Of a stretch of DNA of 64,000 bases, positions 1 to 64,000 are shown one piece after another. Position numbers and translations under genes: made by a program. Origin of the DNA: Betaproteobacteria bacterium. Its GTDB lineage: Bacteria; Pseudomonadota; Gammaproteobacteria; Burkholderiales; SG8-41. Position 1 is the first letter of the stretch, and each line of letters opens with the position of its first letter. The notes beneath the pieces were generated by a model. That model saw nothing but the letters and a program-made list of their open reading frames with translations. It made no database searches and was not told the DNA's origin. Where the stretch lies: NCBI GenBank assembly GCA_029863175.1, contig JAOTVX010000007.1, positions 60,866-124,865 of the forward strand, written 5' to 3'.

Positions 1-208
1 CATAACGGCCGGCGACATGGTGCGCGGCGTTGAGCGCATGGCATGCCAGCACCGCGTTGCTGCGGTCGGCGTTGAGCTGTCCGTAGGTCTCGTAGACGAG
101 CTCGTACTGTTCCATCACCGCCCCGCACTTGAGCCGGACCGGCTCGCTGAACTTCGCGAGCTGCGGCGTGACGATGCCGACTGATTTCGATGTAAGCGCG
201 CTGTCCAT
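1..208 (-). CDS. metX: Homoserine O-acyltransferase MetX, N-terminal part, runs off the window edge
   Basis: Acylates homoserine in the first committed step of methionine synthesis. Only the first 69 codons are present, read leftward from the ATG at 208-206. The visible protein contains [12 protein letters not shown] and [13 protein letters not shown], which match the N-terminal core of the alpha/beta-hydrolase MetX family; the catalytic Ser, Asp and His lie outside the window. The start is the only ATG that keeps the usual short N-terminal leader, although the GGGA before it sits too close to be a good ribosome site. A SAM-II riboswitch and a terminator hairpin lie immediately upstream, fitting feedback control by S-adenosylmethionine. 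Whether it uses acetyl- or succinyl-CoA cannot be judged from this fragment. Confidence 0.9.
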
Positions 209-212
209 GTCC

Positions 213-249
213 CAAAAAGCAAAACCCGGCGAGCTTGCGCTGGCCGGGT
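213..249 (-). terminator. Intrinsic terminator in the metX leader
   Basis: Read on the minus strand, ACCCGGC pairs with GCCGGGT. An inner AGC/GCT pair closes a GCAA tetraloop, with a single C-C mismatch between the two helices. The run TTTTGCTTTTT follows directly and ends four bases before the metX ATG. It sits about 20 nt downstream of the SAM-II aptamer, so it is likely the switch's expression platform, stopping transcription when SAM is bound. Confidence 0.75.
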
Positions 250-270
250 CCGGAAAAAACTTGTAACGTT

Positions 271-326
271 TTCTCTTTAGCCGGATTTGTAACGCGCCCG
301 CAAGCTGAATATCAAATCGGCGCGAC
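271..326 (-). promoter_or_regulatory. SAM-II riboswitch aptamer
   Basis: The minus strand reads TCGCGCCGATTTG, then a loop, then GGGCGCGTTACAAAT and CCGGCTAAAGAG. This aligns with the classic SAM-II pseudoknot: P1 is formed by CGCGC and GCGCG, the GATTT and AAAT strands form the triplex region, and the conserved GCTAAA closes the pseudoknot. It lies 63 bases upstream of metX, a known SAM-II target gene. The class is best known from Alphaproteobacteria, where it usually acts on translation. Here an intervening hairpin with a T tract suggests control of transcription termination. Confidence 0.85.
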
Positions 327-390
327 AGAAGCGGATGGAACGTTACCCGCCCAGACCCGGAAAGTCAAATTCCCGCCGGGCCGGGCGGCG

Positions 391-481
391 TTCCGGGTTC
401 AAAGTTTCAGGTTCAAAGTTGTTTTTTTCGGGGTCTTTGTTGGGGGTTAGACCTCGAACATTGAACTTAGAACTTGGAACT
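391..481. repeat. Degenerate 7-nt-period repeat, GTTCAAA/GAACTTG type
   Basis: Two short blocks of variants of GTTCAAAGTTTCAGGTTC and, in inverse orientation, GAACTTAGAACTTGGAAC lie between metX and ptsI. Related blocks occur near 8966, 10708, 26646 and 45757. No coding function is visible. Confidence 0.7.
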
Positions 482-526
482 CGCGCTGCTGGCGCGCCTC
501 AAGCATTGAGGCGCGCCAGCAGCGCG
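482..526. repeat. Perfect inverted repeat, 21-bp arms and 3-nt loop, overlapping the end of ptsI
   Basis: Bases 482-502 are the exact reverse complement of 506-526, with GCA as the loop. The right arm and loop encode the last residues of ptsI and its stop codon, and the left arm lies just past the gene. On the minus-strand transcript this would form a very stable hairpin, but no T run follows, so it is not a standard terminator. Confidence 0.9.
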
Positions 527-2229
527 TTGAGCTTCTCGGGGTCCGACGTGCGCAGCATCCTGGTCGCGAGCGGCTTCAGCTGCGCGAGGTTGGACTTGAG
601 GATCACCTGTTTTACGTCCAGCAGGTGGGCAGAGTGCATCGAAAACTGGCGCAGCCCGAATGCGAGCAGCATTCGCGTGAGGCTGACATCGCCTGCCATC
701 TCGCCACAGAGCGCCACCGGGATCTTGGCCTTGTTGGCGGTCCGAATGATGCCGAAGATGAGCCCGAGCACCGCCGGGTGCAGCGGATCGTAGAGATGCG
801 CGACCGCGTCGTCAGTGCGGTCGATCGCGAGCGTGTACTGTATGAGGTCATTGGTGCCGATCGATAGGAAGTCCAGCTTGCGCGTGAAGAGCTGAAGCGC
901 GAGGGCTGCCGCCGGCACCTCGATCATGCCGCCCACCTGGATTCCCCGGTCGTAGGAGATGCCCTGCTCGTCAAGGCTCTGCTTGGCCTGTTCGATAAGA
1001 GCCAGCGCCTGGTCCACTTCGCTCGCCGCGGCTAGCATCGGAATGAGGATGTTGATCTTGCCGTAATGCGATGCCCGCAAGAGGGCGCGTAGCTGGATCA
1101 GGAAGCGCTTTGGCTCAATCAGGCACAGGCGGATCGCGCGCAATCCGAGCGCTGGGTTGGGTGTATGCCGCTGCAGCTCGTCGCTGGGCGTATCGGCTCC
1201 CAGGTCATAGGTGCGGATCGTGACCGGCATGCCCTCCATGTCCACGGTGGCCTTACGGTAGGCCTCGAACTGCTCGTCCTCGTCCGGAAGACCCCGACGG
1301 TTGAGGAACAGGAACTCGCTGCGGAAAAGACCGATGCCGGTGGCGCCGTTCTCCCTGGCCTCGGCGACGTCGTCGGGCAGCTCGATGTTGGCCTGCAGCT
1401 CGACCGTCACGCCGTCGAGCGTGACCGCGCGCGTGTCCTTCAGCCGTTTGAGCTTCTGACGCTCGCGGCCGAACTCGTGCTGGCGCAGCTGGTACTCGGA
1501 GAGAACCTGCTCGTCGGGATCGACGATGACGACACCCTGGATGCCATCCACGATTACCAGCTCGTTCTCATGGATCAACCGTCGGGCACTGTGCAGCCCC
1601 ACGATCGAGGGAATGGCCAGGCTGCGCGCCACGACCGCGGTATGCGAGGTCGTGCCGCCGAGGTCGGTAATGAAGCTTGCGAACTGGTGCTGCTTGAACT
1701 GCACGACGTCCGCGGGTGAAAGATCGCGCGCGACCAGGATGAAATTCTGCTCGGGATCAGCCTTGAGCGGCGGCGGAACATAGCCCGGCTGCCCGGAAAG
1801 TGCCTTCATCATGCGCTCGACCACCTGGGTCACGTCGCTCTTCCGATCGCGCAGATAGTCGTCTTCGATCTGGTCGAACTGGGCCAGCAGGGCGTCCATC
1901 TGGACCCGGAGCGCCCATTCTGCGTTGCACTGCTCCGTTTCGATGATTCGGCGCGGGACGACCGACAACATCGAGTCGCCGAGGATCATCAAATGCAAAT
2001 CGATGAAGGCCGCGAGCTCGGCCGGCGCGGTGGCGGGGAGGGTGGCGCGCACGCTCTCGAGCTCCGCGCGCACGGTGCGCACGGCGACTTCGAAGCGTGC
2101 AGATTCCGCGGCCACCTGACCCTGCGGCACGATGTAGTGCGCGACTTCGAGCTTGGCATGCGAGAAGAGATGCGCATGTCCAATAGCGATACCACCGGAG
2201 ACACCAGTGCCGTGAATGGAGAAGCTCAT
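499..2229 (-). CDS. ptsI: Phosphoenolpyruvate-protein phosphotransferase (PTS enzyme I)
   Basis: Takes phosphate from PEP and passes it to HPr in the cytoplasm. The 576-residue length is normal for EI. The phosphorylated histidine is His196 in GGTTSHTAVVARS, the C-terminal TIM barrel contains GLFRSEFLFLNR, and LCGEMAGD carries the acid-base cysteine. It is the last gene of gshB - EIIA(Man) - ptsH - ptsI. No sugar-specific membrane EIIBC is nearby, so, as in many betaproteobacteria, the chain probably serves regulation rather than sugar uptake (inference). A hairpin-forming 94-nt gap separates it from ptsH, and a 45-bp palindrome covers its 3' end. Confidence 0.96.
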   Translation of the reverse strand: MSFSIHGTGVSGGIAIGHAHLFSHAKLEVAHYIVPQGQVAAESARFEVAVRTVRAELESVRATLPATAPAELAAFIDLHLMILGDSMLSVVPRRIIETEQCNAEWALRVQMDALLAQFDQIEDDYLRDRKSDVTQVVERMMKALSGQPGYVPPPLKADPEQNFILVARDLSPADVVQFKQHQFASFITDLGGTTSHTAVVARSLAIPSIVGLHSARRLIHENELVIVDGIQGVVIVDPDEQVLSEYQLRQHEFGRERQKLKRLKDTRAVTLDGVTVELQANIELPDDVAEARENGATGIGLFRSEFLFLNRRGLPDEDEQFEAYRKATVDMEGMPVTIRTYDLGADTPSDELQRHTPNPALGLRAIRLCLIEPKRFLIQLRALLRASHYGKINILIPMLAAASEVDQALALIEQAKQSLDEQGISYDRGIQVGGMIEVPAAALALQLFTRKLDFLSIGTNDLIQYTLAIDRTDDAVAHLYDPLHPAVLGLIFGIIRTANKAKIPVALCGEMAGDVSLTRMLLAFGLRQFSMHSAHLLDVKQVILKSNLAQLKPLATRMLRTSDPEKLNALLARLNA

Positions 2230-2325
2230 AAAAACAGGGCCCGCGGATCAGGGACTAAGGCTTGAGCGTAACACTAGGTCAGCCAGACGCAATAAGCTCC
2301 AGCCGAGCGAGGGGCCCTGATTTTT
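2230..2325 (-). other. ptsH-ptsI spacer with a long-range stem and T run before ptsI
   Basis: CAGGGCCC at 2235-2242 is complementary to GGGCCCTG at 2312-2319. The pairing extends outward into A and T runs with one bulged base. On the minus-strand RNA the stem closes with TTTTT directly before the ptsI ATG, leaving a loop of about 69 nt. It resembles an attenuator or processing site between the two genes, but the loop is long and the call is tentative. Confidence 0.35.
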
Positions 2326-2593
2326 ATTCGTCTTCCTCGAACCGGCTGGCAATGAGGGCGGTGACGGCCGCCATTGCGGCTTCTTCGTCCGGACCGTCGG
2401 CTTCCAGGACCACGGACGAACCCTTCGCCGCTGCCAGCATCATGACCCCCATGATGCTCTTGGCGTTGACGCGGCGGCCGTTGCGGCTGAGCCACACGCC
2501 GCTCTCGAACTGCCCGGCGACCTGCGTCAGCTTGGCCGAGGCCCGGGCGTGCAATCCGAGTTTGTTGGTGATCTCAACTTCCCGTCGCAGCAT
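2324..2593 (-). CDS. ptsH: Phosphocarrier protein HPr
   Basis: Small phosphocarrier between EI and EIIA proteins, 89 residues. His15 in NKLGLHARAS is the EI phosphorylation site. Ser46 in NAKSIMGV is the site used by HPr kinase in bacteria that have HprK; many betaproteobacteria do, but hprK is not in this window. The start overlaps the end of the EIIA gene by 20 nt, indicating translational coupling. The protein ends in the acidic stretch FEEDE. Fold, length and both regulatory residues agree with the family. Confidence 0.97.
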   Translation of the reverse strand: MLRREVEITNKLGLHARASAKLTQVAGQFESGVWLSRNGRRVNAKSIMGVMMLAAAKGSSVVLEADGPDEEAAMAAVTALIASRFEEDE

Positions 2594-2990
2594 GATGGAC
2601 GACGAGGTTGGGAATACGCACCACGCCGTCGCAACCGCCGCTGACGGCTTTCACGACGGCGGTCTGCAAGGGCTTATCGCGGTACGTCAGCACACGGATC
2701 AGCATCGGGAGATTCACCCCGGCCACGCCCTCGACACGGCCGGGAATGAGGAGCTTGGCGGCGATGTTGGCCGGCGAACCGCCAAAAATGTCGGAGAGGA
2801 TCAGCACGCCGTCGCCGTCGTCGAGATCCTCGACGAGGGCCTGGGCTTGCGGAAGCAGCCTGAACGGGTCGTCCTGGGCGGTAATGCCGAGCTGCTTGAC
2901 CTGCGGCGGGCGCTTGTTAAGCACATGGCTCGCACAATGGATCAGGCTCTCGCCCAACGTCCCGTGGCTTATAATCAAAATCCCAATCAT
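2574..2990 (-). CDS. PTS EIIA component, mannose (EIIA-Man) family
   Basis: Cytoplasmic phosphoacceptor of 138 residues that would receive phosphate from HPr. The N-terminus MIGILIISHGTLG is the typical EIIA-Man opening, with His9 as the phosphorylation site, and DGVLILSDIFGGSPANIA is the family's second conserved loop. The ATG at 2990 is chosen over an in-frame TTG one codon upstream. No EIIB, EIIC or EIID is seen, so this is an orphan EIIA that probably acts as a regulator. It follows gshB by 77 nt and overlaps ptsH. Confidence 0.93.
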   Translation of the reverse strand: MIGILIISHGTLGESLIHCASHVLNKRPPQVKQLGITAQDDPFRLLPQAQALVEDLDDGDGVLILSDIFGGSPANIAAKLLIPGRVEGVAGVNLPMLIRVLTYRDKPLQTAVVKAVSGGCDGVVRIPNLVVHHAATGS

Positions 2991-3067
2991 CAAAAGACCT
3001 TACTGCAAACCGGGTATTTTAGCCTACTCTATTGCGCTGCACAATGCAGCAGCGCCCCCTCGACGGG

Positions 3068-4012
3068 TCAGCGGGCCAAGGCGGTCTCGAGCGCGTCCAG
3101 CATCGCACCGGCGACGTTAAAGCCTGTTTGTTCAGCGATTTCCTGAAAGCAGGTGGGGCTGGTGACGTTGACCTCGGTTAGATAGTCCCCAATCACATCG
3201 AGACCGACGAGCAGCAGGCCCTCGCGGTGGAGAGCCGGACCCAGCGCTTCACCGATTTCGCGGTCACGGGCGGTGAGCTCCCGCGCCACGCCGGTTGCCC
3301 CCGCGGCCAGGTTGCCCCGCGTCTCACCCGGCCGGGGAACCCGGGCGAGGCAGTAGGGCACCGGCTTGCCGGCAATCAGCAGCACGCGCTTGTCACCGTC
3401 GCGGATCTCCGGGATGAAGCGCTGGGCCATGATGCTCTTGCGCCCATAGTGCGTCACGGTCTCGATGATCACGTTGACGTTGGGATCGTCGTTACGCACC
3501 CGGAACACCGAGGTGCCGCCCATTCCGTCGAGCGGCTTCAGGATGACATCACCGTGCTCGGCCAGGAAGTCACGGATCAGCTGGTCGCGCCGCGTGACCA
3601 GCGTGGGCGGCGCGAACTGCGCAAACCGTGCAATGCCCAACTTTTCGTTCCAGTCGCGGATCGCGCGCGGCCGGTTGAATACGCGCGCGCCGTTCGCCTC
3701 CGCCAGTTCGAGCAGGTACGTGCTGTAGACATACTCCATGTCGAACGGCGGGTCCTTGCGCATCAGAACCGCGTCGAAGTCCTCGAGCGGCACCGTGCTT
3801 GCCGGCTCGGCACGGTACCAGGCCGTTTTTTCTCCGGTGAGGTGGATGCGGCACGCGCTACCAAAGACCGTCCCGCCACGCCAAATCAGGTCTTCCTGCT
3901 CCATGGCGTAGAGCGCGTGGCCCCGTCTCGCCGCCTCGCGCATGATGGCGAAGGTGGTGTCCTTGTAGATCTTGAACGAATCCAGGGGGTCGGCGACGAA
4001 AGCAATTTTCAT
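3068..4012 (-). CDS. gshB: Glutathione synthetase
   Basis: Joins gamma-glutamylcysteine and glycine using ATP, the second step of glutathione synthesis in the cytosol. The 314-residue protein starts MKIAFVADPLDSFKIYKDTT, as expected for the family. It has the ATP-grasp elements ILKPLDGMGGTSVF and, near the C-terminus, DVIGDYLTEVNVTSPT. gshA, which often precedes it, is not present; the next gene upstream on the strand is amtB, beyond a terminator. It heads the run into the PTS genes. Confidence 0.97.
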   Translation of the reverse strand: MKIAFVADPLDSFKIYKDTTFAIMREAARRGHALYAMEQEDLIWRGGTVFGSACRIHLTGEKTAWYRAEPASTVPLEDFDAVLMRKDPPFDMEYVYSTYLLELAEANGARVFNRPRAIRDWNEKLGIARFAQFAPPTLVTRRDQLIRDFLAEHGDVILKPLDGMGGTSVFRVRNDDPNVNVIIETVTHYGRKSIMAQRFIPEIRDGDKRVLLIAGKPVPYCLARVPRPGETRGNLAAGATGVARELTARDREIGEALGPALHREGLLLVGLDVIGDYLTEVNVTSPTCFQEIAEQTGFNVAGAMLDALETALAR

Positions 4013-4126
4013 TCGGGGTGGTTGGTCTTATAAGGCCTGTGGCCGAAAATTGCTTTAATTGTAAATGCATTCCGATATCGCGGAGAAACAATGATTCCGC
4101 GCCTGATAGGCGCGGCAGCCCGTGCT

Positions 4127-4146
4127 ACCCGTCACCGGTGACGGGT
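4127..4146. repeat. Perfect 20-bp palindrome in the amtB-gshB gap
   Basis: ACCCGTCACC is followed directly by its reverse complement GGTGACGGGT with no loop. A second small inverted repeat, CCGCGCCT-GAT-AGGCGCGG, lies just left at 4097-4115. They fall between the amtB terminator and gshB. The GTCACC units resemble the short repeats at 7303-7376. Confidence 0.6.
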
Positions 4147-4155
4147 CACCGATCC

Positions 4156-4186
4156 AAAAAAAAGGCGCCCGCAGGCGCCCGTTTTT
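4156..4186. terminator. Bidirectional intrinsic terminator after amtB
   Basis: GGCGCC at 4164-4169 pairs with GGCGCC at 4174-4179 around a CGCA loop. On the minus strand, the direction of amtB, the hairpin is followed by eight T residues. On the plus strand it is followed by GTTTTT. Its position 17 nt past the amtB stop fits the end of the porin-glnK-amtB operon. Confidence 0.8.
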
Positions 4187-4202
4187 GCTGGTGAAACGAA
4201 TC

Positions 4203-5561
4203 TTACGAATTGTAGGCGGTCTCGCCGTGATCCGAGATATCCAGACCCTCGGTCTCTTCTTCGTCGGAAACGCGCAGCCCGATGATCGCGTCGATCACCT
4301 TGAGCAGCACGAAGCTGACGATGCCGGTGTAGACCAGCGTGAAGGCGACGCTCAGGATCTGCGTCCAGACCTGGCCCCCCATCGACACGCCGTCGGCGTA
4401 ACCCACGCCGCCGAAGCTGGTCGAGGTGAGGACGCCGATGCCGATTGCGCCGACGATGCCGGCGACGCCATGCACCCCGAATACGTCGAGCGAGTCGTCA
4501 TAGCCCAGCATCCGCTTGAGGCTGGTCACCGCCCAGAAGGAGATGATACCTGCGGCGATGCCGAGGATGATGGACCCCATCGGACCGGCGTTGCCGCATG
4601 CCGGGGTGATTGCCACAAGGCCGGCAATCGCGCCCGTGGCAATACCCAGCAGGCTCGGCTTGCCCTTGGCGGTCCATTCAATGAACATCCAGGCGAGCGC
4701 CGCGCCCGCAGTGGCTAGCGTGGTATTGATCATCGCCAGGCCGGCGGTGCCGTTGGCGGCGACCGCGCTGCCCGCGTTGAACCCGTACCAGCCCACCCAC
4801 AGCAGCGATGCGCCGATCAGCGTCAGGGACAAATTGTGCGGTGGCATGGCGACCGTGCCGTAACCCTTGCGTTTGCCGAGCGCGATCGCGCACATGAGAC
4901 CGGCGATCCCGGCGTTGATGTGAACCACCGTGCCGCCCGCAAAATCGATCGTGCCCATCGCAGCCATCCAGCCGCCGCCCCACACCATGTGCGCCATCGG
5001 CACGTAGCACAGGGTGAGCCAGGCTGCCATGAACAGCATGACTGCCGAGAACTTCATGCGCTCGGCGTAGGCGCCGACGATGAGCGCTGGCGTGATCGCG
5101 GCAAATGTCAACTGGAAGTTGGCGAACACGAACTCGGGGATAGTGTCTTTCAGCGTGTCAGGTTTTATCCCGGATAGGAATAACTTACCCAAGCCGCCGA
5201 TAAACTTGCCCTCGCCGCTGAATGCCAGGCTGTAGCCGTAAATCGCCCACAGGATGGAGATCAGGCTGAATATGGCAAAGACCTGCATCAGCACCGATAA
5301 CGCATTCTTGGTGCGTACCATGCCCGCGTAGAACAACGCCAGGCCCGGTATCACCATCAGCGTAACGAGCACCGTGGAAATCAGCATCCAGCTGGTGTCG
5401 CCGGTATCGAGCTTCTTCGCCTCGAGTGCTGGCGCGGCCGCCGGCGCTGCAGCCATGGTCGCTGCCGCCGCCGGTTCGGCAGGCTTGTCCTGGGCGTGAG
5501 CGGGCAGGCCCGCCAGGCTCAGTGCGCCGAACAGCGCAAGGATTGCAAAAAGTTTCTTCAT
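4203..5561 (-). CDS. amtB: Ammonium transporter AmtB
   Basis: Inner-membrane ammonia/ammonium channel. The 452-residue protein begins with a cleavable signal peptide (LFAILALFGALSLAGLPAHA) and an Ala/Pro-rich linker. Eleven hydrophobic segments follow, starting at WMLISTVLVTLMVIPGLALF. Family signatures seen are YVPMAHMVWGGGW and DVFGVHGVAGIVGAIG, which hold the paired pore histidines. It lies 11 nt after glnK, whose product plugs the channel when nitrogen is sufficient. The operon appears driven from the sigma-54 promoter upstream of the porin gene. Confidence 0.97.
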   Translation of the reverse strand: MKKLFAILALFGALSLAGLPAHAQDKPAEPAAAATMAAAPAAAPALEAKKLDTGDTSWMLISTVLVTLMVIPGLALFYAGMVRTKNALSVLMQVFAIFSLISILWAIYGYSLAFSGEGKFIGGLGKLFLSGIKPDTLKDTIPEFVFANFQLTFAAITPALIVGAYAERMKFSAVMLFMAAWLTLCYVPMAHMVWGGGWMAAMGTIDFAGGTVVHINAGIAGLMCAIALGKRKGYGTVAMPPHNLSLTLIGASLLWVGWYGFNAGSAVAANGTAGLAMINTTLATAGAALAWMFIEWTAKGKPSLLGIATGAIAGLVAITPACGNAGPMGSIILGIAAGIISFWAVTSLKRMLGYDDSLDVFGVHGVAGIVGAIGIGVLTSTSFGGVGYADGVSMGGQVWTQILSVAFTLVYTGIVSFVLLKVIDAIIGLRVSDEEETEGLDISDHGETAYNS

Positions 5562-5572
5562 GACATGTCCCC

Positions 5573-5968
<396 letters not shown>

Positions 5969-6781
5969 TCAGAACGATTTGCTGACGTACACGACGAACG
6001 CGGAGTCCGCTGTGTCGTAGCCGGTTCCATCAACCCACCAGCTCGTCCCCGTGGGCGACTTCTTGGCATCCGTATCCGTGTAGTACGCGCCGATCTCCAG
6101 GTCTTTGAGCATTCCCGACTGCACCGCGTAGGTCGCCCCGATCTTCCAGTCGTTGTAGGACACTTCCGTCCCCAGGGCCTGGGTGCCGTCGTTCTTCACG
6201 TCCAAGATTCCATAGTGCGCGTTCACCGAGAAGCCGCTGCTGCCGATCGGGTAATCGGCAAAGAAGTCGAGATACCAGGTGCCGTCGGTCTTTTGCCCGG
6301 GTAGCGGCTGTGCGCCGAAGTAGTCCTTTAGGTTGTACGAATACTTCACCCCGAGAAACTTCCAGCCGAGCGCACCATAGATCTCCCAGGTATCGGCGTT
6401 GGGCACGCCTGGGTTTGCGTTGCCGGGGTAGTAGTAGTAGATGGTGCCGACGTCGTAAGAGAAGTCACTCTGCCCGAAGTTTCCCTTGAAGCCGCCGTAG
6501 AAGTCCCATTCCATGCTCGAGCGCGTGTACGCCCCGAAATCCTCGAGCCAGCTGACGTTCGACGCCCAAGTGCCGGCGTACAACCCGCTCGAGTGCTCGT
6601 AGTCGAATCCGCCTTGTAGCGCGGGCTTGCCCCCCGTCTGTGCTGTGCCGCGGAAGATGTACTCGCTGTAGAGCCCGACGTTTGCGGAGAAGGTATGTGG
6701 CGAAGCGGGTGTTTGCGCTTGGGCGAGGCCTGAGCCGAACGCCGCCGCAAGCAATCCCGCCGTTACTGTCTTTTTGATCAT
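5969..6781 (-). CDS. TorF-family putative outer-membrane porin
   Basis: Predicted outer-membrane beta-barrel of 270 residues. A signal peptide (MIKKTVTAGLLAAAFGSGLA then QAQ) precedes a protein rich in aromatic residues in alternating strands, with FSANVGLYSEYIFRG near the start, and it ends in the barrel-type terminal aromatic (VVYVSKSF). The ATG at 6781 is preferred because AAAGGG lies six bases before it; in-frame ATG and TTG codons just upstream lack such spacing. It leads the nitrogen-regulated operon with glnK and amtB, so it may admit nitrogenous solutes. That role is inferred from the operon. Confidence 0.85.
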   Translation of the reverse strand: MIKKTVTAGLLAAAFGSGLAQAQTPASPHTFSANVGLYSEYIFRGTAQTGGKPALQGGFDYEHSSGLYAGTWASNVSWLEDFGAYTRSSMEWDFYGGFKGNFGQSDFSYDVGTIYYYYPGNANPGVPNADTWEIYGALGWKFLGVKYSYNLKDYFGAQPLPGQKTDGTWYLDFFADYPIGSSGFSVNAHYGILDVKNDGTQALGTEVSYNDWKIGATYAVQSGMLKDLEIGAYYTDTDAKKSPTGTSWWVDGTGYDTADSAFVVYVSKSF

Positions 6782-6831
6782 GGTCATCCCTTTCAAAATG
6801 AAGGAGGCTGAAATAAATCTTCCGGGTGACC

Positions 6832-6848
6832 AGCACGGACCGTGCCAA
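6832..6848 (-). promoter_or_regulatory. Sigma-54 promoter of the porin-glnK-amtB operon
   Basis: The minus strand reads TTGGCACGGTCCGTGCTG. The -24 element TGGCACG is perfect, the invariant GG and GC are exactly ten bases apart, and the -12 element is GTGC rather than TTGC. A start near 6822 would leave an untranslated leader of about 40 nt before the porin ATG. The orientation and target genes fit NtrC-dependent nitrogen control. Confidence 0.8.
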
Positions 6849-6898
6849 AAACTTTAATGCTTCAGAACAATCAGTTACAATAACGCGGGGTGAATTTA

Positions 6899-6946
6899 TG
6901 CACCGCTTTAGGGCGCCAAATCCGAAGGATGCACCATTGATGTGCT
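6899..6946. promoter_or_regulatory. Two NtrC-like binding sites
   Basis: TGCACCGCTTTAGGGCG (6899-6915) and TGCACCATTGATGTGCT (6930-6946) each carry a perfect TGCACC half-site of the TGCACC-N5-GGTGCA consensus with a weaker second half. They start 31 bp apart, about three helical turns. They lie roughly 77-124 bp upstream of the predicted sigma-54 start, the normal enhancer position. Confidence 0.6.
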
Positions 6947-7070
6947 GCGCGATCCTGCTCTGATTGAGGCGCGACGCGCAGAAAGCCTGCGGACGGATCG
7001 CCGGGCGGGAGCCGGCTCGCCCAGGCGTTGTGGGAGAATCGAACGCTAGCCCTCGAGTCGATGGAAGGCC

Positions 7071-7316
7071 ATGGCTGATACGAAGCTTTTCGAAGAGCTC
7101 GACCGCAAGATGAAGCAGGTTCTCGCCCAGAGCCCGGCCAGGGACCTCGAGAAGAACCTGCGGGCGCTGCTTACCGGCGCATTCAGCCGGCTCGAGCTTG
7201 TCACCCGCGAGGAATTCGACGTGCAGCGCGAAGTGCTGGCGCGCACGCGCGCGAAGTTGGAAGAGCTCGAGGCGCAAGTTGCCGACCTCGAGAAACGAAT
7301 GACCGGTGACCGCTGA
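7071..7316 (+). CDS. ubiK: UbiK-family ubiquinone biosynthesis accessory factor
   Basis: Eighty-one-residue protein of the YqiC/UbiK (BMFP) family, which assists the Ubi enzyme complex in aerobic ubiquinone synthesis. It opens LFEELDRKMKQVL, has the conserved LRALLTGAFSRLELVTREEFD, and ends in a coiled coil (ARTRAKLEELEAQVADLEKR). It is divergent from the porin operon and 144 nt before comM. The ATG at 7071 gives the standard family length; an ATG ten bases upstream is out of frame. Confidence 0.9.
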   Translation: MADTKLFEELDRKMKQVLAQSPARDLEKNLRALLTGAFSRLELVTREEFDVQREVLARTRAKLEELEAQVADLEKRMTGDR

Positions 7317-7376
7317 CCCGTGACCGGGCGGTGTCCGGCCGCCCGTCGCCCGTCGCCCGTCACCCATCACCCATCA
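7303..7376. repeat. 7-nt-period repeat, TGACCGG/CGTCACC type
   Basis: Runs of TGACCGGTGACCGCTGACC pass into CGTCGCCCGTCACCCATCACC. The last codons of ubiK (MTGDR and stop) lie inside the block. Similar CATCACC-type blocks occur near 18298, 19690, 40684, 40796 and 49446. Confidence 0.7.
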
Positions 7377-7460
7377 GGGCCTTCCGCGTCGTTTCGCGGT
7401 ACTCCCACGGCCTGGCTCGCCCGTTAAGGGGTCAATGAGGCTCCGTGCAGGGGAGGGCCG

Positions 7461-8960
7461 ATGTCGCTTGCCGTCGTCTATAGCCGTGCGCTGGCCGGTG
7501 TCGAGGCGCCGCTGGTTACCGTGGAGTCGCACCTCGCGAATGGCCTGCCAAGCTTCACCATCGTCGGGCTGCCCGAGACGGAGGTCAAGGAGGCGAAGGA
7601 CCGCGTGCGTGCGGCGTTGCAGAACGCGCGCTTCGAATTCCCGGCGCGGCGCATCACGGTCAATCTTGCGCCTGCCGATCTGCCAAAGGAGTCCGGCCGC
7701 TTCGACTTGCCAATCGCGCTCGGAATACTCGCCGCGTCCGGCCAGCTTCCAACGGAGGCGCTGGCTGGCTGCGAATTTGCTGGCGAGCTTGCCCTGACCG
7801 GGGAGTTGCGCCCCATCCGCGGGGCGCTCGCGATGGCGCTGACCGCGGCCCGCGAGGGCCGCGCGTTCGTGCTCCCCGAAGCCAATGCGCGCGAGGCCGC
7901 TTTGGTGGAGCGGGCAACGGTCTATCCGGCGAGATCGCTGCTCGACGTGTGCGCTCATCTCACCGGGCGCTCGCCGCTCGCGCGCTGTGCCGGGGGGCAC
8001 GCCGGGAGCCGCAACTGCTATCCGGACCTGCAGGACGTGAAAGGACAGGCCCACGCCAAGCGGGCGCTCGAGGTTACGGCCGCGGGCGGGCACAGCCTGC
8101 TCATGGTCGGGCCGCCCGGCACGGGCAAAACCATGCTTGCTGAGCGGCTGCCGGGCATTTTGTCGCCGATGACACAGGATGAAGCGCTGGCAAGCGCCGC
8201 CATTCAGTCGCTCGGCAGCGCCGGATTTCACATTGCCCGCTGGCGGCAGCGTCCTTTCCGTGCGCCGCACCACACGGCTTCCGCCGTCGCGCTCGTCGGA
8301 GGCGGCAGCCAGCCGCGGCCGGGCGAGATCTCGATGGCCATGCACGGCGTGCTTTTTCTCGACGAGCTGCCGGAATTCGACCGCAAGGTGCTCGAGGTGC
8401 TGCGCGAGCCGTTGGAATCAGGGCGCATCAGCGTTTCGCGCGCGGCACGCCAGGCGGAGTTCCCTGCGGAGTTTCAGCTGGTGGCGGCGATGAACCCCTG
8501 CCCGTGTGGCTACCTTGGACACACCAATGGCCGCTGCCGCTGCACACCCGGGCAGGTTGCACGTTACTGCGGCAGGATTTCCGGACCGCTGCTCGATCGA
8601 ATCGACCTTCAGATCGAGGTGCCGGCGGTGCCGCAGGAAGAACTCGTGCACAAGGCGCGGGGCGAGAGTTCCGCGATCATACGCGAACGCGTCGCGGCCG
8701 CGCGTGCGCGTCAGCTCGAGCGCCAGGGCAAGCCCAACTTTGCGCTATCGAGCCGCGAAGTGGATCGGTGTTGCACGCCGGATGCCCGCGGCGCAGCGGT
8801 ATTGAAGCAGGCGATCGCGCGTCTCGGGCTCTCGGCCCGCGCGTATCACCGCATTCTCAAAGTGGCGCGTACGATTGCCGACCTCGCAGAGGAGGAGGCG
8901 TTGTCCGCAGTGCAGGTGGCGGAGGCAATCCAGTACCGGCGCTTCGAGCGCACCCCCTAA
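7461..8960 (+). CDS. comM: ComM/YifB-family AAA+ ATPase (Mg-chelatase-like helicase)
   Basis: Hexameric helicase of the MCM-related branch. In naturally competent bacteria ComM promotes branch migration of incoming DNA; in others the role is less clear. The 499-residue protein has an N-terminal ChlI domain (VESHLANGLPSFTIVGLPE), Walker A GPPGTGKT near residue 217, Walker B GVLFLDELPEF, and the C-terminal Mg-chelatase region with NPCPCGYLGH followed by a further Cys pair. The ATG at 7461 has GGGAGGG upstream. No other competence gene is in the window. Confidence 0.95.
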   Translation: MSLAVVYSRALAGVEAPLVTVESHLANGLPSFTIVGLPETEVKEAKDRVRAALQNARFEFPARRITVNLAPADLPKESGRFDLPIALGILAASGQLPTEALAGCEFAGELALTGELRPIRGALAMALTAAREGRAFVLPEANAREAALVERATVYPARSLLDVCAHLTGRSPLARCAGGHAGSRNCYPDLQDVKGQAHAKRALEVTAAGGHSLLMVGPPGTGKTMLAERLPGILSPMTQDEALASAAIQSLGSAGFHIARWRQRPFRAPHHTASAVALVGGGSQPRPGEISMAMHGVLFLDELPEFDRKVLEVLREPLESGRISVSRAARQAEFPAEFQLVAAMNPCPCGYLGHTNGRCRCTPGQVARYCGRISGPLLDRIDLQIEVPAVPQEELVHKARGESSAIIRERVAAARARQLERQGKPNFALSSREVDRCCTPDARGAAVLKQAIARLGLSARAYHRILKVARTIADLAEEEALSAVQVAEAIQYRRFERTP

Positions 8961-8965
8961 TTCCC

Positions 8966-9036
8966 TGTTCAAAGTTCAAGGTTCAAGGTTCACGGTCCAA
9001 ACCCGGAACCCGGAACCCGGAACACAGAACTCGGAA
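8966..9036. repeat. 7-nt-period repeat, GTTCAAG/GGAACCC type
   Basis: GTTCAAAGTTCAAGGTTC passes into repeated CGGAACCCGGAACC units directly after the comM stop. The adjoining exporter gene has an open frame through this block, but its homologous part begins only after it. Confidence 0.75.
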
Positions 9037-9102
9037 GCCGGGGCGGGACCGCCCCGCGGCGCTCCGGTAAAATCACGGTCTTTCGAGCCGGCCCACTGCT
9101 CC

Positions 9103-10329
9103 TTGTCGACTGCATCCCGCCCCAGCGCGTTCCTGCCGCTGCTCATTGCCGGCCTGGCAACGATCGGGCCGTTTTCGATCGACACGTACCTGCCGTCGTT
9201 TCCGGCGATGGCCGATGCGCTCGACACCACGCCGCTCCTCGTGCAGCAGACGCTGACGGCGTACCTTTTGCCCTATGCGGGGATGATGCTGTTCCACGGT
9301 GCGGTCTCCGATTCGTTCGGGCGGCGGCGGCCGATTCTGGCGGGCGTGGCGGGCTTCGCGCTTGCTTCGGTGGGTTGCGCGTTGGCGCCGAGCATCGGGA
9401 TGCTCCTCTTCTTCCGCGCGCTGCAAGGCCTGCTCGCCGGCGTCGGTATGGTCCTCGGGCGCGCCATCATCCGCGACTGCTACCACGGGCACGAGGCGCA
9501 GCGGTTAATGTCGCAAGTCCTGATGATCTTCGCCATCGCGCCGGCAGTGGCCCCGATCATCGGCGGCTGGCTTCACACCTGGTTCGGCTGGCGCGCGAAC
9601 TTCTGGTTTCTCGCGGGGCTCGGCGTCGTTTTGTTCCTGGCGTGCCTGCGCTACCTGCCCGAGACGCATCCCCCGCACGCGCGGCATCCGTTCGCGTCCG
9701 CGCCGCTCATCGCGGCCTACCGCCACGTCGCGTTTAACCGACGCTTTCTACTGCTGGCCGGGGCGGCGGCGATCAATTTCGCGGGGTTCTTCATTTACAT
9801 TCTCTCCGCGCCGGCATTCATCTATCGCCATCTGGGCCTCGAGATCCACCAGTTCGCGTGGCTGTTCATGGCCGGCGTCGTCGGAATGGTGATTGGCGCC
9901 TATCTTTCGGGCCGGCTTGCTGGCCGGATCTCGCCGCAGCGTGCGGTGAAGCTTGGCTACACCATCATGTTCGGAGCGGCGCTCTACAATGTGCTCTACT
10001 GTGTGTGGTTTCCGCCGCTGCTGCCGTGGTCCATCATCCATCAGGCGGTCTACGCGGTGGGTTTGACGATCACCATGCCGGCGATCACGTTGCTGCTGCT
10101 CGATCTCTTCCCGCGCAACCGCGGCATGGCATCTTCGCTGCAAGGCTTCGTGCACTCACTCTTTTCAGCCGTGAACGCAGGGGTGATTTCACCCTTGTTG
10201 TCGGGCACGGCAGCGATGCTGGCGGGAGGAACGCTGGGGCTGCTTGCCGCAGGTTTCGGGTTCTGGTGGATTTACGCCAGCCTGCCACCGGCACCGGTTG
10301 CGGCCGGGCAGAGCGTGGCGAGCGATTAA
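9103..10329 (+). CDS. Bcr/CflA-type MFS drug exporter
   Basis: Twelve-helix inner-membrane proton antiporter of the drug-resistance MFS branch. The N-terminal segment LIAGLATIGPFSIDTYLPSFP and the helix 2-3 loop HGAVSDSFGRRRPI (motif A) are diagnostic; GRAIIRDCYHGHEAQRLM follows helix 4. No ATG or GTG precedes the first helix in frame after the repeat block, so the TTG at 9103 is proposed, giving 408 residues; the ribosome site is weak and the start uncertain. Substrate unknown. Confidence 0.85.
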   Translation: MSTASRPSAFLPLLIAGLATIGPFSIDTYLPSFPAMADALDTTPLLVQQTLTAYLLPYAGMMLFHGAVSDSFGRRRPILAGVAGFALASVGCALAPSIGMLLFFRALQGLLAGVGMVLGRAIIRDCYHGHEAQRLMSQVLMIFAIAPAVAPIIGGWLHTWFGWRANFWFLAGLGVVLFLACLRYLPETHPPHARHPFASAPLIAAYRHVAFNRRFLLLAGAAAINFAGFFIYILSAPAFIYRHLGLEIHQFAWLFMAGVVGMVIGAYLSGRLAGRISPQRAVKLGYTIMFGAALYNVLYCVWFPPLLPWSIIHQAVYAVGLTITMPAITLLLLDLFPRNRGMASSLQGFVHSLFSAVNAGVISPLLSGTAAMLAGGTLGLLAAGFGFWWIYASLPPAPVAAGQSVASD

Positions 10330-10349
10330 GTCCGGGGACGCGAGGGTGC

Positions 10350-10895
10350 ATGCACGAGATCGAGAGCTGGGCCGACGAGAAGCGCTCCGCCTACCTCTAT
10401 CGCATCGTCGCGGCGAGGGAAGCCGGAACGCCGCGGCAGGCTCTATTCAACGAACTGGCGCAGGAGGCGGAGCGTCAGGCAGCCATCTGGGATCGTCATG
10501 CGCGCAAGGCCGGCCGCGCCGTTCCGGAGTCGTACTCTCCCGATACTCGAGCACGACGGGTCGCCGCGTTGGTGCGCTGGCTCGGAGTGCGCCCGCTGCG
10601 CGGTGTGCTGACCGCAATGAAGATGCGCGGGATGTCGCTCTACACGCATGCTTCCCACGGCCACGTTGTGCCCCCGACACGCTCGCCTAGCCGGCTCGAG
10701 CCACGCCCAAGGTTCAACGTTCAAAGTTCAAGGTTGAACCGCGAACACAGGACCCGGAACTCGGAACCTGGAACCTGGAACCTGGAACCTGGAACCTGGA
10801 ACTTGGAACTTGGAACCCGGAACGCCGGCAATGCCGGTCAGCATTGCTCCCACGGCAGTCCTTCGACCCGTCAACCGGTCTTGGCATTGCGGTGA
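10350..10895 (+). pseudogene. Truncated VIT1/CCC1-type protein: only the ferritin-like N-terminal part remains
   Basis: The frame opens MHEIESWADEKRSAYLYRIV and runs through QALFNELAQEAERQAAIWD to LRGVLTAMKMRGMSLYTHA. I recognise this as the ferritin-like head that precedes the membrane domain in bacterial VIT1/CCC1 iron/manganese transporters. Homology stops after SHGHVVPPT, where the transporter would begin, and the frame continues as translated GGAACCT repeats to a stop at 10895. All membrane segments are missing. It most likely lost its 3' half by a deletion now marked by repeats; a functional soluble head is possible but less likely. Confidence 0.7.
10708..10826. repeat. 7-nt-period repeat array, GTTCAAG/GGAACCT type
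   Basis: GTTCAACGTTCAAAGTTC is followed by at least eight consecutive GGAACYT-type heptamers, five of them exactly GGAACCT. It is the longest and most regular block in the window and begins where the VIT1-like reading frame loses homology. Confidence 0.85.
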
Positions 10896-11074
10896 TGGTC
10901 CTCCTCGAGCTCGCCCTCGAAGCCGTGCAGGACGTTGTAGACGTGAGTAAAGCCCGCCTCTTCGAGCGCCCGGCCCACGTCGAGCGAGCGGTTGCCGCTG
11001 CGGCAATCGATGAAGATTGTGTTGAGATTATTCTTCAAGAACGCGTAAGCCTCTTTGGGTTCGAAGTGCTTCAT
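10838..11074 (-). pseudogene. Rhodanese-domain protein with an internal deletion and a premature stop
   Basis: Starts [16 protein letters not shown], reaches IFID, then jumps directly to CRSGNRSLDVGRALEEAG. In intact relatives about 45 residues lie between the FID-V-RSE strand and the CRSGNRS active-site loop, and they are missing here. The downstream part reads VLHGFEGELEEDHHRNAKTG, then TGA where relatives have Trp, then RVEGLPWEQC and a second TGA at 10838. The catalytic loop survives but the fold cannot be complete. Loss by recombination between the similar D-x-R-S and I-C-R-S codons is plausible. Confidence 0.8.
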
Positions 11075-11076
11075 CG

Positions 11077-11112
11077 CATAATTTCGCTCGCTGGATCGCG
11101 AGCGAAATTATG
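11077..11112. repeat. Perfect inverted repeat, 15-bp arms and 6-nt loop, upstream of metH
   Basis: CATAATTTCGCTCGC at 11077-11091 is the exact reverse complement of 11098-11112, with TGGATC between. It lies between the rhodanese relic start and metH, 93 bp before the metH ATG. No T run flanks it. It could be an operator, an RNA hairpin in the metH leader, or a product of the process that made the other perfect hairpins here. Confidence 0.85.
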
Positions 11113-11205
11113 AGGCCATGCAGTGAGGCCGTGCCAGCCACGGGCGGTTTCGCGATAGAATCAACCCGTTTCGAATCAGGGGCTTTTCGCCTACCTGGCC
11201 TTCGC

Positions 11206-14898
<3,693 letters not shown>

Positions 14899-14922
<24 letters not shown>

Positions 14923-14993
14923 ACGGTGAACAGTGAACAGAGAAGGCTGACGGATGTCCGGTTTTCACCGTTTACTGTTTATCGTTCACTCCG
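14899..14993. repeat. 7-nt-period repeat, GTGAACC type, with an inverted counterpart
   Basis: GAACCCGTGAACCGAGAACC and following GTGAACR units begin inside the last codons of metH. An inverse-orientation block (TTTACTGTTTATCGTTCAC) at 14965-14989 ends just before the next gene. Confidence 0.7.
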
Positions 14994-15000
14994 TTAGGCG

Positions 15001-15858
15001 ATGCAGCCGCAGACGGAACGCTACCTCGACCTCGCCCTGCTCGGCTACAACGCGTGGTGGCGCTACGTCCTTGGCGCTCTGATCATCGCCGGGTCGTGGC
15101 TCGGATTGGGCCTCGTGCCGTACGCGCTGCTGAGCAGCGCCGACATTCTCGATCCGCGGCTCGACTTCATCGCGGTCAACCTTTCCATCTTCGTCATGCT
15201 CGCGGGGCTGGTGGTGACCGTGAAGTGGCTGCATCGCCGCCCGCTGTTGAGCCTCATCACGCCGGAGGCCCGCATCGACTGGCGACGGATGGGGCGCGGT
15301 GCTGTGGTCTGGCTCGCGCTCGCGGCGGTGCTGTCGCTGCTCGAGTTCCTGCTGTTTCGCGACCGCTTTTACCTGAGTTTCAATGCGGCCCGATTCGTCC
15401 CGTTTCTGCTGCTCGTGTTGCTGCTCACGCCGTTGCAGGCCGCGACGGAGGAGCTGGTCTTCCGCGGCTATGCCATGCAGGGATTCGGGTGCTTTACGCG
15501 CAGCCCGGCAATGATCGCGATCCTGAGCAGCGTGGTGTTCACGGTGCCACACCTCCTCAACCCCGAGGTGCAACAGCACGGCATGCTCCTCATGGCGGCC
15601 AATTATTTCGCGATCGGCATGTTGCTCGCCACTAGCGCGCTGCGCGACGGGCGTCTCGAGCTCGCCATCGGCCTGCACGCGGTCAATAACGTGTTCCTCG
15701 CGCTGGTGGCCAATTACGAGGAGTCTGCCCTCATGACCGAGTCGATATTCACCGCGCGCGAGCTCGATCCGCAATATTCGCTGATCGCGCTGGTCGCCGG
15801 CGCCCTGGCCTTCCACTGGTGGGTGTTCGGCCGTGCGGCGCGGGCGTCGCACGAATGA
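15001..15858 (+). CDS. CPBP-family intramembrane metalloprotease (CAAX-protease-like)
   Basis: Integral membrane protein of 285 residues with about seven to eight hydrophobic segments. The glutamate pair and arginine of the family are in ATEELVFRGYAM; the second motif supplies His in FTVPHLLNPE and the third His/Asn in GLHAVNNVF. All catalytic residues are therefore present. Bacterial members do protein processing or bacteriocin immunity, and nothing here identifies a substrate. It stands alone between two repeat blocks, 78 nt after metH. Confidence 0.88.
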   Translation: MQPQTERYLDLALLGYNAWWRYVLGALIIAGSWLGLGLVPYALLSSADILDPRLDFIAVNLSIFVMLAGLVVTVKWLHRRPLLSLITPEARIDWRRMGRGAVVWLALAAVLSLLEFLLFRDRFYLSFNAARFVPFLLLVLLLTPLQAATEELVFRGYAMQGFGCFTRSPAMIAILSSVVFTVPHLLNPEVQQHGMLLMAANYFAIGMLLATSALRDGRLELAIGLHAVNNVFLALVANYEESALMTESIFTARELDPQYSLIALVAGALAFHWWVFGRAARASHE

Positions 15859-15859
15859 A

Positions 15860-15930
15860 CCACGAAGACGCGGAAAAAAATGGAAGGGACACAAACCGCC
15901 AGGACGCCAAGGACGCCAAGACAGGCAAGA
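15860..15930. repeat. CGCCAAGGACGCCAAG-type repeat after the CPBP gene
   Basis: ACCACGAAGACGCGGAAAA is followed by CCGCCAGGACGCCAAGGACG and CCAAGACAGGCAAG. The same unit recurs near 19521 and 52331. Confidence 0.65.
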
Positions 15931-16078
15931 TCAAGAGGGGCCGGTTCGCGGGTGTCGCCGCCGATGGCAAACACTCCAAACGCCATGTCACCGATCGCGA
16001 TCCGGCCGCGCGCAGGAGGGCGTAAAGCGAGCCGCGGCGCGCCGTGAGTGGCGCCTCCTGGGCTAAACTGTAGCCCCC

Positions 16079-16690
16079 ATGCGGTTCTTCGCGTTCATCG
16101 AATCTATCGCGGTGATCATCGGCATCATCGCCGTGATCGCCGGCCAGTTCTTCGCCCTTCCCAAGGGCTTTCACTTGGGGGTGTTCCTGATTGGCGCAGG
16201 CATCGCGCTCGGCGGGCTCGAGTCCGTCTTCACGCGCCGCATGTGTTTTCGTGCCTCGGACGACATGTACGAGCACTATGCGGGCGCGCCGGCGATGGTC
16301 GTCGGGCTGATGGCGCTGCTCATCGGGACGGGCCTCATCGCGACGGCTTACCTTCTTGCCGATGGGCTGTGGTACTCGACTATGCACTACTTGACGCGTC
16401 GGCCCGCGCCGGTGCTGATCGCGGCAGGGCTGCTGCTCATCGGTATGGGCGTGCTGATGATGCTCAACCCGCGCGGGCGCGCGGGCCCGGCCTGGACGCT
16501 CCTGGTGCGCGTTCCACGGTCGCTGCTGGGTTTCGTCCTGGTCGTGGGGGGGCTCGCGGGCATTGGGCTCGGTGCGTGGGAGTGGCTCGAGCCGCTCGCG
16601 TTCGACCGTTTCGCAAGAAACCTGCCGCAGACATTGGACTGGCGTGCGATCGAGCGCTGGTTGCGGACGCTGCTCGGTCTGCGCCACTGA
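16079..16690 (+). CDS. Uncharacterised four- to five-helix membrane protein
   Basis: I do not recognise this 203-residue protein. It has hydrophobic segments at about residues 5-28, 32-50, 72-95, 105-128 and 140-165, short polar loops, and a charged C-terminal tail ending WLRTLLGLRH. The N-terminus lacks a cleavage site. It starts at the first ATG after a 220-bp repeat-bearing gap and is followed by another repeat block before mpl. Composition matches its neighbours and no catalytic motif is visible. Confidence 0.7.
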   Translation: MRFFAFIESIAVIIGIIAVIAGQFFALPKGFHLGVFLIGAGIALGGLESVFTRRMCFRASDDMYEHYAGAPAMVVGLMALLIGTGLIATAYLLADGLWYSTMHYLTRRPAPVLIAAGLLLIGMGVLMMLNPRGRAGPAWTLLVRVPRSLLGFVLVVGGLAGIGLGAWEWLEPLAFDRFARNLPQTLDWRAIERWLRTLLGLRH

Positions 16691-16696
16691 AGCCCG

Positions 16697-16810
16697 TGAA
16701 ATAGCCGCAGATAAACGCCGATACGAAACCCACCCAAAAAAACAAAAAATGAACCCTGTTTTCATTCTCCGTATTGATCTCATCGGCGTTCATCGGCGTT
16801 CATCGGCGGC
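16697..16810. repeat. GCCGATAAACGCCGAT / CATCGGCGTT-type repeat
   Basis: AGCCGCAGATAAACGCCGAT at the left and three CATCGGCGTT(C)-type units at the right lie in opposite orientation, flanking an A-rich stretch. The family recurs near 19570, 21541, 46127 and 61478. Confidence 0.7.
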
Positions 16811-16825
16811 TGAAGGCTTTTGACG

Positions 16826-18253
16826 ATGCATCTGCACATCCTCGGCATTTGCGGCACCTTCATGGGCGGCATCGCGCTTCTCGCGCGCGCCGCCGGGCAC
16901 CGCGTCACCGGCTGTGACGCAAACGTCTATCCGCCAATGAGCAATCAACTCGCTGCCCAGGGCATCGAGTTGATTGAAGGTTGGAATCCGGATCAGCTTG
17001 CGCTCAAACCCGACGTTTTCGTGGTTGGGAATGTGGTCACACGGGGAAATCCTCTGATCGAGGAAATCCTCGAACGAGGATTTTCTTACATTTCCGGTCC
17101 ACAATGGCTGCGAGAAAACATACTCACTGGAAAGTGGATCATTGCCGTGGCGGGAACCCACGGCAAGACGACAGTGGCCTCGATGCTCGTCTGGATCCTC
17201 GAGGAATCCGGGCTGGCGCCCGGATTCCTTATTGGAGGAATACCGAACAACTTCGGCGTATCAGCGCGTCTTCCGGGACCAGGTGCCGGTTCCGCGGGGG
17301 CGCAGAGTATTTTTTCCGGTCTCGCTTCGCGAGACCGTTACGGCGAAACGCGCGGCGTTTCGCCGTTCGTGGTGGAAGCCGACGAGTACGACACGGCTTT
17401 CTTCGACAAGCGCTCGAAATTCATTCATTACCCCGCCCGCACGGCCATCCTGAACAATCTCGAGTACGACCACGCCGACATCTTCCCCGATCTTGCCGCC
17501 ATCGAGACGCAGTTTCATCATTTCGTGCGCATGCTGCCGGCGAACGGCCTTATCGTTGCCAACGGCCTTGACCAGATGCTCGAGCGCGTGCTCGCGCGCG
17601 GATGCTACACGCCGGTCGAGCGGTTTGGCGTGGCCGACGGATGGCGCGCGGGCGCGCAAGACGGCGACGGCTTCGACGTGTTCTGGCGGAATGAGAGTTT
17701 GGGCCGGGTGGTGTGGTCGCTTACCGGCGCGCACAACCAGGCGAACGCGCTGGCCGCGATCGCGGCGGCGCGTCATTACGGGGTTGCGCCCGCGCTGGCA
17801 ATGGAGGCATTTCGCGCCTTCAAGGGCATCAAGCGACGAATGGAGGTGCGCGGCGTCGTGAATGACATCACCGTCTACGACGACTTCGCCCATCATCCGA
17901 CCGCGATCGAGGCCACGCTTGCCGGACTGCGCGCCCGGGTTGGCGCCGGGCGCATCGTCGCGGTCGTAGAACCGCGTTCGAGTACCATGAAACTGGGCGT
18001 CATGAAGGAACGGCTTGCGCCCAGCCTTGCCCGGGCCGATCGCGTGTTCTGCTATAGCGTCGGTGTGAAGTGGGACGCCGCTTCCGTGCTGGCGCCCCTC
18101 GGCGCGAAGGCCGAGGCGCATGCCGAATTTGATGCCTTGCTCGATCGGGTGGTAGATTCGCTCACACCCGGCGACCACGTCGTCATCATGAGTAACGGCG
18201 GGGTCAACGGCATCCACGAGAAACTCCTCGCCCGCTTGGCTCGGAGTTTCTAA
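16826..18253 (+). CDS. mpl: UDP-N-acetylmuramate:L-Ala-gamma-D-Glu-meso-DAP ligase
   Basis: Recycles murein by joining the released tripeptide to UDP-MurNAc in the cytosol, 475 residues. It has the Mur-ligase opening HLHILGICGTFMGG, P-loop AGTHGKTT, EADEYDTAFFDKRSKF, and the C-terminal DDFAHHPTAI. Between ARLPGPG and SPFVVEADE lie about 28 extra residues (roughly 153-180) absent from the family as I know it; they are encoded by palindromic DNA at 17317-17366 and its left flank. Three more perfect hairpins lie in the first 400 bp (16942-16976, 17064-17083, 17202-17229). The ATG at 16826 is preferred over an upstream TTG. Confidence 0.94.
   Translation: MHLHILGICGTFMGGIALLARAAGHRVTGCDANVYPPMSNQLAAQGIELIEGWNPDQLALKPDVFVVGNVVTRGNPLIEEILERGFSYISGPQWLRENILTGKWIIAVAGTHGKTTVASMLVWILEESGLAPGFLIGGIPNNFGVSARLPGPGAGSAGAQSIFSGLASRDRYGETRGVSPFVVEADEYDTAFFDKRSKFIHYPARTAILNNLEYDHADIFPDLAAIETQFHHFVRMLPANGLIVANGLDQMLERVLARGCYTPVERFGVADGWRAGAQDGDGFDVFWRNESLGRVVWSLTGAHNQANALAAIAAARHYGVAPALAMEAFRAFKGIKRRMEVRGVVNDITVYDDFAHHPTAIEATLAGLRARVGAGRIVAVVEPRSSTMKLGVMKERLAPSLARADRVFCYSVGVKWDAASVLAPLGAKAEAHAEFDALLDRVVDSLTPGDHVVIMSNGGVNGIHEKLLARLARSF
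17317..17366. repeat. In-frame palindromic insertion within mpl
   Basis: Two adjacent perfect hairpins: CGGTCTCGC-TTC-GCGAGACCG at 17317-17337 and, at 17340-17366, 12-bp arms starting ACGGCGAAACGC around a GCG loop. They encode part of the segment that interrupts the conserved Mpl core without breaking the frame. This resembles the coding palindromic insertions known from Rickettsia, though the sequence is unrelated to any I can name. Confidence 0.75.
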
Positions 18254-18278
18254 CAAAGGCGACGCGCGCCGCCTTTGT
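18253..18278 (+). other. Hairpin directly after the mpl stop codon
   Basis: ACAAAGGCG and CGCCTTTGT form 9-bp arms around ACGCGCGC, starting at the last base of the mpl stop codon. No clear T run follows (only GATTTTCG further on), so termination is possible but not shown. Confidence 0.4.
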
Positions 18279-18297
18279 AGGGAAAGATTTTCGAATG

Positions 18298-18338
18298 ACG
18301 TCCACTCACCCCTCATCAATCACGACTCACGACGCTCA
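18298..18338. repeat. Short CATCACG/CTCACGA-type repeat before the amidase gene
   Basis: CACTCACCCCTCATCAATCA and CGACTCACGACGCTC abut the amidase ATG. Part of the CATCACC-type family. Confidence 0.5.
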
Positions 18339-19520
18339 ATGAACAAAATCATTGCCAACGACAGACTCGGCGCGTTCTGCGGCCACACCCACATCGAAGT
18401 GAGGGGGGCGGCAAACGGCCCGCTCGCCGGCCGGACGTTTGCGGTGAAGGACATCTACGACGTGGCGGGCCAGAAAACCGGCTTTGGCAGCCCCGATTGG
18501 TTGCGCACGCACGATCCGGCCGCGCGCACGGCACCCGCCGTGCAAGCGTTGCTCGACGCCGGCGCGAACCTCGTCGGCAAGACGTTGAGCGACGAGATGG
18601 CGTGGAGCCTCACCGGGGAGAACGCGCACTACGGAACGCCGGTCAACGTCAACGCGCCCGGGCGCATCCCCGGCGGATCCTCCAGCGGCTCGGTCTCGGT
18701 GGTGGCGGCCGGCGTCGTGGATTTTGCGATCGGGAGCGACACTGGCGGCTCGGTCCGACTCCCGGCGAGCTTTTGCGGCGTGATCGGCTTGCGTCCCACG
18801 CACGGCCGCATTCCCATGGAGGGCGTATGCCCGCTCGCACCGAGCTTCGACACGTGCGGCTGGTTCGCGCGGGACGCCGCGTTGTTCGAGCAGGTCGGCC
18901 GCATCCTGTTGCGGGACGAGGGGACCGCCCCCAGGCCCCGTCGAGTGCTACTAGCCGAGGATGCCTTTACCCTCGCCGGGGAAGTGGTTGCGAATGCGCT
19001 CAAGCCCGCTATCGCGCGAGTCGAGGCTCTGATCGGCGTGCCGCAGGCGGTGACGGTGGCTGATGAGCTGCTCGCGCAATGGACGGGCTATTTTCGCCTG
19101 CTGCAAAGCGCCGAGGCCTGGGCGCAGCATGCCGATTGGGTGACACGCGTAAATCCTCAGTTTGGGCCGGGCGTGAAGGAGCGGTTTGCCTGGGCGTCCA
19201 CCGTCGATCCGAGGGCGGTGGCGCGCGCGAAAATGCGGCGCGAGGACATCACGCGCCGCATGGCCGCGTTGCTCGAGGGCGAGACGGTGCTCGTGCTGCC
19301 GAGCGCTCCCGGCATCGCACCGCTCACGGAGTCGCCGCCGCAGGTTCTCGACGATATTCGCGCGCGCGCGCTCGCGATCCTGTCGATCGCAGGGCTCGCG
19401 CGGCTGACGCAGGTGAGCCTGCCGCTCGCGACGCTCGAAGGCTGCCCGCTGGGCCTGTCCCTGATCGCCGCGCGCGGGAACGACACCATGCTCCTCGCCC
19501 TGGCGAAAAAACTGCTTTAA
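18339..19520 (+). CDS. Amidase-signature family hydrolase
   Basis: Hydrolyses an amide bond; the natural substrate is not clear from sequence. The 393-residue protein has the complete Ser-cisSer-Lys triad: Lys in FAVKDIYDV (about residue 33), cis-Ser in the PGGSSSGS loop, and nucleophile Ser in GSDTGGSVRLPA. The C-terminal half is less conserved. It resembles short amidases annotated as indoleacetamide or glutamyl-tRNA amidotransferase-A-like, but no gatB or gatC is adjacent, so a tRNA role is unlikely. It stands alone between two repeat blocks. Confidence 0.85.
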   Translation: MNKIIANDRLGAFCGHTHIEVRGAANGPLAGRTFAVKDIYDVAGQKTGFGSPDWLRTHDPAARTAPAVQALLDAGANLVGKTLSDEMAWSLTGENAHYGTPVNVNAPGRIPGGSSSGSVSVVAAGVVDFAIGSDTGGSVRLPASFCGVIGLRPTHGRIPMEGVCPLAPSFDTCGWFARDAALFEQVGRILLRDEGTAPRPRRVLLAEDAFTLAGEVVANALKPAIARVEALIGVPQAVTVADELLAQWTGYFRLLQSAEAWAQHADWVTRVNPQFGPGVKERFAWASTVDPRAVARAKMRREDITRRMAALLEGETVLVLPSAPGIAPLTESPPQVLDDIRARALAILSIAGLARLTQVSLPLATLEGCPLGLSLIAARGNDTMLLALAKKLL

Positions 19521-19766
19521 CCGCCAAGACGCCAAGGACGCCAAGAAGAATCACAAGAACAAACTAGCCGCCGATGGACGCCGATTAACGCCGATAAACC
19601 CCAAAACTGAACATGCAAGGACGCCAAGAAAAACCAGTAATGCAATGAACTGCCAAGGTGCCAGGAAAAGCTACCGACCAAGAGCCATGGTCAATTCACG
19701 AATCACGTTCTACGGATTTAGGCACATCACCCATCACCCATCACTCGTCACTCATCACGTTCTTCA
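19521..19766. repeat. Composite repeat block of three families
   Basis: This 252-bp gap is almost all repeat. It holds CGCCAAGACGCCAAGGACGC units (19521-19545, again 19616-19670), GCCGATGGACGCCGATTAAC units (19569-19602) and TCACCCATCACCCATCACTC units (19726-19762). No gene or clear promoter is seen. Confidence 0.75.
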
Positions 19767-19772
19767 AGCAGG

Positions 19773-20351
19773 ATGCTCATTTACATCCACGGTCTCAACA
19801 GCTCGTCCCGCTCGTCGAAAGCAGGGCTGCTGCGCGAGCGCATGACGGCTCTCGGGCGAGCGGCGGATTACGCGTGCCCGGACTTGCCGCATCGGCCGCA
19901 GCGTGCGTTCGAGATGCTCGAGGCGCTGATCACTGGCGGGCGCGGGCCGGTCGCGCTGGTCGGCAGCTCGCTGGGCGGCTACTACGCGACGTGCCTCGCC
20001 GAGCGGCACGGGGTAAGAGCGGTGCTTGTCAATCCCGCCGTGCAGCCTTACGAGGGACTGCGCGCGTTACTTGGCCCACAACAAAACTTTCATACTGGTG
20101 AGCGTTACGAATTGACGCAGGCGCATCTCGACGAGCTAGCGGACATGGAGGTGGCAACCATCACGCGTCCCGAGCGCTACTTGTTGATGGTGCAAACGGG
20201 CGACGAGGTGCTCGACTACCGCCAGGCCGTAGAGCGCTATCGCGGCTGCCGGCAGAGGGTGATCGAAGGCGGCGATCATGGCTTTAGCGACTTCACCGAC
20301 TATCTCGAGCCGGTGCTGGAGTTCTGCGCCGTTATGCCGTTGAATCAATAA
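19773..20351 (+). CDS. YqiA/YcfP-like alpha/beta-hydrolase
   Basis: Small 192-residue esterase-type hydrolase. MLIYIHGLNSSSRSSKAG is the family opening and oxyanion region. The nucleophile elbow is VGSSLGGYYA (Ser about residue 71), the acid Asp is probably in QTGDEVLDY, and the His is in EGGDHGFSDF. Members of this family cleave short acyl or thioester substrates, but the cellular substrate is unknown. The start is the first ATG after the repeat block. Its stop is about 130 nt before the kelch gene, with no clear terminator between them. Confidence 0.85.
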   Translation: MLIYIHGLNSSSRSSKAGLLRERMTALGRAADYACPDLPHRPQRAFEMLEALITGGRGPVALVGSSLGGYYATCLAERHGVRAVLVNPAVQPYEGLRALLGPQQNFHTGERYELTQAHLDELADMEVATITRPERYLLMVQTGDEVLDYRQAVERYRGCRQRVIEGGDHGFSDFTDYLEPVLEFCAVMPLNQ

Positions 20352-20477
20352 CCCGGTGGCGTGGTTTGCTCTTAGGGCTGCGATCGTCGTAGTATGGGCA
20401 GGCTCGAAATTCGAGTAGGGGCGTGTCCGGGGTCCCCCGCGCACACGACGAGTCTGCAAAAAATTCGAGGAGGTCAG

Positions 20478-21536
20478 ATGATTTTTTTGATCAGGTGGTT
20501 GCGCTTTGGTCTTGTCGCACTGCTGGCGGTGTCGTTTGGCATGTCCGCCGCCTACGCGCAGAAGTGGAGCATGAAGGCGAAGTTTCCCGAGCCGGCCGAG
20601 GAGGTCTACGGCATAGCCGCGAACGGCAAGTTCTATGTGTTTGGCGGGATCGCCCCGGGATGGAAACCGATGGGCATGGTGTACGAATACGATCCGGCAA
20701 ACGATTCGTGGACAAAAAGGAAAGGCATGCCGCTCAAGTCGCACCACGTCGCGCTCGCCGAATTGAACGGCAAGATCTACGTGATGGGCGGATTCAAGTA
20801 CCCGGACAAGGGGCCGCGCTCGTGGGTGCCGATCGACAACGCGTGGGAATACGACCCGGCGAACGACAGCTGGAAAGCGCTGGCGCCGTTGCCGACCAAG
20901 CGCGGCTCTCCGAACGCAGTGGCGCACGACGGCAAGATCTACGTTATCGGGGGCGCGGGCGTTCATCCGGGCTCGAAGGCGATGGATATTCATCCGGCGC
21001 GGCCGCACCGCTCGCTCTCTGCCAATGAGGTGTACGATCCCGCGACCAACACGTGGGAATCCCGAAGCCCGCTGCCCACCGCGCGCAATCATGCGATAGC
21101 CGGCGCGGTAAACGACAAGATCTACATCATCGGCGGACGGTTGGGGGCGGCGTTCATCACCCGGGCGCAGAACACGGGTATCGTCGAGGAATACGATCCG
21201 GCCAAGGACCAGTGGGGTGCGCTGAAGGCGCCGATGCCATCCCCGCGCAGCGCCACGGCGTGGGGCACTTACGAAGGCAAGATCTATGTCGCCGGGGGAG
21301 AGGAACGCTTCGGTGCAGGAAATTGGCAAAGGACATTCCGCGCGGTCGAGGCCTTTAATCCGAAGACCAACAAGTGGTCAATGCTGCCCCCCATGCGCTA
21401 CCCGCGTCACGGGCTGGCGGGTGATATCCTGGATGGAAAGTTCCATCTGGTGAGCGGTGACGTCGCGTCCGGCGGCGGCCCGGGAACGCAAGTCCATACC
21501 AACGCTCACGAGGTGCTTGACCTCACGGCGAAGTAG
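20478..21536 (+). CDS. Secreted kelch-repeat protein
   Basis: Signal peptide (FGLVALLAVSFGMSAAYA) followed by a beta-propeller of about six kelch blades over residues 30-350. Repeating units carry NGKFYVFGG, GKIYVMGGF, GKIYVIGGAG, DKIYIIGG and GKIYVAGG, with YDPANDSW-type strands between them. The mature 330-residue propeller is probably periplasmic. GAGGAGG ends eight bases before the ATG at 20478, which is why the longer open frame is not used. Propellers of this kind bind ligands or partners or act as mutarotase-like enzymes, and no specific role is evident. Confidence 0.88.
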   Translation: MIFLIRWLRFGLVALLAVSFGMSAAYAQKWSMKAKFPEPAEEVYGIAANGKFYVFGGIAPGWKPMGMVYEYDPANDSWTKRKGMPLKSHHVALAELNGKIYVMGGFKYPDKGPRSWVPIDNAWEYDPANDSWKALAPLPTKRGSPNAVAHDGKIYVIGGAGVHPGSKAMDIHPARPHRSLSANEVYDPATNTWESRSPLPTARNHAIAGAVNDKIYIIGGRLGAAFITRAQNTGIVEEYDPAKDQWGALKAPMPSPRSATAWGTYEGKIYVAGGEERFGAGNWQRTFRAVEAFNPKTNKWSMLPPMRYPRHGLAGDILDGKFHLVSGDVASGGGPGTQVHTNAHEVLDLTAK

Positions 21537-21540
21537 CGCT

Positions 21541-21570
21541 ATTTCATCGGCGTTTGTCTGCGGCTAATGC
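21541..21570. repeat. Single ATCGGCGTTTGTCTGCGGCTAA-type repeat unit
   Basis: Lies in the short convergent gap between the kelch gene and the membrane-protein gene. It matches the unit found as a pair at 61522-61552. Confidence 0.55.
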
Positions 21571-21591
21571 TTCTTGATTTTGCTACGCGCT

Positions 21592-23049
21592 CTAAGAAGG
21601 TGTGCCCGGCGTTCCGAATTGCACCAGCGGCTCGGCCATCACCAGCAGGCTGATCACGGTAAAGATCACCATCAGCACGGTTAGCGGGACGGAAGCGAGC
21701 ACCGCCTGGCGGGGCGCGTGGAACTCGCGCAGCGCGAGGCGGTGAGCGAGCCATATCGAAATGACGTGGCCAACGACAATTGAAACGATCGCCAAGTGCC
21801 AGGTAACGCGGGCGCTGATGATGCCGATATCCGGATAGAACTGGATCGTGCCGAAGAGATCCCATCCACGCCCGAGCGGGTCCGAGATGAGGGGAATGAT
21901 CAGTTGGCCGTGAACCACCAGGTAGGAAAAATAATGTGCCACGGTGTACGCGATGGCGATCGGGACCAGCGTCAGGGCGAACAGGCGCGCAATCGCACCC
22001 GCCGGGCGATCGCGCACGAGTTGCGCCGTGGCAAAGCTAGACAGGAGGTAGGCGCCCAGGAACGACAGCCACACAGCGATCAAGCTGGCCGTGCCGAGGA
22101 AGTAACCCCGGTCATCGGCGAGCTGCGGCAGCCAGCCGATCGCGGCGTGCCGGAACAGTAGCAACGCCTGCGTGCCCAGCAAACCGTCGAACAGCACGGT
22201 CGCGAGCATGGCGATGACGAACGCTACCATCGCAAGCGACTCGACCGGCGACGCGATAAGCCCGGAGCCCGGCGCACGCAGCACGAGGCTGCGCGCGTCG
22301 GGACCGGCGCCGATCGCCGCAAACCGGCCGAGCGCGGAGAAGTAGAGCGAGAAAACATCCGCGTTCCGGCGCCAGGCAGCGCCGCCGAAACACACCATGC
22401 CGAGCAGCGTCACCGCGGACCAGGCGAGCGTCATGGCGGCGAGCCGGGACGGCATCACAGCGTGCGGATAAAGCACCTCGATCCAGACGAACAGCAGAAG
22501 CAGGAATACGGCAGGCCATGCGCCAAGCGACGCGGGGTAGGTAAAGCCGAGGGTGACACCGTTCGCGAGCCCCACGCGCCGCGCCGCCGCGTCCATCCCC
22601 TCGAACAGGGCGCGCCACGGATCGAGCGCCCGCCAGACATTGCCGATGCAGGCAACCACGAAGGACAAGCCCACCCACCAAATGATCCACACCAGAACCG
22701 GGGCCAGGTTCATTTCCGGATTGAGGGTGCCAAACAGGCCTGCGACGACGACTGTGCAAAGCAGGGTGACGGAAACGATCTGGAACGCGATGCGCAATGC
22801 AGGCAGCACAGGCCCGAGCGCAACGACTGAACCCTCTCTGCGCAGCTTTCCTGAATCGCCGCGCATGAACAGCGCGGCAACGACGAAGGACAGTGCAACC
22901 GCCACCGCTGCACCGACGACGAAATAGCCGAGCGGCACGGGCAGGTCGTAGCGCTCCCCGAACGCATGCGCCCAGGCCGGGGAAGGCAGGCTCCAACATG
23001 CGGCAGCCCAGATTTGCCCGCTGCGGCAGCGACGCGACCCACGCGTCAT
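21592..23049 (-). CDS. Polytopic membrane protein (type sometimes annotated fenitrothion hydrolase)
   Basis: A 485-residue protein with a signal-like N-terminus ending AWAHAFGERYDLPVPLGYF and about eleven hydrophobic segments. Proteins opening AH-FG-RYDLPLP are often labelled fenitrothion hydrolase, but I see no hydrolase motif, so the label should be read as a family name only. Its ATG overlaps the stop of the upstream cupredoxin-like gene by 4 nt, so the two are translationally coupled and probably act together, perhaps in metal handling (inference). Confidence 0.7.
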   Translation of the reverse strand: MTRGSRRCRSGQIWAAACWSLPSPAWAHAFGERYDLPVPLGYFVVGAAVAVALSFVVAALFMRGDSGKLRREGSVVALGPVLPALRIAFQIVSVTLLCTVVVAGLFGTLNPEMNLAPVLVWIIWWVGLSFVVACIGNVWRALDPWRALFEGMDAAARRVGLANGVTLGFTYPASLGAWPAVFLLLLFVWIEVLYPHAVMPSRLAAMTLAWSAVTLLGMVCFGGAAWRRNADVFSLYFSALGRFAAIGAGPDARSLVLRAPGSGLIASPVESLAMVAFVIAMLATVLFDGLLGTQALLLFRHAAIGWLPQLADDRGYFLGTASLIAVWLSFLGAYLLSSFATAQLVRDRPAGAIARLFALTLVPIAIAYTVAHYFSYLVVHGQLIIPLISDPLGRGWDLFGTIQFYPDIGIISARVTWHLAIVSIVVGHVISIWLAHRLALREFHAPRQAVLASVPLTVLMVIFTVISLLVMAEPLVQFGTPGTPS

Positions 23050-23456
23050 TTGGGGCGCACTTCAAGGGTGGCGAGCGGCGAAGCGTGGTGCCCCTTTCGT
23101 TCCGCGCCGCCGGCGGGATGCCACTCAATGCGAAACCGGCCCGTGGCGCGGGCCTTGAAGCTGAGTTCCACGGAAATCCCGGGCGCGACCTTCGTATCGA
23201 GCCGGTAGGCGTGGAAGTGGATTTCTCCCGCGGCCTCGCTCCTGAACCGTAGCTGCACCAAATCGCCCTTCTCCACGCGCAGCACACGCGTCTGCGCATC
23301 AGCCGCGGCGCGCGGGATCGTCAACTCAAAGGTCTTCACCGAAGGCTCGGCCGCCACCGCGGTCGCGAGGAAGCAGTAGAGCACGGAGGCAAGCAGCGGG
23401 AAAAGGAGGACCCGGACTCGGGGCGGTGGTTCGATAGTACGCCGTCTATTTTTCAT
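23046..23456 (-). CDS. Exported cupredoxin-like protein
   Basis: 136 residues with an N-terminal signal anchor or signal peptide (LLFPLLASVLYCFLATAVAA) and one beta-sandwich domain. VEKGDLVQLRFRSEAAGEIHFHAY and FRIEWHP follow the cupredoxin pattern seen in EfeO-like N-domains. HFHAY could supply a metal-binding His, but the full type-1 copper set (His-Cys-His-Met) is absent and there is no Cys in the mature part. It is coupled to the downstream membrane protein. Confidence 0.7.
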   Translation of the reverse strand: MKNRRRTIEPPPRVRVLLFPLLASVLYCFLATAVAAEPSVKTFELTIPRAAADAQTRVLRVEKGDLVQLRFRSEAAGEIHFHAYRLDTKVAPGISVELSFKARATGRFRIEWHPAGGAERKGHHASPLATLEVRPK

Positions 23457-23645
23457 CGTGGATAGCCTAGCGTTTCAGTTGCGGGAACACAATAAAATAC
23501 GCAGCATTTTCCCTGCAAGCAGCGCAGCAGCCTCGCGCGATCGCATATAATTATTCCCGCGTTCGCGACAGATGGGCCTTGCGCCCCCTGCTCAACGCGC
23601 ATTTTTTGGTACTGACCCTCATCGGGTAATCGCGCCCCCTGCCAA

Positions 23646-25499
23646 GTGAGCAAGAACGTATTTTACGAGGAGGAGGGCGACCTCAAGGTCGGCGCTATCC
23701 TCGCCGACAACGAAACCTCACTCCAGGTCGAGGCCCCTCACGGGAAGCGCTCGAAGGTGAAGGCGTCGCACGTGTTGCTGCGTTTCGACGATGCGCGCCT
23801 CGGGGACTTCATGGGCGCGGCACGTCAGCTCGCCGAAAGCCTCGATGTGAATTTCCTCTGGGAATGCTGCGGAGACGCGGAGTTCTCGTACGAATCGCTG
23901 GCGCAGGAGTATTTCGGGCGTCGGCCCGGCCCGGCGGAAGCAGCCGCGCTGCTCATCAAGCTGCATGGCGCGCCGATGTACTTCTACAAGAAGGGCAGGG
24001 GGCGCTACCGGGCGGCGCCCCAGGATGCCTTGAAAGCGGCGCTTGCTTCGGTGGAGCGCAAGCGTCGCGAGGCAGAGAAGCGCGTCCAGTACGTGGCGCA
24101 ACTGAAGCGCGCCGAGCTGCCCGCGGAGTTCGCGCCGCACTTGTCGAGCCTGCTCTACAAGCCCGAGAAGGCGAGCATCGAGTGGAAAGCGCTGGAAGAG
24201 GCGTGCGAGGTGCTCAAGCTGACGCCGGCCCGTCAGATCGAGCGCTGCGGCGGCATCCCGTCCACGCACGCCTACCATCTCGATCGTTTCCTGTTCGAGC
24301 ACTTCCCGCGCGGGACCGCCTTTCCGGAGTTGCCGCCGTTGCCGGCAACGGCCGACCTGCCACCGGCGGGCGCCGAGGCGTTCAGCATCGATGACGCGAG
24401 CACGACTGAGATCGACGACGCGTTTTCGGTGAGCCCGCTTCCCAATGGCAATGTATCGGTGGGAATCCATATTGCCGCTCCGGCGGTTGGCATTACGCCG
24501 AGCTCGCCGATCGACGCCATCGCGCGCGAGCGTCTTTCGACCGTGTACTTTCCCGGCGCGAAGATCACCATGCTGCCTGAGGCGGTCGTGGAGCGGTTTT
24601 CGCTCACCGAGGATGGCGATCGGCCGGCGCTGTCGCTTTATCTGGAACTTGCCCCCGATGCGTCGGTGATCTCGGCGGCAACGCGTGTCGAACGGATCCC
24701 GGTTGCGGCCAATTTGAGGCACGCCGAGCTGGAGCGGGTGCTCGATGCGGACGCGCTCGCGGCAGGGCGCCTGGAACACCGCTACGGGAAGCAACTGGTC
24801 ACGCTGTGGCGGCTCGCGAGCGCGCTGGAGCGGGCGCGGCGCAAGGACGAGCCCGAGCTCGAGATGCGACCCGAGTACAACTTCTACGTCGAGCATGACC
24901 GGGTGCGAATCGTGCGCCGCCAGCGGGGCACGCCGCTCGACAAAATCGTCTCGGAGTTGATGATTTACGCTAACAGTGCCTGGGGCCGGCAGCTGGCTGG
25001 AGCCGATGCTGCCGCGATCTACCGTGTGCAGGGCGCTGGCAAGGTGCGCATGAGCACCGTGCCGGCGGGCCACGAGGGGCTGGGCGTGGAAAGCTACGCC
25101 TGGGCGAGCTCGCCGCTGCGGCGCTACGTGGACCTGGTCAACCAGCGCCAGCTTCTCGCACTGACGCAGGGCGAGGCACTACCTTACCGGAGGAGCGATG
25201 AGGCGCTGCTCGCGGCGATGCGGGATTTCGAGTCCGCGTACGAAGCGTACGGTGAATTCCAGCGCAACATGGAGCGCTATTGGTCCCTGCGCTGGCTGAT
25301 GCAGGAAGGCGTCGAAACCGTGTGCGCGATGGTCCTGCGCGAGAGCCTGGCGCGCTTCGAGGAGCTTCCTTTGGTGACGCGTGTGCCCTCGCTGCCCGCG
25401 CTCGCGCCCGGAACCCGCGTCGAGCTGGCCGTGTCCGGCATCGATCTGCTTGAGCTGACGCTCCGGTGCGAATACCGGCGACAGCTCCCGGAAGGTTAG
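23646..25499 (+). CDS. RNase II-family exoribonuclease (RNB domain)
   Basis: Degrades single-stranded RNA 3' to 5'. The 617-residue protein starts at a GTG with MSKNVFYEEEGDLKVGAI. The RNB core has SIDDASTTEIDDAFSV, carrying the metal-binding aspartates, then GIHIAAPA, LPEAVVERFSLTEDGDRPAL, and the late ASSPLRRYVDLVNQRQL. The N-terminal cold-shock domains are reduced and the C-terminal S1 region is short. This matches the shorter RNase II/R-like form common in betaproteobacteria rather than E. coli Rnb, so no symbol is given. Confidence 0.9.
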   Translation: MSKNVFYEEEGDLKVGAILADNETSLQVEAPHGKRSKVKASHVLLRFDDARLGDFMGAARQLAESLDVNFLWECCGDAEFSYESLAQEYFGRRPGPAEAAALLIKLHGAPMYFYKKGRGRYRAAPQDALKAALASVERKRREAEKRVQYVAQLKRAELPAEFAPHLSSLLYKPEKASIEWKALEEACEVLKLTPARQIERCGGIPSTHAYHLDRFLFEHFPRGTAFPELPPLPATADLPPAGAEAFSIDDASTTEIDDAFSVSPLPNGNVSVGIHIAAPAVGITPSSPIDAIARERLSTVYFPGAKITMLPEAVVERFSLTEDGDRPALSLYLELAPDASVISAATRVERIPVAANLRHAELERVLDADALAAGRLEHRYGKQLVTLWRLASALERARRKDEPELEMRPEYNFYVEHDRVRIVRRQRGTPLDKIVSELMIYANSAWGRQLAGADAAAIYRVQGAGKVRMSTVPAGHEGLGVESYAWASSPLRRYVDLVNQRQLLALTQGEALPYRRSDEALLAAMRDFESAYEAYGEFQRNMERYWSLRWLMQEGVETVCAMVLRESLARFEELPLVTRVPSLPALAPGTRVELAVSGIDLLELTLRCEYRRQLPEG

Positions 25500-25562
25500 C
25501 ACCCGCTTATATCAAAGGCGATTTCGTGACTTTACTTTAATTTTATGCAATAACTCACGGTC

Positions 25563-25568
25563 TATAAT
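25563..25568 (+). promoter_or_regulatory. Candidate -10 box upstream of the tonB-like gene
   Basis: A perfect TATAAT lies 35 bp before the ATG in an AT-rich stretch (TTTACTTTAATTTTATGCAA upstream). No good -35 hexamer is found 16-18 bp away, so the promoter is tentative. Confidence 0.35.
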
Positions 25569-25603
25569 GGATTTTCTGGCCAGTATGGCGCGCCTTCGGT
25601 AGA

Positions 25604-26629
25604 ATGGATTCGATGGGCATGCTACCCGAGAGGAAGGTCATCGCGCTGCGGCGCCGGGCGAAGCACGGGCGGCACGCACCGTGGAGCGGCGCAGTCGCGA
25701 AGCTCGATGAGCGAGTCGCCGAGCTCGAGCGCCGCATGACGGCGTTTGATCGCCGTATCGCCGTCCTGGGTCGGCACGCGCGGATGCAGGTGTCGTTCGT
25801 GTTCTCCGTGCTCATCCATATCGTGATCATCTTCGGCGTCACCTTCACGATGACGGATCTTTCGCAGTTCAACCGCCTCGATCAGCCACTCGAGGTGACC
25901 CTCGTCAACAGCAAGAGCCAGAAGCCGCCGGTGAAGGCCGACGCGCTCGCGCAGGCAAATCTCGACGGCGGCGGCAATACTGATGAGAAAGTCCGCGCGG
26001 CAAGCCCGCTGCCGGTGCCGGCCGAGCACAAGCCCACGCCCGAAGTCACCATGGCGCAGAAGCGCGTCAAGAAACTCGAGCGCGAAGCGAAGCGGCTCAT
26101 GACACGGGCGAAAAAGGCTCCGGCAGCGGTGCCGCTGCCACAGCCGCAGCCGCAACCGCGGGCGATCGAGGCGGAGGTGGCCCCGAACGCCGCCGACATC
26201 ATGGCCCGCAGCCTCGAGATCGCGCGGCTCGAAGCGCGAATCTCGAAACGGTGGAACGCCTACCAACAGCGGCCGCGCCGCCGCTTCGTCGGCGCGCGCA
26301 CGAAGGAATTCCGGTTCGCGCGCTATATCGAGGACTGGCGCCTGAAAATCGAGCGGATCGGTGAGTTGAATTATCCCCAGGCGGCCCGCGAGCGAAGGAT
26401 CTACGGCAGCCTCGTCGTCACGGTCTCGATCAAGGCCGACGGCTCGCTCGAGGGCGTCGATATCAACCGTTCATCGGGCGAGAAAATCTTGGACCAGGCC
26501 GCCCTCCGCATTGTCCACCTCGCGGCGCCGTACGCCCCATTCTCCGCCGATATCGCTAAGGACACCGATGTCCTGAGCATCACGCGCACCTGGCTGTTCA
26601 CGAGGGCGGATCAGTTCGTCTCCGAATGA
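25604..26629 (+). CDS. TonB-family energy transducer
   Basis: 341-residue periplasm-spanning protein. A basic, coiled-coil-prone N-terminus precedes one membrane helix (VLIHIVIIFGVTFTM, about residues 66-80). A Lys/Pro-rich region with PLPQPQPQPRAIEAEV follows, and then a C-terminal TonB domain (IGELNYPQAARERRIYGSLVV ... LDQAALRIVHLAAPYAPF). The roughly 65 residues ahead of the helix are longer than in classic TonB. No exbB/exbD or receptor is adjacent, so the partner is unknown. The first ATG is used; MLPERK six codons later is an alternative start. Confidence 0.87.
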   Translation: MDSMGMLPERKVIALRRRAKHGRHAPWSGAVAKLDERVAELERRMTAFDRRIAVLGRHARMQVSFVFSVLIHIVIIFGVTFTMTDLSQFNRLDQPLEVTLVNSKSQKPPVKADALAQANLDGGGNTDEKVRAASPLPVPAEHKPTPEVTMAQKRVKKLEREAKRLMTRAKKAPAAVPLPQPQPQPRAIEAEVAPNAADIMARSLEIARLEARISKRWNAYQQRPRRRFVGARTKEFRFARYIEDWRLKIERIGELNYPQAARERRIYGSLVVTVSIKADGSLEGVDINRSSGEKILDQAALRIVHLAAPYAPFSADIAKDTDVLSITRTWLFTRADQFVSE

Positions 26630-26645
26630 CGGCGATGGCGCATTC

Positions 26646-26733
26646 GCGGTTCAAAGTTCCAGGTTCCAGGTTCCAAGTTCAAAGCGAGGAACCTCGTATA
26701 TCGAAGTCGTCCAATCTTGCTTGAACCTTGAAC
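26646..26733. repeat. 7-nt-period repeat, GTTCCAG/GTTCAAA type, abutting aroE
   Basis: GGTTCAAAGTTCCAGGTTCC units at 26649-26684 and the inverted CTTGAACCTTGAAC at 26720-26733 enclose a unique 35-bp core. The inverted unit runs directly into the aroE ATG, leaving it without a recognisable ribosome site. Confidence 0.65.
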
Positions 26734-27567
26734 ATGCCTGATAGGTACGCCGTCATCGGCAATCCCGTCGAACATAGCCTGTCGCCGGCAATACACCCGG
26801 AATTCGCGCGGGCGACAGGCCAGGATATCGTCTACGAAAAAATCCTCGCGCCGCTCGACGGCTTCCGTGACACGGCATTCAGGTTTCGCGATGAGGGCGG
26901 CAAGGGACTCAACGTAACACTCCCGTTCAAACACGAGGCCTGGCAGGTCGCAGGCCTGCGGAGCGGTTTCGCCCTGGCGGCCGGGGCGGTCAATACGCTC
27001 ACCTTCCGTGGCAGCGAAATCATCGGCGACAACACGGACGGGATCGGGCTGGTACGCGACCTCGCGCGAAATCTGCAGGTGCCGTTGCGCGGCAAGCGCG
27101 TACTGCTGATGGGCGCGGGCGGGGCGAGCTACGGTGTGCTCGAGCCGCTGCTGCGCGAGCAACCCGAGCTCATGGTGATCGCAAACCGAACGTTGGTGAA
27201 GGCGATTGCATTGGTCGAGCACTTCGAGAAGTTTCAGCAGTTTGCCGCCCAGGGCCTTGCCGCGCGTTCCTATGAGGCGTTGGCGGGCTCGCAGTTCGAC
27301 CTCGTCATCAATGCGACCTCGGCGAGCCTTGCGAACGCCATGCCGCCGCTTCCCACCGGCCTATTCGCGCCCGGCGCGATGGCCTACGACATGGTCTATG
27401 CGAAACGCACGCCGTTCATGGCGTTCGCGCAGGAGCAGGGCGCCCGCGTTTCGGACGGCCTTGGCATGCTGGTCGAGCAGGCCGCCGAATCGTTCTTCAT
27501 CTGGCGCGGCGTTTACCCCGAAACGCAGGCGGTGATGGCGATGCTAAGGCGCGGCATGGGACGATGA
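26734..27567 (+). CDS. aroE: Shikimate dehydrogenase
   Basis: Reduces 3-dehydroshikimate to shikimate with NADPH in aromatic amino acid synthesis. The 277-residue protein has YAVIGNPVEHSLSPAIH (substrate loop), catalytic Lys in NVTLPFKHEAW, Asp in NTDGIGLVRDL, and the nucleotide-binding MGAGGASYGV. The ATG at 26734 is used; an in-frame TTG two codons before it lies inside repeat sequence. Its stop overlaps the mtgA start by 4 nt, as is common in this class. Confidence 0.97.
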   Translation: MPDRYAVIGNPVEHSLSPAIHPEFARATGQDIVYEKILAPLDGFRDTAFRFRDEGGKGLNVTLPFKHEAWQVAGLRSGFALAAGAVNTLTFRGSEIIGDNTDGIGLVRDLARNLQVPLRGKRVLLMGAGGASYGVLEPLLREQPELMVIANRTLVKAIALVEHFEKFQQFAAQGLAARSYEALAGSQFDLVINATSASLANAMPPLPTGLFAPGAMAYDMVYAKRTPFMAFAQEQGARVSDGLGMLVEQAAESFFIWRGVYPETQAVMAMLRRGMGR

Positions 27568-28259
27568 AAACGGTCCGGCGCTGGTGCGGGTACACGATGT
27601 TGCTCGCGCTGGGCGCACTTGTGCTCGTGCAGCTCTGGTTCGCGGCGCAGGTCTGGTACTGGATCGACCATAACCCGCAGGGCACGGCGTTCATGCGCGC
27701 CCGGCTCGCGGCCTTGCGTGAGGACGATCCGAGGGCCAGGCTCACCCATAGGTGGGTCGCCTACCGCCGCATATCGGTACACCTCAAGCGCGCCGTCGTG
27801 GCAGCGGAAGACGCCAAGTTCATGAGCCACCGCGGGTTCGATTGGGACGAGATCCAGAAGGCGTTCGCGCGCAACGTGAGGGAGGGCGAGATCGTGCGGG
27901 GTGCCTCGACCATCACTCAGCAACTTGCGAAGAATCTCTTTCTTTCGGGCGAGCGCACCTGGTGGCGCAAGGCGCAGGAGGCCGTGATCACCGTCATGCT
28001 GGAAGCCCTGATGCGCAAGCGGCGTATTCTGGAGATTTACCTCAACGTGATCGAGTGGGGCGACAGCATCTTCGGTGTCGAGGCCGCGGCGCGCCACCAC
28101 TTCGGGGAGTCCGCCGCGAGGCTCGACCCTGAGCAGGCGGCGAGGCTGGCGGCGATGGTCCCCAGCCCGCGCCGCTACCTGCCCGGCAGCTATACGCCCT
28201 ATCTCGCGCGCCGCACGGCCACGATCCTCGCGCGCATGAACGCCGTGCGGGTGCCCTGA
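27564..28259 (+). CDS. mtgA: Monofunctional peptidoglycan glycosyltransferase
   Basis: Polymerises lipid II into glycan strands at the outer face of the inner membrane. The 231-residue protein has one N-terminal membrane helix (TMLLALGALVLVQLWFAAQVW) and a GT51 domain. Catalytic Glu is in VAAEDAKFMSHRGFD, followed by GASTITQQLAKNLFL, RKRRILEIYLNVIEWGD and the late AARLAAMVPSPRRYLP. Translational overlap with aroE puts both in one operon. Confidence 0.97.
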   Translation: MKTVRRWCGYTMLLALGALVLVQLWFAAQVWYWIDHNPQGTAFMRARLAALREDDPRARLTHRWVAYRRISVHLKRAVVAAEDAKFMSHRGFDWDEIQKAFARNVREGEIVRGASTITQQLAKNLFLSGERTWWRKAQEAVITVMLEALMRKRRILEIYLNVIEWGDSIFGVEAAARHHFGESAARLDPEQAARLAAMVPSPRRYLPGSYTPYLARRTATILARMNAVRVP

Positions 28260-28335
28260 AGGTGCCTGGAACGGCCTGTCAGCTCCGTGTCAGCTGCGTT
28301 CGTTGGACTCACCCGTTGCGACTTCGCAATCGGGG

Positions 28336-28545
28336 AGGCGGGTTATGGAAAGAAGGCAGTTCCTGGCCGAGCTCAAACCGGGGACTCGCGTCGTTTCACG
28401 CGCCTTTCCCATGGGCGTATGGCAACCCGAACGCGCGGTCGAGGTCTCGGGCAACATTTTGTATCTACGGCGTATTCCGCCGCGCGCGGGCTTGTGGCCA
28501 CGGGGGGTCGGGCCGATGAAACCGGCTGGCGTTGCGCCCGGGTAG
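28336..28545 (+). pseudogene. Probable fragment of a class I SAM-dependent methyltransferase
   Basis: The frame MERRQFLAELKPGTRVVSRA followed by FPMGVWQPERAVEV and LYLRRIPP matches the late Rossmann-fold segment of small methyltransferases (usually LKPGTRVVS-x-F-x-MGDWxPD). The SAM-binding N-terminal half is missing and the frame ends in low-similarity sequence. This identification rests on about 50 residues and is tentative. Confidence 0.45.
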
Positions 28546-28729
28546 CGCTCCCTACTTGACCTTGCCCCACGCCGGGAATAAATTCCGCAGGCCTGACGTT
28601 GTCGATTGACCGCGGCGCAAAGATCGCGGATCCAAAACCATCTCGAGGGGGATAAACCAGGGCACACGGGCTGCTGCGCCGTGTGCCGCGCACGGTGTCT
28701 CGCGTTTCTGCTTTCTGCAAGGAGTGGAC
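28546..28729. other. Leader region of the iorAB-sox cluster with one hairpin
   Basis: No gene is seen in this 184-bp gap. GGCACACGG (28661-28669) and CCGTGTGCC (28679-28687) form a 9-bp-arm hairpin about 45 bp before iorA. AGGAGTGGAC directly precedes the iorA ATG as a good ribosome site. No confident promoter is visible. Confidence 0.4.
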
Positions 28730-29179
28730 ATGATCAAGCTGACGGTCAATGGAAAAACATACGAGGTGGACGCCGACCCCAACACGCCGCTGCTTTGGGT
28801 TATTCGCGAGCAGATTGGACTGACTGGAACGAAATATGGCTGCGGCATTGCCCAGTGCGGCGCTTGCACGGTTCACATGGACGGCGCTGCCGTGCGCGCT
28901 TGCGCGATTCCCGCCAGCGCGGCCGTCGGCAAGAAGATCGCGACGATCGAAGGCCTTAGCGCGGGCAATGTTCTGCACAAGGTTCAGCAGGCATGGCTCG
29001 ATCACGACGTCCCGCAATGCGGCTATTGTCAGGCGGGCATGATCATGGCCGTCGCGGCACTTCTGAAGGACAAGCCAAAGCCCACTGACACTGACATCGA
29101 CGCGACCATCACCAATATCTGCCGCTGCGGCACGTTCCAGCAGGTGCGCGAAGCGATCCACGCGGCTGCCAAAGCCTGA
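28730..29179 (+). CDS. iorA: Isoquinoline 1-oxidoreductase-type small subunit (two 2Fe-2S clusters)
   Basis: Electron-transfer subunit of a molybdenum hydroxylase, 149 residues. The plant-type ferredoxin motif is [17 protein letters not shown] with a fourth Cys in VRACAIP. The second cluster uses [11 protein letters not shown] and NICRCGTF. It lacks the FAD subunit of xanthine dehydrogenase, as expected for the IorAB type, where electrons go to a cytochrome or azurin. The ATG at 28730 is chosen for its AGGAG. Nine bases separate it from iorB. The true substrate (N-heterocycle or aldehyde) is not determined. Confidence 0.85.
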
Positions 29180-29188
29180 GGGGGAACC

Positions 29189-31375
29189 ATGACATCCATG
29201 CCGAAAATGAATCGCCGTTCCTTCATCATCAGCACCGCCGCCATCGGCGGCGGCCTCGCGCTCGGACTGCGGCTTCCCTTCGGTCCCGAGGTCGTTCGCG
29301 CAGCCGACGGCTCGCCAGAAGTCACCGCCTGGGTCGTGATCCGGCCCGACGACACCGTGGTCATACGCATCGCGCGCTCTGAAATGGGCCAGGGCACGCT
29401 CACCGGCCTCGCACAGCTCGTCGCGGAGGAGCTCGAGTGCGACTGGTCGAAGGTGACGACCGAATATCCGACGCCGGGCCAGAGCGTCGCGCGCAAGCGC
29501 GTGTGGGGTTCCTTCTCGACCGGGGGCAGCCGAGGCATTCGCGACTCGCATGACTACGTCCGCAAGGGTGGCGCGACCGCCCGCCTGATGCTGATCCAGG
29601 CCGCGGCCAACCAATGGAAGGTACCCGCGCCCGAGTGCAGCGCGTCGAAGAGCGTCATCACGCACAAGCCGTCGGGTCGCACCACGACCTATGGCAAGGT
29701 AACGGAAGCCGCGGCCCGGCTCGAGCCGCCGAAGGACGTGAAGCTGAAAGACCCGAAGGACTGGAAGATTGCGGGCAGGCCGGTGAAGCGGCTCGACACC
29801 CTGGACAAGCTGACCGGCAAGCAGGTCTACGGTTTCGACCTGAAGCTCCCCGGGATGGTCAATGCCGCGATCAGGGATTGCCCGGTCTTTGGCGGCAAGG
29901 TGAAGAGCTTCGACGCCGCCAAGGTGATGAGCATGAAGGGCGTGAAGAAGGTGGTCCAGGTCGGCGACTCCGCGGTGGCAGTGGTGGCCGACACCTGGTG
30001 GCACGCCAAGACCGCGCTCGATGCGCTGCCCATCGTCTGGGATGAGGGCCCGAATACCAAGGTGACGAGTGCCACGATCGCGGAAGTGCTGAAAGCGGGG
30101 CTCGTTGCCGAGCAGGCTTTCGTCGGCAAACGAGACGGCGACGCCAAAGCTGCGCTGGGAACCGCGGCGAAGAAGATTGAGGCGGTCTACTCCTATCCGT
30201 TCCAGAACCACGCGTGCATGGAGCCGATGAATGCGACGGCACTGTATACGCCCGACCGTTGCGAGGTATGGGTGCCGACGCAAAACGGCGAGGGATCGTT
30301 CGCGGCGCTCTTGGCGGCATCCGGCTTGCCGGCTGACAAGTGCGAGGTTTACAAGATAAACCTGGGCGGCGGTTTCGGCCGGCGCGGCGCGTTCCAGGAT
30401 TACGTGACGCAGGCCGTGCAAATCGCGAAGCAGCTTCCGGGCACGCCGGTGAAGCTGCTCTGGTCGCGCGAAGAGGACATGACGCACGGCCGGTATCACC
30501 CGGTCATGCAGTGCAAGCTCACCGGCGGGCTCGATGCCAATAAGAACCTGACCGGGCTGCACATGCGGCTCTCCGGCCAGTCGATCCTCGCCAGCGTCCG
30601 TCCGCAAGTTCTGGAGAAACAGAAGGGGCGCGACCCGGCCGCGTTTATGGGCGTGGCCGAAAGCGGCGAGCATGCGTTCGGCTACACCATCTCTAACCTG
30701 CTGATCGATCACGCGATGCGCAACACGCATGTCCCGCCAGGATTCTGGCGCGGGGTCAATATCAACCAGAACTGCATCTTCATGGAATGCTTCATGGACG
30801 AGCTGGCGGATGCGGCTGGGCAGGATCCGCTGGAATTTCGGCGCAAGCTGATGGGCAAACACCCGCGGAATCTGGCCGTGCTGAACGCCGTGGCAGAGCG
30901 CGCCGGCTGGGGCAGGCCGGCACCCAAGGGTGTCTATCGCGGATTGGCGCAGATGAAAGCATTCAACAGCTACGTGGCGGCGTGCGCCGAGATTTCCGTC
31001 AGCGGCGGAAACAAGGTGAAGATACATCGCATCGTGTGCGCCACCGATCCGAGCTACGCGGTCAATCCTGCCCAGATCGAGCGGCAGATCGCGGGATCAT
31101 TCGTCTATGGGCTATCGGCACTGTTTTACCAGGAGTGTACCGTCAAGGGCGGGCGCATCGAGCAGGAGAACTTTGACGCCTACAATTCGATGCGCATCGC
31201 GCAAATGCCGAAGGTCGAGGCGATCATCGTGCCAGGCGGCGGCACCGTCTGGGGTGGGGTTGGCGAGCCGACGATCTGCGTCGCCGCGCCGGCGGTGCTC
31301 AATGCGTTCTTCCGCGCGACCGGCAAGCGCATCCGCTCGGTCCCGCTCAAAAACCACGGTATCGAGCTGGTGTAA
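29189..31375 (+). CDS. iorB: Isoquinoline 1-oxidoreductase-type large subunit (molybdopterin-binding)
   Basis: Catalytic subunit of 728 residues. A Tat signal (NRRSFIISTAAIGGGLALGL) exports the folded enzyme with its partner to the periplasm. Molybdopterin signatures include EMGQGTLTGLAQLVAEELE, NLGGGFGRRGAFQDYV and PPGFWRGVNINQN, and the catalytic Glu is in WGGVGEPT. Length and domain order fit single-chain IorB-like aldehyde/N-heterocycle oxidoreductases. The soxX gene follows within 5 nt, so electrons may pass to c-type cytochromes (inference). Confidence 0.88.
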   Translation: MTSMPKMNRRSFIISTAAIGGGLALGLRLPFGPEVVRAADGSPEVTAWVVIRPDDTVVIRIARSEMGQGTLTGLAQLVAEELECDWSKVTTEYPTPGQSVARKRVWGSFSTGGSRGIRDSHDYVRKGGATARLMLIQAAANQWKVPAPECSASKSVITHKPSGRTTTYGKVTEAAARLEPPKDVKLKDPKDWKIAGRPVKRLDTLDKLTGKQVYGFDLKLPGMVNAAIRDCPVFGGKVKSFDAAKVMSMKGVKKVVQVGDSAVAVVADTWWHAKTALDALPIVWDEGPNTKVTSATIAEVLKAGLVAEQAFVGKRDGDAKAALGTAAKKIEAVYSYPFQNHACMEPMNATALYTPDRCEVWVPTQNGEGSFAALLAASGLPADKCEVYKINLGGGFGRRGAFQDYVTQAVQIAKQLPGTPVKLLWSREEDMTHGRYHPVMQCKLTGGLDANKNLTGLHMRLSGQSILASVRPQVLEKQKGRDPAAFMGVAESGEHAFGYTISNLLIDHAMRNTHVPPGFWRGVNINQNCIFMECFMDELADAAGQDPLEFRRKLMGKHPRNLAVLNAVAERAGWGRPAPKGVYRGLAQMKAFNSYVAACAEISVSGGNKVKIHRIVCATDPSYAVNPAQIERQIAGSFVYGLSALFYQECTVKGGRIEQENFDAYNSMRIAQMPKVEAIIVPGGGTVWGGVGEPTICVAAPAVLNAFFRATGKRIRSVPLKNHGIELV

Positions 31376-31379
31376 GCGG

Positions 31380-31844
31380 TTGGCGGGACTGCGCGCGATC
31401 CTTGGCACACTACTGGCCGCCGCCCTCATCGTGGTGATACCGGGCGTGGCTCAGGGAGAAACGGGCTCGCTCAAGGGCGCGGTTGTCGGTGACGCGATTC
31501 CATTGTCGCTCACGGGCACGGCGGGCGACGCCGCGCGCGGCCGGGCGCTGGTCCTTGATCGCCGCGTCGGCCTGTGCCTGCTCTGCCACAGCGGGCCGTT
31601 TCCGGAAGAGCGCTTTCAAGGCACGATCGGGCCGGACCTGAGGGGAATCGGCGCGCGGTTGTCGCAGGGCCAAATCCGGCTCAGAATCGTCGACCCGGGT
31701 CGGATCAATCCGGAAACGATCATGCCCGCGTATTTACAGAGCGAGGGGCTGACGCGCGTCGCGCCTGCTTTTCGCGGCAAACCGGTATTGAGTGCGGAGC
31801 AGATCGAGGACATCGTTGCATTCCTTGCCACGCTGCGGGACTGA
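31380..31844 (+). CDS. soxX: Sulfur-oxidation c-type cytochrome SoxX
   Basis: Monoheme cytochrome that pairs with SoxA to load thiosulfate onto SoxYZ in the periplasm. It has about 154 residues with a signal peptide (LGTLLAAALIVVIPGVAQG), haem motif CLLCH, and a methionine ligand in ETIMPAYLQ; GPDLRGIGARLSQGQIRLRI is typical of SoxX. No ATG or GTG is available between the iorB stop and the signal peptide, so the TTG at 31380, five bases past that stop, is proposed. The longer open frame upstream is antiparallel noise within iorB. Confidence 0.85.
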   Translation: MAGLRAILGTLLAAALIVVIPGVAQGETGSLKGAVVGDAIPLSLTGTAGDAARGRALVLDRRVGLCLLCHSGPFPEERFQGTIGPDLRGIGARLSQGQIRLRIVDPGRINPETIMPAYLQSEGLTRVAPAFRGKPVLSAEQIEDIVAFLATLRD

Positions 31845-31849
31845 AGCCG

Positions 31850-32311
31850 ATGACGTCGCGCCGTGATTTTCTTGTTACTGCCGGCAACCTTGCCGGTGGT
31901 CTCGTTCTCGCATCCGCGGCGGGGGCCGCGCGTGCGACGCCCGCCGCCATGCAGGAGGCGATCCGCAAGGTGGTGGGCAGCGCGCAGATCCGCCGCGGCA
32001 GAGTAAAGCTCGAAGTGGCGCCGCTTATCGACAACGGCAATGTCGTGCCCCTCGCCGTCGCGGTGGAGAGCCCGATGACGCCGGCGGACCACGTTAAGGC
32101 GATCCACGTCTTCGCAGAAAAGAACCCGCTGCCAAACGTATTGAGCATCTATCTGGGCGCGCGCGCCGGGCGCGCGCGTGTCGTAACCCGCATACGCCTG
32201 GCCGACACGCAGACGGTGACGGCCATTGCCGAGCTCTCCGACGGGTCGTTCTGGACCGAGACGGCGGACGTTGTCGTCACGCTCTCCGCGTGCCTCGAGG
32301 AGGTTGTCTAG
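31850..32311 (+). CDS. soxY: Sulfur-carrier subunit SoxY, variant C-terminus
   Basis: Covalently carries sulfur intermediates on a C-terminal Cys. The 153-residue protein has a Tat signal (TSRRDFLVTAGNLAGGLVLA) and a SoxY beta-domain. Classic SoxY proteins end in GGCGG. Here the end is VVVTLSACLEEVV, so the single Cys is five residues from the terminus and not flanked by glycines. The swinging-arm Cys is thus kept but its flexible tip is altered. It sits 5 nt after soxX and abuts soxZ with no gap. Confidence 0.85.
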   Translation: MTSRRDFLVTAGNLAGGLVLASAAGAARATPAAMQEAIRKVVGSAQIRRGRVKLEVAPLIDNGNVVPLAVAVESPMTPADHVKAIHVFAEKNPLPNVLSIYLGARAGRARVVTRIRLADTQTVTAIAELSDGSFWTETADVVVTLSACLEEVV

Positions 32312-32632
32312 ATGGCGCGTGCAGTGGTCAAGTTACCGTCAACAATAAGGCGCGGCGAAGTCATCGAGATCAGGACCCTGGTCCAGCACACCATGGAAAC
32401 GGGGTTTCGCCGTACCCAATTCGGTGAAGTGATTCCCCGAAATATCGTCAGGTCGTTCGTTTGCGCTTACAACGGCGAGGAGGTCTTCCGTGCAGAGCTT
32501 CATCCTGCCATTGCCGCCAACCCCTTGCTCACGTTCACGACGATGGCGATTGATAGCGGCACGATCACGTTTACATGGACCGGCGACAACGGTTTTTCCG
32601 TGACCGAGTCGGCCACGATCGTAGTGGTGTGA
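32312..32632 (+). CDS. soxZ: Sulfur-carrier complex subunit SoxZ
   Basis: Partner of SoxY in the SoxYZ carrier, 106 residues with no signal of its own; it is normally exported bound to SoxY. The opening VVKLPSTIRRGEVIEIRTLVQHTMETG is closely family-like, as are RSFVCAYNGEEVFRAELHPAI and TFTWTGDNG. It starts directly after the soxY stop, and its stop overlaps the soxA GTG start. Confidence 0.93.
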   Translation: MARAVVKLPSTIRRGEVIEIRTLVQHTMETGFRRTQFGEVIPRNIVRSFVCAYNGEEVFRAELHPAIAANPLLTFTTMAIDSGTITFTWTGDNGFSVTESATIVVV

Positions 32633-33429
32633 GTGCTCGCGGCGGCGGGCGGCCGCGCCACGTACTGGCGGCTGCCTGCGTCTTCCTCGTGTTGGTGCAG
32701 GCTGCCCCGGGCGCCGAGATCCCGCTCGAGGCGCGCCGTTCGGGCTATGAATTCATGAGCCGCGCGACGCGCGCGATGCAGGATGACGACGCCACCAATC
32801 CGGGCGTGTTCTGGCTGCTTGATGGCGAGGCGTTGTGGAACCGCAAGACCGGCGCGACCGGCCGTGCGTGTGCCGACTGTCACGGCGACGCCCGCGCGAG
32901 CATGAAGGGCGTTGCGGCACGGCATCCGGCGTGGGATGCGGCGCGCCGCCGGCCCGTTGACCTCGAACAGCGCATCAACGCCTGTCGCACCGAGCGGCAG
33001 AAGGCTGCGCCGCTTGAGTACGAAAGCAGGGATTTGCTCGCGCTCACCGCCTATATTGCGCGCCAGTCGCGCGGGATGCCTATCACTATTGCATTCAACG
33101 AGCGCATGAAGCCGTTCCTGAACGCTGGCCGCGCCACATTCACGCGCCGTCAGGGGCAGTTGAACCTTGCCTGCTCACAGTGCCACGATGACCACTGGGG
33201 CAGGAAGCTTGCCGGAAACGCCATCCCTCAGGCCCATCCGACCGGATACCCCCTCTACCGTCTCGAGTGGCAGGGTATCGGTTCCTTGCAGCGCCGGCTG
33301 CGCAACTGCATGATCGGCATACGTGCGGAGCCCTATTCGTACGGCGCCCAGGAATTCGTCGAACTCGAGCTCTACCTGATGTGGCGAGCGCGGGGAATGA
33401 AGCTCGAGACGCCGGCGGTGCGGCCATAA
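32629..33429 (+). CDS. soxA: Sulfur-oxidation dihaem cytochrome SoxA
   Basis: With SoxX it forms the thiosulfate-SoxYZ ligating cytochrome. The 266-residue protein begins at a GTG overlapping the soxZ stop (GTGA) and has a signal peptide (HVLAAACVFLVLVQAAPGA). Two haem motifs are present, CADCH and CSQCH, so this is the dihaem form. The active-site Cys is in RRLRNCMIG. The sox set ends here: soxB and soxCD do not follow, and the next gene is on the other strand. Either they lie elsewhere or this is a partial pathway. Confidence 0.92.
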   Translation: MSARGGGRPRHVLAAACVFLVLVQAAPGAEIPLEARRSGYEFMSRATRAMQDDDATNPGVFWLLDGEALWNRKTGATGRACADCHGDARASMKGVAARHPAWDAARRRPVDLEQRINACRTERQKAAPLEYESRDLLALTAYIARQSRGMPITIAFNERMKPFLNAGRATFTRRQGQLNLACSQCHDDHWGRKLAGNAIPQAHPTGYPLYRLEWQGIGSLQRRLRNCMIGIRAEPYSYGAQEFVELELYLMWRARGMKLETPAVRP

Positions 33430-33564
33430 CGGGATCCGGCAGAGTCTGGCTGGACTTATCGGTTTACGAAAGCGCCTTCGAGACCGCGGAACCGGCCACA
33501 GTCTGGCCGGACTCGCGCCCAGTCTTGAAGGGCGGTAGCTTGGCGCGCCGCCGTTGATCGGCCG

Positions 33565-35217
33565 TCAGGCGGCGGGCGTGGAAGCGGGTTCGCCCTTGAG
33601 CCAGGTTACCCGCACGCGGTCGTAGTCCTCGCCGCGCTCAAGCAGCTCCTCGAGGCGCACATAGGGCGGAGGATCGCCCATCAAGACTTCGTAGATGATA
33701 CCGGGGTTGAATGTTTCGCGTTTCAGCAGGATCTCATGGCTCGTGTTGGCGACCGCGCTCTCATTAAGAATGAGCGCGTTCACGAACGTGAACTCGAAGG
33801 AACCGGAGGAGGTCTGCCAGTTCTCGGCCTTCTCCGCACCCTCGCCGATACCCCTCAAATAAACGGACAACGGTTTCTTGGAGACGATCTCGATCTCCGT
33901 ATGCATATGATCCTGCTCGTCACGCCGCATGCGGCGGATCACACTCAGCCACCACGATTTCATGCCGGGCGGAACGACGGCGCAGAGCGCGCCGATTTTC
34001 GCCCACGCCTCGTGCTGGCGCGGAACGTCGGCCCCTATGCTCCAGGCCGTAGCATCGCGCTCCTGCCATTCGTCGATCTGCGCCGTGATTTCGTGCGCCT
34101 GCAGCGCGATGCCGGTGCGCTGCTTGACGCGCATGCGCATATCGTCGCTCATCTCACCCATGCCGCTGAACTCGATGCGGGTGATAAGCTCGGAGGCCGC
34201 CGAGAAGCCGTGTGAGACTTTTATTTTAGCGTCGATCTTGACGCGCGGGGTCTGGGGCTCGGGTTGCCCGTCACCCCAATAGCGTAGCAGGCGCTTGAGC
34301 ACGACCAGTTTCTCCCCGACGGAGAAGTCATTGCCAAACCGCTTCTCCGGCTCCACCGGGTTTGCGGTGTGGCGCTCGATGATTTCCCGCATCTCCCCAC
34401 CGGACCGGCCGACACCGAAGTAGCGCAGGGTCGGGCTCTCCTTCGCGTCCGGTGTGTGGCGCGATGGCCGCCCCGGGTGTGCGAGGTCAAAACAAAACGG
34501 GCAGCCTTTCTCCGGCGTCGCATGGAGGGCAAAGCCGGCCGCCATCCGTGCGACGACCCGCGCCGAGAGCTCGAGCTCGCCCAGTGACTGAGAATTCGGT
34601 GCGGCAACGTCCATCATGAGCAGTCGCAGAAATTCCTGGCGCACGTTGGTCGGCAGCAAATCGGTCGGATACGCCTTGATGATTTCCCCGACGTAGTGTT
34701 CGTTCTCGGCGTCGGCGTACAGCGCCGCGAGCTCCTCCCAGACGCGCGGTCTGACGGGCAGATACCGCATCTGCAGCATCTTGCCTTCGGCGGCGAGCGC
34801 ACGGAGCGTGCGGGCGATGAGCAGGTGGTGTTCAGGATGCGCCGGCGCGTCCGGCTTCCTGGCCTGGGCGATCTCCTGCAGGCACAACCGATAGGCAGCG
34901 GAGACGCTCCTCGAGAAATCGGTCAGTTGCTGCCAGAGTGCGCGCCGTTCGAACTCCTTGAGCGTGGTACTGCGCATGAAGAGATTGAGAGCAGCGCCTG
35001 CCAGCGGCTGCCCCGTCTCATCGACGAGCTTCAGCACGCCGATCCGATCCGCGAGGGGGAAATCCGGCGTCGCGGTGATCCCTTCGAGGTAAGAGGAGAT
35101 TTCTTCGAGGGCCTTGCTGTCGTCCGCCGACACGCCGCCAAGGAGTCTCCGTGCCTCCTCGACGTTGTACATCGGGTGGTCAGCCTTCTTGCCGAGACTG
35201 CTTAACCACTGGAGCAT
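33565..35217 (-). CDS. Uncharacterised 550-residue cytoplasmic protein
   Basis: I do not recognise the family. There is no signal peptide or membrane segment. The N-terminal half is helical with conserved-looking FSRSVSAAYRLCLQEI. A region around residue 235 (EKGCPFCFDL) has a Cys-x-x-Cys, and the C-terminal half looks like beta strands (VKIDAKIKVSHGFSAASEL, RRDEQDHMHTEIEIVSKKPL). It faces the sox cluster tail to tail across 135 bp and is followed on the same strand by nothing related. A regulatory role is possible but unsupported. Confidence 0.65.
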   Translation of the reverse strand: MLQWLSSLGKKADHPMYNVEEARRLLGGVSADDSKALEEISSYLEGITATPDFPLADRIGVLKLVDETGQPLAGAALNLFMRSTTLKEFERRALWQQLTDFSRSVSAAYRLCLQEIAQARKPDAPAHPEHHLLIARTLRALAAEGKMLQMRYLPVRPRVWEELAALYADAENEHYVGEIIKAYPTDLLPTNVRQEFLRLLMMDVAAPNSQSLGELELSARVVARMAAGFALHATPEKGCPFCFDLAHPGRPSRHTPDAKESPTLRYFGVGRSGGEMREIIERHTANPVEPEKRFGNDFSVGEKLVVLKRLLRYWGDGQPEPQTPRVKIDAKIKVSHGFSAASELITRIEFSGMGEMSDDMRMRVKQRTGIALQAHEITAQIDEWQERDATAWSIGADVPRQHEAWAKIGALCAVVPPGMKSWWLSVIRRMRRDEQDHMHTEIEIVSKKPLSVYLRGIGEGAEKAENWQTSSGSFEFTFVNALILNESAVANTSHEILLKRETFNPGIIYEVLMGDPPPYVRLEELLERGEDYDRVRVTWLKGEPASTPAA

Positions 35218-35354
35218 GGCAAGCCCTCTTTCTGAAACGCTGGCCGCGGCCCGCCGGCGCGGCGTCCCTCAACGAATGCTATACCGTAAGGGCGTGAAAA
35301 GGGCAGCAAGCGATGTCACGGGCGTGGCCGTTAACGGCGGACTATTTTCGTGAC

Positions 35355-35810
35355 CTACTCCACAGCCTTGGTCGCCATCGCGGCGAGTGCCTTTCCCATT
35401 CCGGCGAGGGGCTTCTCGGCGCCCTCGATGCCATGGCGCGCCTTCAGCCACGCCGGCGAGTTATACGCCAGCCAAACATTGCCGTTCCCGTCTTCCCAAC
35501 AGAGAGCCTTGAGCGGCAGGTCAATGCCGGCCGTCGGCGCCGCCGCCATGATCGGGGTCCCGCCTTTGGGGTTGCCGAAAATAAGCAGTTGGGTCGGGCG
35601 CAGCTTGAGACCCGCCTTCGCCGCCGCGCCGGCATGGTTAACGCGGGCGACGATGGTAAATCCGCGCTCCTTGGCTGCGGCTTCGAAGCGGTCCATTGTT
35701 GCCTGTACCGAATGCTTGCTTGCCTTGGTCACGATGCCGTTGTCGGCTGCTTGCGCCGCGGCGGGTGCGCAGAAAACCAGCAATGCGAGTGCGAGTGCGG
35801 CACTTTTCAT
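35355..35810 (-). CDS. Secreted DUF302-domain protein
   Basis: 152-residue protein with a signal peptide (SAALALALLVFCAPAAAQA) and a single DUF302 domain (ERGFTIVARVNHAGAAAKAG ... LLIFGNPKGGTPIM ... LPLKALCWEDGNGNVWLAY). DUF302 proteins are often periplasmic and of unknown function. The ATG at 35810 is preceded by GGAGGG at good spacing; the open frame runs further upstream without homology. It lies between the 550-residue gene and lpdA on the same strand. Confidence 0.88.
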   Translation of the reverse strand: MKSAALALALLVFCAPAAAQAADNGIVTKASKHSVQATMDRFEAAAKERGFTIVARVNHAGAAAKAGLKLRPTQLLIFGNPKGGTPIMAAAPTAGIDLPLKALCWEDGNGNVWLAYNSPAWLKARHGIEGAEKPLAGMGKALAAMATKAVE

Positions 35811-35877
35811 GATTTCCCTCCTGAAAAAACGTATTGTATTGCCTACCTGCCCCTGGTGAACCGTCTCCGGCCACCGG

Positions 35878-37704
35878 TCAGTGGCGCTTGGGCATGTATA
35901 GGTCCGTGATTGAGCCTTCAGCGATTTCAGCGGCGAAGAAGACCGTCTCGGAAAGCGTCGGATGTGGATGAACAGTGAGCCCGATATCGGAGGCATCCGC
36001 ACCCATTTCGAGCGCAAGGACTGTTTCGGCAATGAGCTCCCCCGCGTTGACGCCGACCATCGCCGCGCCGAGGAGGCGCCGCGTGTTCTTGTCGAAGATA
36101 AGCTTGGTCATGCCCTCATCGCGGCCCATCGCGAGCGCGCGCCCGCTCGCGGCCCAGGGGAATACCGCCTTCTCGAATGCCACTCCCTGCGCCTGGCACT
36201 GCGTCTCGGTGAGACCCATCCAGGCTACCTCGGGGTCGGTGTACGCCACCGACGGAATCGTGCGCGCGTCGAAGAAGGCCTTGTGTCCTGCAATGACCTC
36301 CGCCGCGGTCTTGCCTTCGTGGGTCGCCTTGTGCGCGAGCATTGGCTCGCCGCAGATGTCGCCGATCGCGTAGATGTGCGGCACGTTGGTGCGAAGCTGC
36401 TTGTCGACCGGGATATAGCCGCGCTCATCGACGTTGACGCCTGCGGCCTGCGCGTTGATCTCGCGCCCGTTCGGCCGGCGACCTGCTGCCATCAGCACGT
36501 AATCGAACACCTCGGGCGCCGGCGTGCTGCCGCCTTCGAAGGTAACCTTCAGCCCGTCCTTCTGCGGCTCGATGCGCGCGACCCTGGTCTTGAGCAGAAT
36601 CTTCTCGTAACGTTTCTCGATTCGTTTCGCGAGCGGCCGAACGACGTCTTTGTCCACGCCCGGGATGAGCGAGTCCAGCATCTCGACCACCGTGATCTTC
36701 GCCCCCAGCGCATCGTAGACCGTCGCCATTTCGAGCCCGATGATGCCGCCGCCGATCACCAGGAGCCGCTTCGGGACCGCGGGGATCTCGAGCGCACCGG
36801 TCGAGTCGATGATGCGTTTGTCCTGATATGGAAAACCGGGGATCTTCGCGACGCTGGAACCGGCAGCGATGATGCAGTGGTCGAATGAAATCGTCTTGGC
36901 ACCCTGCGGCGTTTCGACTTTGAGCGTATGCGCGCTCGCAAACTGGCCTTTGCCCTGCACGACGTCGACCTTACGTTGCTTTGCGAGACCGGAGAGGCCC
37001 TTCGTCAGCCGGCCGACCACGCGCGTCTTCCAGGTGCGCAGCTTCTCCAGGCTTACGTTGGGCTTGCCGAACTCGATGCCCGCGTGCGCGACCTCCTCAG
37101 CCTCGGTCAGCACTTTGGCAATGTGCAGGAGCGCCTTCGAGGGGATGCAGCCCACGTTGAGGCATACGCCGCCGAGTGCCGGATAGCGCTCGACCAGCAC
37201 AACTTTCTTGCCGAGGTCGGCGGCGCGGAACGCCGCCGTATAGCCGCCGGGACCGGCGCCCAGGACGAGCACTTCGGCGTGGAGGTCACCCTTGGGGCCG
37301 GCAAATCCCCCCGCTTCGCTGCCCCCCTTTGCTAAAGGGGGGCTGGATGGGGTTGCGCTGTCCCCCTTTGACAAAGATGGGGTGGGGGACGCCGCATCTC
37401 CCCCCTTTGACAAAGGGGGGGTGGGGGACGCCGCATCTCCCCCCTTTGACAAAGGGGGGGTGGGGGGGATTTCGAGCGTAAGAATCGCGGACCCTTGCGA
37501 TACTGTGTCGCCAATCTTGAGTTTCAGCTCCTGCACGATGCCGGCCGCCGGCGCCGGCACTTCGATCGTTGCCTTGTCCGACTCGAGCGTGACGAGCGAG
37601 TCCTCCTTCTTGACGCTGTCACCGGGTTTGACGAGCACCTCGATCACCGGGACGTTCTTGAAGTCGCCGATGTCGGGAACCTTCACTTCGATGACGTTGC
37701 TCAT
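35878..37704 (-). CDS. lpdA: Dihydrolipoyl dehydrogenase with an N-terminal lipoyl domain
   Basis: E3 component that reoxidises lipoyl groups with FAD and NAD+, 608 residues. Residues 1-78 are a lipoyl domain (lipoyl Lys in LESDKATIEVPAP). Residues about 79-128 are a repeat-coded linker. The rest is E3, with redox disulfide CLNVGCIPSKALL, GGGIIGLEMATVYDALG and active-site HPHPTLSET. The fused form is usual in betaproteobacterial pyruvate dehydrogenase operons, but aceE and aceF are not adjacent; proA lies upstream. The linker is encoded by palindromic repeats rather than the usual Ala/Pro-rich stretch. Confidence 0.96.
   Translation of the reverse strand: MSNVIEVKVPDIGDFKNVPVIEVLVKPGDSVKKEDSLVTLESDKATIEVPAPAAGIVQELKLKIGDTVSQGSAILTLEIPPTPPLSKGGDAASPTPPLSKGGDAASPTPSLSKGDSATPSSPPLAKGGSEAGGFAGPKGDLHAEVLVLGAGPGGYTAAFRAADLGKKVVLVERYPALGGVCLNVGCIPSKALLHIAKVLTEAEEVAHAGIEFGKPNVSLEKLRTWKTRVVGRLTKGLSGLAKQRKVDVVQGKGQFASAHTLKVETPQGAKTISFDHCIIAAGSSVAKIPGFPYQDKRIIDSTGALEIPAVPKRLLVIGGGIIGLEMATVYDALGAKITVVEMLDSLIPGVDKDVVRPLAKRIEKRYEKILLKTRVARIEPQKDGLKVTFEGGSTPAPEVFDYVLMAAGRRPNGREINAQAAGVNVDERGYIPVDKQLRTNVPHIYAIGDICGEPMLAHKATHEGKTAAEVIAGHKAFFDARTIPSVAYTDPEVAWMGLTETQCQAQGVAFEKAVFPWAASGRALAMGRDEGMTKLIFDKNTRRLLGAAMVGVNAGELIAETVLALEMGADASDIGLTVHPHPTLSETVFFAAEIAEGSITDLYMPKRH
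37318..37468. repeat. Palindromic repeats inside lpdA (CCCCCTTTGACAAAGGGGG type)
   Basis: Four palindromic units centred on TTTGACAAA or TTTGCTAAA lie at about 37322-37342, 37361-37382, 37398-37421 and 37438-37460. The last three are spaced 39 bp apart, so each repeat adds exactly 13 residues (SPTPPLSKGGDAA) and keeps the frame. Similar CCCCCTTT/AAAGGGGG palindromes are normally intergenic in other bacteria; here they form the interdomain linker. Confidence 0.9.
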
Positions 37705-37740
37705 GGACGAACCATTTAAGCCACAGAGAGCACGGACGAT

Positions 37741-38997
37741 TTAGGTTCTGATCTGGCCATCGCCGAAGACGACCCACTTGAGCGACGTCAGGCCCTCCAG
37801 CCCGACCGGGCCACGCGCATGCAGCTTGTCGGTGGAGATGCCGACTTCCGCGCCGAGTCCGTACTCATAGCCGTCGGCGAAACGAGTCGAGGCGTTCACC
37901 ATCACCGAGCTCGAGTCCACCTCGCGCAGGAAACGCTGCGCGCGCGCGCCGTCTTCCGTGATGATCGCGTCAGTATGCTGTGAGCCGTAAGTCGCGACAT
38001 GCTCGATCGCCTCGTCGAGATCCCTCACCACCCGTACTGCGAGAATCGGGCCGAGGTACTCGGTGTACCAGTCCTCCTCCGTCGCCGGCTTCATCTGGGG
38101 AACGATGCGGCGGGCCGCTTCGTCGCCGCGCAGCTCGATGCCCTTTTCGAGATAGATCTTGCACAGCGGGGGCAGCACCTTCCCGGCAATACCCTGCGCC
38201 ACGAGCAGCGTTTCCATCGTGTTGCAGGTGCCGAGTCGCTGGGTCTTCGCATTGTCCGCCACCCGGATAGCTTTCCCGAGTTCGGCGCGGTCGTCGATGT
38301 AGGTATGGCAGACACCGTGCAAGTGCTTGATCATGGGTATGCGCGAGTCGCGCATCAACCGCTCGATGAGGCTCTTGCCGCCGCGTGGCACCACGACGTC
38401 CACGTATTCCTGCATGGTGATGAGCTCGCCGACTGCCGCGCGGTCGGTGGTCTCGATCACCTGCACGACAGTCTCCGGCAGGCCCGCAGTGGCCAGCCCG
38501 GCATGCACGCACGCAGCGATGGCCTGGTTGGAATGAATCGCTTCCGAGCCGCCGCGCAGGATCGCGGCGTTGCCGGACTTCACGCATAGCCCCGCGGCGT
38601 CCGCCGTCACGTTCGGCCGCGACTCGTAGATGATGGCCACAACTCCAAGAGGCACCCGCATCTGCCCCACCTTGATGCCGGAGGGCCGCTCCCGTAGCGA
38701 GATGATCTCCCCGACCGGGTCTGCGAGCGCTGCAATCTGGCGCAAACCGTCGGCCATGGCGGCTATGACCTTCGGGCTGAGTGTCAGGCGGTCGATCATG
38801 GCCGCATCGAGCTTTTGCCGCCGGGCCTCCGACAGGTCGCGCGCGTTCGCCTCGAGCAGGCGCTGCGCGTCGCGCTCGATCGCCGCTGCCATCTCAGTGA
38901 GGGCACGGTTCTTGGTGGCAGTGTCCGCCTTGGCGATCACGCGTGCTGCTATACGCGCCTGCCGGCCGACGCCGTGAATGTAGGTCTGGACATCCAT
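37741..38997 (-). CDS. proA: Gamma-glutamyl phosphate reductase
   Basis: Reduces gamma-glutamyl phosphate to the semialdehyde in proline synthesis. The 418-residue aldehyde-dehydrogenase fold protein has the catalytic Cys in [14 protein letters not shown], an NADPH-binding region [19 protein letters not shown], and the late [20 protein letters not shown]. It begins 24 nt after holA ends, with a small palindrome (CCCGCTGCGCAGCGGG) in that gap. The order holA-proA on one strand suggests co-transcription. Confidence 0.97.
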
Positions 38998-39021
38998 ATC
39001 AGAACCCCGCTGCGCAGCGGG

Positions 39022-40110
39022 TCAGAACAGGGCCGGCTGGCTTCGTTCCGCAGCCTGCGAGGCTGCGGGCATTTTACCCCGTTTCTGCGGAGGTCTGGCG
39101 GGCGCGCTGATCGCGAAACGCAGCGCGAGTTGAAGCAGTTCGTCCCACACGTCGCCGCGGATCAGCCCCTTCACCATACGGTCTGCGCGCGCAGCATGCA
39201 GGAGCGCCGCCTCGACCTGGTCGCGCGTGAAGCGCCGGTGGTGCCGTTGCATCAGCTGCTGATGAGCATTGCCCCAGACCCTGGCATCGCGCCACAGTTG
39301 CGGCGGCGTTCGCCCGGCGCCCACGCCCTCGAGCACGCGCCCGATGGCGCGTATTTCCTCGGCGATCGCCCACAGCACGAGTGGCGGCGCAACGCCCTCG
39401 CCGCGCAATCCGTCGAGCATCCGCGCGAGATGCAGCACGTCGCCTTCGAGGAGGGCTTCCCCGAGGTTAAAGACGTCGTAGCGCGCGACATCGATCACCG
39501 CCTCGCGGGCTTGCTCATAGGCGATCTTTCCCGCGGGGAACAGCAGGGCAAGTTTCTGGATTTCCTGATGGGCTGCGAGCAGATTGCCCTCAACCCGGTC
39601 GGCGATGAACTCGAGCGTTTCCCTGTCGGCTTCCTGCTTCTGGGCTCCGAGTCTGCCCGCGAGCCAGTCGGGAAGCGCCTTGCGCGTGACGGCCTTTGCC
39701 TCGATTACCACACCCGCGCGGTCGAGCGCCTCGAACCAGCCCGCCTTCTGTGCCCGCCAGTCGAGGCCGGGCAGGCACACCAGCGTCACAGTGTCGGGTG
39801 GCGGCCTTTCGCAGTAGCGCTGGATCGCCTCGCCGCCCGCGGAGCCGGGCTTGCCGGTCGGGATGCGCAGCTCGAGCAGCTTGCGCGCGGCAAACAGCGA
39901 CTGCACACTCCCGGAAAAGGCGAGCTCATTCCACTTGAATCCGGAATCGGCGCTGAGAACGGCGCGCTCGCTATAGCCCTCGCCACGGGCGCGCGCGCGA
40001 ATACGGTCCATCGCCTCGAGCGCGAGCAGCGTCTCATCGCCGAAGACCGTGTAGAGCGGTCTCAGCTCGTGGCCAAGGTGCTGCTGCAGCTGCTCAGTCG
40101 AGACGCGCAT
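39022..40110 (-). CDS. holA: DNA polymerase III delta subunit
   Basis: Opens the beta clamp in the clamp-loader complex. The 362-residue protein has the delta opening LGHELRPLYTVFGDETLLALEAMDRIR, the AAA-like core (KLLELRIPTGKPGSAGGEAI, VTLVCLPGLDW), and helical C-terminal domains (ALLHAARADRMVKGLIRGDVWDELLQLAL). As usual for delta it lacks a working Walker A. Upstream on the strand is lptE, then leuS, the conserved order leuS-lptE-holA of beta- and gammaproteobacteria. Confidence 0.95.
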   Translation of the reverse strand: MRVSTEQLQQHLGHELRPLYTVFGDETLLALEAMDRIRARARGEGYSERAVLSADSGFKWNELAFSGSVQSLFAARKLLELRIPTGKPGSAGGEAIQRYCERPPPDTVTLVCLPGLDWRAQKAGWFEALDRAGVVIEAKAVTRKALPDWLAGRLGAQKQEADRETLEFIADRVEGNLLAAHQEIQKLALLFPAGKIAYEQAREAVIDVARYDVFNLGEALLEGDVLHLARMLDGLRGEGVAPPLVLWAIAEEIRAIGRVLEGVGAGRTPPQLWRDARVWGNAHQQLMQRHHRRFTRDQVEAALLHAARADRMVKGLIRGDVWDELLQLALRFAISAPARPPQKRGKMPAASQAAERSQPALF

Positions 40111-40683
40111 TTACCGGTGAATGGTAAAGGGTATGTGGCGAATCGTAAACATCCCGGGCGGCGCAACGGGTGCGCACATCGACATTCTCGAATCACCGAT
40201 CACCATTCACGGTCGCTAGGACTGCAGCTTCGTGGCCTGTAGCCGGCGCAGGAGCTGCTGCACCGCGTCGCTGCGCATGCCGCGGTAGAGATGGGCCTCC
40301 TCGTGCCCCTTCGCTAACTCCTGCTGATCATTGAATGTAACAGCCTGCCGCAGCACGATCTCGCTGCTCGGAATGTGCTCGCGGTTCATCTTGTCGGTCA
40401 GGCGGAACGAAACCCGGTAGCGCAGCAGGAACTCACTGACGCGCCCGCCGCCGGTCAACGAGAGGATCGTCTTTTCCTGCAGCTCGTTGAGAATTTGAAG
40501 CACCACTTCCGCCTCCTCAGGGCTCTCAGTGACACGCGTGCTGGTCCCGGCTTCGATGGCGCGCTTGAGCTGAAGCGCGAACGGCGACGTCGAGGATGCC
40601 TGCAGGTACAGCGTCTTGAAGGGCAGCTGCCCGGTGCCGCGGAGCTGGAAGCCACATGCTGAAAGCAGCAGGGCTGCTGTCAG

Positions 40684-43598
<2,915 letters not shown>

Positions 43599-43760
43599 AC
43601 CGCATCCGCTCTCTGCACTGCCGCCGTTGGGGACTGAGGATTGGGGAATGGTCAGAGCGTCGAGCGCGCGGCGCCATTTGCCTTTTTTTGGGCCTGTGCA
43701 ACGTGCTGCGCGACGGGGTGCCTCCACTGCTCTATAATCGGCGCTGGATTTTCAGCGCCG

Positions 43761-46058
43761 ATGTCCCCAGGCTTTCTTTCCGGTCTCAACGAACCACAGC
43801 TCGAAGCGGTCACCCTGCCGCACCAGTCGGCGCTCGTGCTCGCCGGCGCCGGCAGCGGTAAGACGCGCGTGCTTACGACGCGGGCGGCCTGGCTGATCCA
43901 GACCGGGCAGGTGAGTCCGATGGGTCTCATGGCGGTGACGTTCACCAACAAGGCCGCCAAGGAGATGCTCACGCGCATTTCCGCGATGCTGCCGATCAAC
44001 ACGCGCGGCATGTGGGTCGGCACGTTCCATGGGTTGTGCAACCGGATGCTGCGCGCGCATTACCGCGAGGCGGGCTTGCCGCAGCTCTTCCAGATCCTTG
44101 ATACCCAGGACCAGCTCTCCCTCGTCAAGCGCCTGCTGAAAAACCTCAACGCCGACGAGGAACGTTTCCCGCCGCGCCGGGTGCAGTGGTTCATAGCCGC
44201 GAGCAAGGAGGAAGGGTTGCGCGCGCCGGAGGTCGAGGTGCACGATGAGTTTACGCGGCGCATGAAGGACATTTACGCCGCCTACGAGGAGCAGTGCCAG
44301 CGCGAGGGCGTGGTCGATTTCGCGGAGCTCTTGCTGCGCTCGTACGAGCTGCTCTCGCGCAACGAGGCGCTGCGTAGCCATTACGAGGCCCGTTTCGAGC
44401 ATATCCTGGTTGACGAATTCCAGGATACCAACCGGCTGCAGTACCGCTGGCTGAAACGCCTCGCGGGAGCGCGCAACGCCATCTTCGCCGTGGGCGATGA
44501 CGACCAGTCGATTTATGCGTTCCGCGGAGCTTCCGCCGCGAACATGCAGGACCTTCAGCGTGATTTTGCCATCGAGCGCGTGATCAAGCTCGAGCAGAAT
44601 TACCGTTCGCACGGGCACATCCTGGATGCGGCGAACGCCCTCATCAGCCAAAACCGTAAACGTCTGGGCAAGAATCTCTGGACATCCGAGGCCAAGGGGG
44701 AACCGCTGCGGGTCCTCGACGCGCTGACCGATCTGGAGGAGGCGGCCTTCATCGTGGAAGAGGTGCACGCCCTGCGCGCCGACGGAGTCGCCCTCGACGA
44801 CATCGCAGTCCTCTACCGCTCCAATGCGCAGTCCCGGGTGATCGAGCATTCGCTGTTCAAGGCGGGCCTGCCGTATCGGGTCTACGGGGGGCTGCGCTTT
44901 TTCGAGCGCCAGGAGATCAAGCACGCGCTCGCGTATCTCAGGCTCGTGGCTAATCCGGACGACGACGGCGCCCTTATGCGCGTCATCAACTTTCCCACAC
45001 GCGGAATCGGCAGCCGCTCGCTCGAGCAGTTGCAGGACACCGCCAAGGAGCGCGGAACCAGTTTGTGGGGGGGCGCGCTCCTTAAGGCGGAAGGCGGAAG
45101 GCAGAAGGCAGAAGAAGGAAGCAACACCGAGACCTCGTCAGTCGTCAGTCGCCAGTCGTCAGTCGGCAAGGGCATTCCGGCCTTTGTTACCCTGATCGAG
45201 CGGATGCGGGAGGCAACAAGCGGATTGCCTTTGCCTGAGGCGATCGAGCATGTCGTCGAGGCAAGCGGCCTGCAGGCGCATTACCGGGCGGAAAAGGAGG
45301 GCGCGGACCGCCTCGAGAACCTGTCCGAGCTGATCAACGCGGCGACAATCTTCGTCGCCGAGCGCGACGTGCAGCCGGCCGGCGAGGCGGCCGGCGCGGA
45401 CGAGCCCGACGAGCTAACCGCGTTTCTCGCCCATGCCGCGCTGGAAGCGGGTGAACACCAGGCGCAGGCGGGAGCGCAGGCGCTACAGCTGATGACGGTG
45501 CATTCGGCGAAAGGTCTCGAGTTCCACAGCGTCTTCATCAGTGGCCTGGAGGAAGGGCTGTTCCCGCACGAGAACAGCCTGACGGAGGCCGATGGCATCG
45601 AGGAAGAACGCCGGCTCATGTACGTCGCGCTCACCCGCGGGCGGCGCAGGCTGTACCTCTCGCTCGCGCAGAGCCGCATGCTGCACGGGCAGACGCGCTA
45701 CAACATCGCCTCGCGTTTCTTCCAGGAGATTCCCGAGGCGCTGATGCGTCGCAGCAGCCCCAGGTTCAACGTTCAAGGTTCAACGTTCAAGGTTCAACGT
45801 TCAAGGTTCAGTGGTCCGGGGTTACAGTCGAGGGCCGAAGGACCAGAGATTTCAGCCTTGAACTTGGAACCCGGAACCTTGAACGGTCAACGCGCCACGC
45901 AGTGGCGCGTGGGGCAAAACGTCGTACATCCCGCGTTCGGCACGGGTGTCATTGTCAACGCGGAAGGGCGTGGGGTGGACGCGCGCGTCCAGGTCAACTT
46001 CCGCAGCGGCGGGCTGAAGTGGCTGATGCTGGAATACGCCCGGCTGGCCCCGGCCTGA
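43761..46058 (+). CDS. UvrD/Rep-family SF1 DNA helicase
   Basis: 3'-5' helicase, 765 residues from the ATG at 43761. Walker A is GAGSGKTRVLTT, Walker B is HILVDEFQDTN, motif III is VGDDDQSIYAFRGA, motif IV region is LEQNYRSH, and motif V/VI parts are TVHSAKGLEFHSVFISG and RLMYVALTRGRRRLYLS. It ends in the UvrD C-terminal domain (GQNVVHPAFGTGVIV). Two repeat-coded insertions, at residues about 441-470 and 666-711, interrupt the usual sequence in frame. UvrD, Rep and PcrA labels are hard to separate here, so no symbol is given. Confidence 0.95.
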   Translation: MSPGFLSGLNEPQLEAVTLPHQSALVLAGAGSGKTRVLTTRAAWLIQTGQVSPMGLMAVTFTNKAAKEMLTRISAMLPINTRGMWVGTFHGLCNRMLRAHYREAGLPQLFQILDTQDQLSLVKRLLKNLNADEERFPPRRVQWFIAASKEEGLRAPEVEVHDEFTRRMKDIYAAYEEQCQREGVVDFAELLLRSYELLSRNEALRSHYEARFEHILVDEFQDTNRLQYRWLKRLAGARNAIFAVGDDDQSIYAFRGASAANMQDLQRDFAIERVIKLEQNYRSHGHILDAANALISQNRKRLGKNLWTSEAKGEPLRVLDALTDLEEAAFIVEEVHALRADGVALDDIAVLYRSNAQSRVIEHSLFKAGLPYRVYGGLRFFERQEIKHALAYLRLVANPDDDGALMRVINFPTRGIGSRSLEQLQDTAKERGTSLWGGALLKAEGGRQKAEEGSNTETSSVVSRQSSVGKGIPAFVTLIERMREATSGLPLPEAIEHVVEASGLQAHYRAEKEGADRLENLSELINAATIFVAERDVQPAGEAAGADEPDELTAFLAHAALEAGEHQAQAGAQALQLMTVHSAKGLEFHSVFISGLEEGLFPHENSLTEADGIEEERRLMYVALTRGRRRLYLSLAQSRMLHGQTRYNIASRFFQEIPEALMRRSSPRFNVQGSTFKVQRSRFSGPGLQSRAEGPEISALNLEPGTLNGQRATQWRVGQNVVHPAFGTGVIVNAEGRGVDARVQVNFRSGGLKWLMLEYARLAPA
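45083..45170. repeat. In-frame 7-nt repeats inside the helicase gene, first block
   Basis: AAGGCGGAAGGCGGAAGGCA runs of AAGGCRG heptamers are followed by GTCAGTCGTCAGTCGCCAGT runs of GTCAGTC/GCCAGTC. They encode LLKAEGGRQKAEEGSN and SSVVSRQSSVGKG, low-complexity residues placed between conserved helicase segments. Confidence 0.85.
45757..45895. repeat. In-frame GTTCAAG/GGAACCC repeats inside the helicase gene, second block
   Basis: Five or six GTTCAASGTTCAA-type units (45764-45810) and an inverted AACTTGGAACCCGGAACC block (45859-45881) flank a unique core. They encode PRFNVQGSTFKVQRSRF and LNLEPGTLN between the helicase core and its C-terminal domain. Confidence 0.85.
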
Positions 46059-46126
46059 CGCCTGGGTCACGCCGAACCGCAGATGGCAGGCAACCGGCGC
46101 GGGTCCAAAAAATCGAAGAACAGCAT

Positions 46127-46170
46127 TTGAACGCCGATCAACGCCGATCAATATCCGTATTGGTCTGCGG
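46127..46170. repeat. AACGCCGATCAACGCCGATC repeat at the helicase 3' side
   Basis: Two direct AACGCCGATC units followed by an inverted TGGTCTGCGGTT unit fill the convergent gap between the helicase and the BPSS1780-type gene. Confidence 0.55.
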
Positions 46171-46171
46171 T

Positions 46172-46936
46172 TCAATCCGGCTTACTGGCAGACGGCGCTG
46201 CCACGTAGATGTCCTTGTAGCTCGCGTAGATCGAAGGCACGAAAACCGGCGCGATCAGCCACAGGCCGACATCGTAGAGCCCGAGTTGGAGGCCAAACGG
46301 CACCAGCACGACCAGTGCTGCGAGGACAACGAGCCCGTAGATTGACAGCGGCAGGATGTTCCGCAGGCAGGCCACGAAGCTGGACTTGAGCGCCGGCAAC
46401 GGTTTCACGTCGTGGAAGAAAGTCAGCAGCGGCGCGAACCACAGCGCCATCAACAACGGCAGCGACAAGACCGCGGCGACGAGCGCGGCCCGGGTGACCG
46501 AGACTGCGGCCGCCTGCATCTGCTCGGCCTGCTCTGGCGCAAGGGGGGCGTTCTTGGCGAGCGTCCCGGCGATCGTGGTAAAGGCATCGCCGCCGATGTG
46601 CGCCACGATCATGAGGATCAAGAGGTTGCCCACCAGGTAGATGCCGCCGAGCGTAACGAGGTGCGCGGCATTCTTCCGAAAGCCGCTCAGGAGGTGGGCG
46701 AACTCCAGCCGGTCGCCTTCCGCCAGCGCCCTGCAGCCGTCCATGAGCCCGGCGAGAAACACCGGCATCAGCAGTACGGCGAGCAGCGCCAGTATCGGTA
46801 TATAGTTCAATACCTTCATCGCGATGAACAGCGCGACGAGCACGCCAACCCATTGTGCGGGGCTTCTGAGAAAAAGCCGCGTGCCGGCAATGATCCAGGC
46901 CCAGCCGTGGGCCGCGGCTACGCTACGGGCTTCCAT
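46172..46936 (-). CDS. BPSS1780-family membrane protein
   Basis: 254-residue integral membrane protein with six or so hydrophobic segments (ALFIAMKVLNYIPILALLAVLLMPVFL, LVTLGGIYLVGNLLILMIVA and others). The opening ARSVAAAHGWAWIIAGTRLFLRSP is characteristic of this mostly betaproteobacterial family of unknown function. It follows thrB on the same strand after 77 nt, an arrangement that recurs in the class. Confidence 0.85.
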   Translation of the reverse strand: MEARSVAAAHGWAWIIAGTRLFLRSPAQWVGVLVALFIAMKVLNYIPILALLAVLLMPVFLAGLMDGCRALAEGDRLEFAHLLSGFRKNAAHLVTLGGIYLVGNLLILMIVAHIGGDAFTTIAGTLAKNAPLAPEQAEQMQAAAVSVTRAALVAAVLSLPLLMALWFAPLLTFFHDVKPLPALKSSFVACLRNILPLSIYGLVVLAALVVLVPFGLQLGLYDVGLWLIAPVFVPSIYASYKDIYVAAPSASKPD

Positions 46937-47013
46937 GGCCGAAACGTGGCAGTGGGGGAACCCGAGGGCGCGGGCAGGCCGGTGCGATACCTCATCGGCC
47001 GATTATAGGGGCT

Positions 47014-47961
47014 CTAGGCAAGCTGAGGCAGTTCGCGCTCACGCGCGACGTGGCTTGAGAGAATGCGGCGGAAATGGTTGGGATCCTTGGCGTGCGTGAG
47101 CTCACCGGGGCGCGGCAGGTAGAAGTCATAGAGCCGCGACACCCAGAAGCGCAGCGCGGCCGCGCGCAGCATTACCGGCCACGCCTCGCGCTCGATCGCA
47201 GTGAAAGGACGGACGCGGCGATACGTCTTGAGCAACGCCTGGGTGCGTAACCGGTCCAGCGTGCCGCCCGCTTCGACGCACCAGTCGTTTACGGCGATCG
47301 CCACATCGTAGAGCAGCCGGTCGGTGCAGGCGAAATAGAAATCGATAACACCGGAGATGCGGCCGTCCTCCCACAGCACGTTATCGCGGAAGAGATCGGC
47401 GTGGATTGCGCCTGGCGGCAGATCCTCGAAACGATAGAGGGACTGGAACCGGACCTCTTCCGTGAGCAGCGCCGCGTCCTCGTGTCCGAGGAAAGGCAGC
47501 ACTTCGGGCATCATGGCTTTCCACCAGCGGGGTCCTCGCGGATTGTCCATTTTGCTCTCGTACGAGATCCCGGCGCGATGGATGTCAGCGAGCACCGCTC
47601 CGACCTGGGCGCAGCGGTCGCCATTGGACTCGGTCAGGTCGCTGCCCGCAAGGAATCGCACCAGAGCGGCCGGCTTGCCATTGAGCTTGCCGAGGAAGCC
47701 CCCGCTGCAGTCGCGGACCGGCTTTGCGCTTGGGACGCCACGGTCCGCGAGGTGGTCCATCAGGCCGAGGTAGAACGGCAGCTCGTCGGTCTTCAGCTTC
47801 TCGAACAGGGTGAGAACGAACCGGCCCTGGCTGGTCGTCACGAAGTAGTTGGTGTTCTCGATGCCGGCGGCGATGCCCTCGAGTGATACGAGCGTGCCGA
47901 TGGCGTAGCGTTCGAGCCAGACGCTGAGCTCATCCGCCGTTACAGTGGTGAAGACCGACAT
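47014..47961 (-). CDS. thrB: Homoserine kinase, APH-fold type
   Basis: Phosphorylates homoserine for threonine synthesis. This is the aminoglycoside-phosphotransferase-like ThrB of beta- and some other proteobacteria, not the GHMP type. The 315-residue protein opens MSVFTTVTADELSVWLERY and has EGIAAGIENTNYFVTT, the catalytic loop PPGAIHADLFRDNVLW, and GVIDFYFACTD for metal binding. The ATG at 47961 replaces a longer frame whose extra residues are encoded in GTGAATGGTAAACGGTGAAC repeat sequence. Confidence 0.94.
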   Translation of the reverse strand: MSVFTTVTADELSVWLERYAIGTLVSLEGIAAGIENTNYFVTTSQGRFVLTLFEKLKTDELPFYLGLMDHLADRGVPSAKPVRDCSGGFLGKLNGKPAALVRFLAGSDLTESNGDRCAQVGAVLADIHRAGISYESKMDNPRGPRWWKAMMPEVLPFLGHEDAALLTEEVRFQSLYRFEDLPPGAIHADLFRDNVLWEDGRISGVIDFYFACTDRLLYDVAIAVNDWCVEAGGTLDRLRTQALLKTYRRVRPFTAIEREAWPVMLRAAALRFWVSRLYDFYLPRPGELTHAKDPNHFRRILSSHVARERELPQLA

Positions 47962-48046
47962 GCCAGTGAATGGTAAACGGTGAACGCGAAAACGCAAAAG
48001 CCCCCGTCCGGGAGCTTACCGCCGGCATTCGTCTGGTGGCACGCCT

Positions 48047-48254
48047 AGGAGTTTGTCGGACTTAGCTCCGACAAACTCCTTATGCAAAACCGCCTGCACG
48101 AAAATCGAGGCAAGAAGCAATGAAAACTTCATTTCGAGCCGGCTCGTCCGGCCTTTGCAGGCCAATAAGGGTCGCTATCCGGGCTTTCATTCGAAATCCG
48201 CAGGCGGTTTTGCTGTTAGCAGCCTGTCCGACACCTAAGTCCGACAGGCTGCTA
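48047..48254. mobile_element. 208-bp nested-palindrome element (MITE- or REP-cluster-like)
   Basis: At the left end AGGAGTTTGTCGGA forms a 14-bp-arm hairpin (48047-48080). At the right end TAGCAGCCTGTC forms a 12-bp-arm hairpin (48217-48254). Between them GCAAAACCGCCTGC (48084-48097) is exactly inverted at 48200-48213 around a unique core of about 100 bp. The left hairpin recurs at 52732-52765 and 59558-59591. It contains no gene. The right tip supplies the stop codon of the DUF2782 gene, which suggests insertion at that gene's end. Confidence 0.7.
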
Positions 48255-48599
48255 GAAGGTGAAAAGCACCCACATCGGCGGCCTGATGTCGGTGCTCAGG
48301 CTGTCCTGGCGGTGAAAGACGCCGTCGCCCTGACGGTCGATGAGGTAGTACGGCGTGCCGTGAGGCGGCGTGACCTTGACCATGTAGAGCTGGCCGTTGA
48401 TGCGGAACTCCTCGACCGTGTCTTCTCCGCGTTTCAGGATCGTCACTTGCGGCTCGAGCGCGGGATCCGGCTCGTAGCCAGGCGGCGGCGGGGGCGGCTC
48501 GGGCAGCGGCTGCAATACCGGCGGCTTGCCGTCGGTTTGTGCGAATACTGGCAGCGCGATTGCAAGGAGCAGCGCAGCGATGAGCGGGCGCAGGGACAT
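48252..48599 (-). CDS. Secreted DUF2782-domain protein
   Basis: 115-residue protein with a signal peptide (PLIAALLLAIALPVFA), a Pro-rich stretch (LPEPPPPPPGYEP) and the DUF2782 domain (QVTILKRGEDTVEEFRINGQ, LYMVKVTPPHGTPYYLIDRQ). Function unknown; in betaproteobacteria the gene is typically next to polA and thrB, as here. Its TAG stop coincides with the tip of the neighbouring palindromic element. Confidence 0.88.
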   Translation of the reverse strand: MSLRPLIAALLLAIALPVFAQTDGKPPVLQPLPEPPPPPPGYEPDPALEPQVTILKRGEDTVEEFRINGQLYMVKVTPPHGTPYYLIDRQGDGVFHRQDSLSTDIRPPMWVLFTF

Positions 48600-48710
48600 G
48601 AATCAGACTCTTTAGTAATTATGGGGCCTTCCCTACTGGTTTTAAAGATTTCAACGCCAAACGCTGGTGCAAGCGCACCGCACTGTCGCGTTTTCACCCA
48701 AGACGCCGGC

Positions 48711-49439
48711 TTACAGATTGAGAAGTATTTCACGCTCCCGGGCCGAGGGCTCGAAGCCACGCTTCTCGTAGTAGCTGAAGATCGCGTCCACCACGGCCTG
48801 CGGCTCGTCGTGGATCTGGATGAGATCGAGATCCTTGGGGTCGATCATGCCCTCGACCACCAGCGCTTGGCGGAACCAGTCGATCATCCCGCGCCAGAAA
48901 GGCGCATGCACCAGGATGATCGGCATCCTGCGGGTCTTGCCGGTCTGCACCAAGGTGAGCGCTTCCATCAACTCGTCGAGCGTGCCAAAACCGCCCGGCA
49001 TCACGACCCACGCCGTGGCGAATTTGACGAACATGACTTTGCGCGCAAAGAAGTGGCGGAAAGTCTGGCTGATGTCCTGGTAGGGGTTGCCCTGCTGCTC
49101 GTGCGGCAGCTGGATGTTGAGGCCCACGCTCGGGCTGCGGCCGAAATAAGCGCCCTTGTTCGCGGCCTCCATGACACCCGGTCCGCCGCCCGAGATCACG
49201 CTGAAGCCGGCGTCCGAAAGTCGCCGCGCGATCGCTTCGGCCAATAGGTAATACGGGTGATCGGGCCGTGATCGGGCGCTCCCGAAGATGCTGACCGCCG
49301 GGCGGATGGCGCTCAGGCGCTCCGTCGCCTCGACGAATTCTGACATAATGCCGAAAACCCGCCACGACTCGCGCGCCGACCAACGCCGCTCCGCGAGTTC
49401 GGGGGAAATCGCTTTTGTTAGCTTGTCTTTCTCAGTCAT
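48711..49439 (-). CDS. LOG-family protein (TIGR00730 Rossmann type)
   Basis: 242-residue nucleotide 5'-monophosphate phosphoribohydrolase-like protein. Both family signatures are intact: SGGGPGVMEAANKGA and VMPGGFGTLDELMEAL. The extra N-terminal region (about 45 residues before AIRPAVSIFGSAR) matches the longer bacterial subgroup. Substrate in vivo is uncertain; homologues release base from AMP-type nucleotides or from cytokinin nucleotides. It is divergent from polA. Confidence 0.92.
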   Translation of the reverse strand: MTEKDKLTKAISPELAERRWSARESWRVFGIMSEFVEATERLSAIRPAVSIFGSARSRPDHPYYLLAEAIARRLSDAGFSVISGGGPGVMEAANKGAYFGRSPSVGLNIQLPHEQQGNPYQDISQTFRHFFARKVMFVKFATAWVVMPGGFGTLDELMEALTLVQTGKTRRMPIILVHAPFWRGMIDWFRQALVVEGMIDPKDLDLIQIHDEPQAVVDAIFSYYEKRGFEPSAREREILLNL

Positions 49440-49445
49440 CTGAGC

Positions 49446-49550
49446 ACCCGTTAATCGTGAATGGTTAATCGTGAGTCGTGAGCCGGCGATTGCGAAGTGC
49501 AGCGGGTGGAGGACAATTCGCGATTTACGATTGACGATTCACGCGCAACG
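49446..49550. repeat. TTAATCGTGAATGG / GATTTACGATTGACG repeats between the LOG gene and polA
   Basis: GTTAATCGTGAATGGTTAAT and GTGAGTCGTGAG on the left, and CGATTTACGATTGACGATTC on the right, form two oppositely oriented 7-nt-period blocks. The second ends four bases before the polA ATG and no ribosome site is apparent. Confidence 0.65.
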
Positions 49551-52289
49551 ATGAAGACGCTGCTGCTGGTTGACGGCTCCTCGTACCTCTACCGCGCGTT
49601 TCACGCGTTGCCGGATTTGCGCAACAGGCAGGGCGAGCCAACCGGCGCGATCTACGGTGTGCTCAACATGCTGCGCCGGCTGCACAAGGAGACGTCGGCG
49701 GATTATAGCGCCTGCATATTCGACGCAAAAGGCAAGACGTTCCGCGATGAGGCGTATCCCGAGTACAAGGCCCATCGGCCGCCCATGCCGGACGAACTCG
49801 GCTCGCAGATCGCGCCGTTGAAGGAGGCCATCACGGCGCTGGGCTGGCCGCTGCTGGAGGTCGAAGGCGTCGAAGCTGACGATGTGATTGGCACGCTCGC
49901 GCGGCAGGCCGAGCGCGAAGGCATGCGCGTGATCATTTCCACCGGCGACAAGGACATCGCCCAGCTCGTAAACCCGCACGTAACGCTGGTCAACACTCTC
50001 TCGAACGAGAAGCTCGATGAGGCCGGCGTGGAAAAAAAGTTCGGAGTGGGGCCGGAGCGCATGGTCGACTACCTGACCCTCATCGGCGACAGCGTAGACA
50101 ACGTGCCGGGCGTGGCAAAGGTCGGGCCGAAAACCGCAGTGAAGTGGTTGGCGCAGTACGGGACGCTCGACGAGGTGATAGCGCATGCGGCCGAGATTGG
50201 CGGGGTGGTGGGCGAAAACCTGCGCAAGGCGCTCGACTGGTTGCCCAAGGCGCGCACGCTTCTGACGATCAAATGCGACGTCGCGCTGCCTGGCACAGTG
50301 CACGACCTCGTGGACAAGGCGCCGGATGCCGGCAAGCTGGCGGAGCTGTTCGAGCGCTTTGAGTTCAAGGCCTGGAGGCGCGAATTGGAGGAGCACGCGC
50401 CAACGGGCACGGAGAAGACGCAGAAGCCTGCTGACTCCGACAGCTTGGCCAATGATCCAGCGCATGCTCCTAAAGACGCACTCAGTCGTCGCTACGAGAC
50501 GGTACTGACCGAGGAACAGTTGGATGTCTGGTTAAACCAGATCGGCGAAGCCGATCTGGTTTCCGTGGATACGGAGACCACGAGCCTCGACCCGTTCAAG
50601 GCCGAGCTTGTGGGCATCTCGCTTTCCCTCGAGCCCGGGCATGCCGCCTACGTGCCGCTCGCCCATCGCTACGCCGGGGCGCCGCGCCAGCTCGAGCGCG
50701 ACGCGGCGCTCGAGCGGCTCAGGCCGTGGCTGGAGGATGCGGGACGCGCGAAGCTCGCCCAGCACGCGAAGTACGACATGCACGTTCTCGCCAACCACGG
50801 CGTCCGGCTCTCGGGTGTGGCCCACGACACGTTGCTCGAGTCGTACGTGCTCGAGAGCCACCGCCCGCACAACATGGACAGCCTTGCCGAGCGTCATCTT
50901 GGCCTGAAGACGATTACCTACGACGAGGTGACCGGGAAAGGCGCGAGCCGGATCGGCTTTGAGCAAGTCGCGCTCGAGCGCGCCACGGAATACGCAGCCG
51001 AGGATGCCGACGTTACGCTGCAGTTGCACCGCGCGCTTCATCCGCAGATCGAGGCCGACGCCAAGCTCACCCGCGTTTATCGTGAGCTGGAGATGCCGCT
51101 CGTTGCGGTCCTGTTCACGATGGAGCGCCATGGCGTGCTGCTGGATACCGTGTTGCTTCGGGAGCTCTCGCGCGAGTTCGGCGCGAAGATGACGGAAATC
51201 GAAGCCAAGGCCCACGAGCACGCCGGCCAGCCGTTCAATCTCAATTCACCGAAGCAGATCCAGGAGCTCTTGTTCGAGAAGCACAAGCTCCCGGTCGTGA
51301 AGAAAACTCCGAGCGGCGCGCCGTCCACAGACGAGGATGTGCTCGGCGAGCTTGCGCTCGACCATCCGTTGCCGAAGCTGATCCTCGAGCATCGCGGGCT
51401 CGCCAAGCTGAAATCCACCTACACGGACAAGCTGCCGGAGATGATCAACGCGGCCACCGGGCGCGTTCACACCAATTATGGCCAGGCGGTCGCGGTGACC
51501 GGGCGGCTTGCCAGCAACGACCCCAATTTGCAGAACATCCCCATCCGCACGGCCGAAGGACGCCGCATCCGCGAGGCTTTCATCGCGCCGCCGGGCAGCC
51601 ACATCGTGTCGGCCGACTACTCGCAAATCGAGCTGCGGATCATGGCCCATATCTCACAGGACGCGACCCTGCTGCGAGCGTTCGAGGCGGGGGAGGACAT
51701 ACACCGCGCGACCGCCGCCGAGATCTTCGGGATGCCGGCCGCCGAGCTCGGGCCGGAGCAGCGGCGCTACGCGAAGGTGATCAATTTCGGCCTGATCTAC
51801 GGCATGTCGGCATTTGGGCTCGCCCGTCAGCTCGGGATCGAACGCGTGGCGGCTCAGCAATACATGGACCGGTATTTCGCGCGCTATCCCGGCGTCGCGG
51901 ACTATATGCGGCGCACGCGCGAGACGGCGCGCGAGACCGGCTACGTGGAAACCGTGTTTGGCCGACGCCTATGGCTTCCCGAGATTCGCGGCGGCAACGC
52001 CGCGCGACGCCAGGGCGCGGAGCGCGCAGCGATCAACGCGCCGATGCAGGGCACGGCGGCGGATCTCATCAAGATGGCGATGATCGCGGTGGATCGCTGG
52101 CTCGCCGAGAAACGCCTCGGGACGCGGCTCATCATGCAGGTGCACGACGAGCTCGTGCTGGAAGTCCCGGATGCGGAGCTCGACCGGGTCAAGCAAGCGC
52201 TGCCCCGCATCATGAGCGGTGTGGGCGAGCTGTCGGTCGCGCTGGTGGTCGACATTGGCGTCGGCGCGAACTGGGACGAGGCGCACTAG
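49551..52289 (+). CDS. polA: DNA polymerase I
   Basis: 912-residue repair and Okazaki-fragment polymerase. The 5' nuclease domain (LLVDGSSYLYRAFHALP, VEADDVIGTLA) comes first. A 3'-5' exonuclease domain with SVDTETTSLDP follows. The polymerase has VSADYSQIELRIMAHIS (motif A), RRYAKVINFGLIYGMSAFGL (O helix) and MQVHDELVLEVP (motif C). The ATG at 49551 is the family start; upstream in-frame codons are repeat sequence. A perfect 13-bp-arm hairpin at 50534-50562 encodes NQIGEADLV at the start of the exonuclease domain. Confidence 0.97.
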   Translation: MKTLLLVDGSSYLYRAFHALPDLRNRQGEPTGAIYGVLNMLRRLHKETSADYSACIFDAKGKTFRDEAYPEYKAHRPPMPDELGSQIAPLKEAITALGWPLLEVEGVEADDVIGTLARQAEREGMRVIISTGDKDIAQLVNPHVTLVNTLSNEKLDEAGVEKKFGVGPERMVDYLTLIGDSVDNVPGVAKVGPKTAVKWLAQYGTLDEVIAHAAEIGGVVGENLRKALDWLPKARTLLTIKCDVALPGTVHDLVDKAPDAGKLAELFERFEFKAWRRELEEHAPTGTEKTQKPADSDSLANDPAHAPKDALSRRYETVLTEEQLDVWLNQIGEADLVSVDTETTSLDPFKAELVGISLSLEPGHAAYVPLAHRYAGAPRQLERDAALERLRPWLEDAGRAKLAQHAKYDMHVLANHGVRLSGVAHDTLLESYVLESHRPHNMDSLAERHLGLKTITYDEVTGKGASRIGFEQVALERATEYAAEDADVTLQLHRALHPQIEADAKLTRVYRELEMPLVAVLFTMERHGVLLDTVLLRELSREFGAKMTEIEAKAHEHAGQPFNLNSPKQIQELLFEKHKLPVVKKTPSGAPSTDEDVLGELALDHPLPKLILEHRGLAKLKSTYTDKLPEMINAATGRVHTNYGQAVAVTGRLASNDPNLQNIPIRTAEGRRIREAFIAPPGSHIVSADYSQIELRIMAHISQDATLLRAFEAGEDIHRATAAEIFGMPAAELGPEQRRYAKVINFGLIYGMSAFGLARQLGIERVAAQQYMDRYFARYPGVADYMRRTRETARETGYVETVFGRRLWLPEIRGGNAARRQGAERAAINAPMQGTAADLIKMAMIAVDRWLAEKRLGTRLIMQVHDELVLEVPDAELDRVKQALPRIMSGVGELSVALVVDIGVGANWDEAH

Positions 52290-52650
52290 TCTGGTGATGG
52301 GCGATGGGTGATGAAAGGCGGTAAAGCTTCACCGCCAAGACGCCAAGGACGCAAAGGACGTCAGCAGAAGCAAGGACAATAATTGAACCGCCGAGACGCC
52401 GAGGACGCCAAGGTAGACAAAAGCTTCACCGCTGAGGACGCTGAGGACGCGGAGGAAAAAAACGATAAGAAAATCAATTCGCCTGCGATTTCGCCGCGCC
52501 GAGCCCGCGCGCCGGGAGCAAGCGCGAGCGCACTCGCAAAGTGCGTAGAATAGGTCTTATGTCCGTGCTGGCTTCCTCCTCCCCAGGAGAACACCGCGAT
52601 CCAAGCCGGTTTAAAGGGGGATTTGCGGTGAATTGCCGGGTAGGGAAAAT
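52290..52650. repeat. Repeat-filled gap after polA
   Basis: GGTGATGGGCGATGGGTGAT at 52293-52312, then CGCCAAGACGCCAAGGACGC, CGCCGAGACGCCGAGGACGC and GCTGAGGACGCTGAGGACGC blocks up to 52453. The rest (52454-52650) shows no gene or clear signal. Confidence 0.65.
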
Positions 52651-52689
52651 GGGGCCAGGTTCCCTTTTCCTAAATCCGAACCCGGCCCC
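52651..52689. repeat. REP-like hairpin GGGGCCAGGTTC...GAACCCGGCCCC
   Basis: 12-bp arms with one G-T wobble around a 15-nt loop. Ends of the GGGGTCAGGT...ACCTGACCCC kind are typical of sequences moved by REP-associated tyrosine transposases. A related hairpin lies at 56096-56144. Confidence 0.55.
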
Positions 52690-52731
52690 GTTTATTCCCA
52701 ACCCACAGGCTGCTGAAAGCAAAACCGCTCG

Positions 52732-52765
52732 AGGAGTTTGTCAGACCAAAGTCTGGCAAACTCCT
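52732..52765. repeat. AGGAGTTTGTC hairpin, second copy
   Basis: Arms of 15 bp (one G-T wobble) around CAAA. The sequence just left, GCTGCTGAAAGCAAAACCGC, shares AGCAAAACCGC with the 48-kb element, so this is probably a partial copy of that element. Confidence 0.7.
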
Positions 52766-52901
52766 GGGGTCATGCAATCAAGCCGCGCGAGGAGGCACCT
52801 GCGGCATGCGGTAGCGAAGTAGGCGCGATCAACGGCTACGCGGGTAGAATTCAGGTTCGGCGGGCAGTGACGATGCTTTGGGCCATCCAATTGGGTGATG
52901 T

Positions 52902-53001
52902 CATGGACGAGCAGGCTGCCTCGTTTTATTCGTATTTCGAATTTATGCCCCTGCCCGGCCAACCCATACGTTTATTGCTTCCGCTCAACGGCTTCCGATG
53001 A
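52902..53001 (+). pseudogene. C-terminal tail of a GNAT-family (TacT-like) acetyltransferase
   Basis: The frame MDEQAASFYSYFEFMPLPGQ continuing PIRLLLPLNGFR matches the last 30 residues of toxin-type GNAT proteins (usually AAxFYxHFGFxPxPxxPxRLFLPL). The acetyl-CoA-binding part and the DUF1778 antitoxin partner are gone. Its TGA overlaps the ATG of the helicase-fusion gene by 4 nt. The match is short but the pattern is specific. Confidence 0.55.
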
Positions 53002-56000
53002 AGATCCTCGAATACATCGGCCTCGACACTTCTCGCGTCAGCGCCAGCTATCGCAAGGTGGCTGACGCCATCGCCCGCCACGACTTCCGCGCCGCACAGG
53101 TCAAGAAACTCGCCAACCTCAGTCACGGCAAGTTCTACCGGGCAAAGCTCGGTGGCGCCGACCGGCTGCTGTTTTCCCTGGTCCGCCACGGGGACGAAGT
53201 CTGCGCACTGATGCTGGAAGTGATCCCCAATCACGATTACGACAAGTCCCGCTTCCTGCGCGGCGCGGCGATCGATGAAACCAGGATTTCCGACGTCGAT
53301 GCGGCCGACGCCGTCAAGGAGGCGCAGCCCGTGCGCTACCTGCACCCGGAGCGCAGCGCGATTCACCTGCTCGACAAGCCGCTTTCCTTCGATGACGCGC
53401 AGGAAGCTGTCTACCGCCAACCACCGCCCCTGATCGTAGTCGGCAGCGCCGGCAGCGGCAAGACGGCGCTGACGCTGGAAAAGCTCAAGCACGTAGAAGG
53501 CGAGGTGCTCTACGTTACGCGCTCCGCCTACCTCGCCCAAAGCGCGCGGAATATCTACTATGCCAACGGCTTTGAACACGGCGGGCAGGAGGCCGTATTC
53601 TTGTCCTATCGCGAGTTCGTCGAATCCATCCGCGTACCGACGGGGCGGGAAGCAAGTTGGCGCGACTTTGCCGGCTGGTTTGCGCGGATGCGGCAGGCTT
53701 TCAAGGAGTTCGACGGTCACCAGGTCTTCGAGGAAATCCACGGCGTGATTGCTGCTGGTGCCGGGGGTGTTCTGTCGCGAGATGACTATCGGACGCTCGG
53801 CGTGCGCCAGTCCATCTTTCCCGAAAGCGAGCGCGACCAGCTCTACGACCTCTTCGGGAAATATCGAGACTGGCTTCTTGAGACCCAGCTCTACGATCTG
53901 AACCTCGTCGCCCGGGAGTGGCAGGCGCTGGCAGCGCCACGTTACGACTTTGTCGTCATCGACGAAGTACAGGACATTACGACCGTTCAGCTTGCGCTGG
54001 TGCTGAAGACCCTCAAGCATCCAGGCCACTTCCTGCTCTGCGGCGATTCCAACCAAATCGTTCACCCCAACTTCTTTTCATGGGGACAGGTAAAGAGCTT
54101 GTTCTGGCGCGATCCGACATTGGCCGAACGGCAGGAACTGCGGGTGCTCACCGCCAATTATCGCAATGGGCTGGAAGCCACGCGCGTTGCCAACCAACTG
54201 CTGAAGATCAAGCAGCGGCGCTTCGGTTCCATCGACCGGGAGAGTAACTTTCTCGTGCAGGCGGTCGGGGGTGAAAACGGGCAGGTGGCGCTCGTGCCGG
54301 ACAAGGACGCTACGAAGCGCGAACTCGACCAGAAAATTCGCCAGTCCACCCAGTTCGCCGTCCTGGTAATGCGCGACGAGGACAAGGCCGAGGCGAAAAA
54401 GCACTTCGCCACGCCTCTGCTGTTCTCCATCCATGAGGCCAAGGGGCTGGAATACGAGAACATCGTCCTCTACCGCTTTGTCTCGGACCACCGGGCTGAG
54501 TTCGCAGACATTGTCGAAGGCGTCGCCAAGGCTGATCTCGCTGTCGACACGCTGGATTACCGGCGAGCGAAGGATAAGAGCGACAAGTCGCTGGAGGTCT
54601 ATAAGTTCTTCGTCAATGCTCTCTACGTCGCGCTGACGCGCGCCATCAAGAACCTGTACGTCATCGAATCGGACACCGGACATCCACTGTTTGGCCTGCT
54701 TGACATGGCCATCGGCGAAGTCAAAGTGGAGGCGAAACAGTCGACTTTGGAAGACTGGCAGAAGGAAGCGCGCAAACTCGAACTCCAGGGCAAACAGGAG
54801 CAGGCGGAAGCGATCCGACGCACCATCCTCAAGCAGACGCCTGTGCCCTGGCCCGTGTTCGGCGAGGCAAAGGTCAATGAACTCCTGCTCAAAGTGTTTC
54901 GCGAACAGGCGCCGGGCAGCAAGATGAAGCAGCAACTCTATGATTACGCCACCTGCTATGACGAGCCGGTGCTGGCGGAGTGGCTCACTCAGGAGGCGAA
55001 GTTCGACGCGGCGAGGAACTTCCAGCAGCTACGCGCGACACTGGCGCGCAAGACCTACGTTCCCTATTTTGCCCATCACTTTAAGGACATTTTGCGGCAG
55101 TGCGACCAGCATGGTGTGGAGCACCGTCTTCCCATGAACCAGACACCGCTGATGGCAGCAGCGGCAGCAGGCAACGTGCCGTTGGTCGAAGCGCTGCTGG
55201 AGCGCGGTGCGGATCGAGAAGCTGTCGACCAATACGGCGGCAATGCCTTGCACTGGGCACTGCGCGAAGCCTTTCGCGACCCGCAGTTCGCCCGCGGTCC
55301 TTGTGCCGCACTCTACGAATTGCTCGCCCCGGCGAGCATCGACGTCAATACCGGCGACAGGCTGGTACGCATAGACCGCCATCTGTCCGAATACTTTCTG
55401 TTCCAGACACTGTGGACGCTGTTCAAATCGCGCTTCACCCACTGGCAGCGCCGGTCCTACGGCGCTTTCGAGACGCGGGCAATTCTGGAAGCTTGGCAGC
55501 ACCTTCCCGCCAACGTGGTGCGCTCCGAGCGCAACAAGCGCCAGCATCTTTCCAGCGTGCTCTCGCGCAACGAGGTCGAACGCGACTATGCCTACAATCG
55601 GGCGCTCTTCATGCGCGTTTCCCAGGGCTGGTATCAGTTCAATCCGAAACTCTTGGTGCGTCGCCGGCAGGGCGATGAGGAACTGTGGACGCCGATCTAT
55701 GCGGCACTCAATTTGCCGCTGATCAACGAGTTTTCCAGGGACGATGGCTGGGAAAGTGTCTGGGACCGCATCGCCGAATACCTGGCCATGGCAGGACTAC
55801 CCGAGCGCACGATTCCGCTCGCCGCCGAACGCGCCGTCGCGCGGCAGGAGGCTGTGGCCCGCGAACGGGAACAGCGTGAGGACGAAGAGCGCGCCGCCCT
55901 CGAACGCTGGCGGGAAGAGCAGGCCGCAACCCTGATACGTCAGCAGGCGGAAGAACCATGGGGCACGAAAGAAGCCAAGCGCATGGAAATCGAGCGGATA

Positions 56001-56033
56001 CGTCGGAAAATCGAGGAACGCAACAAGCGCTGA
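52998..56033 (+). CDS. RelE-like / SF1 helicase / ankyrin fusion protein
   Basis: 1011 residues. Residues 1-90 look like a RelE/ParE fold (QVKKLANLSHGKFYRAKLG, LEVIPNHDYDKSRF). A UvrD-like helicase follows with Walker A GSAGSGKTAL (about 149), Walker B VVIDEVQDIT (about 319), LLCGDSNQIV, LTANYRNG, SIHEAKGLEYENIVLYR and YVALTRAIKNLYV. Residues about 713-760 form one to two ankyrin repeats (TPLMAAAAAGNVPLVEALLE), and the end is a charged coiled coil. All helicase motifs look active. Function unknown; the island setting and toxin-like head suggest defence or a toxin-derived role (inference). The ATG overlaps a GNAT remnant. Confidence 0.85.
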   Translation: MKILEYIGLDTSRVSASYRKVADAIARHDFRAAQVKKLANLSHGKFYRAKLGGADRLLFSLVRHGDEVCALMLEVIPNHDYDKSRFLRGAAIDETRISDVDAADAVKEAQPVRYLHPERSAIHLLDKPLSFDDAQEAVYRQPPPLIVVGSAGSGKTALTLEKLKHVEGEVLYVTRSAYLAQSARNIYYANGFEHGGQEAVFLSYREFVESIRVPTGREASWRDFAGWFARMRQAFKEFDGHQVFEEIHGVIAAGAGGVLSRDDYRTLGVRQSIFPESERDQLYDLFGKYRDWLLETQLYDLNLVAREWQALAAPRYDFVVIDEVQDITTVQLALVLKTLKHPGHFLLCGDSNQIVHPNFFSWGQVKSLFWRDPTLAERQELRVLTANYRNGLEATRVANQLLKIKQRRFGSIDRESNFLVQAVGGENGQVALVPDKDATKRELDQKIRQSTQFAVLVMRDEDKAEAKKHFATPLLFSIHEAKGLEYENIVLYRFVSDHRAEFADIVEGVAKADLAVDTLDYRRAKDKSDKSLEVYKFFVNALYVALTRAIKNLYVIESDTGHPLFGLLDMAIGEVKVEAKQSTLEDWQKEARKLELQGKQEQAEAIRRTILKQTPVPWPVFGEAKVNELLLKVFREQAPGSKMKQQLYDYATCYDEPVLAEWLTQEAKFDAARNFQQLRATLARKTYVPYFAHHFKDILRQCDQHGVEHRLPMNQTPLMAAAAAGNVPLVEALLERGADREAVDQYGGNALHWALREAFRDPQFARGPCAALYELLAPASIDVNTGDRLVRIDRHLSEYFLFQTLWTLFKSRFTHWQRRSYGAFETRAILEAWQHLPANVVRSERNKRQHLSSVLSRNEVERDYAYNRALFMRVSQGWYQFNPKLLVRRRQGDEELWTPIYAALNLPLINEFSRDDGWESVWDRIAEYLAMAGLPERTIPLAAERAVARQEAVAREREQREDEERAALERWREEQAATLIRQQAEEPWGTKEAKRMEIERIRRKIEERNKR

Positions 56034-56095
56034 TTTCAAAAAAAGCCTTTGCGGCTTAACCAGCCCACTCAGCCTGGCCCAGAACGCAGAGCTGA

Positions 56096-56144
56096 GGGGA
56101 CTTTACTTTACGGGTCTTGACTATAAGGTAAAGGCCTGACCCCT
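56096..56144. repeat. REP-like hairpin with CTTTAC/GTAAAG arms
   Basis: AGGGGACTTTACTTTACGGG at the left and GTAAAGGCCTGACCCCT at the right are imperfect inverted copies. The GGCCTGACCCC end resembles known REP-associated transposase substrates. It separates the helicase-fusion gene from the patatin-like gene. Confidence 0.5.
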
Positions 56145-56187
56145 GTGACGTGACCCCCGTGACGGTAAGAAGGAGAACACAACGCCT

Positions 56188-57171
56188 ATGAAGAAGCGCG
56201 TAGCACTAGCCTTTCAGGGCGGCGGCTTCCCGGCCGGAGCCCTTGGCGCAGGGGTGGTCAAATATCTGGTGGAGAAGGGCGCCTTCGACCACCACGACAT
56301 CGATGTCTTCTCGGGTACATCGGCGGGTGCGCTCGTCGCTTCGGTGTGTTGGGGACACAAGCTCAGAGGAAGAATAGAAGACGCTCCGGAAGTGTTGGAA
56401 AAACAGTGGATGCATTTCGCCAGCGGTCTGGTGCCCAATGCCAAGGTAGCGCAGATGGCTCAGCTCATGGGGGTCATCGGTCAGATGAACCCCATGTATC
56501 GGTACGCCTCGGAGCACGTCGTAGTACCTTTGATGCGGCAGTTAATGAAGGACTGGGTGCTAACTTACATCCCGGTGGATGAACTCATCGAGCTTAGGGA
56601 CAAGTCAATGCGCGCGCCGGGCTTGGCGCTGGGAGCGGCGGAAGTTCTCAAAGGTGAGGTTAAGGTATTCACCGAGAAGGACCTTTGTCTCGAGGCCATT
56701 CTCGCTTCAGGTTCACTTGACGAAGTTAACGGCATCACGGTCATCGAGGAGGGGCCGAACAAAGGCATCTACTGCGATGGCGCTTGGGGGACCAATCCGC
56801 CGATAAACTGCCTCATCGATTACGGTGTCGATGAAATCTGGCTCGTAGAGGTCTTCCCGAAGATCCGGGAGAAGGTGCCGGAGACGCCCGGAGAGCGAAA
56901 GGATCGTAAGGACGAGCTCTGGCAGAATTCGTTGGTCGAGCACGAGCTCGATGATATCGACCGATTGAACCGCTGGCTCGAGTCGGGCAGGCTGAACAAC
57001 GAGGATCGCAAATACCGTCACATTGACGTCAGGAAGATGCCCATGACCCTCGACCTCCCGGCAGGCGCCGCACTGGTTAACTCGGCATCCTTCATTCGCC
57101 AGATGATCGACTACGGTTACGATCAGGCCAAGAGCCTGTGGGTACCGCCTGCAGGGCAAAAAGCTGCCTGA
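56188..57171 (+). CDS. Patatin-like phospholipase
   Basis: 327-residue lipid acyl hydrolase. Oxyanion loop QGGGFPAGALGAG, nucleophile Ser in FSGTSAGALV and the partner Asp in CDGAWGTNPP are all present, so the Ser-Asp dyad is complete. No signal peptide or membrane segment is seen, so it is probably cytoplasmic. AAGGAG lies 12 bases before the ATG. Patatin-like enzymes serve lipid turnover or act as effectors in defence systems; no cyclase or sensor gene accompanies it, so a CBASS-type role is not supported. It is 154 nt after the helicase fusion on the same strand. Confidence 0.88.
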   Translation: MKKRVALAFQGGGFPAGALGAGVVKYLVEKGAFDHHDIDVFSGTSAGALVASVCWGHKLRGRIEDAPEVLEKQWMHFASGLVPNAKVAQMAQLMGVIGQMNPMYRYASEHVVVPLMRQLMKDWVLTYIPVDELIELRDKSMRAPGLALGAAEVLKGEVKVFTEKDLCLEAILASGSLDEVNGITVIEEGPNKGIYCDGAWGTNPPINCLIDYGVDEIWLVEVFPKIREKVPETPGERKDRKDELWQNSLVEHELDDIDRLNRWLESGRLNNEDRKYRHIDVRKMPMTLDLPAGAALVNSASFIRQMIDYGYDQAKSLWVPPAGQKAA

Positions 57172-57210
57172 CCGAGGGGAGCGATAGCCGATCGAACCTG
57201 ACGCCAACAA

Positions 57211-57246
57211 ACAAAACGCCCGCTGAAAAACGGCGGGCGTTTCGCC
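57211..57246 (+). terminator. Intrinsic terminator after the patatin-like gene
   Basis: AAACGCCCGC pairs with GCGGGCGTTT around TGAAAAACG, 42 nt past the stop codon. The T run is short (TTTCG), so the strength is uncertain. Confidence 0.6.
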
Positions 57247-57316
57247 GCTTCCAAGCAACCGAACTAAGGTCGAGGTGTAACCTCCACCGCCCTCAATCCG
57301 GGAGTCACGGGGTCAG

Positions 57317-57681
57317 AAGCTTTCTCCAATGGAACCCATGCCCCGCGCCAGCCGTCACTTTCTGCCCGGCCAGCTCTGGCACATCACCCATCACTGCCAC
57401 GAGAAGTCGTTCCTGTTGAAATTCGCGCGTGATCGGCGTGCTCATCTGCGCTGGCGGTTCCAGGCAAAGAAACGCTTTGGACGCCTTGATCGAATTAGCA
57501 GACTCGAGAAGGTAAAGCGTGACCCTGGAACGAAGGCGAGGCATCGTGAAGTCGATGAAACCGACGGGACGTGCGTACTGCGCGAGCCGCGAGGCGCTTA
57601 TACGAGTCCTTTTGGCACCGAAAACAGCGTTCTAAGGCTGGAAAACACTGCTCTGTGGACAGAAATTCCTGCAAATGCATA
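57317..57681 (+). mobile_element. Internally deleted REP-associated tyrosine transposase (RAYT, Y1/IS200-like)
   Basis: The frame MPRASRHFLPGQLWHITHHC and FLLKFARDRRAHLRWRFQAK is the typical RAYT N-terminus. It then jumps to GTCVLREPRGAYTSPFGTEN and SVLRLENTALW, which resembles the C-terminal tail of the same family. The catalytic HUH region (normally NHxHLL) and the active Tyr lie in the missing middle, so it cannot be active. CACGGGGTCAGAAGCTTT just upstream is a typical RAYT end. It may be the former source of the hairpins scattered here. Confidence 0.7.
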
Positions 57682-57786
57682 AAGCTAGCGTGGTCCGACC
57701 CGAGATTGGGCAATGCCCGCGGCCGCAGCATTGCCGATTAACAGGAAACCCAGAATAAGGAGAGCATGGCCCATATCGCTTCGCTC
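57682..57786. other. Gap between the RAYT relic and lipA
   Basis: 105 bp with no recognisable gene. A small palindrome, GCTCCTAGGAGC, lies at 57784-57795, overlapping the last codons of lipA. No T-run terminator for lipA was found. Confidence 0.3.
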
Positions 57787-58770
57787 CTAGGAGCTGGCAC
57801 CGGAGGATCCCTCCCCAAGTTCCACGGTGTCTGTAAGTTTTTTCGCGTGGGCGAAAAAACTTTCGGCGTGATAGGAGGACCTGACGAGCGGACCGGACGC
57901 AGCATGCATGAATCCGAGTTCGTTCGCAGTGCGCGCATACGCTTCAAACAGCGCGGGCTCCACATAACGCGTGACGGGCAGGTGATGCGCGGACGGCTGG
58001 AGGTATTGCCCGATCGTCAGCATATCGACAGAGTGCGCGCGCAGATCACGCATCGCCGAAAGGATTTCATCATCGGTTTCTCCCAATCCCACCATCAATC
58101 CCGACTTGGTAGGTATATGCGGTAACCGGGACTTGAAATCCTTTAATAGTTTCAGCGAGTGATAATAATCGGCGCCGGGCCGAGCCTGTTTGTAGAGCCG
58201 CGGCACTGTTTCAAGGTTGTGGTTCATGACATCCGGCGCTGCCTGCGAGAGGATTTCGAGTGCCGACCCGAGACGGCCCCGGAAATCGGGCACCAGCACT
58301 TCGATGCGCGTGCGCGGCGAATGCTCGCGCACGGCGCGGATGCAGTCAGCAAAGTGAAGCGCGCCGCCATCGCGCAAGTCGTCCCGGTCCACGCTGGTGA
58401 TCACGACATAGTCCAGCTTCAGTGCCGAAATCGTGCGCGCGAGGTTGACCGGCTCATCGGGATCGGGCGGCAGTGGTTTGCCGTGCGCGACATCGCAGAA
58501 CGGGCAACGCCGGGTGCACAGCTCGCCCAGTATCATGAAAGTTGCGGTTCCCTTGCCGAAGCATTCGCCGATGTTGGGGCAGGTGGCCTCCTCGCACACC
58601 GTATGCAGGCGATGCTCGCGCAGGATTTTCTTGATCTCGTGAAAGCGCTGCCCCTGGCCCAGTCGCACGCGGATCCAGTCGGGCTTCGCGAGCGGTTCCG
58701 CTGGCACCACCTTGATCGGGATACGTGCCGTTTTGGCCTTGCCTTTTTGCTTGACGCCGGACGCGCTCAT
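57787..58770 (-). CDS. lipA: Lipoyl synthase
   Basis: Radical-SAM enzyme inserting two sulfurs into octanoyl groups. The 327-residue protein has the auxiliary cluster [12 protein letters not shown], the SAM cluster [10 protein letters not shown], and the late [13 protein letters not shown]. It starts at the ATG at 58770, overlapping lipB by 4 nt. A perfect 12-bp-arm hairpin (57835-57862) encodes the C-terminal FFAHAKKL. It ends SSGASS, a little longer than the usual tail. Confidence 0.97.
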
Positions 58771-59423
58771 GGCAGGTACTTCACTAAATGATCGATCAGC
58801 TCTTCGCCCAGGCGTTCCGCGGAGCCGGCAATGCCGAGATCGCGCGCCTGGGTGACCGCAAGCCCGGGGTAACCGCACGGGTCGACAGCGTGAAATGGCG
58901 AGAGGTCCATATCGACGTTGAACGCGATGCCGTGATAGCAACAGCCGTTCTTCACGCGCAGCCCGAGTGCTGCGATCTTGGCCCCGCTTACGTAGACTCC
59001 AGGCGCCTCGGTGCGCCCCTCGGCACCAATGCCGTACGCGGCGAGCAAGTCTATCACGGCCCGCTCCATGATCCGGACGAGCGGCCGCACCGTGAGGCCG
59101 CGGCGCCGCATGTCGAGCAGCAGATACACCACGACCTGCCCGGGCCCGTGAAAAGTGATCTGGCCGCCGCGATCGACCTTGATCACGGGGATCGTGTTGG
59201 CGCCGCGCGGGAGATGTCCGCTGCGACCGGCCACGCCGAGCGTGTATACCGGTGGATGCTCGAGCATCCAGATCTCGTCGGGCGTCTCCGGCGTCCGCGC
59301 GGCGGTCAGTTCCCGCATCGCATGCCAGGTCCGCTCGTAATCCACCAAGCCGAGGCGGCGCACGCGGGTTTGGGGTGCGTGCGCACCCGGGCCGGTGGTT
59401 ACTTCGGCTGCGATCGTTTTCAC
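58767..59423 (-). CDS. lipB: Octanoyl-[ACP]:protein N-octanoyltransferase
   Basis: Moves octanoate from ACP to lipoyl domains. The 218-residue protein has [19 protein letters not shown], the Lys of [16 protein letters not shown], and the acyl-accepting Cys in [13 protein letters not shown]. The GTG at 59423 gives the usual family length; the open frame continues far upstream in sequence without homology. Unlike most relatives, its 5' neighbour is not ybeD, which lies 2.2 kb away beyond inserted genes on the other strand. Confidence 0.93.
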
Positions 59424-59557
59424 TGTCGTTATCCCGGGCCCACCGCGTGTTGAACGGCAATCCATTCGTCCGTTCGAACGCGCGGAGTTAAACCGGCGCG
59501 CCGCGTCCAGTTTAACGATTGTTAGATGATAAGAACCGTAGGACAATGCCGCAACCG

Positions 59558-59591
59558 AGGAGTTTGTCGGGCGTTGATCCGACAAACTCCT
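59558..59591. repeat. AGGAGTTTGTCGG hairpin, third copy
   Basis: 13-bp perfect arms around GCGTTGAT. It lies within the segment that separates lipB from ybeD. The rest of 59424-59926 shows no gene I can support. Confidence 0.75.
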
Positions 59592-59926
59592 TATTACTGC
59601 ACCTCCCGGACGGGAGGCACTTATACGGCGGCCGTGGACGGCGTTTCGAAAAGGAGTTCCTCGCGGAGCTGAAGCGCCGCGTGACGACCATGATCCGCCT
59701 GGCCGCGAGCGACGACCGGGAAGATGGACGTAACCTCGGGGAGTAGTGGGGGCGATTCTGCGCATCCGGGAAGAGTGCAAGGCATCCTTACTCGGGCTGG
59801 GCGCCGACAAGTTGCACGCACAGTGCCAGCGCATGCCTGATCTGCTCACAGGTCCAGAAGGAGACTTGAGGGTGATTCTTGCGAGCGAGTTGATAACGAT
59901 CCGGAAACACGAATGAGGTACACGGC

Positions 59927-60553
59927 ATGAACGTGCCGGAAGGCGTCGCGGCCCGCAGCGTTGCTATCATCACCCTTATCTGGGTGCTTGCGCTGGTCGC
60001 CTCGGGCATCGCGCCGTACGACCGCATCACGTGGCTGATGGAGGTGGCGCCGGTGCTCGTCGCGCTTCCGGTCATGCTTGCGACGAGGTACACGTTCCCG
60101 CTCACCGGGCTGACGTATGCCCTCATCTGCATTCATGGCCTGATTTTGATCGTGGGCGGCGCCTATACCTATGCTCGTGTGCCCGCAGGCTTCTGGGTCC
60201 AGGAATGGCTCGAACTCGCGCGCAATCCCTACGACCGGCTCGGACATCTCGCGCAGGGTTTCATGCCGGCGATCGTGGTGCGGGAACTGTTGATACGGGT
60301 ATTCACGCTTCCAAGGGGCAAGTTCCTGTTTTTCGTGACGCTTTGCATCTGTCTTGCCGTCAGTGCCTTCTATGAACTCATCGAATGGTGGGCAGCGCTG
60401 GCGTTGGGCCAAGGGGCCCACGAGTTCCTCGGAACGCAAGGCGATGAGTGGGATACCCAGTGGGACATGTTTCTCGCGTTGACCGCGGCCGTTGCATCGC
60501 TTCTGCTGCTCGCGCGCGTTCACGACCGTCAACTGGACCGACTTGCTCGATGA
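59927..60553 (+). CDS. DUF2238 (YjdF-type) membrane protein
   Basis: 208-residue inner-membrane protein with about six hydrophobic segments. The family features are YTFPLTGLTYALICIHGLIL, GGAYTYARVPAG, NPYDRLGHLAQGFMPA and the Glu-rich SAFYELIEWWAAL, followed by FLGTQGDEWDTQWDMFLAL. The conserved His, Glu and Asp residues in membrane-facing positions suggest an enzyme or transporter, but no function is established. It starts the inserted plus-strand set with the bTHX and peroxiredoxin genes. Confidence 0.88.
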   Translation: MNVPEGVAARSVAIITLIWVLALVASGIAPYDRITWLMEVAPVLVALPVMLATRYTFPLTGLTYALICIHGLILIVGGAYTYARVPAGFWVQEWLELARNPYDRLGHLAQGFMPAIVVRELLIRVFTLPRGKFLFFVTLCICLAVSAFYELIEWWAALALGQGAHEFLGTQGDEWDTQWDMFLALTAAVASLLLLARVHDRQLDRLAR

Positions 60554-60695
60554 GCCGCGCGAGGAATCCAAGCTAACACGACGGCAGGCAACCCATACCC
60601 GAGCGCCCGGGGTGGCTTCCCCGCCGCGACCTCGGCCGGATTTTGGGGGTAGAATTGCCCCGGCGACCGCATACGCAGACTCGGGGAGACCAGAA

Positions 60696-60800
60696 ATGGG
60701 CAAAGGTGATCAACGTACGCTCCGTGGCAAGTTATTCCGTGGCAGCCATGGCAAGACTCGACGGCGCAAACAGAAGAAGAAAAAGCCCGCCGCGCGGTGA
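60696..60800 (+). CDS. Small ribosomal protein bTHX
   Basis: 34-residue, very basic peptide MGKGDQRTLRGKLFRGSHGK followed by TRRRKQKKKKPAAR. This is the pattern of the THX protein that fills a cavity in the head of the 30S subunit in Thermus and many proteobacteria. A weak AG-rich site (GGGGAGACCAGAA) precedes the ATG. Its stop is 24 nt before the peroxiredoxin-like start, so the two are probably co-transcribed. Confidence 0.88.
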   Translation: MGKGDQRTLRGKLFRGSHGKTRRRKQKKKKPAAR

Positions 60801-60824
60801 CAGTAAGAAAGGAGAGGAAACGAC

Positions 60825-61319
60825 ATGACGCAAGCGAGCAGCATTAAACTCGACTCGGGCACCCGCTTTCCGGACATCGAGTTCCCATTGCTCGATGGGA
60901 CGAAGCTGTCCTTGCCGGGGGCATGGTCGGGCCGTTGGGGTTCGTTGCTCTTTTATCGCGGCCACTGGTGACCGTACTGCCGTCAGCAGTTTGCTGACTT
61001 CCAGCAAAAATTGGCCGAGCTCAAGAAACTCGGCGTCGAAGTGCTTGCGGCGTCCGTGGACAACGAGCAGGACGCGCGGCGCATGGTCGAGGAGACCGGC
61101 GTGACGTTTCCGGTCGCCTACGGCCTGGATCCGGAACGCATCAGTGAACTCACCGGCGCATTCTGGGAAACCAAGCGCCGGATCCTGCACGCGACGGGAT
61201 TTCTCATAAAGCCCGATGGCACCCTGGCGCACGCGGTCTACGCGACCGGGCCGATTGGCCGCTATACCGCGTCGGACGTGATCAAGAACGTCCAGTTCAT
61301 GACCCAGCCGAAGAGCTGA
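60825..61319 (+). CDS. Peroxiredoxin-like selenoprotein with in-frame UGA (Sec49)
   Basis: Continuous thioredoxin-fold frame from ATG 60825 to TGA 61319 if the TGA at 60969-60971 is read through. Around it the protein reads LLFYRGHW-U-PYCRQQFADFQ; family members have RGHWCPYCR, so UGA replaces the first Cys of CxxC, giving UxxC. GVEVLAASVDNEQDARRM and HATGFLIKPDGTLAHAVY follow, completing about 164 residues. AGGAGAGG precedes the ATG. Prx-like selenoproteins with UxxC are known. The alternative is a Cys-to-stop pseudogene, but the rest of the frame is intact and a hairpin follows the UGA. No sel genes are in the window. Confidence 0.85.
60972..61004 (+). promoter_or_regulatory. Candidate bacterial SECIS element
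   Basis: Ten bases after the TGA, GTCAGCA (60982-60988) pairs perfectly with TGCTGAC (60992-60998) around a GTT loop. CTG (60977-60979) and CAG (61002-61004) can extend the stem. The loop G is 18 nt past the UGA, inside the 16-37 nt range reported for bacterial SECIS elements, and a G followed by U in the apical loop is the key SelB contact. Confidence 0.7.
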
Positions 61320-61580
61320 CGGCGCAGCGCTAGTCTAGAAGCTGTCTCGAAGAACCGAAACGCAGCCGCCCATCCCTTATCCCTTCCCCTGCTCCCGAAT
61401 GGAAAAGGGAAGGCTCAAGCCTCCCCTTTCCCTCGTCTAGGGAGAGGAGAGGGGCTGAGGGACGGGACGCCGATAAATGCCCACCGGGATCGAAAGACGG
61501 CGTTTTTCCTGGGTTTTTGATCGGCGTTTATCTGCGTTTATCTGCGGCTAATAATGTTTTTTTGATTCTGGCGATAGCCT
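61320..61580. repeat. Gap after the selenoprotein: stem-forming and 7-nt repeats
   Basis: CCCTTCCCCTGCTCCCG and AAAGGGAAGG / CCTCCCCTTTCCC can form long C/G-rich stems (about 61376-61460). GATCGGCGTTTATCTGCGTT and TATCTGCGGCTAA units follow at 61528-61553. No gene is visible. Confidence 0.6.
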
Positions 61581-61841
61581 CTAGAGAACCATGACTACCA
61601 TCGGGTGGTCGCAGAGCTCGCGATAGAGGCCGTCGAGCTGGTCGCGCGAGGTCGCGCGGATCACGCAGGTGACGCTGAGGTAGCGGCCGCGCTTGCTCGT
61701 TTTCATCCCCATGCTGGCGCCGTCGAACTCGGGGGCGTGCCGTTGAATGATATCGAGCACGGCCTGCGCGAAGCCCGCCTGCGTGTTGCCGAGGATCTTG
61801 ATCGGGAAGTCGCAGGGATATTGGAGCGGCGAGGATTCCAT
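61581..61841 (-). CDS. ybeD: YbeD-family protein (DUF493)
   Basis: 86-residue small alpha/beta protein, ACT-like. LQYPCDFPIKILGNTQAGFAQ, KTSKRGRYLSVTCVIRATSR and YRELCDHPMVVMVL fit the family well. It is usually encoded just before lipB and is thought to modulate lipoate metabolism; here inserted genes interrupt that linkage. It starts 15 nt after dat. Confidence 0.92.
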   Translation of the reverse strand: MESSPLQYPCDFPIKILGNTQAGFAQAVLDIIQRHAPEFDGASMGMKTSKRGRYLSVTCVIRATSRDQLDGLYRELCDHPMVVMVL

Positions 61842-61856
61842 CGGTGCGGCGCGAGA

Positions 61857-62717
61857 TCAGGCCGCCTGACGCATGATCTTGCGCTTGAACTCCTGGAATG
61901 CCTGGTAGATCCGCTTGAAAACCGGGCCCGGTTTACCATCGCCGACCGGTCGCCCATCCAGGGTGCTGACGGCGAGCACTTCCTTTGACGACGAGGAGAG
62001 CCACAACTCGTCGGCGCTGCGGACCTCGTCTTCGGCAACCTCGCGCGCCTCGATCGGCACCCCATTCGCAGCCGCGAGTTCGAGCACCACGTCATAGGTG
62101 ATGCCCGGCAGCACGAGATGGTTTTTCGGGGGCGCGAGGAGTACGCCGCCCCTCACCGCGAAGACGTTGCTTGACGAGCCCTCCGTAAGATAACCGTCGC
62201 GGAACATCACGACTTCATCGGCGCCAGCATCGACCGAACGCTGCCGCAGCAAGCAGTTTGCCAGCAGCGAGGTGACCTTCACGTCACAGCGAAGCCACCG
62301 AAAGTCGGTGGTCGTGATGGCGGAGCCTCCGCGCTCGACCAGCTCGCGCGACGGTGTGACCAGAGGATTGCTCATCATGAACACAGTGGGCGCGACGCCG
62401 TTCGGGAACGCGTGGTCCCGCTTGGCGACGCCGCGCGTGACCTGCAGGTAGACCCCCTGGTCCTCGGCTGCGTTGCGCTCGATCAGTTGGTGCACCAGCC
62501 GGGTCCATTCCGCCTCCGCCAAAGGAGGGTCGAGGCGTGCCGCGTCCAGACTGCGCTGGAGGCGTGCCAGATGTTCGGGCAGGCGGAACGGGTGCCGCGA
62601 ATAAACGGGAATCACCTCGTAAACGCCATCGCCAAAAATGAACCCGCGGTCGAGCACCGGAATGCGGGCGCTTTCGAGCGGCATGAATTCGCCGTTGAGA
62701 TAGACAATCTCGTTCAT
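61857..62717 (-). CDS. dat: D-amino-acid transaminase (class IV PLP enzyme)
   Basis: 286 residues, fold type IV. It opens MNEIVYLNGEFMPLESARIP and has VLDRGFIFGDGVYEVIPVY. The PLP Lys is in RCDVKVTSLLANCLLRQ, and phosphate-binding residues are in GYLTEGSSSNVFAV. Likely makes D-amino acids for the cell wall; the neighbouring dacC fits this. A branched-chain transaminase function cannot be fully excluded. The ATG at 62717 is the family start within a longer open frame. Confidence 0.92.
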   Translation of the reverse strand: MNEIVYLNGEFMPLESARIPVLDRGFIFGDGVYEVIPVYSRHPFRLPEHLARLQRSLDAARLDPPLAEAEWTRLVHQLIERNAAEDQGVYLQVTRGVAKRDHAFPNGVAPTVFMMSNPLVTPSRELVERGGSAITTTDFRWLRCDVKVTSLLANCLLRQRSVDAGADEVVMFRDGYLTEGSSSNVFAVRGGVLLAPPKNHLVLPGITYDVVLELAAANGVPIEAREVAEDEVRSADELWLSSSSKEVLAVSTLDGRPVGDGKPGPVFKRIYQAFQEFKRKIMRQAA

Positions 62718-62806
62718 CCTGCCCTCGCGAAGCTGGAGAAATGCGGCATGTTGCCGTCGAAGAGTCGAAAACGGAAAGTCTACACCGACGGGACGCCCGC
62801 CCGCGG

Positions 62807-63940
62807 CTAATGGAACAGCAATCGAAGGGAATCCCAGCTGCGTCCCAGGATGCCCGCGAGAGGCACGTTCTCCAGCGCAACCACCGCCAGCTTGCGGTAC
62901 GGTTTTCCGTCGAGCATGACTTTCATCGTGCCGACCTGTTGACCGACATTGATCGGCGCCAGCAGCGGCTGCAGGCTTTCGACCGCGGCCGTGAGCTTGC
63001 TCCGCTGGCCCTTGGGCAGCGTCACGTAGAGGTCGGTGAGGAAGCCGGCTTTCACCGTGTCCGCCGCGCCCTTGAACACCTTCAAAGTCGCCACGGGCTG
63101 TTGCTTGGCGTGGACGCGGAAGCTGTCGTAGAACTGGAACCCGTAATTGAGCAGCTTCCGGCTCTCGGCGGCGCGGCGCGCCTCGCTCGCCGCGCCCAGC
63201 ACGACAGAGAGCAGGCGATGCTCGCCGCGCTTTGCTGATGTGATGAGGCAGTAGCCGGCGTTCTTCGTGTAGCCTGTCTTCATGCCGTCCACGGTGGGAT
63301 CGGTCCACAACAGGCGGTTGCGGTTGGCCTGCTTGATCTTGTTGTAGGTGAATTCCTTCTGGGAGTAGAGCGGATAGTACTGCGGAAAATCACGGATGAT
63401 GGCGGCCGCCAGCAGCGCGAGATCCTCGGTCGTCGAGTAGTGCTCGGCGTGCGGCAGCCCGGTTGCGTTCACGAAGTGAGTGTTCTTCAGGCCAAGGCGC
63501 TGCGCCTCCCGGTTCATCAGCTGGACGAACACCTCTTCGCTGCCTGCGACGGCCTCGGCGAGCGCGATGCTGGCATCATTGCCGGACTGCACGATCATGC
63601 CGTTCATCAGCTGTTTCACGGTGACTGGATTGCGTGGCTCGATAAACATGCGGGAACCGATGGTCCGCCATGCTTTGACCGAGACCGGGACCTGCTGATG
63701 GGGACGGATTCGCTCCTGCTTGAGCGCTGCGAAGGTGAGGTACGCGGTCATCAGCTTGGTGAGCGACGCCGGGTCGATCCGCATTTGGGGATTTTGCTCG
63801 GCAAGGCGCTTCCCGCTGTTGAAATCGAGTAGCAGGTAAGCTTTGGCCGCGATCGCCGGGATGGGCGGGACCGGAAGCGGAGCTGTCTGGGCGTGGGACG
63901 AGGCGAGTGCCAGCAGCAGTGAGGCGATGATCAGGTGCAT
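62807..63940 (-). CDS. dacC: D-alanyl-D-alanine carboxypeptidase (PBP5/6 type)
   Basis: Trims pentapeptide stems in the periplasm. The 377-residue protein has a signal peptide (LIIASLLLALASSHAQTAPL) and the three penicillin-binding motifs: DPASLTKLMTAYL (SxxK), VQSGNDASIALAE (SxN) and DGMKTGYTKNAGYC (KTG). It ends in the PBP5 C-terminal beta domain and an amphipathic tail (LRLLFH). dacA and dacC labels are used interchangeably for this family. It leads the run to dat and ybeD. Confidence 0.95.
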   Translation of the reverse strand: MHLIIASLLLALASSHAQTAPLPVPPIPAIAAKAYLLLDFNSGKRLAEQNPQMRIDPASLTKLMTAYLTFAALKQERIRPHQQVPVSVKAWRTIGSRMFIEPRNPVTVKQLMNGMIVQSGNDASIALAEAVAGSEEVFVQLMNREAQRLGLKNTHFVNATGLPHAEHYSTTEDLALLAAAIIRDFPQYYPLYSQKEFTYNKIKQANRNRLLWTDPTVDGMKTGYTKNAGYCLITSAKRGEHRLLSVVLGAASEARRAAESRKLLNYGFQFYDSFRVHAKQQPVATLKVFKGAADTVKAGFLTDLYVTLPKGQRSKLTAAVESLQPLLAPINVGQQVGTMKVMLDGKPYRKLAVVALENVPLAGILGRSWDSLRLLFH

Positions 63941-63958
63941 GATGTCTCGCGAGGGGAA

Positions 63959-63967
63959 ATTATAGCA
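63959..63967 (-). promoter_or_regulatory. Extended -10 promoter of dacC
   Basis: The minus strand reads TTTTGCTATAATTTCCCC: a perfect TATAAT with TG one base before it, the extended -10 form that tolerates a weak -35. It lies 18 bp before the dacC start codon, so the leader would be very short. Confidence 0.5.
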
Positions 63968-64000
63968 AAACGGAGTTGCTTCTCCGGTGATCTTGAACGG

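What the first reader, a model, noticed from the sequence alone, without database searches (positions are those of the whole stretch)
60825..61319. Probable selenocysteine-containing peroxiredoxin-like protein
The in-frame TGA at 60969 falls exactly where the family has the first Cys of its CxxC motif (RGHW-U-PYCR). The frame on both sides is intact and well conserved. A perfect 7-bp hairpin with a GTT loop begins ten bases after the TGA, at the distance expected for a bacterial SECIS. Standard gene callers would split or truncate this gene. It would imply that the organism has SelA, SelB, SelC and SelD.
Basis: partly seen in the sequence, partly recalled or inferred. Interest (0 to 1): 0.85.

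Follow-up and report, generated by a model that had tools for sequence, protein, structure and literature searches.

The report
Selenocysteine redoxin missed by gene callers
A bacterial gene that looks broken by a stop codon most likely encodes one whole redox protein, with that stop (UGA) read as the rare amino acid selenocysteine at the active site; it is a well-supported new example of a known kind of protein.

Summary
Window 60825-61319 is one gene for a 164-residue AhpC/TSA-type redoxin; the in-frame TGA at 60969 stands at the first position of a UxxC site (RGHW-U-PYC).

In draws of 300 genomes of the order and 74 of the family of a relative, every match that covers the site at 37% identity or more has TGA there: 26 genes in 25 genomes. 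More distant homologues mostly have Cys. The hairpin 60982-60998 is kept across the 27 genes: 161 of 162 pair cells, 4 of 6 pairs changed on both sides.

selB is over cut-off in 20 of the 25 genomes, selA in 11 of 11 tested, selD in 10 of 11; tRNA-Sec lies beside the redoxin gene in 4 of 26 loci.

The window's own genome is not held, so its machinery is inferred; so is the enzyme's activity.

UxxC 'Prx-like' selenoproteins are known (PMC13188914, passages). No NCBIfam model reaches its cut-off here. New member of a known kind.

The parts
60825..61319 (+). Selenocysteine-containing AhpC/TSA-type redoxin gene, 164 residues (Sec49, Cys52; no other Cys), stop TGA 61317-61319
60811..60817 (+). GGAGAGG ribosome-binding-like site, 7 bases before the ATG (read by eye from the sequence)
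60969..60971 (+). In-frame TGA, read as Sec49 (position of the first Cys of CxxC)
60978..60980 (+). TGC codon of Cys52, partner of Sec49
60982..60998 (+). bSECIS-like hairpin GTCAGC-AGTTT-GCTGAC (7 bp with GTT loop if the A-T pair is counted); G60989 lies 18 nt after the last base of the TGA
60696..60800 (+). Upstream neighbour: 30S ribosomal protein Thx (PF17070); also upstream in L001, L002 and L047-L049
61581..61841 (-). Downstream neighbour: DUF493 (PF04359); kept as neighbour in L001, L002, L047 and L049

Best explanation
Window 60825-61319 is an intact selenoprotein gene. Inferred decoding: SelB with GTP and Sec-tRNA-Sec binds the hairpin just 3' of UGA 60969 in the mRNA and delivers Sec to the ribosome. 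Inferred action of the product: a thioredoxin-fold redoxin whose only redox pair is Sec49-Cys52. The Sec49 selenolate attacks a peroxide or a disulfide, Cys52 closes a selenenylsulfide, and a thioredoxin- or glutathione-type reductant resets it. Shown here: frame under selection on both sides, TGA/Cys pairing, conserved and covarying hairpin, Sec machinery in relatives. Inferred: decoding in this organism, substrate, reductant.
For: TGA at the homologous codon in all 26 relatives that cover the site at 37% identity or more in the two draws, in 25 genomes, no TAA/TAG. Cys codon there in 20 of 20 non-TGA loci re-aligned from the phylum draw, in 12 of 14 from the order draw, and in Ktedonobacteria L003-L005. 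Hairpin: 161 of 162 cells paired, 4 of 6 pairs with both-sided changes, covariation score 0.489 against 0.250 +/- 0.028 shuffled (0 of 500) and at most 0.140 when slid; RNAalifold gives the same six pairs. Codon 7 after the TGA is TTG in 24 of 24 Leu cases, against 13% TTG among other Leu codons of these genes. selB over cut-off in 20 of 25 genomes, with 2 of 14 control genomes over it; selA in 11 of 11 (controls 1 of 14); selD in 10 of 11 (controls 2 of 14). tRNA-Sec beside the redoxin in L027, L028, L029 and L031, 4 of 26 loci. selD carries a TGA in 4 of 11 genomes, followed by a hairpin with a GUU loop. AF2 model pLDDT 90.6; Foldseek to peroxiredoxins and ResA.
Against: No whole genome is held for the window and no tRNA gene was found in it, so the machinery is not shown for this organism. 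Folded alone, the 48 nt from the TGA on prefer another structure in the window (probability of a central hairpin pair 0.19) and in several relatives; in the 33 nt after the UGA it is 1.00 in the window but low in L058 (0.08) and L061 (0.03). Two of the four compensated pairs changed only between the two clades (12 against 15 genes) and one in a single gene, so independent events are few; one of the five covariation measures (pair types) is not above shuffles (500 of 500), and pairs with both-sided change is reached by 8 of 500. 5 of 25 genomes show no selB over cut-off; of these G012, G054 and G061 have selA, G318 and G355 were not tested for selA, and G054 and G061 show no tRNA-Sec over cut-off. 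Two more distant peroxiredoxins (L039, L043) have Thr at the site. The longest run of identical codons between window and L001 is not unusual (10531 of 20000 shuffles). P0022, inside a Sec clade, is recorded with Cys.
Confidence: 0.96

Rival explanations
1. The gene is a pseudogene or carries a nonsense mutation or sequencing error at a Cys codon; only the 102-aa downstream ORF, or nothing, is made.
For: ORF listing splits it; 28 of 120 listed database homologues are 92-116 aa long.
Against: All 26 relatives covering the site at 37% identity or more in two draws share TGA and none has TAA/TAG; dN is low on both sides; the hairpin is kept; the downstream piece alone lacks the Sec49-Cys52 site.
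Confidence: 0.02
2. TGA is read as Trp or another residue (altered code or a suppressor) rather than as Sec.
For: Five database relatives (P0006, P0014, P0017, P0030, P0032) have Trp at the site, perhaps from gene calling with code 4; their DNA was not seen.
Against: The window's gene and several relatives end at TGA stops; most homologues have Cys at the site; tRNA-Sec, selA and selB are present in relatives.
Confidence: 0.01
3. The UGA is a Sec codon, but the protein is a true peroxidase working through Cys52 as peroxidatic Cys, with Sec49 as the resolving residue.
For: In profile alignment Cys52 falls on the Cys and Sec49 on the Thr of the peroxiredoxin motif (6q5v, 5xbq, 5xbs).
Against: The Pro and Thr of that motif are not present here (R45, U49); ResA's WCxxC aligns at the same place (4nmu). 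In CxxC thioredoxins the first residue is the nucleophile (recalled).
Confidence: 0.25

Closest known systems
Prx-like thiol:disulfide oxidoreductase selenoproteins (PF00578, UxxC; PMC13188914 Table 1; PMC1794560; 'Prx-like 1' in PMC2398784; all seen as passages)
   Same: PF00578 domain and UxxC motif
   Different: Their sequences could not be compared here; no passage read names the RGHW-U-PYC subfamily or places it in Burkholderiales
Redoxin family selenoprotein (PF08534, UxxC; PMC13188914 Table 1, passage)
   Same: PF08534 also matches (55.8 bits)
Thioredoxin-dependent peroxiredoxin PrxU (NF040737)
   Same: Best NCBIfam match, AhpC/TSA-type
   Different: 40.4 bits against a cut-off of 270; Sec peroxiredoxins are listed with TxxU (PMC13188914 Table 1), here UxxC
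SelL-related redox proteins (NF040769)
   Same: Weak profile match
   Different: 35.4 bits against a cut-off of 120
ResA/TlpA-type thiol-disulfide oxidoreductases
   Same: WCxxC aligned with WUxxC, similar fold
   Different: About 20-24% identity in the listed Foldseek rows; no N-terminal anchor apparent by eye (no predictor run)

Membership tests
Bacterial selenoprotein gene | In-frame TGA aligned with Cys in homologues | tested here: met
   (two distant PrxQ-like hits have Thr)
Bacterial selenoprotein gene | bSECIS hairpin just 3' of the UGA with G early in the apical loop | tested here: met
   stem kept with compensatory changes, invariant AGUU in the loop, G 18 nt after the UGA; bSECISearch not run; consensus recalled
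Bacterial selenoprotein gene | selA, selB, selD and tRNA-Sec in the same genome | tested here: inconclusive
   shown in relatives; window's genome not held
Bacterial selenoprotein gene | Selenium in the purified protein | not testable with these tools
   needs mass spectrometry or 75Se labelling
AhpC/TSA (PF00578) | Over gathering score | tested here: met
   76.9 against 26 bits
Canonical peroxiredoxin | PxxxT/SxxC active site (recalled; PMC13188914 passage gives PxxxTxxU for Sec forms) | tested here: not met
   RGHWUPYC: no Pro or Thr at those positions
PrxU (NF040737) | Over curated cut-off | tested here: not met
   40.4 against 270 bits
SelL-related (NF040769) | Over curated cut-off | tested here: not met
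   35.4 against 120 bits
Published Prx-like UxxC selenoproteins | Sequence clustering with the published members | not testable with these tools
   their sequences and supplements were not available

The most novel reading that the evidence does not exclude
A sizeable, unannotated Sec-redoxin subfamily is a main reason why many lineages of this betaproteobacterial order keep selenocysteine decoding. It comes in two Sec clades (window type and 'RR' type), and the RR type lies beside selA-selB-tRNA-Sec in several genomes. The 2006 survey had FdhA as the only selenoprotein of its Sec-decoding Betaproteobacteria (PMC1794560, passage); here 17 of 20 Sec-redoxin genomes gave no TGA-bearing hit to the formate dehydrogenase model TIGR01591.
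Probability: 0.45. Interest if true: 0.5.

Novelty: new member of a known kind. Interest (0 to 1): 0.4.

Why it matters
It turns an apparently broken gene into a probable working redox enzyme, and suggests that many genes of this kind sit truncated in databases (28 of 120 listed hits). It gives a clean set for SECIS modelling: a stem kept across two clades and an apical GUU also seen after the TGA of selD in four relatives. It also hints that Sec decoding in these lineages serves redoxins and SelD, not only formate dehydrogenase.

Tried and rejected
Pseudogene, sequencing error and altered code were rejected (see rivals). Free-energy folding of isolated 48-nt stretches was uninformative or against the hairpin. 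The run of identical codons around the hairpin between window and L001 looked striking but is not significant. The presence of a hairpin alone was judged weak. tblastn of the SelA and SelB ORFs of G001 (from L103) found nothing in the 64-kb window. The first tree count compared Sec only with Trp rows; it was repeated with Sec against Cys and only that one is used.

Literature: 'WUPYC', 'GHWUPYC', 'RGHWU', 'HWUPYCR' and 'WUPFC' searched anywhere gave 2 papers, unrelated by title, seen as listing only. 'selenoprotein, redoxin, Burkholderiales, SECIS' (3 of 4 needed) gave 7 papers, with Burkholderiales in none (listing). Other searches. Papers seen as passages: PMC13188914, PMC2398784, PMC12013277, PMC1794560, PMC5029168. 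Others as listing only.

Rows dropped: L060 (same gene as L002) and L022 (same as L001) from DNA alignment A1 (27 rows); L002, L052, L057, L060 and L061 not placed in protein alignment A2 (30 rows); L002 and L060 left out of the tree, which took 85 of the 120 listed proteins, those of 150-200 aa. A3 is a hand-picked set of 65: 60 of the 120 listed proteins, the window and 4 loci. Non-TGA hits L062-L065 were not re-aligned.

Full report
Observation. The window encodes, from ATG 60825 to TGA 61317-61319, a frame broken only by TGA 60969. Read through, it is a 164-residue AhpC/TSA protein (PF00578, 76.9 bits against a cut-off of 26) with the site YRGHW-U-PYCRQQ. ORF listing at 60 aa or more gives only the last 102 residues in this frame, and 28 of the 120 listed database hits are similarly short (92-116 aa).

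Is it one gene? Against L001 (Betaproteobacteria bacterium SG8_41, 86% amino-acid identity), dN and dS are 0.086 and 0.621 for codons 1-48 and 0.055 and 0.638 for codons 50-164. Both halves are therefore constrained as protein. Blocks on both sides of the gene align with L001 at 69-91% nucleotide identity, the longest being 2.4 kb at 88%. Thx upstream and DUF493 downstream are kept in L001, L002, L047 and L049; L048 shows Thx only; the other loci show neither within their flanks.

Is the TGA shared? A protein search of 300 genomes of the order of G001 gave 11 TGA-bearing matches in 10 genomes. A search of the 74 genomes of its family gave 18 TGA-bearing matches in 17 genomes. Together that is 26 genes in 25 genomes, all with TGA at the codon of residue 49. 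These are all the matches that cover the site at 37% identity or more in the two draws. The 14 weaker, non-TGA matches of the order draw have Cys at the site in 12 cases and Thr in 2 (L039, L043, PrxQ-like by their TPxC site). In the phylum draw only G001 of 398 genomes had TGA genes among matches at E <= 1e-20, and all 20 other loci re-aligned from it have TGC or TGT there. The Cys forms fetched from Ktedonobacteria (43-45% identity) have TGT (L003-L005). L002 has the TGA but lacks about 47 residues downstream, in frame; whether that is real or an assembly fault is unknown.

Is the hairpin real? In 27 distinct genes the stem of columns 14-19 with 25-30 pairs in 161 of 162 cells. Four of six pairs have changes on both sides: two of them in 12 genes each, one in 5 and one in 1. 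The covariation score is 0.489 against 0.250 +/- 0.028 in shuffles (0 of 500) and 0.140 at most when slid; the number of pairs changed on both sides is reached by 8 of 500 shuffles, and the number of pair types does not exceed them. Two of the pairs changed only between the two clades, so independent events are few. RNAalifold finds the same six pairs. AGUU in the loop is invariant. The Leu codon that carries it is TTG in 24 of 24 cases, against 13% TTG for the other Leu codons of these genes. Against the hairpin, the isolated 48 nt of the window fold better otherwise (hairpin pair probability 0.19), while the 33 nt after the UGA give 1.00; L058 and L061 stay low even there (0.08 and 0.03). 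The two Sec clades encode different residues here (RQQ with a following AD, and RRQ with a following G; L031 has VRQ), so the RNA stem is kept while the protein changes.

Is Sec machinery there? selB is over cut-off in G001 and G002, in G004, G007, G139, G177, G205 and G273 and in 12 of 17 genomes: 20 of the 25. G012, G054, G061, G318 and G355 have none over cut-off. selA is over cut-off in 11 of 11 genomes tested, among them G012, G054 and G061. selD is over cut-off in 10 of 11, failing in G004. tRNA-Sec at 71-77 bits is in 4 of 6 genomes tested, not in G054 or G061; matches of 47-49 bits just over the cut-off are probably other long-armed tRNAs. Over-cut-off hits among the 14 control genomes were 2 for selB, 1 for selA, 2 for selD and 5 for tRNA-Sec. 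In the order draw, selB occurs in 7 of 10 Sec-redoxin genomes against 77 of 290 others (Fisher p = 0.006). ARAGORN finds tRNA-Sec next to the redoxin in L027, L028, L029 and L031, 4 of 26 loci scanned, all of the RR type; selA and selB lie beside it in G273, G004 and G177. selD of G001, G002, G007 and G205 itself carries a TGA, 4 of 11 tested, followed by a hairpin with stem CAGC (CGGC in G205) and GCUG around the loop GUU, the same apical triplet as in the window. A formate dehydrogenase in G363 has a TGA too, followed by a hairpin with loop GUC.

What does it do? The AF2 model is confident (pLDDT 90.6, pTM 0.86) and matches peroxiredoxins and ResA-type oxidoreductases. In profile alignments Sec49 falls on the Thr and Cys52 on the Cys of the peroxiredoxin motif, and the pair falls on WCxxC of ResA. 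The protein has no other Cys or Sec, so the redox centre must be this pair. I favour a selenenylsulfide-forming oxidoreductase or peroxidase; this is inference, and substrate and reductant are unknown.

Evolution. In a tree of 111 proteins, window-type Sec genes (11, with P0022 recorded as Cys among them) and RR-type Sec genes (15) fall in separate parts. The Sec/Cys label needs three changes, and the well-supported branches force all three; the direction is not known because the tree is rooted at its midpoint for drawing only, and one of the changes may be due to P0022, whose Cys may be a database rendering of Sec. G001 holds one gene of each type.

Known or new? UxxC Prx-like selenoproteins are listed in reviews and surveys (passages of PMC13188914, PMC2398784 and PMC1794560). 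No NCBIfam model reaches its cut-off, and the motif strings gave no relevant paper. I file it as a new member of a known kind. A point of wider interest is the 2006 statement that FdhA is the only selenoprotein of the Sec-decoding Betaproteobacteria then surveyed (PMC1794560, passage). Here 17 of 20 Sec-redoxin genomes showed no TGA-bearing hit to TIGR01591 at E <= 1e-40; G007, G363 and G365 did.

Noticed in passing
window 256-333 (-): Rfam match to the SAM_alpha riboswitch (38.4 bits, gathering 36)
   Followed up: no
L103 1689-2612 (-): An ORF that looks like a thioredoxin-reductase-type flavoprotein (name from its N-terminal motif, recalled; no search run) lies between selB and tRNA-Sec in G001; it could be a reductase partner
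   Followed up: no
P0006, P0014, P0017, P0030, P0032: Database relatives with Trp at the Sec site; perhaps TGA translated with code 4 by the gene caller, DNA not seen
   Followed up: partly
P0022: Protein within the RGDW Sec clade recorded with Cys at the Sec site: a real Cys form or Sec stored as Cys
   Followed up: no
L002 4325-4534: In-frame deletion of about 47 residues downstream of the hairpin in an otherwise close relative; real or assembly fault
   Followed up: no
L045 and L001 (genome G001): One genome carries both Sec-redoxin types, window-like and RR-like
   Followed up: partly
L099-L102: SelD itself is TGA-bearing (SHGGG-U-GCK) in four relatives, with a following hairpin whose loop is GUU
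   Followed up: yes
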